From a virus: a stretch of 32,459 nt of DNA. Numbering within the stretch: position 1 is the stretch's first letter; the number at the start of each line of letters is the position of its first letter. Of the stretch, positions 1 through 32,459 are shown in pieces. The position numbers were made by a program, and so were the translations under genes. The notes under the pieces were generated by a model. The model was not told the origin of the DNA, did no database searches, and saw only the letters and a program-made list of their open reading frames with translations. The stretch is from IMG/VR virus record IMGVR_UViG_3300005617_000261, positions 1-32,459 of that record. The stretch is one strand, 5' to 3'.

Positions 1-1
1 C

Positions 2-346
2 GCGAACCTGGCCGACGCGAACCTGGCCGACGCGAACCTGGCCGGCGCGAACCTGGCCGGCGCGAACCTGGCCGGCGCGAACCTGGCCGACGCGTACCTG
101 GCCGGCGCGTACCTGGCCGGCGCGAACCTGGCCGACGCGAACCTGGCCGGCGCGTACCTGGCCGACGCGAACCTGGCCGACGCGAACCTGGCCGGCGCGT
201 ACCTGGCCGGCGCGAACCTGGCCGGCGCGTACCTGGCCGGCGCGTACCTGGCCGACGCGAACCTGGCCGGCGCGAACCTGGCCGACGCGAACCTGGCCGG
301 CGCGAACCTGGCCGACGCGTACCTGGCCGGCGCGAACCTGGCCGAC
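2..346 (+). repeat. 23 tandem 15-bp units encoding pentapeptides
   Basis: Exactly 23 uninterrupted copies of a 15-bp unit GCG(A/T)ACCTGGCCG(A/G)C are visible. Only two nucleotide sites vary: the first base of codon 2 (Asn or Tyr) and the second base of codon 5 (Asp or Gly). By my count there are 8 N/D, 8 N/G, 5 Y/G and 2 Y/D units, and every other base is identical. Such DNA-level uniformity suggests recent expansion or homogenisation. The array continues to the left window edge, so its full length is unknown. Confidence 0.97.
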
Positions 347-733
347 GCGAAAGGGCTGCCCACTTCCGTTCCGCCGGACCCAGAAAAACCGTACGTGCAT
401 GTCTTTGCCAAAGACGATGCGGAACGCATGGTGAGGTTTCGCCGGCACCATCCAGAGGTGCCGATTATTGAGGATCTCGATCGAAAGATCCTCGATGCGA
501 TCGAGGCAGGCGGTGAGTTGGAAATGTCTTCGTGGCATTCCTGCGCAACCACTCACTGTCGTGCGGGGTGGGCAATCACCTTGGCCGGCGATGCCGGGAA
601 GGAACTCGAGAAGAAGTATGGTCCCCATCGCGCAGGCATGCTGATTTACGGATGCTCGACTGGATACACGCCCCACTTCTACGCTTCGAATGAAGCGGCG
701 CTGAAAGATATACGAGAGAGGGCGATGAAATAA
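2..733 (+). CDS. Pentapeptide-repeat protein, 5' end outside window
   Basis: The frame is open from the first base, so the start codon lies upstream. Residues 1-115 of the visible part are 23 pentapeptide units A(N/Y)LA(D/G), expected to form a right-handed quadrilateral beta-helix. A short Pro-rich linker follows, then a C-terminal domain of about 115 residues with the motif WHSCATTHCRAGW, then LAGDAGKELE and FYASNEAALKDI. I recall this repeat-plus-HCRAGW architecture from phage and bacterial pentapeptide proteins whose role is not settled; some pentapeptide proteins mimic DNA, but nothing here shows that. The stop is TAA at 731-733. The architecture is well supported; the function is unknown. 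Confidence 0.85.
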   Translation, partial: ANLADANLADANLAGANLAGANLAGANLADAYLAGAYLAGANLADANLAGAYLADANLADANLAGAYLAGANLAGAYLAGAYLADANLAGANLADANLAGANLADAYLAGANLADAKGLPTSVPPDPEKPYVHVFAKDDAERMVRFRRHHPEVPIIEDLDRKILDAIEAGGELEMSSWHSCATTHCRAGWAITLAGDAGKELEKKYGPHRAGMLIYGCSTGYTPHFYASNEAALKDIRERAMK

Positions 734-901
734 GAATTCAGTCCGGTGTCGCCCCATGAGTGCCGGTGCTCAACACCGGAGCGACTAGAAACGAAGGCAA
801 GGTGGCAGTCGAACATCCGCTTGAGCATGCCCGTTCCCGCTCGTGAGGGAGGGAGAACGGCTCTACTCGCCAAGACGTGGGCGCCGATAGGCGCTAGACA
901 G

Positions 902-929
902 TTGGGTTCGAATCCCATGCGTCTGGCCA
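902..929 (+). other. tRNA-like 3' end: T-arm, acceptor strand and CCA
   Basis: The sequence reads as a T-arm (TTGGG, loop TTCGAAT, CCCAT), then a 7-nt strand GCGTCTG, a G in the discriminator position and an encoded CCA at 927-929. No 5' acceptor strand CAGACGC, D-arm or anticodon arm sits at the right distance upstream. The nearest partner is AGACG at 873-877, which pairs with CGTCT at 920-924 and would enclose the 881-894 hairpin instead of a cloverleaf. It may be a tRNA fragment such as an attP core, a tRNA-like module in a larger RNA, or chance. Confidence 0.4.
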
Positions 930-1128
930 GCACATTGCGGGCGGACTCGAAATAGCAACACGGGATAGGCCCGTACCGGGCGGCGCGTAAATGGAGTCGA
1001 AAGACAATACGTCGCCGGTCAATTGGAGCAGGACCCCGGATAGGACAGGCCGGGGAGCGAACTTGAGAGAAGACCGTCAGGCGCAACGCGACGGCAGCCA
1101 GCACCGGGGCGGAAGCAATGCCGGTGTC

Positions 1129-1156
1129 GCCCTGATGATCGAGAGGTCGTCAGGGC
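1129..1156 (+). promoter_or_regulatory. 12-bp hairpin with GAGA tetraloop upstream of the 1185 gene
   Basis: Arms 1129-1140 and 1145-1156 pair over 12 positions (two G-U) around a GAGA loop of the GNRA type. It ends 28 bases before the ATG at 1185. No T-run follows, so it is not a standard intrinsic terminator. It could be part of the structured region or could modulate translation or RNA stability. Confidence 0.6.
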
Positions 1157-1184
1157 CCGAGAAAGTCACTGAGAGGAGAGAGAT

Positions 1185-1895
1185 ATGACCACGGCGATTC
1201 AGGTTGTCTATGACGTGACCGACGATGCGATTGCGCTGAAGCGCGGAAAGTATGCACTGCTCAGCGCCGACACGCGGGAGGGCTACGAACAGGTGCGGCT
1301 GGCCATCGCGGATTGCCGCGAGACCCGCAGCGCCATCGAGAAGCGGCGGAAGGAACTGAAGGCCGACTCGCTGGAATACGGCCGCAAGGTCGACGCCGTG
1401 GCCAAGCACCTCACCGAGCAGATCGAGGCCATCGAGCAGCCGCTCAAGGCGCAGAAGGAAGCGATCGACGCCGAGAAGGCGCGGGTCAAGGCTGAGAAGG
1501 AAGCCGCCGCGCAGAAGGTCATCGAGGAGCGACTCCGCGCCGAGCGCGAGGCACTGGCCCAGGAGCGCGCGGCGCTCGAATCCGATCGCGCAGCCCTTGA
1601 GGCGCAACGCAGCGCGGCGACCGCGGCACCTGTCGAGCCCAAGCCCACCGCGCAGGCGAGTGAGAGTCCGGTCGGTGCCGTTCTTCGCCAGATTCACGCC
1701 CTCATCGCCGAGCTCGAAGCGAAGGCCAAGCGCAAGGCGTGGTTCGACAACGAAGAGAGCAACGCCTGCGACAACAGCGGCGGCAACTTCGACGACGCCT
1801 ACGAGGGCGGATGTCGCGACGGCGAGACGGCCTTGGCCCGGGAACTCGTGCCCCGGCTGCAGCTGCTGCGCAACGAGCTCGAGGCCCAGTCCTAG
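1185..1895 (+). CDS. Coiled-coil DUF1351-like phage protein
   Basis: This 236-residue protein starts with a DUF1351-like pattern: ITDDAI-type residues near 12-17, then SADTREGYEQVRLAIADCRE and EKRRKELKADSLEYGRKVD. Residues of about 55-145 are a long charged coiled coil rich in Ala, Glu, Lys and Arg. A Pro/Ala-rich linker follows, then a C-terminal segment with a Cys and two Asp/Gly-rich loops. The ATG at 1185 has a GAGGAGAG Shine-Dalgarno stretch just upstream. DUF1351-type proteins usually sit near phage recombination or replication genes and have no established role. The family assignment is from pattern memory. The gene ends two bases before the next ATG. Confidence 0.7.
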   Translation: MTTAIQVVYDVTDDAIALKRGKYALLSADTREGYEQVRLAIADCRETRSAIEKRRKELKADSLEYGRKVDAVAKHLTEQIEAIEQPLKAQKEAIDAEKARVKAEKEAAAQKVIEERLRAEREALAQERAALESDRAALEAQRSAATAAPVEPKPTAQASESPVGAVLRQIHALIAELEAKAKRKAWFDNEESNACDNSGGNFDDAYEGGCRDGETALARELVPRLQLLRNELEAQS

Positions 1896-1897
1896 CC

Positions 1898-2161
1898 ATG
1901 TCCCGCGCCGATACTGGATGGCTGCCATCGGGCATGAAGAGCTTTCGCGCTGTGGATGATGACCTTCCATTCGCGAAAGGGCTCTACGTGAGGAGTCCGA
2001 AGTATCCGGGACTGCGAGGACTGACGACGAGCCAGAGCCATCACGTATACGCCGAGGGCTGGGGCGGAAAGAAGGTTGAATTCCACTACGTCATGGTCAC
2101 ATGGGAGGGCTGGAACGGCTCTTCTGTTTCGGTCGAACTCAGCGACCTAGTTTCAGACTGA
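1898..2161 (+). CDS. Small hypothetical protein (87 aa)
   Basis: The frame is open further upstream to 1739, but that part overlaps the preceding gene and gives an Arg-rich, unlikely protein, so I place the start at the ATG at 1898, two bases after the previous stop. The product is small and rich in Trp, Tyr and Gly, with a segment HHVYAEGWGGKKVEFHYVMV that looks like beta strands. No signal peptide, membrane segment or metal motif is visible, and no clear Shine-Dalgarno sequence precedes it. I do not recognise the family. It could be translated by coupling to the upstream gene. Confidence 0.6.
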   Translation: MSRADTGWLPSGMKSFRAVDDDLPFAKGLYVRSPKYPGLRGLTTSQSHHVYAEGWGGKKVEFHYVMVTWEGWNGSSVSVELSDLVSD

Positions 2162-2214
2162 TCCATGTTGCGCGCCTCGCGTCGGCATCGTTCTTGCTGA
2201 CATCCGCCCCATAA

Positions 2215-2237
2215 GCCTGTAGCCTTGTCGGCTATGG
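2215..2237 (+). promoter_or_regulatory. GCCTG-N4-CTTGT-N5-ATGG box before portal gene
   Basis: GCCTG at 2215-2219 is followed after 4 bases by CTTGT at 2224-2228 and after 5 more by the portal ATG at 2234. An almost identical arrangement precedes the protease gene at 12737-12758. Both genes lack a Shine-Dalgarno sequence. The box may be a phage-specific promoter or translation-initiation element, possibly for leaderless messages. This is inference from two copies. Confidence 0.3.
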
Positions 2238-3997
2238 GTTTCTTCTCGACTCTGTCAAGCCTCAATCCATTCTCTCGCGAATCAAGTTCGCCGACCTCCA
2301 ATGCTCTACCCCCGCAAGAGTTAACTCTTGATTCTGCTGCCCAAGAAGCCGAACGGCAACTTCTAGCCATTCAGCCACCTATCGACGTCGAGAGGACGCC
2401 TCGACGGCCTGGCTATTACGAAGAACCCCGGCAACTGCCATACATCGGTGGAGTCATGCGCCCTCAGCAGTGCATGACCACATGGACGGTGCAACGGGCA
2501 CGGGCTGCGCTTGATGCATTGGATGCTGGAACGTTCGCCGAAGCCGCGTTGATGATGGAGGAGATGCTTCGAGACGATGCCGTATATCACGGCTACTCGA
2601 CGCGATCGGGGCGCCTCTTTGGCTTGCCCCAGCGGGTACTTGGAGCGGTCAATGAAGACGGAGCTCCGCGTCGCGGAAGCATGCGGGCGCGGAAGTTGTG
2701 GCAGAAGTATCAGAAGCTGATCTTCCCGCAAGGCTGCAAGCGGGAGATCATGAAGTACCTCTACTTTTTCCGCTTTGCTATCTGCTCGATTACTTGGCTC
2801 AACGTTCCAAATAATGATGACGCGAACGGCCCGGCCTATTGGCGGATCCCACAGTTCAAGGTGTGGCATCCATTCTGGATCCGCTTCATCTTCGATTCAG
2901 ACCCTGACCACGATGGAGGCATCGGAGGCGAGCAGGCCAGCGGGCACTATCAGGTCACGACGTTTAACGAAGGCACGATCGATCTCATCAATGAGAATGC
3001 CCCCGGCAAAGGTCGGTGGGTGCTGTTTCAGGGCGCCGGAATGCGTCCATGGTTCGATGCTTTGATTCGTCCGTTGGCGTCGCCTTGGCTGCGCCGACTG
3101 TACACTCGACGCGACCATGGCCGCTTCGAGGAAAAGCACGGCCTGCCGATTACCATGGTGAAGTTCCCGACCTACTTCGGCAGTGAATCCAGAGAGTGGA
3201 TCATGTTTGAGAACTCTCTACGAACGCTCGGCAGCGAGGGCGTTTTGATGTGCCCGCAGGATAAGGACAATCCAAAAGCTGGGGTCAGTGTCGACTTCGC
3301 CGGGCCTCCGAATGCTGCAGCACTGAATACGTTTGTTGAATCCAAGAAAGAGGAAGATCAAGACATCTATACGCTCTGGCTCGGACAGTCGCTTACGACA
3401 GAGGCCGGGCAGAATGGCGGGAGTCATGCAGCTCTTCTGGGTATGTGGCGCGGTATTGATGATCTAGCAAGAGGCGATTCGTTCTGGATCAGTGACGCGG
3501 AAGTCGAATGGTATGCCACCAAAGAAGGGAAGGCCGTTTGGCATATGATTCCAGGAGACGGACCCATTCGTGAACAGGTGGGCAAGTTCTATGCCTGGTA
3601 CAACTTCGGCGATCCTGACATCGCGCCCCACGATATGATCGATGGCACTCCGGATGCGGATCGCAAAGAAGCGGCCGACCTCGCTAAAATCATGGCGGAG
3701 ACTTCACGCAATAAGGCGCTTGCCCTCAAAGACATGTGCGAAGGAATGGTCAAGCTACAGGAACTGCAGCAGAAGCCAGATCCTGTGTATATGCTTGAGC
3801 AGATCGACATGCAGATTGTCAGGCCAGAAGAGGACGAGATCGCTCAGCCTGGGCTATCAAAGCAACGGCCCGGCATGCTTTCGCTTCCATCTGCTCCGAC
3901 GTTAATGCTTAGCCTTGATGGTACGCATTTCGCCAAGTTCCCAGCCATCGCCCGTCGTTCCATCCTGAAAGCAGCCAAAGGACAGCAGTCATCATGA
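2234..3997 (+). CDS. Portal protein, DUF935 / Mu gp29-like
   Basis: This 587-residue protein is the likely dodecameric portal through which DNA enters the head. The N-terminal 90 residues are polar and low in complexity. The middle includes a MMEEMLRDDAVYHGYSTR segment, and the C-terminal half contains the portal-like stretch LWLGQSLTTEAGQNGGSHAA (around residues 385-404), which resembles the LGQTLTT..G.GS segment of DUF935 portals. A TTG at 2225 is in frame but ATG 2234 is preferred. Neither has a good Shine-Dalgarno sequence. The position ahead of protease and capsid genes supports the call, although an 8-kb island lies between them. No terminase gene is visible upstream. The 3' end overlaps the Dps gene by 4 bases. 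Confidence 0.8.
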   Translation: MGFFSTLSSLNPFSRESSSPTSNALPPQELTLDSAAQEAERQLLAIQPPIDVERTPRRPGYYEEPRQLPYIGGVMRPQQCMTTWTVQRARAALDALDAGTFAEAALMMEEMLRDDAVYHGYSTRSGRLFGLPQRVLGAVNEDGAPRRGSMRARKLWQKYQKLIFPQGCKREIMKYLYFFRFAICSITWLNVPNNDDANGPAYWRIPQFKVWHPFWIRFIFDSDPDHDGGIGGEQASGHYQVTTFNEGTIDLINENAPGKGRWVLFQGAGMRPWFDALIRPLASPWLRRLYTRRDHGRFEEKHGLPITMVKFPTYFGSESREWIMFENSLRTLGSEGVLMCPQDKDNPKAGVSVDFAGPPNAAALNTFVESKKEEDQDIYTLWLGQSLTTEAGQNGGSHAALLGMWRGIDDLARGDSFWISDAEVEWYATKEGKAVWHMIPGDGPIREQVGKFYAWYNFGDPDIAPHDMIDGTPDADRKEAADLAKIMAETSRNKALALKDMCEGMVKLQELQQKPDPVYMLEQIDMQIVRPEEDEIAQPGLSKQRPGMLSLPSAPTLMLSLDGTHFAKFPAIARRSILKAAKGQQSS

Positions 3998-4458
3998 GCC
4001 CGACTCATAACGACCTACCCGAAGAACTCCGCATGGCAATGGTGGCACTGCTGACTGGGCGCGTCATTGATGCCCGCGACCTCTATCTTGCGGCCAAGGT
4101 TGCGCATTGGAACGTTCGCGGGCCGACCTTCGCTCAACTGCACAAACTCTTCGATAAGGTTGCTTCTGCTGCTCTTGAGATCTCCGATGCATTGGCAGAG
4201 ATGGCGTTATCTCTTGGTGGCGCAGTCGACGCCCAAGGCGAGCGTGGAAGTGTTCCGATGATGCCCGTCATTGCTGGCGAGAACTGCAAGGCTTATGTTG
4301 AGGCAATGGCCGACTCAGTCGCTGTCGTACTCGCAGGACTGCGACAGGATGCAGGGACAGCCATGGAGCAAGATGACCTTGTGACCAGCGACCTGTTCAT
4401 CAAGACGGCCGGGCAACTGCAGCATCTGTTGTTTTTGGTTGAGCGAAACGGACGTTAG
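3994..4458 (+). CDS. dps: Dps-like mini-ferritin (ferroxidase and DNA protection)
   Basis: This 154-residue protein has the length and core pattern of Dps: YLAAKVAHWNVRGPTFAQLH followed by LFDKVASAALEISDALAEMA. The four classical ferroxidase ligands are present with E. coli Dps spacing: His38, His50 (+12), Asp65 (+15) and Glu69 (+19), plus Trp39 and Asp54. Dps family members form 12-subunit shells that oxidise Fe(II) with peroxide and often bind DNA. The N-terminal tail here has few basic residues, so nonspecific DNA binding by the tail is doubtful. ATGA overlap with the portal gene implies coupled translation and late expression. Dps inside a virion gene cluster is unusual. The identification is strong; its role in the phage is inferred. 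Confidence 0.88.
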   Translation: MSPTHNDLPEELRMAMVALLTGRVIDARDLYLAAKVAHWNVRGPTFAQLHKLFDKVASAALEISDALAEMALSLGGAVDAQGERGSVPMMPVIAGENCKAYVEAMADSVAVVLAGLRQDAGTAMEQDDLVTSDLFIKTAGQLQHLLFLVERNGR

Positions 4459-4468
4459 GAGGATGGCG

Positions 4469-4684
4469 ATGGATGATCAACTTGAGCAGGGAAGGCAACG
4501 CGTTGGACTAACGATCAATGCCCCAGAGAAACTATCGCAGGGCCGTCCATGGGTTAACAGGGTCGCCATGGATACCGACCCAAAGACCGGCGAAATCCTG
4601 CGCTTTCGCAACGTTGCGCTAGAGCCAAAGATTCAGAACTCAACCCCTACGGCCGAGCACAAAGAACCCCATCGCTCGGAGTAG
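4469..4684 (+). CDS. Small hypothetical protein (71 aa)
   Basis: A perfect AGGAGG at 4457-4462 sits 6 bases before the ATG at 4469, which decides the start. A TTG at 4439 in the same frame would overlap the Dps gene and is less likely. The product is polar and includes INAPEKLSQGRPWVNRVAMD and DPKTGEILRFRNVALEPKI, which suggests a small beta-rich fold. No known domain is recognised. Its 3' end overlaps the convergent lipoprotein gene by 38 bases, which marks the border where the plus-strand structural cluster meets the minus-strand island. Confidence 0.7.
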   Translation: MDDQLEQGRQRVGLTINAPEKLSQGRPWVNRVAMDTDPKTGEILRFRNVALEPKIQNSTPTAEHKEPHRSE

Positions 4685-5453
4685 CGCGAATCCCTAGATT
4701 CATGGGGCCATAGTAGGCCTCTTTGTAGGGGTTCCCCGTCGGATCGCATGAGAACGGCGTGTCTGCCGTGTTCGCCCCTGAAAGCCCCGCGCATCTCGCT
4801 ACGACCGGAAAGTCCCCACACTTTTGTGGGGCTGCCTGCGTATACATCTTAGGACCAAGAGTGCCGTTATAAATCCGATTCTCAGGACCGCATCCGAGAC
4901 GCAACGACTGATCCCAGGTTGCATTCGGGGCTTCCCAATCGCATCGCATAACCGAGCTCGCTGGCCATCCTGTATCTAGGCCATGCGCAGCACTTGCAAA
5001 GAATCCCCACGGCACAGAAGCGCAGGCTGCCTCAGGAATGCTGAGGATTGCCGGATTGGACCATCCAGCAGCACAGAGACCTGGGCACATATTCGAATTG
5101 CACTGCCCGGGGCAGGCGTGGAGTTTTGCACTGAGAACCCAGCCTTGACCGCTCGAGCATCCAGCCGCAGGCCCGCGAGGCTGCCCAGGGTTCCATGCAT
5201 AGGGGTCTTTCATGTCAGCTTGAACCCCTCGCATATCATCGGCACCCATGCCGCCATCGACATCAAATCCACCCTCTGATCCAGCCATGCAATAGCCATC
5301 GTTAGAAGATGGATCCGAGCCGATTGGCGTTTCACAGTGCTGATCCGCACGGCAATCTGCATTGCCATGACAAACAACGCGAGGTGGCGCAGTTGATGAA
5401 CTTAACGAGCATGAAGTCAGGAGCGAGGCGAACAGAAGCCAAGCGAAGCGCAT
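4647..5453 (-). CDS. Cys-rich secreted lipoprotein (268 aa)
   Basis: The N-terminus MRFAWLLFASLLTSC is a lipoprotein signal peptide with lipobox LTSC, so Cys15 would be lipidated and the protein exported. The mature part begins with a Cys-rich segment (CHGNADCRADQHCE, then a further Cys) and an Asp/Gly/Met-rich spacer, followed by many more Cys that could form disulfides in the periplasm or at the surface. This style resembles Myxococcota-type secreted proteins, though I know no specific family. A GGAG lies 6 bases before the ATG. It is the last gene of the minus-strand block. A role at the host envelope, such as superinfection exclusion, is conceivable but not shown. Confidence 0.72.
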   Translation of the reverse strand: MRFAWLLFASLLTSCSLSSSTAPPRVVCHGNADCRADQHCETPIGSDPSSNDGYCMAGSEGGFDVDGGMGADDMRGVQADMKDPYAWNPGQPRGPAAGCSSGQGWVLSAKLHACPGQCNSNMCPGLCAAGWSNPAILSIPEAACASVPWGFFASAAHGLDTGWPASSVMRCDWEAPNATWDQSLRLGCGPENRIYNGTLGPKMYTQAAPQKCGDFPVVARCAGLSGANTADTPFSCDPTGNPYKEAYYGPMNLGIRATPSDGVLCARP

Positions 5454-5480
5454 GTGGTTCTCCGGGTAGATGTTAGGGGC

Positions 5481-5915
5481 TTACTGACACTTACATTTCT
5501 TTGAGTTTGCAGCATTGAGAACAGTCTGAGCCTTCGAGCATTCTTGCTTCATGCTTTGACAGATATCGCTTCGAAGGCCCTCCTCTCCGAGCGACTGAAA
5601 GATGCGCTGACAGGATGTGGCAAGGCTAGCGCATTCAGAATTCAGATCGGAAAATCTCTCACATAGGCCCACGCAAGGATCTGGCGCATGCATTGCGGCC
5701 TCCTCTTGCTTAGGCGCCGGAGGTGGGATGAATGGCTCATCCTTCGGTGCAAGTTCTGAAACCCTGCGGAGTTCGTTCTTTGGTCGCGGTGGCTTGATCA
5801 ACTCCTTGGTTAGATCTTCGCTCTGCTCAATGCCAAGCGATTGCTTGATGGCCTTCCGTTCCCAGGAGAAGCAACCAGACGTGCAGAATAGAACCAAGAG
5901 AACCGTGCTTCTCAT
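5481..5915 (-). CDS. Small Cys-rich lipoprotein (144 aa)
   Basis: The signal peptide MRSTVLLVLFCTSGC has a lipobox-like TSGC ending at Cys15. The next 65 residues are Lys/Glu/Pro-rich (KPPRPKNELRR, PPPAPKQEEA), as in periplasm-spanning linkers, and the C-terminal part holds seven or more Cys (CVGLCERF, ECASLATSCQ, CQSMKQECS, CKCQ). The layout of a lipid anchor, Pro-rich stalk and Cys-stabilised helical domain resembles an outer-spanin or surface lipoprotein, but no inner spanin or holin is seen nearby, so I do not call it a spanin. The start overlaps the upstream gene by 4 bases (ATGA). Confidence 0.68.
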   Translation of the reverse strand: MRSTVLLVLFCTSGCFSWERKAIKQSLGIEQSEDLTKELIKPPRPKNELRRVSELAPKDEPFIPPPAPKQEEAAMHAPDPCVGLCERFSDLNSECASLATSCQRIFQSLGEEGLRSDICQSMKQECSKAQTVLNAANSKKCKCQ

Positions 5916-6607
5916 TTGGGTTCATCCGGACCGATAAAGATCTTCCATCCATGGGATTTTCTGGCGCGTGCAACCCATAATCGCATCACTACATCATCCC
6001 ACAGGAGATTCTTATAGACACCGCCGCCTTGATTTAATTCGTAAACAGGTTGCTTGCTGTGATCGGCCTCTAATGTTCCGACCTGTTTCAAGGTGCCAAT
6101 TCGATTCTCATCTCCGATGCACGGATGCGTTACGGTCTTGCCAGCATGGACTTGCTCTAGGGCCCATGCGAAGTCGCGCTCAATTGGTGACTGAATCGCG
6201 CGTTCAACGGAGTCCGCGAGAGAATCAAGTTGCGCTGAATAGCCAGCAGCGACCAACTTCGCGCCGATTTCATCCAAGATGCGGCCAAGCCCGTTGCTTT
6301 CAACTACCTGCCGCTGTGTCTGCGCATTGGCTCGTACTGTTTCCTGCCTGGCGCTCTCGATTTCTCGGAGCAACTTCTCATTATCAGCCCGCAAGACAGA
6401 GCATGACACAATACCTGCCATGTGATTTCGCCAGGTCCAGATATCCAAGTCATAGCCACAGATCTCACATCGCCTTGTCAACTCGATGTCGAGCGCTTGA
6501 GCGATCCATCTAAGAAATTCAGCGCGTCCATGTTCTCCGGCAAGCGCATCAGGATCAAGGTGCAACATCTTGGCTGCTAAACGTATCGACAACGATGGCT
6601 TGTTCAT
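5912..6607 (-). CDS. Zinc-finger/coiled-coil protein with possible Tad2/DUF2829-like C-terminus
   Basis: The 231-residue product has three parts. Residues 47-70 contain CEICGYDLDIW...H...C, a possible zinc site. Residues 72-105 form a coiled coil. Residues 144-213 (ERDFAWALEQVHAGKTVTHP, then GGGVYKNLLWDDVVMRLW) resemble DUF2829, the family of the Thoeris inhibitor Tad2 that sequesters cyclic ADP-ribose signals: an amphipathic helix with xxAGKxV, then a Gly-rich turn and a W-D-containing helix. The match is by eye and partial, and other phage proteins share such small folds. GAGGAG precedes the ATG. Presence in the same operon as an Acb2-like gene makes the idea attractive. Confidence 0.6.
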   Translation of the reverse strand: MNKPSLSIRLAAKMLHLDPDALAGEHGRAEFLRWIAQALDIELTRRCEICGYDLDIWTWRNHMAGIVSCSVLRADNEKLLREIESARQETVRANAQTQRQVVESNGLGRILDEIGAKLVAAGYSAQLDSLADSVERAIQSPIERDFAWALEQVHAGKTVTHPCIGDENRIGTLKQVGTLEADHSKQPVYELNQGGGVYKNLLWDDVVMRLWVARARKSHGWKIFIGPDEPK

Positions 6608-6641
6608 CTTCGCTCCTCCATCTGAAAGAAACTGCCGCCCT

Positions 6642-6854
6642 TCATCGGACCGGGGCGGCGCGGTGCAATGGTGTTATCCCTGGGGGTGGAACGTGGCCCC
6701 TGTCGCAGGTTCTCTCTGCGCTCGATTCCATCGCTTCATGCGTTTGCCGACATCGCAAGCAGGCTTTCCGTGGTGATTCATGCGGTACAATCCGGACCGG
6801 ACCCCGCACATCTCGGGGCACCACGCCCACGGAAAGCCGGCCATTGCTATTCAT
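6642..6854 (-). CDS. Small hypothetical protein (70 aa), uncertain
   Basis: The only reason to call this 70-residue frame is its ATGA overlap with the stop of the upstream gene, the junction type used throughout this operon, and that it fills an otherwise empty 243-bp gap. It contains CLRCRQTHE and a later Cys, which could be a small metal site, but its composition (Arg, Pro, Val) is also what a chance frame would give. No family is recognised. If it is not a gene, the gap holds only the ribosome binding site of the next gene. Confidence 0.4.
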   Translation of the reverse strand: MNSNGRLSVGVVPRDVRGPVRIVPHESPRKACLRCRQTHEAMESSAERTCDRGHVPPPGITPLHRAAPVR

Positions 6855-7171
6855 CTCTCCCGAACTCCGCTTGAATGGCCGTTGTGAATAGGATCCAAGT
6901 GCGGGTTCTCATGAAGCGTATCGATACCGAGATGATTTAGGCGAGACCTTACCGTGAAAGTTTGTTCGGTATTTCCGCCCTTGATGAAATCTACGCCTCC
7001 GCGCAGCCACTGACAAAACTCAACGACGGCTTTCAATTGCCCGTCTTGATTTGTCGCATTCACTAGTTCCAGATGCTTCTTGATGCAGACCAGCATCTGC
7101 TCGGTGAACTGCTCAACATTGCAGAGTTCGATGGCACCCTGCAGCCAATAGCAAAACTCAATCGCCTTCAT
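6851..7171 (-). CDS. Small protein with duplicated FCxWLxG helical unit
   Basis: The 106-residue product contains two related units: EFCYWLQGAIELCNVEQFTE at 5-24 continuing to HLEL at about 36, and EFCQWLRGGVDFIKGGNTEQ at 51-70 continuing to LNHL at about 81. The FCxWLxG...TEQ...L pattern is one I recall as a short single-copy phage protein of unknown function, so this looks like a tandem duplication. A GAGGAG sits 5 bases before the ATG. The C-terminal 25 residues are His/Asn-rich. No catalytic motif is visible. Confidence 0.7.
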   Translation of the reverse strand: MKAIEFCYWLQGAIELCNVEQFTEQMLVCIKKHLELVNATNQDGQLKAVVEFCQWLRGGVDFIKGGNTEQTFTVRSRLNHLGIDTLHENPHLDPIHNGHSSGVRER

Positions 7172-7192
7172 GTTCGCTCCTCGTTTCTTCTG

Positions 7193-7753
7193 TTAGCCCC
7201 AAGTGCCCTTGTGGTGAGTGGGCCGTTTGGTGCCGTCTTCTTTTTCAATGCCTGCCGTTGTGCCCAGCATTGGCCCCTTGATTGCCGGAGGTCGCACATG
7301 CACTTCCCAATGCACGCGCAACTCCATCGGTGAATCGTCGCTTACTCCGATGGTGCGCAGGCTCTGCAATTTAAGTACGCCTTCGCGCTTGGCTTCCTTG
7401 TCGTAGTGGCTTTCGTTTGGCCACACTTGCCGGGTAACCGTCTCTGCGCCATCGGTCACAACGATCGATATGATCTTGGCACTCCGAAGAACCGCGACCT
7501 GTTCGTCATGAGAGAACCCCAGCATGTGCTTAACCGGGAAGACGGCGCGAAGGGAGTTGTCCGTATACTCAATTCGCAGCAGTTCGGGAAACTGCTTTGC
7601 GTTCTCGATGTCTCCAGAGCATACCAAGAAAACCAGATTGGAGAGTTTCGCTGCCTCTGATTTCTGCGGAGCCCGTGTATTATTTGGAGATGCGCAGATT
7701 GCCGCCCATGCTCCATCTCGAGGCTCGGTATAGGACTCAACAGGATCACTCAT
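7193..7753 (-). CDS. Hypothetical protein (186 aa)
   Basis: A strong AAGGAG precedes the ATG at 7753. The central part alternates hydrophobic and polar residues (NLVFLVCSGD, LLRIEYTDNSLRAVFPVKHM, IISIVVTDGAETVTRQVWP), suggesting a mixed beta fold, and the C-terminus is Lys/Gly/His-rich and probably disordered. Two bases separate the start from the previous stop. I do not recognise a family, and there is no signal peptide, membrane span or obvious active site. It is a member of the minus-strand operon. Confidence 0.72.
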   Translation of the reverse strand: MSDPVESYTEPRDGAWAAICASPNNTRAPQKSEAAKLSNLVFLVCSGDIENAKQFPELLRIEYTDNSLRAVFPVKHMLGFSHDEQVAVLRSAKIISIVVTDGAETVTRQVWPNESHYDKEAKREGVLKLQSLRTIGVSDDSPMELRVHWEVHVRPPAIKGPMLGTTAGIEKEDGTKRPTHHKGTWG

Positions 7754-7755
7754 AT

Positions 7756-7953
7756 CTATCTCCTTAGCGTAATCGCCTCGCCCTCTTCAAGGGCTGATTT
7801 CTCAATCGGCGCTTTGTTCCATCCTGGCCCGGTTGGGCGCCATAGCCAGAGGCCGCGTGCATGCTCTGTTTCGAAGGCGAAGATGCAGCGACCTCCATCG
7901 GCTGTGTTTCGTCCGTCGCGGTAGAGGGTGCCGAAGTAGCGATGATCTTCCAT
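7756..7953 (-). CDS. Small hypothetical protein (65 aa)
   Basis: I prefer the ATG at 7953, which follows the upstream stop by 22 bases. An earlier ATG at 8040 would overlap the Acb2-like gene by 65 bases. The product has aromatic stretches (HRYFGTLYRDGR, RCIFAFETEHARGLWLWRPT) typical of a compact beta-sheet domain and ends in an acidic then basic tail. No convincing Shine-Dalgarno sequence precedes either start. The family is not recognised. Confidence 0.6.
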   Translation of the reverse strand: MEDHRYFGTLYRDGRNTADGGRCIFAFETEHARGLWLWRPTGPGWNKAPIEKSALEEGEAITLRR

Positions 7954-7975
7954 GGTGGCCGCCGCGATTAATCGA

Positions 7976-8197
7976 TCAGAGTTCAGTGATGTTATTTTCG
8001 CATTGAATCGCCATCGCTCGTTTAGCGTAGAAACTAGCATCCTGCATATGGGTCCTCACGATTGCCATCTCGCGACCCGACTTATCACAGACGCCTTCGA
8101 GTTGATCGAGCGCTAAACTGAATATCTCAGCAATGCGAGTTGCTTTCTGTTTTCCCTGATCGTTAAGCATGTGGACGTTAAACTCTTCGCGAATCAT
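7976..8197 (-). CDS. Acb2/Tad1-family cyclic-nucleotide sponge (anti-CBASS / anti-Thoeris)
   Basis: The 73-residue product is nearly all helical and fits the Acb2_Tad1 hairpin pattern: FNVHMLNDQGKQKATRIAEI (residues 6-25), then LALDQLEGVCDKSGREMAIV, RTHMQDASFYAKRAMA. Family members match F.xH.L...G..K...I...F..L...L followed by GRE.A..RT.L..A.F.AK.A. Acb2 proteins form oligomers that bind cyclic di- and trinucleotide alarmones and block CBASS; Tad1 relatives also bind gcADPR and block Thoeris. The start at 8197 is set by GGAGG five bases upstream. The same frame is open back to 8356 but that extension has unrelated composition. Ligand specificity cannot be read here. Confidence 0.75.
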   Translation of the reverse strand: MIREEFNVHMLNDQGKQKATRIAEIFSLALDQLEGVCDKSGREMAIVRTHMQDASFYAKRAMAIQCENNITEL

Positions 8198-8352
8198 TGG
8201 AGCCTCCATGGTTGTTGTTTGCCCGTTCCCGCTCGATACGGTCGTACACGGTGCCGGTACATGACCCAAAAGGATGAGCGGCGTCATAAACAAATGCGGC
8301 TCAGGGCTCAAGCGGGTATTCACCATCGGATGCTGTCTTTCACGATGGCAAG

Positions 8353-8673
8353 TCATGGCTTATTGGATGCTTTGGTGCTGGCGAAGTCAGCCAGAATCTG
8401 ACCACAAGCATCCATTAGGTCTTGCACTGATTTCGTATCTTGAAAAGTAACATTAACCGTTTGACCTCCTCTGTTTTGAGGAATCAACCTAAGCCCTCCC
8501 CATGCTTCTTTTCGGGGCGATTCCACCTTCGCAATTCTGCACTCGGACACCAATACGCAAATATCGCCATTTGGATTTTCTTGGCTAGGAGGGAAAACCT
8601 CGACATCCTTGCAGATTGTCAACCCGTCGATCAATTCTGCACGAGCAGGGAGCGCAGCATCTTTATTGCTCAT
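8353..8673 (-). CDS. Hypothetical protein (106 aa)
   Basis: The product has an acidic, Pro-containing N-terminal half (DVEVFPPSQENPNGDICVLV), a basic patch (RIAKVESPRKEAWGG), then a beta-like stretch QTVNVTFQDTKSVQD and a short C-terminal helix. The start is 4 bases after the previous stop. No family, signal peptide or metal motif is recognised. About 155 bases separate its stop from the Acb2-like start, the longest gap in this half of the operon; it contains an imperfect inverted repeat near 8238-8264 (GGTC...GACC with GTAC arms) that may be a processing or regulatory site. Confidence 0.7.
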   Translation of the reverse strand: MSNKDAALPARAELIDGLTICKDVEVFPPSQENPNGDICVLVSECRIAKVESPRKEAWGGLRLIPQNRGGQTVNVTFQDTKSVQDLMDACGQILADFASTKASNKP

Positions 8674-8677
8674 CGGC

Positions 8678-9610
8678 CTAATCCTTCACAATGGTGAGTC
8701 GTGGTTTATCTTCGAGTTCTTTGGCTGCATCGATCGCTTCTTGCTGCTGTGCCTGCAACTTCGCAACCTGCTCCGCTTCAATGCGTCGGATCTCTGCCGT
8801 TCGCTCAGGGCATAGCCCCTCGATCAACATCTTGAGATCCTGCCGCAGTCCGCCAAGCATCGCGTTCAACTGCGCGTGATGTTGCTGCATTGCTCGGAAG
8901 TCCAGCTGCGAGATCGGACGCATGATTAAGCCGTCTGCGATTGCGAGCCGTCCGGTGCGCTGGTCTTGCCGAACGGGCGGCATTGCTCCGATTCTGGATT
9001 CGCAGGCGGTGGCTAGCATCTGCCAGAGCCAGATCGCCGATCCGAGCACATACGGAGATGCTCCGCAGAGACGAGTCAAATCTAAATCCACCCTGCCGCA
9101 ATATCGACAGCGGGGCGTTTCGCCATCTGCTCCCTCGAATAGATGGGACGGATGCATGAGCCCATGAATTGGATCGTCTGGCGTCTCATCTCCGGCACAC
9201 CATCTACACTTTATGGCCGCATCTGGGATGATATGCCCGAGTCCAACATAGGGATCATGTTCGCCGCAGTTGATGCAAACCGCACTTCCATGTCGTTTAT
9301 CGCACCATCGAAGGTCGTGTTTTTCGCAGGATTTAGGCGCCTCTTCGATCCTCGCTTTGAGCAGATGCCCCACCTCATGCCAGATCAGACGTCGCTTCCC
9401 CTCTTGGCTATCTGTTGGTACTCCATCGGTAGCACCAAGCCGAATCAGCGCGAAGGCCACAACATCGGCGCGTGGTAGTTCGCAGGGGATGTCATCGCAC
9501 AGATCAGCGAATCCACGGAAGACGAAAGCGAAGATCGCCGTTTCTGGGGTTTCCTGACTGCCGACAGATCCAGCGGCGAAGGTGAATGCTTGCTTGGCGG
9601 TGGTGATCAT
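8678..9610 (-). CDS. Zinc-finger protein with HEVGH motif (310 aa)
   Basis: This is the largest product of the minus-strand block. Residues 76-85 read IWHEVGHLLK, an HExxH motif as in zinc metallopeptidases, with a downstream Cys-rich region: CINC at 112-115, CRWC at 135-138, CRYC at 168-171 and Cys182, which could form two zinc knuckles. The C-terminal 100 residues form a long helix with a QAQQQEAIDAAKELED coiled coil. An HExxH can occur by chance and no clear third zinc ligand was identified, so peptidase activity is only a possibility. ATGA overlap joins it to the upstream gene. Confidence 0.7.
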   Translation of the reverse strand: MITTAKQAFTFAAGSVGSQETPETAIFAFVFRGFADLCDDIPCELPRADVVAFALIRLGATDGVPTDSQEGKRRLIWHEVGHLLKARIEEAPKSCEKHDLRWCDKRHGSAVCINCGEHDPYVGLGHIIPDAAIKCRWCAGDETPDDPIHGLMHPSHLFEGADGETPRCRYCGRVDLDLTRLCGASPYVLGSAIWLWQMLATACESRIGAMPPVRQDQRTGRLAIADGLIMRPISQLDFRAMQQHHAQLNAMLGGLRQDLKMLIEGLCPERTAEIRRIEAEQVAKLQAQQQEAIDAAKELEDKPRLTIVKD

Positions 9611-9951
9611 CGGCCAGACCTCAGTGTAAAGAGTTGCTTCCTCTCAATCATCCGGATCTCGTAGCCTTCCATTGCGAACCCTCTCAGTGCTTCCATCTCC
9701 GCCTCTTGGCAGCCGTACGTGAGTTCCTTAAACCCAGCATCCTCATGAAGCCTTGCGATAACCATACGCCAGTCTTTGACTGTCTTTGGTGTATCAAGAT
9801 CAAAAAGTTTCTCCGCCGATTCCGCAGGGACCCTGTGTCGTTTTGCGATCGACTCGATCGAATCAGCCACCCGATTAGCCACTGCCGCCCCAACCTTGCG
9901 GGCTGCATCCATGATATCCGGTATGCCCTCAGGTGGCTTGATTTCGATCAC
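9607..9951 (-). CDS. Hypothetical protein (114 aa)
   Basis: The protein is predicted mostly helical: IMDAARKVGAAVANRVADSI in the first 35 residues, then a polar middle part (RVPAESAEKLFDLDTP) and a C-terminal WRMVIARLHEDAGFKEL with EMEALRGFAMEGYE. Nothing indicates export or catalysis. ATGA overlaps link it to both neighbours, so all three are probably translated together. The family is not recognised. Confidence 0.7.
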   Translation of the reverse strand: MIEIKPPEGIPDIMDAARKVGAAVANRVADSIESIAKRHRVPAESAEKLFDLDTPKTVKDWRMVIARLHEDAGFKELTYGCQEAEMEALRGFAMEGYEIRMIERKQLFTLRSGR

Positions 9952-10193
9952 GAGGTCGCACCTTTCAGGGTGTCAGCCACCCCATGCGCAATCGCTTCGC
10001 TCAACCCGATGAAGACTTCGCTTTTGACTTCAACAGGTGGTTTGGCATGCGCGGCCATCGCGGCTTGCAGCTTCTGCGGATCGAGCCTGCCAAGTGATTT
10101 CATAATCCGCTCAAGGCGGATTATCCGGTAGGTCAGAAACGCCACAGTAAGCACGAACCCGATGGAGACGATCAGATCAGGATGAGTGCTCAT
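9948..10193 (-). CDS. Small single-pass membrane protein (81 aa)
   Basis: Residues 7-23 (LIVSIGFVLTVAFLTYR) form one hydrophobic segment followed by basic residues (RIIRLERIMK), which predicts an N-out, C-in single-pass inner membrane protein with a cytoplasmic helical tail of about 50 residues. It overlaps both neighbours by 4 bases. A small membrane protein in a phage operon may be a holin-like, inner-spanin-like or immunity protein, but there is no lysin or other lysis gene beside it to decide. Confidence 0.68.
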   Translation of the reverse strand: MSTHPDLIVSIGFVLTVAFLTYRIIRLERIMKSLGRLDPQKLQAAMAAHAKPPVEVKSEVFIGLSEAIAHGVADTLKGATS

Positions 10194-10423
10194 GGGATCC
10201 TGTAAGCCGTCACAGTCTTGACCGCCTCGGGGACGATTATTTCGCCCTTGATGATCACGATGCCCTCAGTGAGAGCTTCGTCCCAATCAGGCATGACACC
10301 GAGGATCTGCAGACCGTATAGACGGCCACTCGGCGCCAGTGCCTTCTCGAGTTCGCCGCGATTCATCGGCTCGATATAGCAGCCGCCTTTGTCTTTCTGA
10401 CTGAAGACGAAATAGATGCTCAT
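10190..10423 (-). CDS. Small hypothetical protein (77 aa)
   Basis: The product starts MSIYFVFSQKDKGGCYIEP and continues with a helix (RGELEKALAPSG) and hydrophobic strands (LYGLQILGVMP, GIVIIKGEIIVPEAVK). It appears to be a small alpha/beta cytoplasmic domain. A GGAGG lies upstream of the ATG at 10423, and 42 bases separate it from the previous stop. No family is recognised. Confidence 0.68.
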   Translation of the reverse strand: MSIYFVFSQKDKGGCYIEPMNRGELEKALAPSGRLYGLQILGVMPDWDEALTEGIVIIKGEIIVPEAVKTVTAYRIP

Positions 10424-10465
10424 GACTTCATCCTCCCGTGCATCTCCGTTAGTTCCACTGCAGGC

Positions 10466-10687
10466 TCATGAGCCAATAATCCCTCGGATTCTGGTTTCCA
10501 GTGATGCCTTGCTCATTATCACGAAACAATCCGGAGACCCTTCAAGGTTGCGAGCACGAAGGCCATCACATACACCGCATGCAATGGCTGCATCTTCTTC
10601 ATGGCTAGAGGATCCCTCATGTTGAACCGCAGCCCCTGCAGCCACCAGTGCGAGAGAACGCAAATAGGCGCGATGTTCTCGGCTCAT
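10466..10687 (-). CDS. Small hypothetical protein (73 aa)
   Basis: A helical N-terminus (REHRAYLRSLALVAAGAAVQ) precedes a His/Ser/Glu stretch and CGVCDGLRARNLEG, one CxxC pair that could bind metal with the later Cys. ATGA overlap with the upstream stop supports translation. The function is unknown and the short length limits prediction. Confidence 0.62.
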   Translation of the reverse strand: MSREHRAYLRSLALVAAGAAVQHEGSSSHEEDAAIACGVCDGLRARNLEGSPDCFVIMSKASLETRIRGIIGS

Positions 10688-11052
10688 GACCGCAGAATCC
10701 CCGCTTCCACGATCTCCTTCCAGCCATCAAGCATCTCCTTAGCGAGACTCGGCTTGATATGCAGTTTGTGGTCACTGACCATGATTGCAAACTGCATCGC
10801 AGCCGCTCCGGAACGGGGAATCACTGATGCCATGAGCCCGCGCGGTGCGGGTCGCAAATCCCACAATTCCGCGGATAGTCCCATGCCCTTCTGAACATCG
10901 GTGCCTGCGCCGTAGAAGTTGCGCAGCCAAGCAACGACGACGTCTCTGATTTTGTCGTGCTTGGCTTGCAGTTGCATCGCGCGTTCTTGGGCTGGGGTGG
11001 TAGTCGGGGTCTTGTCGTTGGGCTTCTGGTTCTGCTTGTTGTCGTTGGACAT
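10684..11052 (-). CDS. Hypothetical protein (122 aa)
   Basis: I choose ATG 11052, preceded by AAGGAG about 10 bases upstream; an ATG at 11106 in frame would overlap the previous gene. The first 25 residues (NDNKQNQKPNDKTPTTTPA) are low-complexity and disordered. The remainder has helix AKHDKIRDVVVAWLRNFYG, a beta-like middle (LMASVIPRSGAAAMQFAIMV) and a C-terminal helix. The family is not recognised. Confidence 0.68.
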   Translation of the reverse strand: MSNDNKQNQKPNDKTPTTTPAQERAMQLQAKHDKIRDVVVAWLRNFYGAGTDVQKGMGLSAELWDLRPAPRGLMASVIPRSGAAAMQFAIMVSDHKLHIKPSLAKEMLDGWKEIVEAGILRS

Positions 11053-11074
11053 TGGTCGGTTACTCCTTGGTTTC

Positions 11075-11278
11075 TTAGCGGCTCGCCAACATGCGGGCGG
11101 CTGCATATTTGATCGAATCTCGATGATGCTCGCGATTCTGTGGTGCGCCTCGATCGAGATAATTCAAAGCCTCGGCAATGAATCCTCGGATCTCATCGTC
11201 ATCCCGAAAGCCCTTGGCATCTAAGATGCCCTCGATTGAGACATGGCCAGTGTCTGACTGATCAAGATCGGGATGCAT
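11075..11278 (-). CDS. Small hypothetical protein (67 aa)
   Basis: The product is acidic at the N-terminus (MHPDLDQSDTGHVSIEG) and helical after residue 25 (DDDEIRGFIAEALNYLDRG, then HRDSIKYAAARML). Its ATG directly abuts the previous stop. It has no Cys and no membrane segment. The family is not recognised. Confidence 0.62.
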   Translation of the reverse strand: MHPDLDQSDTGHVSIEGILDAKGFRDDDEIRGFIAEALNYLDRGAPQNREHHRDSIKYAAARMLASR

Positions 11279-11524
11279 TTAGTTCTGTCCCTTCGCCGCA
11301 TCGTCCGCCTGCTCTGCCTTCATCTGCGCTTTGTTTTCTCCCCAGACCGTGAAGATCGCGTCGTTGACCTTGATCCGTAGGACCGGATCGCCGTCATCTC
11401 CTACGATCATCGTGAGGTCTTTCACGAGTTCATCGCCGGGATAAAGGAGGTTCATTGCATCGAGGCGATCGACGATACGACGCATGCGGGCGCGGATCTC
11501 GGAGAATGGAAGTTGAGCGCTCAC
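11279..11524 (-). CDS. Small hypothetical protein (81 aa), GTG start
   Basis: A GTG at 11524 gives a GTGA overlap with the preceding stop, the same 4-base junction used elsewhere in this operon, so I prefer it to the ATG at 11593, which lies deep in the upstream gene. The product begins SAQLPFSEIRARMRRIVDRL, then has a beta-like stretch (VKDLTMIVGDDGDPVLRIKV, FTVWGENKA) and an acidic tail. The family is not recognised. Confidence 0.65.
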   Translation of the reverse strand: MSAQLPFSEIRARMRRIVDRLDAMNLLYPGDELVKDLTMIVGDDGDPVLRIKVNDAIFTVWGENKAQMKAEQADDAAKGQN

Positions 11525-11697
11525 GAATCCACCGTCAAGCCATGCCGATCGACACAGAAGACGCAGACCCACCGACTGCCTACCTTGCGCCACTTCTTAC
11601 GCGATATGCGCTCACCGCCGCAATCGCTGGGAGGCTCGTAGAAGCGCCGCAACTTCTTGCACCGTGGGCACTTCTTGCGTAGGTCGTGCGTGCTCAT
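11521..11697 (-). CDS. Zinc-ribbon microprotein (58 aa)
   Basis: The ATG at 11697 forms an ATGA overlap with the preceding stop; an ATG at 11742 would overlap that gene. The protein has CPRCKKLRRF near residue 10 and a second pair CVFC near residue 47, a classic two-knuckle zinc ribbon, with a basic middle part (ERISRKKWRKVGSRW). It could bind nucleic acid or a host protein. No specific family is recognised. Confidence 0.65.
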   Translation of the reverse strand: MSTHDLRKKCPRCKKLRRFYEPPSDCGGERISRKKWRKVGSRWVCVFCVDRHGLTVDS

Positions 11698-11891
11698 CCT
11701 GCCACCTCCATTCGCATCTGTGCCATATCGATCGGATGCCAAAACATGGCGCGGTCAACTCTGTCGTTTAGTTGTCTTGCGATATCCGAGATGCTTCGAT
11801 TTTGGACGCGAATTCCAGCTGCGCGCAAAGTTTCATCGAAGGCCATGAAGATGTCGGCATGCACTTCGATCATGGCGTCTCGGATGGTCAT
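11694..11891 (-). CDS. Small hypothetical protein (65 aa)
   Basis: The product appears fully helical: TIRDAMIEVHADIFMAFDET, a short turn, then ISDIARQLNDRVDRAMFW. It shares 4-base ATGA overlaps with both neighbours. The composition is ordinary for a cytoplasmic protein and no motif is recognised. A helix-turn-helix cannot be claimed. Confidence 0.62.
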   Translation of the reverse strand: MTIRDAMIEVHADIFMAFDETLRAAGIRVQNRSISDIARQLNDRVDRAMFWHPIDMAQMRMEVAG

Positions 11892-12442
11892 GACTCACTC
11901 CCCTTCGAACGATCTCGGCAAGTCGGACAGATCCACCGCGGATTACCATCCGGAGCGGTTGCATAAACCCAACTGACTGACCGCGCTAGCTCAGCGTTCT
12001 GCAAGCCAGAGCGACAGCCTACGCAGTAGACATAGGAATCGAGCATCTCTTGCGTCGCAGAGAGACCCCGGATCTCACCTCTCACCCACGGAGGCCCGGG
12101 GAATTTTCGCGGCAGAAGATCAATGTTGATTTTGCCGGTTTCGAAGGCATAGGAAACGATTGGCTGAAAGTCATCATTGCCCAAGGCAATTGTCATGGTC
12201 TCGACCATGCGATGCCTCTCTTCGTCGGTCAGGTCTCCATCCTCCGGATTAACGAGGAGGTTTTGACCTTCAAACGGTCTCATCGCGCGAAGACAAATGA
12301 CTCCAGCAAGACCACGGCGAAGCTCAAAGCCATCCTCATCGATCGCCGGTCCAAGAATGCGAAGACATTCGCGCAACCGTTCGACCTCAGAGTCAGGACG
12401 GCTTTCGCAAAACATCAGGGATGCTGGCGCTTTTGTGTTCAT
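11888..12442 (-). CDS. Hypothetical protein with C-terminal zinc ribbon (184 aa)
   Basis: ATG 12442 makes an ATGA overlap with the upstream stop and is preferred over an ATG at 12523 whose extension is Gly/Arg-rich. Residues 18-110 are a mixed alpha/beta region with acidic segments (NPEDGDLTDEERHR). The C-terminus has CVGC at 140-143 and CPTC at 172-175 separated by 28 residues, a zinc-ribbon arrangement. The function is unknown. Confidence 0.68.
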   Translation of the reverse strand: MNTKAPASLMFCESRPDSEVERLRECLRILGPAIDEDGFELRRGLAGVICLRAMRPFEGQNLLVNPEDGDLTDEERHRMVETMTIALGNDDFQPIVSYAFETGKINIDLLPRKFPGPPWVRGEIRGLSATQEMLDSYVYCVGCRSGLQNAELARSVSWVYATAPDGNPRWICPTCRDRSKGSES

Positions 12443-12648
12443 TTCTCGGTCTCCGCCGGCCACGTAACCCCCTCGCCCCTCACGAACTCCGCTGCTCCCT
12501 TGTCCCGTGCGACTTCGGCCCAAGTGATATTCAGTCCAGTGCGATGCCTATAGGCTCTGCAGGCTTGGTTGTAAGCGTCCAGTTGTTCTTCCGTTTTGAA
12601 CGTGACCGGGGGTTGTCGAAGTCTTGATCGTTTCTTCTGTGTGGCCAT
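12439..12648 (-). CDS. Small basic protein, first gene of minus-strand operon (69 aa)
   Basis: The product starts with a basic segment (ATQKKRSRLRQPPVTFKTEE), contains a helix (QLDAYNQACRAYRHRTG) and ends acidic. It is the promoter-proximal gene of the 8-kb minus-strand block. No Shine-Dalgarno sequence precedes the ATG. If the proposed promoter is right, the transcript would begin only a few bases before the start codon. The basic N-terminus might bind nucleic acid, but no known fold is recognised. Confidence 0.6.
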   Translation of the reverse strand: MATQKKRSRLRQPPVTFKTEEQLDAYNQACRAYRHRTGLNITWAEVARDKGAAEFVRGEGVTWPAETEK

Positions 12649-12659
12649 GCTGGATTCAC

Positions 12660-12688
12660 ACGCTACATACCATGCACTCCTGAGTCAA
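12660..12688 (-). promoter_or_regulatory. Putative promoter of the minus-strand operon
   Basis: On the minus strand, TTGACT (12688-12683) matches the sigma70 -35 consensus at 5 of 6 positions. After 17 bases, TAGCGT (12665-12660) is a weak -10. Transcription would start near 12652, about 4 bases before the first ATG. It is the only clear -35 candidate in the 106-bp divergent gap. Confidence 0.35.
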
Positions 12689-12736
12689 GTTGCATCTTAT
12701 GCGTGGGCTATAGGTTCTTGTTAGTTGCTGCGGTTG

Positions 12737-12758
12737 GCCTGAGTCTTGTAACCCATGG
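12737..12758 (+). promoter_or_regulatory. GCCTG-N3-CTTGT-N5-ATGG box before protease gene
   Basis: GCCTG (12737-12741), then CTTGT (12745-12749), then 5 bases and the start ATGG at 12755 repeat the arrangement before the portal gene at 2215-2237, with one base less in the first spacer. No Shine-Dalgarno sequence precedes this ATG. It may be a shared promoter or start-site element that drives the split parts of the structural cluster. Confidence 0.3.
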
Positions 12759-14629
12759 CCGACGGCGCAATCGCGCTTCAACCTGCAACACTAGGACTCG
12801 CCCCCGGAAACGGGTACGGCTTGGCCTATCTTGCGGTATCGCTCGAAGCGTCGAGCGGCGTACGGCTTGGCGATGATGGCCTACCTACCGAGATCTTGCT
12901 ATGGCGGGATGGTCGGAATCAAACCACCAAAGGTACTTTCAACCTTACCGACCGTGCGCGAAAGCTCGTCCTAGACGACTGGACCGCACGGTTCGGCGGC
13001 TTGGTTTCTCCGAGCGGAGATCCGCCGGGTGCGTTTGATTACGATCATGATGAGTTCAATGACAACCTGCCCGGCTATGAAAAGATCGCGGCAGGCTGCT
13101 TTGACCTCGCGCTTGAAGGTAAAGACCTCTGGCTAACCAAGTGCAAGTTCACCGCACGAGCAGCCGCTCAGATCCTCGCCAAAGAAAAGCGCAGCACCTC
13201 AGGGGCCTTCTACTTCGACCCGAAGACGGGCGAGTTCACCGGGCTTCTGAATGTCGCTCTAACAAACCTGCCAGCCACTTATAAGCAGCCGCTTCTCAAT
13301 AACGCCAAGTCGCAGACAGGGCTATCGATGGTCCTGACTCCGCCGGATGGTCCACAGGATGAGCGACGCGTGATTGTGCAGGTGCCTGCGATCGTTCTCT
13401 CTGGCGACCTTTCGCCGAAAGACGAGCAGGCCTTGCGCGGCTGCATCGATTTCCTTTCGCGAGGGAATCTCGAATCGGCCGGTTGGGCTCTCCTTGGCGA
13501 AAAGCCCACCACTTCCGACTCTACTCCGACGCCAGCCGTCGTTGAATCTGTCACCGCGGCGCCCGTCGTCGCAACCTCTCAATCATCGGAGACTGCCTCA
13601 ATGGGCACTTACAGCGACCCGAATTTTTCGGCGACCTATCACAGTTACATGCTGCGGTACATGGCTTCCTGCGACATGGAATCCATGCTGACGGCGATCT
13701 ACATGAACGCCGAACTTCCCACCATGTCGAAGGCGATGGACCTCGGCATGTACTGCAAGGCGCTCGCCGACAACATCACGCACTGTGCGGCGGCCATGGC
13801 CGAGTGCATGACCGACATGGGCGACGATGACTCGATGGATGAGGCGTCGCTGGCTTCGGTCATGAGCAAGACCCCTGAGGCGCTCAAGCCGGATGTTGAT
13901 AAGGCATTGGCTGCATGCAAGGCGGCGAAGTGCGGCGGGCTGCTGCAGAAGGCGCACAAAGCAGCGCTGGCTGCTGTTGGCGCGAAGGTCTTCGATAAGA
14001 CTTCGATCGTGGCCCTGTCTGCGCTACCGACCGAAGTCGCGACTCTCAGGGACGAAGCCGCGCTGGCGAAGCGTGTCATGGCGAAGCTTGGCGTCTCGAA
14101 ACTGGCGGAAGTGATCCCAACTCTCATTGATCGCGATCACATGCTCGAAGAGGCGAAGACGAACGCTCTTTCGGCTCAGTCGCTTGCAGGGACCGACGTG
14201 AAGGTTGCTCGCGCCACGAAGATCAAAGAGATGCTGGCAGCGAAGTTGATCTCCCCGGCGGATGCCGTGCTGGCCGAGGGTCGTGATCCTGCCGATCCGG
14301 TTGCCGAACCAAAGGCCGATCCGTATACGCTGGCTGAACTCGATGAGATCGAGCGGCGGGCCAAACTTCGCCTGAGCAGCACAACCCAGAGCACGAGCGT
14401 GGTTGCGGCCGGAATCGTGGTTGCGCCTGTCCCGCCTGCGGCTCCGGGTCCTGCGCAAGGCGCAGTCGAGCCTGGCAAGTCAAGTGCATCCAATGGAGAT
14501 GATGACTTCGCCAAGTTCAAGGCGATGAATCCAGACATTACCGACGATAACAAACTTCGGGAGATTCTCCGGAATTCTACCGAAACCGTTTCTCAGCGGC
14601 TGGGCCAGAGCTCGGCAGTTACTCAGTAA
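12755..14629 (+). CDS. Mu gpI-like prohead protease fused to scaffold
   Basis: The N-terminal domain (about 1-180) has the Mu I-like pattern: a Gly-rich strand, then FDYDH at 94-98, which carries the probable catalytic His98, and STSGAFYFDPKTGEFTGLLN through VALTNLPA (147-174), matching the family's P.TG...GLL.VALTN.PA stretch. A Thr/Pro/Ser linker (251-282) leads to an Ala/Lys/Glu-rich helical C-terminal region of about 340 residues expected to serve as scaffold. The protease matures the prohead by cleaving scaffold and perhaps capsid. Position just before decoration and capsid genes agrees. Which Ser is catalytic I cannot decide by eye. Confidence 0.82.
   Translation: MADGAIALQPATLGLAPGNGYGLAYLAVSLEASSGVRLGDDGLPTEILLWRDGRNQTTKGTFNLTDRARKLVLDDWTARFGGLVSPSGDPPGAFDYDHDEFNDNLPGYEKIAAGCFDLALEGKDLWLTKCKFTARAAAQILAKEKRSTSGAFYFDPKTGEFTGLLNVALTNLPATYKQPLLNNAKSQTGLSMVLTPPDGPQDERRVIVQVPAIVLSGDLSPKDEQALRGCIDFLSRGNLESAGWALLGEKPTTSDSTPTPAVVESVTAAPVVATSQSSETASMGTYSDPNFSATYHSYMLRYMASCDMESMLTAIYMNAELPTMSKAMDLGMYCKALADNITHCAAAMAECMTDMGDDDSMDEASLASVMSKTPEALKPDVDKALAACKAAKCGGLLQKAHKAALAAVGAKVFDKTSIVALSALPTEVATLRDEAALAKRVMAKLGVSKLAEVIPTLIDRDHMLEEAKTNALSAQSLAGTDVKVARATKIKEMLAAKLISPADAVLAEGRDPADPVAEPKADPYTLAELDEIERRAKLRLSSTTQSTSVVAAGIVVAPVPPAAPGPAQGAVEPGKSSASNGDDDFAKFKAMNPDITDDNKLREILRNSTETVSQRLGQSSAVTQ
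13601..14629 (+). CDS. Nested scaffold protein from internal start (Mu Z-like)
   Basis: An in-frame ATG at 13601 (Met283 of the protease) directly follows the low-complexity linker and is preceded by GGAG at 13588-13591, spaced 9 bases. Initiation here would release a free scaffold of 342 residues lacking the protease domain. Mu makes its scaffold gpZ from inside gene I in the same way. The helical, Ala-rich composition suits a scaffold. The start is inferred, not proven. Confidence 0.55.
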   Translation: MGTYSDPNFSATYHSYMLRYMASCDMESMLTAIYMNAELPTMSKAMDLGMYCKALADNITHCAAAMAECMTDMGDDDSMDEASLASVMSKTPEALKPDVDKALAACKAAKCGGLLQKAHKAALAAVGAKVFDKTSIVALSALPTEVATLRDEAALAKRVMAKLGVSKLAEVIPTLIDRDHMLEEAKTNALSAQSLAGTDVKVARATKIKEMLAAKLISPADAVLAEGRDPADPVAEPKADPYTLAELDEIERRAKLRLSSTTQSTSVVAAGIVVAPVPPAAPGPAQGAVEPGKSSASNGDDDFAKFKAMNPDITDDNKLREILRNSTETVSQRLGQSSAVTQ

Positions 14630-14641
14630 AGGAGAGCGCCT

Positions 14642-15076
14642 ATGGCACTCACTCATGATCGCGCGAATCCGTATATCAATCCGTCTGCCTTCCCTGGGGA
14701 GTCTTATCTCGTCGCCGAAGATGGCGAGAGTTTCGCTGGTGGCCTTGTCGCCCTCAATGCGAGCGGCTACCTAACGAAGGCCATCGCCAGCAACACGAGC
14801 GCGTGGCGTTTGCGTGGAACCGCACATCGCCGATGGACCAATGAAGACGGCGATGATGGCGCCTTTGCTGAGCGCGTGGATCGTCCCGAGATCGTCCAGG
14901 GACTGCAGAACCTGGCCAGCGATCCCATTACCCAGGCGGACATTGGCCTGGAGTGCTTCGTCGAAGACGACGAGACGGTGCGCAAGACCAATGCCACCAA
15001 TATGCGCATGTCGGCAGGGATCGCCTATCGGCTCAATACCGACGGCACGGTCGATATCAAACTCCCCCAGCCGTAA
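14642..15076 (+). CDS. Capsid decoration-like protein (144 aa)
   Basis: The small beta-rich protein has FAGGLVALNASGYLTKAIAS (around residues 31-50), followed by WRLRGTAHRRW, like DUF2190-type or related decoration proteins that bind capsid hexamer surfaces. AAGGAG precedes the ATG. It lies between scaffold and major capsid genes, the usual place for a decoration or head-stabilising protein. The family assignment is by pattern and location only. Confidence 0.6.
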   Translation: MALTHDRANPYINPSAFPGESYLVAEDGESFAGGLVALNASGYLTKAIASNTSAWRLRGTAHRRWTNEDGDDGAFAERVDRPEIVQGLQNLASDPITQADIGLECFVEDDETVRKTNATNMRMSAGIAYRLNTDGTVDIKLPQP

Positions 15077-15099
15077 CCCAGAGACGGAGATAAAAGAAA

Positions 15100-16110
15100 A
15101 TGGGCGCCGCTCCTAACTTGAATATCCCCGTTCAGGGGAACGCCAACATCCTGAATGCGCAGGTCGACCTGCGCTATAAGGCTGGCTTTGATTCTGCGCT
15201 TCCGTGGACTAAGCAGATCGCGAACGAGATCGGCTACTCCAAGGGCAAGACTATCATCCTGCCGTGGACCGAATCGGCGAAGCGATACGAACCGTTTACC
15301 GGCGAGTTCGTAACGCATCCGTGGATCGTCGATGCGATTCAGACGCAGTCTGTGCCGTGGAAGTTGAACATCTCGGCCGATCGCGATGACGTCGTTGAAA
15401 ATGTCCTCATGTCCATCAATGACGAAGCAATGTCGATGGGCGTTCAGTCCGCGCTTCTGCCGTGCGATTTCATCGCGCTTGCGCTGCGCCGGACTGGCTC
15501 GAGTTCTTCGACTCCGTTTGCGTGGTACGACGGTCTTCCGGTCTTCTCGGAGACGCATCCGATCGATCCGCGCGGTGTGATTCCGGGCACTTGGAAGAAC
15601 CTCTTCAAGGGCCTGCCGCTCACGCATCAGAACGTCATCGACGTGTATCAGCAGATGTGCGTCGGGATCAAACTGCCCAACGGCCGACAGGTCAATGTGC
15701 GCCCGAATAAGATCGGGGCAAGTGGCAAGTATGCGGTTGTTCTGCAGGAGATCTGCAAGAACGCCAACGTGATTAAAGCCATCTCGTCCGCGCTCGTTCC
15801 GGGTGGCGCATTCGGCTCGATTGAAAACATTCTGCGTGGCCAACTCGAGCCGGTCATCATGGACGAACTCTCGCAGGACATCGCGGGCTCAAGCGGCGAA
15901 GAAGACGTCTGGTATATGTGGGACGATCGGCGAACCAAGCCGGTCACCGTGTACTGGGTCAAGCGTCCCTATGTGACGCCGCTCATCAGCGATACCGATG
16001 CCTATCTGCGCTCGGTCAATGCCTACATCTGGGCCGGCGAAGCGCATGGCGTCGCCGTTGTCACGGCTCCCTGGTTCATCGGCCGCATCGAGCCAGGCGA
16101 AGGCGCGTAA
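15100..16110 (+). CDS. Major capsid protein, Mu gpT-like
   Basis: The 336-residue product resembles Mu-like gpT major head subunits (HK97 fold): an N-terminal segment without a long cleaved delta domain, WYDGLPVFSETHPIDPRG (around 149-166) matching the family's YDG.PVFS..HP segment, and a C-terminal region with VYWVKRPYVTPLISDTDAYL typical of capsid P-domain strands. Length is close to the 305 residues of gpT. It follows the protease and decoration genes. Its ATG is preceded by GGAG about 10 bases upstream. Confidence 0.85.
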   Translation: MGAAPNLNIPVQGNANILNAQVDLRYKAGFDSALPWTKQIANEIGYSKGKTIILPWTESAKRYEPFTGEFVTHPWIVDAIQTQSVPWKLNISADRDDVVENVLMSINDEAMSMGVQSALLPCDFIALALRRTGSSSSTPFAWYDGLPVFSETHPIDPRGVIPGTWKNLFKGLPLTHQNVIDVYQQMCVGIKLPNGRQVNVRPNKIGASGKYAVVLQEICKNANVIKAISSALVPGGAFGSIENILRGQLEPVIMDELSQDIAGSSGEEDVWYMWDDRRTKPVTVYWVKRPYVTPLISDTDAYLRSVNAYIWAGEAHGVAVVTAPWFIGRIEPGEGA

Positions 16111-16122
16111 GGAGATCTCATC

Positions 16123-16977
16123 ATGGCGATTACTCCTGTTTTGACTCTCCCGACTTCTGCCCCGGTTGCGCTTGGGGGCACGACTCCGGCCGTACTGCTC
16201 GCGCAGGGTGCCGGTCTGCTTGCCGCGGTTGCTGCCGCTGGCAAGGGCAGCACTATCGTCAAGGTGCTCAAGTGGATTCCGGCCCTGTCCGCCTGGGACT
16301 ATGTCGTCATGAACGGCCAGCGTGAGAGTATCACGCCTGATTCGAAAGTGGCTGGCGGTGTCGACTCCGAGAACTTCGATGTGCCGATCGATGCATACCA
16401 CTGCGCTTATGTGACCGTCGATCCTCCGTCCAATAGTCTTTCGAATCTGACGGTTGATATCTCTGGGCAGGCGGCGACTGGCACCGGAACGTCGATTATG
16501 AGCGTTGGTCCGGTTGCTGCGCCAAGCAATACCGCGGTGCATGCGGCGTATGCAGCCGATCAGCCGAATACGTTCCCTGGGCCGATCACGAATCCCGATG
16601 TGCCGCGCAACCTGATCTTCTTTCTGTCGGCCCCCACCTATGATGGTGGAATCATCACCGTTACCGGGACCGATCAGTTCGATGCTGCCCAGGTTGAGAC
16701 TTATGACACGGCTGGCGGATCTGGACCTGGGCTCAAGATCTTCAAGACCGTGACTAGCATCACCAAGAGCGTCGTTGGCGCAACGACTGACACGATCAGC
16801 ATCGGGCGCGGTAGCAAGATCGGCCTGCCGAAGCATCTCACCGCTTCGACTGGCGCGATAGTTATCGAGGGCACCAACGTTCGATCGGCCGTCATCGACA
16901 ATACCCGCAGCGCCTTCACGCCGACTCCGGCCCCTGCGGCTTCGACGTATACGGTCATCGCGGAAACGACCGCCTAG
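16123..16977 (+). CDS. Head-decoration or head-fibre-like protein (284 aa)
   Basis: Residues of about 150-245 contain the repeat-like beta domain NPDVPRNLIFFLSAPTYDGG, then TVTGTDQFDAAQVETYD and FKTVTSITKSVVGATTDTIS, a domain I recall at the ends of several phage capsid-associated proteins. The first 70 residues are hydrophobic and Ala/Pro-rich, and the C-terminus is Pro/Ala-rich. Good AAGGAG 8 bases before ATG. Position between capsid gene and terminator suggests a virion surface protein. Exact role is inferred. Confidence 0.6.
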   Translation: MAITPVLTLPTSAPVALGGTTPAVLLAQGAGLLAAVAAAGKGSTIVKVLKWIPALSAWDYVVMNGQRESITPDSKVAGGVDSENFDVPIDAYHCAYVTVDPPSNSLSNLTVDISGQAATGTGTSIMSVGPVAAPSNTAVHAAYAADQPNTFPGPITNPDVPRNLIFFLSAPTYDGGIITVTGTDQFDAAQVETYDTAGGSGPGLKIFKTVTSITKSVVGATTDTISIGRGSKIGLPKHLTASTGAIVIEGTNVRSAVIDNTRSAFTPTPAPAASTYTVIAETTA

Positions 16978-16978
16978 T

Positions 16979-17009
16979 ATCGTGGGGGCGTGATGCCCCC
17001 GCGATTTTT
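16979..17009 (+). terminator. Intrinsic terminator after capsid operon
   Basis: The 11-bp stem 16979-16989 / 16995-17005 contains five consecutive G-C pairs and one G-U, has a GTGAT loop, and is followed by TTTTT at 17005-17009. It starts two bases after the stop of the preceding gene. This is the clearest terminator of the window and separates head genes from connector and tail genes. Confidence 0.85.
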
Positions 17010-17029
17010 GACGCGTTGGGAGGAAACGC

Positions 17030-17470
17030 ATGGGATCGCTTGGCGCTGAAAGTTTCGACTCTCTCTCTGCCTTTACGGCAGGGCTGAGCGATCAATGCGT
17101 TTCGATCGAGATTCCGCTGGCTGATACGACGGTCAATGTCTATCCGTTCGGTGCTTTCGGGGGCGATGGAAAGGGACAGCGGGAAGAGTGGTGGAAACTC
17201 TGGATCCCGCTTGAGATCGCAGTGGAGACCTCCTTCTATTTCGCGATCTTCTTCAGTGCCGATGGGGCCCTAGCGCTGACCGCTGCAGATCTCACACCAA
17301 GCCCAACGAAGAATCCATTCGGCATGGTGCCAGCCAAACTGAATCAGTTTTTCATCCGCGTTCCTCGGAATAAGCCATACGGCTATTACCGATGGAGCGG
17401 TGGCGATGTCGCCGATTTGGTTTTGCGTGGCTGTCGTTACATGCCGCCGCTTCCGCCGCCAGGGGTCTAA
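17030..17470 (+). CDS. Hypothetical virion-cluster protein (146 aa)
   Basis: GGAGG six bases before ATG 17030 fixes the start. The product has aromatic and acidic strands (SIEIPLADTTVNVYPFGAF, WWKLWIPLEIAVE, FYFAIFFSADGALAL) and a Pro-rich end. It may be a beta-sandwich head-associated protein. No family is recognised. It is the first gene after the terminator and so may have its own promoter, which I could not locate. Confidence 0.65.
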   Translation: MGSLGAESFDSLSAFTAGLSDQCVSIEIPLADTTVNVYPFGAFGGDGKGQREEWWKLWIPLEIAVETSFYFAIFFSADGALALTAADLTPSPTKNPFGMVPAKLNQFFIRVPRNKPYGYYRWSGGDVADLVLRGCRYMPPLPPPGV

Positions 17471-17476
17471 TCCGTC

Positions 17477-18727
17477 GTGGCCTCCGCACTCAATCAAACG
17501 CCTGCGACCGGGGCTGATGCCATGTGGACCTTCGTCCAAGTGGCCATCAATCCACGGGCATATCAGCCGCCGAATCATGCGGTTTTGGCGTCGATTGATT
17601 GCGGCGAGTGCATGCCTGCATCCTGCACCAATGTTTGCCCGCCGACGAGTTGCGGAGATCCGTGTGGACCTCCGTCGTGTCCGCCTCTGCCATGCTCTTC
17701 TGATTTGCTTTGGGGGTGGGGTTGCGCGCCCGCATGGTGCGGACCTCCCTGTGGTTGCTGCAATGGATGCTCGAAGGTTACTCAGTCCGGCACCGGGATC
17801 GGCGGACGCTATACCATTTGCGGATTGATTCAGCAGAGCGCCACGGACCTCATGAATGAGGGGTCTTGGCTGATTCTGCAGTTGCCCCCGTATCTCACAA
17901 GCCCAAGACCTGCAGGTGGGGCCGTCTATCATCGGCAATTTGCGATTCAGCGGGGCACGACTAATGCACTGTGGAAAATCAAATACAGTGCCCGCGCAGG
18001 CTTTACGGGGGGAACCCCAGGCCCTGCGGAGATGCCAAGCGCCACGGATGAGCAGATCATTGTAGGCGGAGGCACCGACGCTGTTCCGACATACGGAACC
18101 CTCCTCCCGCCTGACGGCACCTATAGGATGCAGGTCAATATCTACGAGGGGGAACTCTGTCCCGGGTTTTATCTTGTGACCTATCCGCTAGGCGACCCGA
18201 CGATAAATGCCGCATTCATGATGGATGCCCTTGCACCGGGAAGTTATCCGGTGGATTCGCTTGGGCTTTCGCAAGAGCAAGACCCGGTCGTCATTTACCA
18301 AAACTTCGGCGCTAACACACTCAAGGCTGCGACTCTGGCAAGTGAGACGAGCGGTCCGCGCGGATGGTTGAACTACACCCGCACTGCACCACCAGCGCAG
18401 ACTTTCACGCGGCTGCCCGCTTCGGTTGAGGCGGTTTTTGACTCCCTTGGGAATTTACAGGTCACGATCCCAAGGGGGCTTAATCAGTCCACCATTGACG
18501 ATAGCGTGGTGACTGGACGCGCAGCGTATGAGCGCCGCTCTGCACTAGGGGGCACCACCGCAAAGAAGGGCGCTGCATCGGGCTGGTTGTGGAATGGCAT
18601 CGTGGGACTTGCCAATGGTCAACTGATCGGCCAGACGACACCTCGCGGATCCATCCCTTACTTCTGGGCAACGTTTGGCGATGTTCTGCTTAGGTGGGAT
18701 GGCGTGACTAAGTCGGTGAAACTATGA
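17477..18727 (+). CDS. Hypothetical structural protein with dense Cys-rich segment (416 aa)
   Basis: The start is a GTG 6 bases after the previous stop. Residues 42-98 hold 14 Cys (42, 45, 50, 54, 59, 63, 68, 73, 83, 88, 92, 94, 95, 98) amid Pro, Gly and Trp, with two more CxC/CC pairs; the rest is beta-rich with ordinary composition. Such a segment could chelate metal or be disulfide-linked once exposed. Location between head and neck genes suggests a minor virion or neck protein. I recognise no family. ATGA overlap leads to the DUF1320-like gene. Confidence 0.68.
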   Translation: MASALNQTPATGADAMWTFVQVAINPRAYQPPNHAVLASIDCGECMPASCTNVCPPTSCGDPCGPPSCPPLPCSSDLLWGWGCAPAWCGPPCGCCNGCSKVTQSGTGIGGRYTICGLIQQSATDLMNEGSWLILQLPPYLTSPRPAGGAVYHRQFAIQRGTTNALWKIKYSARAGFTGGTPGPAEMPSATDEQIIVGGGTDAVPTYGTLLPPDGTYRMQVNIYEGELCPGFYLVTYPLGDPTINAAFMMDALAPGSYPVDSLGLSQEQDPVVIYQNFGANTLKAATLASETSGPRGWLNYTRTAPPAQTFTRLPASVEAVFDSLGNLQVTIPRGLNQSTIDDSVVTGRAAYERRSALGGTTAKKGAASGWLWNGIVGLANGQLIGQTTPRGSIPYFWATFGDVLLRWDGVTKSVKL

Positions 18728-19215
18728 CCAGCGCTTCAAATCCCACTCAGGGAAGTTGCGGCGTTGGTCCGGTTGGCCTCTGCAATGGCAAGTTTCAGTA
18801 TGCTTGCGGCGAGGTTCCAGGGTCATCTTATCTGTATCCGCAGGATGTGATCGCCTTCGCCCTGCCATCGCGGACCGTTTCCCAGATCGGCGAAGATGTT
18901 CTTTGGAAGCATTGCCTAGCGGCATCATCTGAATTTCGCGGCTTCGCACGCAAACGCTACCGCCTGCCGCTCATTGCGTGGGGTGTGAGCGTCGTTGAGA
19001 AGTTGGCGTTCAGAGTTTCCGGATCGGTTCTACGTCAGCACGGGTTCCAAGAAGCCGGAAACGAGCAGATCACTAAGGCCTACGAAGAATCCGGTCAGTG
19101 GATGGCCGATATCAGAGATTACAAAATCGATCCCGATATCATCGAGTCACAGCCGCAGATCAATACCCCCCGTGCATCGTCAATGCCGCTTCGTGGCTGG
19201 TGGGGTGGCCTATGA
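18724..19215 (+). CDS. DUF1320 / Mu gp36-like head-tail connector
   Basis: Residues 35-100 fit the DUF1320 pattern: YLYPQDVIAFALPSR, then SEFRGFARKRYRLPLIAWGV (aliphatic-RYxLP in the family), and later GQWMADIRDYKI, as in the family's W..DI..GKI end. The N-terminal 33 residues include three Cys and are extra. DUF1320 proteins are head-completion or connector proteins. Four-base overlaps at both ends indicate coupled translation with its neighbours. Confidence 0.72.
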   Translation: MTSASNPTQGSCGVGPVGLCNGKFQYACGEVPGSSYLYPQDVIAFALPSRTVSQIGEDVLWKHCLAASSEFRGFARKRYRLPLIAWGVSVVEKLAFRVSGSVLRQHGFQEAGNEQITKAYEESGQWMADIRDYKIDPDIIESQPQINTPRASSMPLRGWWGGL

Positions 19216-19685
19216 TGATCATGAAGGGCCCAACTAAGCGCCTTGAGCGGCTTGGTGCTCAAATTGAAGCGGCCGGTCGTGTTCTGCCAGACCGAATCAG
19301 CCGTGCTGTTGAACGTCAGGTTTTGCCGCTAATCGAGGAAGGTTATCGGAATCGCACCGATCCGTATGGTCAGGCATGGGCACAGCCGAAGGCCGGCAAT
19401 AAGCCCATGGAGATCACGGGCAAACTGCGTAAAGCCTACGAAGTCATTCGCGTAATCAGCGGCTTGCGATGGACGATCTACGCCAGTAACAACGCGCGAG
19501 CAAAGAGCGGCGGGGCATATTACGGAAACATCCTGCAGCATGGATTTCGCCACAAGGGCGGCTCCATTGTTGAACCGCGTCGACAGGTTCCGCTTGCGCA
19601 GAAGTTGTCTCAGCGATGGGCTCAGCGAATGCAGGATGCCGCAAAGCGCGAAGGCGTCGCATGGGCGAAGGGGGTGGGCAAGTGA
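19212..19685 (+). CDS. Mu gpG-like virion morphogenesis / tail completion protein
   Basis: ATG 19212 overlaps the previous stop by ATGA, so it is preferred to an ATG at 19098. The 157-residue product is basic and begins with a long helix (KRLERLGAQIEAAGRVLPDR), then IEEGYRNRTDPYGQAWAQPK, a pattern like PF05069-type virion morphogenesis proteins (Mu G, P2 S relatives), and ends in a basic helix. These proteins act in head-tail joining. In Mu this gene lies nearer the portal gene, so here it is displaced. Confidence 0.68.
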   Translation: MMIMKGPTKRLERLGAQIEAAGRVLPDRISRAVERQVLPLIEEGYRNRTDPYGQAWAQPKAGNKPMEITGKLRKAYEVIRVISGLRWTIYASNNARAKSGGAYYGNILQHGFRHKGGSIVEPRRQVPLAQKLSQRWAQRMQDAAKREGVAWAKGVGK

Positions 19686-20353
19686 GCACCATCCACTCTG
19701 GACCGCCCGATGTGCCTGGTACGCCACCCGACACTGGCGAGTTTCGCTCTCAACAGGGAGTTACGCTTGGCTGGGTCTCGGCTATCGAGCAGATCATGTC
19801 TCGGCTGCGGCAGTACTACATCCCAGAGACGATGATTGGCGGTAAACGAGTGAATACGACTTGGCAACGTGGCAATGTGCCCGGCAAGCCGATCGTTACG
19901 ACTAACGCCGATCCGCTGGCGCAGCCTAATTACTTCATCGGGGAACAGAACTGGGCAGCGAACTATGGGCCGCAGGCGCTCATGTTTGCGCGAGGTCCGG
20001 TCAGCGTTCGGCCAACGATGCGCGTGGGCTATGAGCCCCGAACTGGATACAAGCAGATCTGCAACTCCGTCTATACGTCGACTTGTCGGATCTGGTCGTT
20101 CGATGACGATGATGGAGAAGAACTTTTCAACTTCCTGATCGCAGCAGCCTATCGAGAGTTTGCATGCAGCACTCAGGGCAGCGATTGGGACAACATCGTC
20201 TATGCGCCCAAGCGGGAAAGCACCGCTGGGACGTATGCCGATGTAACCCTGAAAATCGGAATCCCCGTATTCGTGCCGCCGCACATTCCTACGCGCGTCA
20301 CTCAAATTAACCAAGAGGCGAAAATATGTCTGCCGACAGCCTTAAGCACCTGA
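19682..20353 (+). CDS. Neck / tail-terminator-like protein (223 aa)
   Basis: A GTG at 19682 gives a GTGA overlap with the preceding stop; ATG 19616 would overlap it further. The product begins with a polar 50-residue stretch and then has helical and beta segments such as TCRIWSFDDDDGEELFNFLI and a C-terminal strand TLKIGIPVFVPPH. In Mu-like order this slot holds gp37 (DUF1834-like). The sequence alone does not prove that family. It overlaps the next gene by 28 bases. Confidence 0.55.
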   Translation: MSTIHSGPPDVPGTPPDTGEFRSQQGVTLGWVSAIEQIMSRLRQYYIPETMIGGKRVNTTWQRGNVPGKPIVTTNADPLAQPNYFIGEQNWAANYGPQALMFARGPVSVRPTMRVGYEPRTGYKQICNSVYTSTCRIWSFDDDDGEELFNFLIAAAYREFACSTQGSDWDNIVYAPKRESTAGTYADVTLKIGIPVFVPPHIPTRVTQINQEAKICLPTALST

Positions 20354-20589
20354 ACGATCACGAGAAGCTAGCGAATTTGTCGGCAGGCGAACGAGCCGCG
20401 CTGCGCCATATGCATAAGTTCGTCGGGCTTCACTATACCGATGAAAAACTGCTAATGAGCGACGATGCCTTTAATGCGCTCTTAGCGGAGACGCGCGCCC
20501 ACAACGTCAGTTCTGTACCGAAGAAAGCAGAATCCAATATCACTCCCAAGCCCACTGCCCCGCAGACTGCGCGGGTCGTGAAGGAGTAA
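20326..20589 (+). CDS. Small hypothetical protein before tail sheath (87 aa)
   Basis: AGAGG lies 7 bases before ATG 20326, inside the 3' end of the upstream gene. The product is helical and polar (SLKHLNDHEKLANLSAGERA, TDEKLLMSDDAFNALLAETR) with a Lys/Pro-rich tail. In Mu-like clusters a small protein (gp38 slot) occurs here. No domain is recognised. Confidence 0.68.
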   Translation: MSADSLKHLNDHEKLANLSAGERAALRHMHKFVGLHYTDEKLLMSDDAFNALLAETRAHNVSSVPKKAESNITPKPTAPQTARVVKE

Positions 20590-20595
20590 ATCCCA

Positions 20596-22377
20596 ATGTC
20601 TGCGGTTCCCCAGATTAATCAGCAGATCCTTGACGGTGGGCTTGGTATTCCAGCCAGCACCCCGCAACTTTTGCACGTCAAGGTCGGCATCTCCTCGGCT
20701 GGCATTCGGAACAAGGCGCGGCTTCAGACCGATGTAACGCAGTTCGTCACGAGCAACCAGGCCGGCCCGCTTGTCACTGGCGGCGGATTTCATATCCAGC
20801 GCGCAGGTCAATTCTGGTCGGTTCGAACGAATACCAGCGTGAACGGAATCATTGGCCTTGTCACCAAGACCCCGGCCGGGGTCGGGACTGGCACGATGAC
20901 GGCCACGCTTAGCACCTATGTTGTGCATGCGCCGGCACCGGGCGGAGCTCCGCTGAACCTAACGAATGGATTTGTCAGCCTTCCGATCCCTGGAAAGTTG
21001 ACAATCTCTCTCGCCGCTCCTGGCGTCGCCACAAACTACACGGTCATTGGCAAAGATCTCGAAGGGAACATTCTCCCTGCCGAAATCATCGCGCTGGCGG
21101 CTGCTCCGAGTACGGCCCTGAGCGTGAATGAATATACCGAGATCATCTCGATTACTTCGAACATCAACCCGGCTGGCGTGACGTCGTTTACGACCGTTCA
21201 GACTACCCCCGTTGATGCATATGAGATGGTCGTTGAGATCATGGCATCGGGTAGCGTGGCAGCGCAGACCATGCAATTCCGCTACTCGATGGACAATGGG
21301 CGAAGCTTTTCCCCGACGTTGACCGTCAATGCGAGCGGCGTGCATGACCTGCAGACTTACGCACCGGGCGGATCGAACAATCCATATCTCGGATTCAAAC
21401 TAACCTTCGCCGATGGCGCGGGCCCGAGTTTCTTCGTCAAGGGCGACAAGTTCACCTTTGAAACGCAGGCGCCTACGTGGTCGCTAATCGATCTGCTGAC
21501 GGCCATGGATGCCGTTGCGAATGATCCCGATGTGCGGCAACTCTATTCGGGCTTCCATGTCGTTGGCGCTGCAGACGGCACGATCTACTCCTCGGTAGAG
21601 GCGCAGCTCGCAACCTACGCTGACATCAAATATCAATACCGCTTCTGCTACCTTGAAGCGGTTCGGCAGGGCAATACGACCGAGGCAACTTGGGCGGCTG
21701 CGGTCGTTGCAAGCTTCAATGTGACAGGTGTTCGTACTGGCGTCGTTGCGATGGATATGAACATCGACGATCCCACCACGCGAACCTTCCCACGGCGCAA
21801 CTTCGGGTCGGTCTATGTGGCTCGGCTTATGTCGTGCCCGATCTCCGAGTTGCCGTCACATGTCGATTGCGAAACCGTCTACGGGATCAAGACGAATCTC
21901 GAAGGCGCTTCGAAACTCTATCAGGGCGATAACTCCGTCGCGACTCTGACCTTTGCCAACATCGTGACGGCGCGGACCTTCCCGACGCGGCTCGGCTTCT
22001 ACATCACCAAGAGCCTGATCAAGGCAACCGATACTAGCGATTACCTCACGATCACGAATCGACGCGTAATGGATGTGGCCGCGACGGTTGGTTATGATGC
22101 TGCGCTTCCGTTCCTTCAGGCTTCCCTGCTCGCTGATCCATCAACGGGCCGGCTGTCGCAGCCAGAGGCGAACAAGGTAAAGAGCGTCATCGAAGGGAAA
22201 CTCTCGATTGTTCTCGAGGGTGGCTCTCGCCGGCATGTCTCCGGTCTGCGCGTCAACGTGAGTACGCTGAATCCGTTCCTTCAGGATCGGACGCTCAACA
22301 CTGATATCCGAATCGTCCCGCGTGGGGCAGTGGACTTCATTAATCAAGTCTACTCCTACGCTCCGGCACTCACCTAA
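20596..22377 (+). CDS. Tail sheath protein, DUF2586-like
   Basis: The 593-residue product follows the order of contractile sheath proteins: an N-terminal strand region, then a long insertion with beta-rich domains, a central helical region (WSLIDLLTAMDAVANDPDVR, TTEATWAAAVVASFNVTGVR), and a C-terminal ISDTDYLTI-like plus VSTLNPFLQDRTLNTDIRI segment that closes the sheath fold. The size and position before the tube gene fit. DUF2586 is the closest family I recall. The sheath contracts around the tube during infection. Confidence 0.82.
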   Translation: MSAVPQINQQILDGGLGIPASTPQLLHVKVGISSAGIRNKARLQTDVTQFVTSNQAGPLVTGGGFHIQRAGQFWSVRTNTSVNGIIGLVTKTPAGVGTGTMTATLSTYVVHAPAPGGAPLNLTNGFVSLPIPGKLTISLAAPGVATNYTVIGKDLEGNILPAEIIALAAAPSTALSVNEYTEIISITSNINPAGVTSFTTVQTTPVDAYEMVVEIMASGSVAAQTMQFRYSMDNGRSFSPTLTVNASGVHDLQTYAPGGSNNPYLGFKLTFADGAGPSFFVKGDKFTFETQAPTWSLIDLLTAMDAVANDPDVRQLYSGFHVVGAADGTIYSSVEAQLATYADIKYQYRFCYLEAVRQGNTTEATWAAAVVASFNVTGVRTGVVAMDMNIDDPTTRTFPRRNFGSVYVARLMSCPISELPSHVDCETVYGIKTNLEGASKLYQGDNSVATLTFANIVTARTFPTRLGFYITKSLIKATDTSDYLTITNRRVMDVAATVGYDAALPFLQASLLADPSTGRLSQPEANKVKSVIEGKLSIVLEGGSRRHVSGLRVNVSTLNPFLQDRTLNTDIRIVPRGAVDFINQVYSYAPALT

Positions 22378-22390
22378 AGGAGCATGAGAC

Positions 22391-22915
22391 ATGCCCCCTC
22401 GTTTGGCAGCTACTAAGCCTTACCCGCGGACGAATGGTCCATACCATCAGTACGCAAGTGTTTCACTTACCATCAATGGTGTGAACTTCGTCGACTGTGG
22501 GACCATCGGCGGAATCTCTGACAAAGTCGAGCGAACCAAGGTCAAGGGGCTTTCGCGTGTGCCCCTTGGCAAGACCGCAGGCACCTACGATGCGCAGTCG
22601 CTCAAAATCGATTTCTGGTCGACTGTCTGGCCGCTCGTCGAAAACGTGCTTGATCCGCAGGGCGGTGGAACCTTTGACGCGTTCCCGGTTGTCTTCCATC
22701 TTGAGATCTTCGACGAAGGTAGCCCCCTGCAGACCCGTGATTTCGTCGGTGTGAATCTTGAGGAAGTCAGCGAGGAATGGAGCGAAGGTCACGATCCGCT
22801 CAAGGTGTCTTGCACCTTCGATGTGATCGCGATGATCCGCAACGGTCGCAATCCGATCGTGGGCGTCGATTTCGGATTCCAGCCGAACCTACTGCAAGTG
22901 ACTCAGTCTGTTTAA
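22391..22915 (+). CDS. Tail tube protein
   Basis: The 174-residue product is beta-rich (SVSLTINGVNFVDCGTIGGI, VVFHLEIFDEGSPLQTRDFV, VNLEEVSEEWSEGHDPLKVS), as expected of tube proteins that stack as hexamers. It directly follows the sheath gene, and AAGGAG at 22377-22382 sits 8 bases before the ATG. Family not identified by name; the location and size support it. Confidence 0.75.
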   Translation: MPPRLAATKPYPRTNGPYHQYASVSLTINGVNFVDCGTIGGISDKVERTKVKGLSRVPLGKTAGTYDAQSLKIDFWSTVWPLVENVLDPQGGGTFDAFPVVFHLEIFDEGSPLQTRDFVGVNLEEVSEEWSEGHDPLKVSCTFDVIAMIRNGRNPIVGVDFGFQPNLLQVTQSV

Positions 22916-22971
22916 CCAAGCCGCATCTAGCGGCGTAACCGCAGTGTCCGCAAGGACAGGAGGACTGCGAC

Positions 22972-23598
22972 ATGACCACTGAAGATCTCGTCTCGGCGCC
23001 TGGCGCCAAACAGCCACAAACCGTTACCATGGCCGCATCGGAAGGTTCTTCTTCGAATGGCGGAACTCCGCTCCCCAAGAAGACGCTTCGCGCATGGCTT
23101 GAAGACAACGACGTTGCGCCAGAACTCACCTCTGAGATCTGCCCGATGCGCTCCCTTGTGGCCATGGGATGCACGATGCGGCGCTATGACCCTGGGCTCG
23201 CCGGTCGTACGCTCATGGATCGCAATGAAGTGGTGCAGTTGATGCAAGAGGCGCGCGATGAGCACCTCAGAATCATCAACTCGCAAAAGCCAGCGCTTCC
23301 TGAGCATCACGCACCGATCCTGTCCGCGGATGGGATGCTGTTCGCGATGGTCATCAAGAAGCCACAGCCAGGCCAGATCGAAAAGATCAACTCGACGATC
23401 TTCAATGCCGCGGTTTCGCAAGAACGCGATGGCATGAAGTTGACGATGATGTCGAGCATGCTGGCCACTTGCACGCTGTTTCCTGAGTCGGGTCATGTTC
23501 ACCACGTCTTCACGACCTACGGCGGACTCTCTCAGGAGTTCGCTAACAAGTGCATGGCACTCGGACGGCAGGCCGTTGAAGAGATCGTGGGAAAATAG
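22972..23598 (+). CDS. Tail assembly chaperone, short form (G-like, 208 aa)
   Basis: The product has an N-terminal Ser/Gly-rich tail, then KKTLRAWLEDNDVAPELTSE and alternating helices (VVQLMQEARDEHLRIINSQK, QEFANKCMALGRQAVEEIVG). Lying between tube and tape measure, this is the place of the G/T-type chaperones that coat the tape measure during tail assembly. AGGAGG precedes the ATG. Translation of the terminal codons reads GTG GGA AAA TAG, a canonical slippery context. Confidence 0.72.
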   Translation: MTTEDLVSAPGAKQPQTVTMAASEGSSSNGGTPLPKKTLRAWLEDNDVAPELTSEICPMRSLVAMGCTMRRYDPGLAGRTLMDRNEVVQLMQEARDEHLRIINSQKPALPEHHAPILSADGMLFAMVIKKPQPGQIEKINSTIFNAAVSQERDGMKLTMMSSMLATCTLFPESGHVHHVFTTYGGLSQEFANKCMALGRQAVEEIVGK

Positions 23599-23837
23599 GA
23601 GCCATCACAGCCCAGTTTTTCGAGCCGAGCGGCGAGGGCATAGCTGCTCGTTTACTGGCTCGGCTTCTGGGTTGCGATGGCGACCTCGACTCAGACCCGG
23701 ACAAGCAAGCGATCTTAATCCTGCTCGCGCAGGCGCTGATCGGGATGGTGCATACAGGAGCGCTTAACGAAGCACTGGCCCAGATGATTCGGAAGCATGG
23801 CGGAATCCCGATGTTGTGGGTGAAACCGAAAGGCTGA
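22972..23837 (+). CDS. Predicted -1 frameshift fusion, tail chaperone long form (GT-like, 288 aa)
   Basis: A -1 slip on GGGAAAA (23589-23595) just before the TAG would continue for 80 codons from ATA at 23595 to TGA at 23835-23837. The extension starts IGAITAQFFEPSGEGIAARL and is helical and hydrophobic (LARLLGCDGDLDSDPDKQAI, QALIGMVHTGALNEALAQMI), and it has no start codon of its own with a ribosome site. This is the same architecture as lambda G/GT. It ends 4 bases before the GTG of the tape measure gene. Interpreting the extension as a real product is inference from these signals. Confidence 0.72.
23589..23595 (+). promoter_or_regulatory. -1 ribosomal frameshift slippery heptamer GGGAAAA
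   Basis: In zero frame the sequence is GTG GGA AAA TAG, so G_GGA_AAA has exactly the X_XXY_YYZ form. The stop codon immediately after would pause ribosomes. A two-step hairpin (CGAGCC 23621-23626 with GGCTCG 23657-23662, and GAGC/GCTC inside) lies about 25 bases downstream, farther than typical stimulators. Confidence 0.8.
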
Positions 23838-23841
23838 TTAA

Positions 23842-25989
23842 GTGGACCCCCTTGAGTGGATTTTGGCGTTTGTGGATCAAATCTCCGCCCCTGCAAAGGC
23901 GATGACGGGGAACATTCGCGAACTCACCAAGTCCATTAAGGAACTTCAAGAGGCCACAGGGAAGGTTAACCTTTCGGCCGCTCTTCGTGGGGGCGGAGGT
24001 GGGTCAGGAGGCGGGCGATCGTCTGGATCGGGACAAGATCCAGCGGTCGCCTATCTGAAGCAACAGATCCAACTCAACAAAGAGCGAACACGACAGGCCA
24101 AAGAATATGAACGCTTTTGGCAGAAGTCGCTTGCTGCGCAAGAGAAGGGCTCGAAACTCTCGAGCGGCTTTGCCAATATGTGGAGCAAGATCGGCCTCAA
24201 GATGCAGAAGGATCAAGCCGCTGCACTGAAGGCCGCAGAGCCCGGTGTATCGAAAGCCTTTGGCGATATGTGGCAGCGCATCGGCATGAAGATGATGGCC
24301 GATCAAACCAAGGCCATGAAGAAAGCGGCCACCGAAGCAAGGAAGGCTTCAGAACAAGCCGCACATAAGCCCTGGTTTGGAGGCCATAAGAGTTTTGGGG
24401 ATCTGCTAGGAGCGCGAGCAAAGAACAAAGCCAGCGGGATTGCCACCGGAGCAGCTGACGCCATTCTCGGGCTGCCTGGCACCATGATCACGGGAGCAGC
24501 TGGCGCGATCAGTACCATCGTTGAGGGCACCGCAACGATGGCTTTCAATTTCGGCAAAGCCGCGATTTCAGCGCAGGCACTTCGCGAAGACACCGTGGCT
24601 GGGTTCACGGCCATGTTCGGCAGCGCGGATGTTGCAAATAAACTATTCGATCGCGCTCGCGTAATCGCAAAGACAACGAAATTTGACACTGCGGACGTCG
24701 TTCAGGACTTCGGGAAACTCGCTGCTGGTGGATTCAAAATAAACGAGTTGGAAAAGATTTATCTCAGTGCGGCCGACGTCGGTAGCGGACGAAACTCGGC
24801 TGCCCAGCAGCGCTATATGTTGGCCCTTGGAAAACTGAAATCCAGCCCAGAGGCAACCTATGCGACCTTCGCTCAGGGCGCACGCGCGAGCGCTGGACAA
24901 ATAAATGCCAATCAGGCATTGGCCGACATGCTTGGCATTAAAGACCAAAGCAAACTGCGCGATATGTTTAAAGACCGCAAAATCAGCGGCGAGACAGCGG
25001 TTAATGCGCTAGTAGAGGCTTCGCGCAAATACTTCAATGCTGGCACTGGTGGGAAAATTGGCGGCTTAGCGCAATCGCTTGGTGATAAGACATGGTCTGG
25101 AGCAATTAGCAACATCAAGGCCGGATTAGGCGATGTCTTGAATATGCAGTTGCCGGATAATCATCCGATCAATAAATTCAAGTCCTTACTACAGGCAATC
25201 GGGAGTTCTGGTGGACTCTTCGATGAAACAAGCGCGAATGGACGCCGATTTTCTGCTCTTATGTCGCGTTTAGTTGAGGATGTATTTTCTATATTTGGAG
25301 GGTTGGCAGGGAAGGAACAGGACACGATCTCATCGTTGCTGACCCTTGCTGAATCAATGGAGAAACTATTTCGTAGGGCCACTGACTACATCAGGGACAA
25401 GATGGTCCCGGCCATCATGGAGGCCATTAATTCACCGAACCTCGATGATCACTTGGTTGCATTTGCGGCAAAAATAACCGCCATTGTCGGCAAGGGAGTT
25501 TGGCAGGGGATAAAAAGCGGGTTAGTTGGCGACTTCAGCGACGCTGGCCTTGCTCAGCAGCGCAAGTTTTTGCAAGAAAACAACAAGGCCATGTTCGCAA
25601 ATGCGTCATGGGGCTTCAAATCTCCATTTTCCGATGAATCCCCAACTCCGGCGCCATCGGCTAGCGCCACCACAAGTGGACCAATCATGTCCACGGGCGC
25701 CCCAATTCGTTCCTATGCCTCGGGCGGTGTAGTTCCCGGTCCATACGGGAAGCCTCAACTGGCGATCGTTCATGGCGGTGAAGCCTTCATGGGGCTTGGC
25801 GGTGTCATGTCGACCGGCGACATGATGGGCGGTCGCGGTGGTGGTATGAGCATGTCTGTAACTGTTCAAATCATGGGCAGCGCAAACATGGATGAAGCCT
25901 CCCTGAAAGACGTCGTATCACAGGGCGCCTATGATGGATTTATGCGCTGCATGGAGCAAGCAGCCGCTCAGCAGGGAGCGCAGCGCTAA
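23842..25989 (+). CDS. Tape measure protein (715 aa)
   Basis: GTG 23842 is the start. The long, Ala/Gly/Lys-rich, mostly helical protein has an early Gly/Ser-rich linker (GGGGGSGGGRSSGSG), coiled-coil regions (IQLNKERTRQAKEYERFWQK), a hydrophobic middle (around 205-235), and a C-terminal Gly/Met-rich region (SYASGGVVPGPYGKPQLAIV, GEAFMGLGGVMSTGDMMGGR). The C-terminal GGxVPGPxG...GEA pattern is common in tape measures. At about 0.15 nm per residue it would suit a tail near 100 nm long, a rough inference. Confidence 0.88.
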   Translation: MDPLEWILAFVDQISAPAKAMTGNIRELTKSIKELQEATGKVNLSAALRGGGGGSGGGRSSGSGQDPAVAYLKQQIQLNKERTRQAKEYERFWQKSLAAQEKGSKLSSGFANMWSKIGLKMQKDQAAALKAAEPGVSKAFGDMWQRIGMKMMADQTKAMKKAATEARKASEQAAHKPWFGGHKSFGDLLGARAKNKASGIATGAADAILGLPGTMITGAAGAISTIVEGTATMAFNFGKAAISAQALREDTVAGFTAMFGSADVANKLFDRARVIAKTTKFDTADVVQDFGKLAAGGFKINELEKIYLSAADVGSGRNSAAQQRYMLALGKLKSSPEATYATFAQGARASAGQINANQALADMLGIKDQSKLRDMFKDRKISGETAVNALVEASRKYFNAGTGGKIGGLAQSLGDKTWSGAISNIKAGLGDVLNMQLPDNHPINKFKSLLQAIGSSGGLFDETSANGRRFSALMSRLVEDVFSIFGGLAGKEQDTISSLLTLAESMEKLFRRATDYIRDKMVPAIMEAINSPNLDDHLVAFAAKITAIVGKGVWQGIKSGLVGDFSDAGLAQQRKFLQENNKAMFANASWGFKSPFSDESPTPAPSASATTSGPIMSTGAPIRSYASGGVVPGPYGKPQLAIVHGGEAFMGLGGVMSTGDMMGGRGGGMSMSVTVQIMGSANMDEASLKDVVSQGAYDGFMRCMEQAAAQQGAQR

Positions 25990-26702
25990 TGCCGAGTTCC
26001 ACGAAGATTTGGGTTCCGTATCCGACGGCAGAAAATCCACTAATCTGGCCAGATCTTTACGAATGGGACTCCATCCAAATCGGAAGCCTTGCGTTCCCAA
26101 TTGAGGGCGTTCCAAAATACGAACGGCATTTGAGCGCAGATCCGAAGAAGCCAAAAGGATCTGACTATTACTCAATTACATCACATGGCATTAAACCATC
26201 ACCGATTCACATTACCCTGAAACTTTGGGTGGATGTTTCCACCGGCAAAAACTATCTCGATATGTATCGAGATGTTTTGCCTGAACTTATTCCACCAAGA
26301 CTATCTAAACGCTTCTCGGTTGCGATTTATCATCCAGCATTGGCCGGCTTTGGTGTATCCAGCGTGGTATTTACAAAGACCTCAACACCTCAACCCGTAG
26401 GCGGCTTGGTCTTTCATGCTGAACTTGAGGCGATTGATGCTCGAGACGTGAAAGACGGGCAATCCCAGAAGGAAAAGAAAAAGCCAAGTTCCGCTTCGCT
26501 GGCTGCTGCTGGACAGGAGTTTGGGCCGCCAGATCTAGAGTCGCCCCGTGCTCAACAAATTCGACGTGTCACTGCTCCGATACTCGAACAAATGCGTGTT
26601 GCCGAATTGAATCGCACAAGGGCCCAGGTTGCGGGTTTCTTTGAGTCGCAGGCAATGCAGGGCAAATTGAATACTCCGGCCAGCCGGAGCGGTGCGCCAT
26701 GA
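25989..26702 (+). CDS. Baseplate / tail hub-adaptor-like protein (237 aa)
   Basis: The ATG at 25989 overlaps the tape measure stop by one base (TAATG). The N-terminal half has aromatic beta strands (WVPYPTAENPLIWPDLYEWD, GIKPSPIHITLKLWVDVS), the C-terminal third is charged and helical (VTAPILEQMRVAELNRTRAQ). In the Mu order this slot is gp43, which is a DNA circularisation/hub-adaptor protein. Similarity at sequence level is not evident, so the call rests on position. Confidence 0.5.
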   Translation: MPSSTKIWVPYPTAENPLIWPDLYEWDSIQIGSLAFPIEGVPKYERHLSADPKKPKGSDYYSITSHGIKPSPIHITLKLWVDVSTGKNYLDMYRDVLPELIPPRLSKRFSVAIYHPALAGFGVSSVVFTKTSTPQPVGGLVFHAELEAIDARDVKDGQSQKEKKKPSSASLAAAGQEFGPPDLESPRAQQIRRVTAPILEQMRVAELNRTRAQVAGFFESQAMQGKLNTPASRSGAP

Positions 26703-28204
26703 GTGACATTCAACTCGGCGGCTATTCAGTTTTCCGTGGACGCATCACGCTACCGCGTCGCGGCAACTGGGAATCGCGCTGGTCCTACGTTGATGATCAA
26801 TTTCCAGTCGGCGTGTTTGCTGGCGCGATCATCGGCGAGCAGATCAGCGGCTATGCAATGCGCAGCGGTGCGCCGTTCCTTGAGGGCCAGATTCAGGCCG
26901 TCGGTGGCATGGGCAACATCACCCCATCGAAGATCGTCGACTGCCGAGATTACCGATATGCAAGCTTTGCGCAGATTGCTCGCGAACTCATACAAGATGC
27001 TGGCGAACAAGTCGCCGAAGATGTCCTAGTCGGCATCGATCAGCAACTCGTCGGCTGGACGCGCTTTCAGGGGCCTTGGCTCGCAGAACTTGAGCGACTC
27101 ATCGCGACGCGAAATGATCCCAATGGAATCAACGACGGCACGACCTGGAAAGTGCGCCTCTCTGATGGTCAAATCGAAGTCCGTCCGCTTGTCGAACAAG
27201 ACACCTCGCCAGATCTAACGATTCTTGCCGATAAGGTCACTGAGCGAAAACGCATTTACGCGCTCGACAGCGAAGAGAGCGGACTCGTTATCAAACCGGG
27301 CGATCGATTTGATGGCATCGTCGTTGACACCGTTGAGTATCAATTCGAGACGGACGCGACGCGGGTTGAGGTCTATTACCACCTAATCGGCGACACAGAC
27401 ACTCCAAGCAAGGAACCACGCCTAGACCGCATGGCGGCTCTCTGGCAAGACCTGATCGACCTTGGAATTGCTCGCTATCGTGACACGCATGTCGACCCTT
27501 TAGGCTATTACTTCGGCACGGTCCGTGCTGTTCGTTCAAATGGCGACGTCGATATCGAGGCCGACGATAAGCGCATCGGATTCGTAAACGATGTTCCGAT
27601 TTTCTCAGGGCTTCCCGGTTGGCAACTAAAGCCAGTCGCTAAGAGTCTTGCCTCTCAGGGCGCCCGCGTTCTGTTCGGCTGGCAGGGTGGCGACAAGTCG
27701 AAGAAGTGCTGCATTGCATGGGCTGCCGATCCTGCTGCGACGCTAGACAGTGCAAGCATCGAAGCGGCGTCGCTTGTTGAATATAAAGTCCCAACCCATC
27801 GTGTGATCGGAAACTCCGAGGTTACCGATGGCGATGACCGGACTGAGCATGATGTAGGCATTGGCCCAGAACTCACGATTGCGGATGCCAGAGTTGAGGC
27901 CGCTACCGGATTTGGAGCAGCTGTCATTCTTGGTATGGATGGGACGGATTCAGCCTTCACTGTTAGAGTACAGGCTGATACCGCCGCGAATCCGCCGGCA
28001 ACCGGTGGGGTTGCTGTTATTGTCACGCCGCGTCGAGCCTTTGGCAAAGTTCCTCGCAGTGTGCAGGTAACGGGCGCAGATGATGGGGGCACCGCTGCCG
28101 TCTATCCAGGGGGCTATGGTTCTGCGAATGAGATCAAAATCACCGTTGGCAAGGGCTTAACCAAGGCTGGGATTTATCGATTCAGTGTGCAGGTCAAAGA
28201 GTAG
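26699..28204 (+). CDS. Baseplate hub protein, Mu gpP-like, with spike-like OB region
   Basis: ATGA overlap with the previous gene. The first 215 residues resemble gpP/gpD-type hubs (SDIQLGGYSVFRGRITLPRR, WLAELERLIATRND), followed by beta-rich regions. Residues about 270-342 look like the OB-fold of phage spike/gp45 proteins: YYFGTVRAVRSNGDVDIEAD then ...ASQGARVLFGWQGGDKSKKC, similar to G.V...G..V..D.....V.V.F.GGDKSK. No separate spike gene lies between this one and the gp46-like gene, so a hub-spike fusion is possible. The last 110 residues may be an extra domain. Confidence 0.62.
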   Translation: MSDIQLGGYSVFRGRITLPRRGNWESRWSYVDDQFPVGVFAGAIIGEQISGYAMRSGAPFLEGQIQAVGGMGNITPSKIVDCRDYRYASFAQIARELIQDAGEQVAEDVLVGIDQQLVGWTRFQGPWLAELERLIATRNDPNGINDGTTWKVRLSDGQIEVRPLVEQDTSPDLTILADKVTERKRIYALDSEESGLVIKPGDRFDGIVVDTVEYQFETDATRVEVYYHLIGDTDTPSKEPRLDRMAALWQDLIDLGIARYRDTHVDPLGYYFGTVRAVRSNGDVDIEADDKRIGFVNDVPIFSGLPGWQLKPVAKSLASQGARVLFGWQGGDKSKKCCIAWAADPAATLDSASIEAASLVEYKVPTHRVIGNSEVTDGDDRTEHDVGIGPELTIADARVEAATGFGAAVILGMDGTDSAFTVRVQADTAANPPATGGVAVIVTPRRAFGKVPRSVQVTGADDGGTAAVYPGGYGSANEIKITVGKGLTKAGIYRFSVQVKE

Positions 28205-28207
28205 GTC

Positions 28208-28648
28208 ATGGCGAACACAGACACCACAAACTACGGCTCTGACCTTTCGACATATGCAAACCCTGCAAGTGGTATTGCCGACCTCGATCCGACGTTTAGC
28301 GTGATCTCCGGTCCGCGCGTGGTCGTTGAGCGCATCGCCCGTAAGTTGATGACCCCTACCGGGTCGATGCTTAAGGCCGGTTGGGGGTTCGATCTGCGCA
28401 GCGTTCTGCAATCTTCATTGACCTCAGCGCAGGTCAATCAACTCCGCGGCATTCTGCAGGATCAGATCGAGCAAGAGCCCGAAGTAGACAGCGTAGATCT
28501 TCGAATCGATTACACGATTCAACTCGCGCGCATGGATATCACTGGAACCATCACGCTAATTACCGGTGAAGAGTTCCCCTTAGTCTTTGTGATTACTCCT
28601 GACTTGGTGCAGCCGATTATCGATGACATCGTGGGGGTGACTTCCTAA
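28208..28648 (+). CDS. Baseplate wedge protein, gp25 / Mu gp46-like (146 aa)
   Basis: Residues 40-110 match the gp25-like lysozyme family used in baseplates: LMTPTGSMLKAGWGFDLRSV (RxLxTP.G.L....GWG.DL in the family), followed by QLRGILQDQIEQEPEVDSVD and VDLRIDYTIQLARMDITGTI. These proteins form the wedge or inner baseplate that links to the sheath. Position before a J-like gene supports it. Only AGG lies near the start. Confidence 0.78.
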   Translation: MANTDTTNYGSDLSTYANPASGIADLDPTFSVISGPRVVVERIARKLMTPTGSMLKAGWGFDLRSVLQSSLTSAQVNQLRGILQDQIEQEPEVDSVDLRIDYTIQLARMDITGTITLITGEEFPLVFVITPDLVQPIIDDIVGVTS

Positions 28649-29922
28649 TGGTCGCGACACTTACTGATCTGCTGGCAGTCAAAACGCCCCTTGAGAATTT
28701 CAAGGGGCTTCTCGACACACTAGCGCTTCTCGGCTTTCCGAATACTGGCAACTGGACCACGGGAACCGTACCGAACACGCTGCTGCAGACATTCGCGTTT
28801 CCGATGACGGACTTTCAGGACTCCCGGCGACAATTCGCCTCGGGTGGCTTGCTCGATCTCGCTGGAACCGTCGTTGATCCGATCACGGGCGATACGCCTT
28901 GGCTGACTCTGCATGCCGATCAGGTCTTCAATAACCAGCGCTTCCCAGCCGTAGCCGCTGAGATTGACGTTAACTTCACGGATGCGGCAAACCAGGGACC
29001 TTTCACAATCGCACCGGGAGGCGCGGGTGTTTCGGTTGGTCCCGGCGCTGCTATCTATCGAACCATAAATACAGCGAACGTGATTCTGCCCCTTGGTGGC
29101 ACGGTTACGATTCGAGTCAGAGCCCCAAGTCCTGGTAGCGCTTTCAATGTTCCCGATGGATCGCTGACATTCTTTGCGGCCGGTCGACTCCCTGGGGTGA
29201 CCGTCAATAACCCAGGGCCGAATTCAATTAAGATCGCAGGGACCAATACCGAAGGCGCTCCACCTCTTACGGCGCGATGTCGAAGCAAATGGGCCCTTCT
29301 CTCAAGCGGTAGCACCATTCAGGCGTATATGAACTGGTCGCTATACGCAGGACAGGGGCAGGTCGGCAAGGTCAAGACCATCGTCAATGACGATCTTACG
29401 GATCCCGGGCTCGTTAAGGTCTATCTTGCCAGCCCTGCAGGCGGCGGTGTAGCTGCTGCCGTTGTGACTGCAGTTCAGACCTTTATCGCCCCCCTCTCTC
29501 CGTCGGGTGCTCGAACCGGGGCACGCATTCCTGAAACCGCGAAATGCTTGGTCTTCTCGGCAAAATCAACAAGTTGCTATATCAAGGCAACGATTTTTGT
29601 CTATCCCGAGTATAACAATACTGATTTCATGGTGAACTTAAATGCCGACATCTCGGCATATCAGGCTGCATTTCCGATCGGTGGAGTCGATGGGCAAACC
29701 CCGGGGGCTGGTGGATATGTCCCGATATCACGCATCACGCAATTATTGCTGAATCGTAGTGGCGTCGCTCTCGATCCGGCCCAAGAGGTTTTTAATCAAA
29801 ACACCCAACTTGGGTACGATGGAATTACCTTCTTCTTCGGAGATCTCGGACTCAGTAATTTAGATTCTGTCACCTTCGACACGAGCAACATCACTCTAGT
29901 CTCAATACCGAGGCCAACGTAA
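28648..29922 (+). CDS. Baseplate J-like protein, Mu gp47-like (424 aa)
   Basis: A one-base TAATG overlap starts the gene. The N-terminal part has LTDLLAVKTPLENFKGLLDT and the central region resembles baseplate J: ASGGLLDLAGTV near 65-76, FNVPDGSLTFFA and the NTEGAPPLTARCRSKWALLS motif (near 210), where the family has an Asp/Glu-rich arginine loop. Length and location agree. J-type proteins connect inner to outer baseplate. Confidence 0.78.
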   Translation: MVATLTDLLAVKTPLENFKGLLDTLALLGFPNTGNWTTGTVPNTLLQTFAFPMTDFQDSRRQFASGGLLDLAGTVVDPITGDTPWLTLHADQVFNNQRFPAVAAEIDVNFTDAANQGPFTIAPGGAGVSVGPGAAIYRTINTANVILPLGGTVTIRVRAPSPGSAFNVPDGSLTFFAAGRLPGVTVNNPGPNSIKIAGTNTEGAPPLTARCRSKWALLSSGSTIQAYMNWSLYAGQGQVGKVKTIVNDDLTDPGLVKVYLASPAGGGVAAAVVTAVQTFIAPLSPSGARTGARIPETAKCLVFSAKSTSCYIKATIFVYPEYNNTDFMVNLNADISAYQAAFPIGGVDGQTPGAGGYVPISRITQLLLNRSGVALDPAQEVFNQNTQLGYDGITFFFGDLGLSNLDSVTFDTSNITLVSIPRPT

Positions 29923-30833
29923 TGGGAATCAATCCCACGCTGCAGAGCCAAACGACTTACGAGGAGATCATCCCCAAGTCGTTTGCCCCGCCTTGGCTTT
30001 CAGGGCCATACGGCACGCTTTGGCATCGTGGGATCGGGCAGTATTTCGATATTGAATGGCAGTTGATGCATGATGCGGCGCTTGTCGGATTCCCAGAGCG
30101 AACCCCAAGCGATGCACTTCCATTCCTTGGATCTGAGCGGATGCTTGAGCGCATCCCGGCAAGTCCAAACCTTCCAGGCGAAACCGAAGCCGAATATCGG
30201 ATCCGCCTAAAGAATGTCTGGGGCGAGTGGGGGGCACCACTTCCTCCTGGTAGTTCCCCACTCGCCGCGGACGCAAAGCAAGAAGTACAGCGGTATTCGC
30301 TTCCGATGGGAATTTGGGAAGCAGCTGGTACTGCCGCGATCCATATGCCGGCGGTGTTTACCTCGCCAATCAGCGGCATTGACTCAATCATTCCTTCGAC
30401 CATGAAGGGCTGGCCAGCATGGCTTGGCCTAACGAATACCGCTGTCTACCGTCAGCACGAATGGGCCTTTCCGCCTTATCTCGTCTCCGATCGGTTCTTT
30501 GCCTGGGAACATAAGTGGTCTACTTTTTGGGTTATCATCCGCCAACCGCATCCATTCAATCTTTTGCTATGGGGTGCGCCTCTTCTGATATGGGGAACGT
30601 CTGGCGATCCGTTTGGCCCGACATGGGGAACATCTGCCGTTGTCTCCGAGGTCGAACGAATCAAGCGCCTTGTGGTCACCTTCAAGAGCGGCCATAGCAG
30701 TTGTGCCGGCATCGTTCTGTTCTTTGGCGCCGGTCTTTTCTGGGGTGATGGAACCTGGGGGATCGGTTTCTGGGGTGGCCTGGGGACTACAAGCGTCGTA
30801 TGGCCAGTTGGTGAACCGAACTGGTATCAATGA
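29922..30833 (+). CDS. Baseplate protein I-like with Trp/Gly-rich C-terminus (303 aa)
   Basis: TAATG overlap. The N-terminal region (residues 25-95) has ERMLERIPASPNLPGETEAE and the motif YRIRLKNVWGEWG, which suits gp48 / tail protein I-like proteins that seat the fibre. The C-terminal 90 residues repeat W-G motifs (LLLWGAPLLIWGTSGDPFGP, FWGDGTWGIGFWGGLG), an aromatic glycine-rich array perhaps for fibre docking. Family recall is weak; gene order supports it. Confidence 0.62.
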   Translation: MGINPTLQSQTTYEEIIPKSFAPPWLSGPYGTLWHRGIGQYFDIEWQLMHDAALVGFPERTPSDALPFLGSERMLERIPASPNLPGETEAEYRIRLKNVWGEWGAPLPPGSSPLAADAKQEVQRYSLPMGIWEAAGTAAIHMPAVFTSPISGIDSIIPSTMKGWPAWLGLTNTAVYRQHEWAFPPYLVSDRFFAWEHKWSTFWVIIRQPHPFNLLLWGAPLLIWGTSGDPFGPTWGTSAVVSEVERIKRLVVTFKSGHSSCAGIVLFFGAGLFWGDGTWGIGFWGGLGTTSVVWPVGEPNWYQ

Positions 30834-30861
30834 TTTGTCGATGATGCTATAGAGAGAATCC

Positions 30862-31713
30862 ATGAGCGAACCGAAACAGCGCCCGCCACTTCGACCGATG
30901 CTCGATGAGATCCGCACGGCGAACGAATGCATTGAATCGCATCGACGACACCTAATCGAACGCATTGGTCAACTTCGCGCAATGGCCGACGACCGCGAGG
31001 CGGAAGCCATGACGCTTGAGCAGTTAAAGCGGGATGCAGGTCCGCAGCGAGCCGAGGTCGTGCGCTTGAATGAACAAGCGCAGATGCTCGCTGGCCGCGT
31101 CAATCAACTCATGGCCGAGCTCTATGGCACTCCTTCCGCTGCTGCGCCACAGGCGCCCCAAGTGGTTCGCAAAGCATGGCAGCGGCCGGAATGGTGGGAT
31201 CAACTTCGACTTGTCGATGATGCCCTACAGAAGATGGTGGCCATCGCCGAACTCAACCTTGAGAAGATCGGCATCGTTTGCCATTCTGAACTTGCCTTGG
31301 CGGCTGCATCTTCTTCGCGCATCCTCTCAATGAGGCCGGAAGATCTGCGTAGCGTAACGCTTGAGATGGTCTCTGAACTTCAGACGCTTGCCGATCGCAT
31401 CGCCCCGATGCCGTGGAATCTTCTCGACATCGACTCACAGAGCGGCGCTCAACTCGTTTTGACGGCAAGTCATCTATGCCGTGAAATGCCAGAGCAGGCG
31501 CTACAGGCCGACCTGCGCGAAGACTGCGCCCGACGCTTCGAGATGCTTCTCGATTCACTCCAAGCCCACAAAGAGGCCGGTCGGCTCGAAGCGGCGCAGA
31601 AGCACTTCAGGGATGGAAATATCCAGCTCGCTTCATCGATTGTGTCTGGCATCGCACCGCCGGATGCACTTCGATATGAATTCAACAAACTTGCCATGAT
31701 GCTTGGACAATAG
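30862..31713 (+). CDS. Hypothetical coiled-coil protein (283 aa)
   Basis: The product is helical and charged: residues 15-95 form a coiled coil (RRHLIERIGQLRAMADDREA) and the rest continues helices with few aromatic residues. No transmembrane segment or signal is present. Location between baseplate and fibre genes suggests a fibre-related, chaperone or nonvirion role. AGAGAG lies upstream of ATG 30862, and TGCTATAGA at 30845-30853 resembles an extended -10 box. The family is not recognised. Confidence 0.65.
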   Translation: MSEPKQRPPLRPMLDEIRTANECIESHRRHLIERIGQLRAMADDREAEAMTLEQLKRDAGPQRAEVVRLNEQAQMLAGRVNQLMAELYGTPSAAAPQAPQVVRKAWQRPEWWDQLRLVDDALQKMVAIAELNLEKIGIVCHSELALAAASSSRILSMRPEDLRSVTLEMVSELQTLADRIAPMPWNLLDIDSQSGAQLVLTASHLCREMPEQALQADLREDCARRFEMLLDSLQAHKEAGRLEAAQKHFRDGNIQLASSIVSGIAPPDALRYEFNKLAMMLGQ

Positions 31714-31722
31714 GGACGCTCA

Positions 31723-32459
31723 ATGCCTACTCCTCTGATCCCACCGGTAACTCCTCCCATTCCGCGATTTACTCCGGCTAGTGGAGCCCTGACCGGTCCT
31801 GCCGATGGCGATCCGTTGGTTGCCGCATCAGTGAATGACCCCTTCAAGCAACTAGCGGATCGAACCACGCTTTCATTTAATGGACTTTATGGAGTCTACG
31901 GATCGCGCCTTATTGCCTCATGTCTCGATGGCAATTTGATTGTTTTGAACAACCAGGCCGCCGTGCGTTCCTCGTCTGGAATTCTCAGCGGCAACCTGGG
32001 CAGTCCAGTGGATATCTCAGTAGTGCTCGGTGCTCCTGTAGCTAATACTTGGTATTACCTATATGGATCCGATGTTCTCGGAGTGCTAACCCCTATCATT
32101 TCAACAGATCCACCCGAGGCAACTCTAAAATATAGAACCAGTAATGCAAATCAGGTTCTGATCTCGATGTTCCGAACGGATGGAGCCGGAGCGGTAAGAC
32201 CATTTTACCACACCACCAATGGTTACCAGTACCTAGACCCGGTCAATCTGGTAAGTCTTGCCACGGCGCTTGTGACGACTCCTGTGCCAATTCCTGATGC
32301 GCCACCATTTGCGCGAGGAGCGTCTCTTTCGGTGCGTGGGGATAATGATACCGGAAGCATTGCGTCAATCTTTCTCATGCTCACCGGATTCACCCCAACG
32401 AATCCATATGAAATGAGAATGACCCCTAGCAGTAATCCTGGCACACTCAGAACCATCAA
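31723..32459 (+). CDS. Fibre-like protein, 3' end outside window
   Basis: The frame from ATG 31723 stays open to the right edge (about 245 codons). The N-terminus is Pro-rich (PTPLIPPVTPPIPRFTPASG), then comes DGDPLVAASVNDPFKQLADR, a segment I associate with tail or head fibre N-termini, then beta-rich, Ser/Asn/Thr-rich sequence (RTDGAGAVRPFYHTTNGYQY) typical of fibre shafts. Location downstream of the baseplate genes agrees. Receptor-binding tip not visible. Confidence 0.7.
   Translation, partial: MPTPLIPPVTPPIPRFTPASGALTGPADGDPLVAASVNDPFKQLADRTTLSFNGLYGVYGSRLIASCLDGNLIVLNNQAAVRSSSGILSGNLGSPVDISVVLGAPVANTWYYLYGSDVLGVLTPIISTDPPEATLKYRTSNANQVLISMFRTDGAGAVRPFYHTTNGYQYLDPVNLVSLATALVTTPVPIPDAPPFARGASLSVRGDNDTGSIASIFLMLTGFTPTNPYEMRMTPSSNPGTLRTI

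Follow-up and report, generated by a model that had tools for sequence, protein, structure and literature searches.

Dps proteins encoded by phages are already known. Lactobacillus myophages carry them (PMC6669764), as do Gratiaviridae and other gut phages (PMC8008677), and they have been interpreted in terms of host tolerance of oxidative stress (PMC8008677, PMC6669764). Together with the Dps of Kuravirus/Privateer and of Streptomyces phages, these come from tailed phages and belong to phrog_3636, as does the Dps considered here, which is encoded in the window, the whole stretch of 32,459 nucleotides of IMG/VR record IMGVR_UViG_3300005617_000261. In the isolates phiEco32, BUCT695, Coruscant, Comrade, S-SRM01 and BS162P1, the Dps gene, unlike that of the window, has no annotated portal or head gene next to it, and INPHARED searches found no cultivable phage with a portal-adjacent Dps. 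In Privateer, mass spectrometry detected Dps with virions purified on CsCl, and the same paper describes ten virion-associated proteins as verified (PMC7881722). The proteomics of SU10 gave 6 peptides of Dps, in a set that also contained some clearly non-structural proteins (PMC4281155). In both phages the Dps gene lies outside the head cassette, that of SU10 being a middle gene. On the side of the host, infection by phage YerA41 induces dps and catalase (PMC7354516).

Two other systems are comparable. The encapsulins (e.g. Myxococcus EncA with EncB/EncC), as outlined in PMC9321382 and PMC6668986, have a ferritin-like protein co-encoded with an HK97-type shell for iron defence; unlike them, the window comes from a tailed, uncultivated phage with a portal, and what is meant here is a resemblance only. 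The polyvalent and MuF-type virion-delivered proteins likewise have a portal-to-capsid gene position and domain fusions, with an ADP-ribosyltransferase neighbour as in one locus described below (L074); the main text of the polyvalent-protein survey contains no Dps or ferritin (PMC5512222). The literature search, its scope not reaching most subscription journals, found no paper describing a Dps linked to the portal or placed in the head cassette, and the recurrent head-cassette position of Dps appears undescribed in the literature covered.

The Dps of the window

The identity as Dps, proposed in the preliminary description from the letters alone, is borne out by profile searches (Table 1): the product matches Pfam Ferritin (PF00210) with an E-value of 2.5e-11, over the family cut-off, and phrog_3636 with 9.3e-16, and the closest solved structure by phmmer is Salmonella Dps 3ak8 (1.6e-16). 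Judged by these scores, the family matches are far beyond chance. Against NCBIfam NF006975, the equivalog of E. coli-type Dps, the product reaches 88.5 bits with a curated cut-off of 114, and it is therefore a divergent Dps outside that equivalog. The four classical ferroxidase ligands that had been noticed at Dps spacing align with the residues of Salmonella Dps that are its ferroxidase ligands, and all 73 Dps of the alignment, bacterial and phage, share them. D54 (E. coli D67), also present here, is conserved in only part of the phage Dps. From the ligands, Fe(II) oxidation by the window Dps is predicted.

Table 1. Features at the portal-Dps junction of the window
Feature	Position	Strand	Basis or details
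Portal protein gene, Mu type	2234..3997	+	PF06074 (Portal_Mu) E 7.4e-22; 60-61% identical to L002 portal
AAAGGA, Shine-Dalgarno-like, ~11 nt upstream of Dps start	3977..3982	+	sequence
ATGA: Dps ATG (3994-3996) overlapping portal stop TGA (3995-3997)	3994..3997	+	sequence
Dps mini-ferritin gene	3994..4458	+	154 aa, 16.5 kDa; ligands H38, H50, D65, E69
GGAGG, Shine-Dalgarno-like, at Dps end, ahead of ATG 4469	4458..4462	+	sequence
Small ORF, 71 aa, homologue directly after portal in L002	4469..4684	+	local alignment

Structure prediction, suggested in the preliminary description, gave a model of the Dps fold with a pLDDT of 97.3, in which the four-helix bundle is predicted as in Dps structures; over 153 residues, its superposition on Brucella Dps 3ge4 has Z 23.2 and an rmsd of 1.3. 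With the bacterial Dps of Salmonella/E. coli and Agrobacterium (1o9r), the likeness lies in the fold (Z 22-23, rmsd 1.3), the four ligands, a conserved Trp and the length, with an identity of 25-33% to those structures; among the bacterial Dps of the tree described below, the identity does not exceed 43%. A dodecamer would be expected. Unlike the bacterial Dps, that of the window is encoded in a phage head operon, has no basic N-terminal tail (its N-terminus is MSPTHNDLPEELRM), and has a shorter B-C loop, of 26 residues as compared with 29 in each of the 21 bacterial Dps examined, in which the model predicts no BC helix; the helix is present in the control model of another phage-locus Dps (L072), both being predictions only. 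Thus, of the "complete" Dps described before, the ligands stand, while the protein lacks the basic tail and, as modelled, the short BC helix. The protein is acidic (pI 5.0, net charge -7). Because of this acidity and the absence of the tail, DNA protection through direct binding is not favoured; it is noted that the structure title of Agrobacterium Dps 1o9r refers to DNA protection without binding.

The junction with the portal gene

The overlap of the Dps gene with the portal gene through ATGA, reported before, is seen in the window, with the upstream gene matching Portal_Mu. The start of the latter is more likely ATG 2234 than TTG 2225, based on the alignment with the portal of L002. In this nearest relative (L002/L003), the portal gene and the next ORF share an ATGA overlap, with no Dps between them, and no ferritin match was found in the L002/L003 records (92 kb + 37 kb). 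The small ORF that follows the Dps gene in the window aligns with this post-portal ORF of L002 with a local score of 75, the maximum in 1000 shuffles being 53. Since the portal gene of L002 overlaps the homologous small ORF directly, the Dps gene of the window is, by this comparison, a precise insert at the 3' junction of the portal gene, for which a gain in the window lineage is a simpler reading than a loss in L002. Moreover, as the nearest relative is without Dps, the protein is not essential to a head of this kind. At its C-terminus, the portal of L002 is extended by ~75 aa relative to that of the window. The portal alignment query (A2) returned only the two relatives already known.

No sigma-70-like promoter was found at positions 1900-5000 of the window (shuffle mean 1.6; a weak test), and there is thus no sign, at this weak level, of a promoter of the Dps gene's own. 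Recent acquisition judged by composition is unsupported, the GC and GC3 of the Dps gene (0.566 and 0.594) resembling those of the portal gene (0.556 and 0.614). Host contamination is ruled out, as the Dps gene overlaps a phage portal gene and is flanked by two genes whose L002 counterparts are direct neighbours. Note also that ~8 kb of minus-strand genes (4647-12648) lie between the portal/Dps cluster and the protease and major capsid protein (MCP) genes; among them are two lipoprotein-like ORFs (4647-5453 and 5481-5915), and a homologous lipoprotein-like gene is at the same place in L002.

Dps beside head genes of other phages

The single-sequence query (P0001) against viral and genome contigs confirmed no relative, and an alignment query was needed. 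With the Dps alignment (A3), 80 viral loci were retrieved from IMG/VR, which were pooled with an earlier retrieval into 44 clusters, and the neighbouring genes were annotated by PHROGs and family searches across the records. In about 20 of the 44 clusters the Dps gene lies in or by head genes, of several unrelated portal or capsid families; the other clusters include many with a short contig or without a portal match, so that an overall head-gene fraction is not quotable. The survey of portal-Dps neighbours that had been proposed thus finds the neighbourhood recurring in other phages with unrelated head families.

The Dps gene is placed directly after the portal gene, or one small gene away from it, behind a phrog_113 portal in L034 (the phrog_113/Portal_Mu family, shared with the window), behind the T7-like connector phrog_332 in L019, where the next gene product matches a PHROG with the name protease and the MCP comes after it, behind phrog_104/64 portals in L022 and L036 (the match of the latter is weak, 0.0056, but it is 42% identical to the L022 portal), and behind phrog_776 portals in eight clusters. 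Other arrangements occur too. In L017 (phrog_533) the Dps gene comes after those for the portal and, next, a minor head protein, and before an unassigned ORF and then the MCP; this minor head protein (L017:7900-9810) has a weak internal intein-splicing match (PF14890), below its cut-off. In L018, L032 and L035 (phrog_113/Portal_Mu) the Dps gene is on the opposite strand, with the portal gene on one side and, at least in L018, the MCP on the other, and a scan with portals of this type gave 5 loci, with Dps in the three query loci only. In L068 (8440-10351) Dps lies directly 3' of a T4-like MCP gene, and in L040 after a protein with portal/protease-family matches. A PF04860 search gave one further portal beyond the phrog_776 records, that of L023, in which Dps forms the N-terminal domain of a protein of 1413 aa (10001-14242), ~8 kb after the portal, in a polyvalent-protein-like region. 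Dps genes far from the portal are found in L008 (~91 kb), L065 (27 kb) and L053 (16 kb). A rough test of the portal-Dps distance, made on 10 phage types with the window left aside, had a combined p of 0.003, which is indicative only, the distances having been rounded by hand and the phage types picked by the author.

The portal-based survey used seven phrog_776 portals from Dps-bearing contigs as the query and was limited to the best 80 of 558 loci, a sample biased toward query-like portals. Among these best 80, the Dps HMM places a Dps just downstream in 69 of 73 informative loci; the other 4 have 1500 nt or more of sequence there and yet no Dps, and 7 further loci were uninformative. The distance from the portal stop to the Dps start, as inferred, ranges from -1 to 62 nt (20 nt or less in 61/69). 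H38, H50 and D65 are present in all 69, and E69 in 68, over 57 distinct sequences with a median net charge of -11 across the 69. In 25 of the 69, the Dps is the N-terminal domain of a longer protein with one homologous C-terminal region, which is ~240-610 aa long in these 25 loci (within L199-L260); a DUF5824 match was seen in the L046 fusion. The gene after portal-Dps in L074 (10473-13781) has an Alt-like ADP-ribosyltransferase domain (PF03496, 2.8e-37; phrog_802), and the Alt protein of T4 is virion-injected. The isolates DSL-LC01 and Pumpernickel, with portals 65-68% identical, have other genes at the post-portal site.

With phrog_104-type portals the occurrence is sporadic, Dps being found at 5 of the 63 loci that were informative (6 in total), and the post-portal slot of the other loci holds different small ORFs or head genes; a frequent occupant, seen in L292, L293, L303, L306, L330 and L336, is a small ORF with a P-loop (AGGPxxGKST-like, then GTDEL).

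A quickly built tree of 73 Dps places the window Dps on a long branch among bacterial-type Dps, and 7 of 8 phrog_776 Dps form a supported group. The head-cassette label changes 13 times on this tree, with just 2 changes forced by strongly supported branches. A single origin of the head-cassette Dps is unsupported on these counts, and the tree suggests that more than one origin is likely.

Possible roles of the head-operon Dps

The identity of the Dps, the ATGA overlap, the insertion site, the recurrence by unrelated head genes and the conservation of the ligands are solid. Based on the genes and their order, the reading that we favour, at about an even chance, is that the window Dps is a head-operon ferroxidase acting against iron and peroxide and possibly carried by the particle. 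An acidic, tail-less ferroxidase of the Dps type would be expressed from the head operon in translational coupling to the portal; it would most likely oxidise Fe(II) with H2O2 or O2, as the ligands suggest, and this oxidation would limit hydroxyl-radical damage to the phage DNA during head assembly and filling, and Dps may be associated with the particle in at least some phages of this arrangement. Late expression at structural level would be expected from the operon position only, and packaging of Dps in the particle may occur. The virion reading stays alive because Dps of other phages has been reported in virion proteomics (PMC7881722, PMC4281155). Counted against the favoured reading are that the Dps genes of Privateer and SU10 are not head-cassette genes and that the SU10 set held non-structural proteins. 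A folded Dps dodecamer (~9 nm), moreover, could not get through a portal channel, which is also counted against the favoured reading, as are the missing Dps in the nearest relative, the other small genes at the phrog_104-type junction and the Dps genes far from the portal elsewhere. A bolder proposal is that several unrelated tailed-phage lineages independently built a Dps ferroxidase into the head cassette, as a particle-associated, encapsulin-like antioxidant that would protect the packaged or incoming genome; we put this forward tentatively, as a doubtful possibility.

Two rivals to the head-operon ferroxidase are serious. The first is that Dps is a late-infection scavenger of the cytosol only, where the head operon just means strong late expression, replicating DNA and the failing host are protected and nothing is packaged. 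We consider this somewhat unlikely. It agrees with the retained ferroxidase ligands, with the acidic, tail-less protein, for which no cargo signal is known, with the published readings of phage Dps (PMC8008677, PMC6669764) and with the induction of host dps and catalase by YerA41 (PMC7354516). A cytosolic role alone, however, leaves unexplained the bias to portal-near head genes over tail or lysis genes, the 25 Dps fusions, and the presence of Dps with purified Privateer virions. The second is that the post-portal junction is a permissive slot (a moron) tolerating inserts, with Dps as one passenger and its position functionally meaningless. The sporadic occurrence at phrog_104-type loci (5/63), the other small ORFs in the same slot, the absence from L002 and the opposite-strand islets of L018, L032 and L035 all speak for it, but the near-fixation of Dps in the phrog_776 lineage (69/73 among the best 80 of 558, with the query-like bias), with ligands kept over 57 distinct sequences, makes it improbable. 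Finally, a Dps-fold neck or scaffold part free of iron chemistry, to which the neighbouring portal, scaffold and capsid genes and the lack of a BC helix in the window model might point, is very improbable, because the invariant ferroxidase ligands would be needless for a purely structural part, and the relative L002 makes heads without Dps.

Phage Dps has so far been interpreted as an aid to the host under oxidative stress. The recurrence by head genes, the near-constant post-portal place in one lineage and the kept ferroxidase site would link iron and peroxide chemistry with the assembly or survival of the particle, to which the encapsulins, HK97-fold shells with ferritin-like cargo, may offer a parallel. 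A testable question that arises is whether Dps is inside the virion and whether the genome is protected by it. The arrangement hints that some phages may build or ship a defence against iron and peroxide together with their heads.
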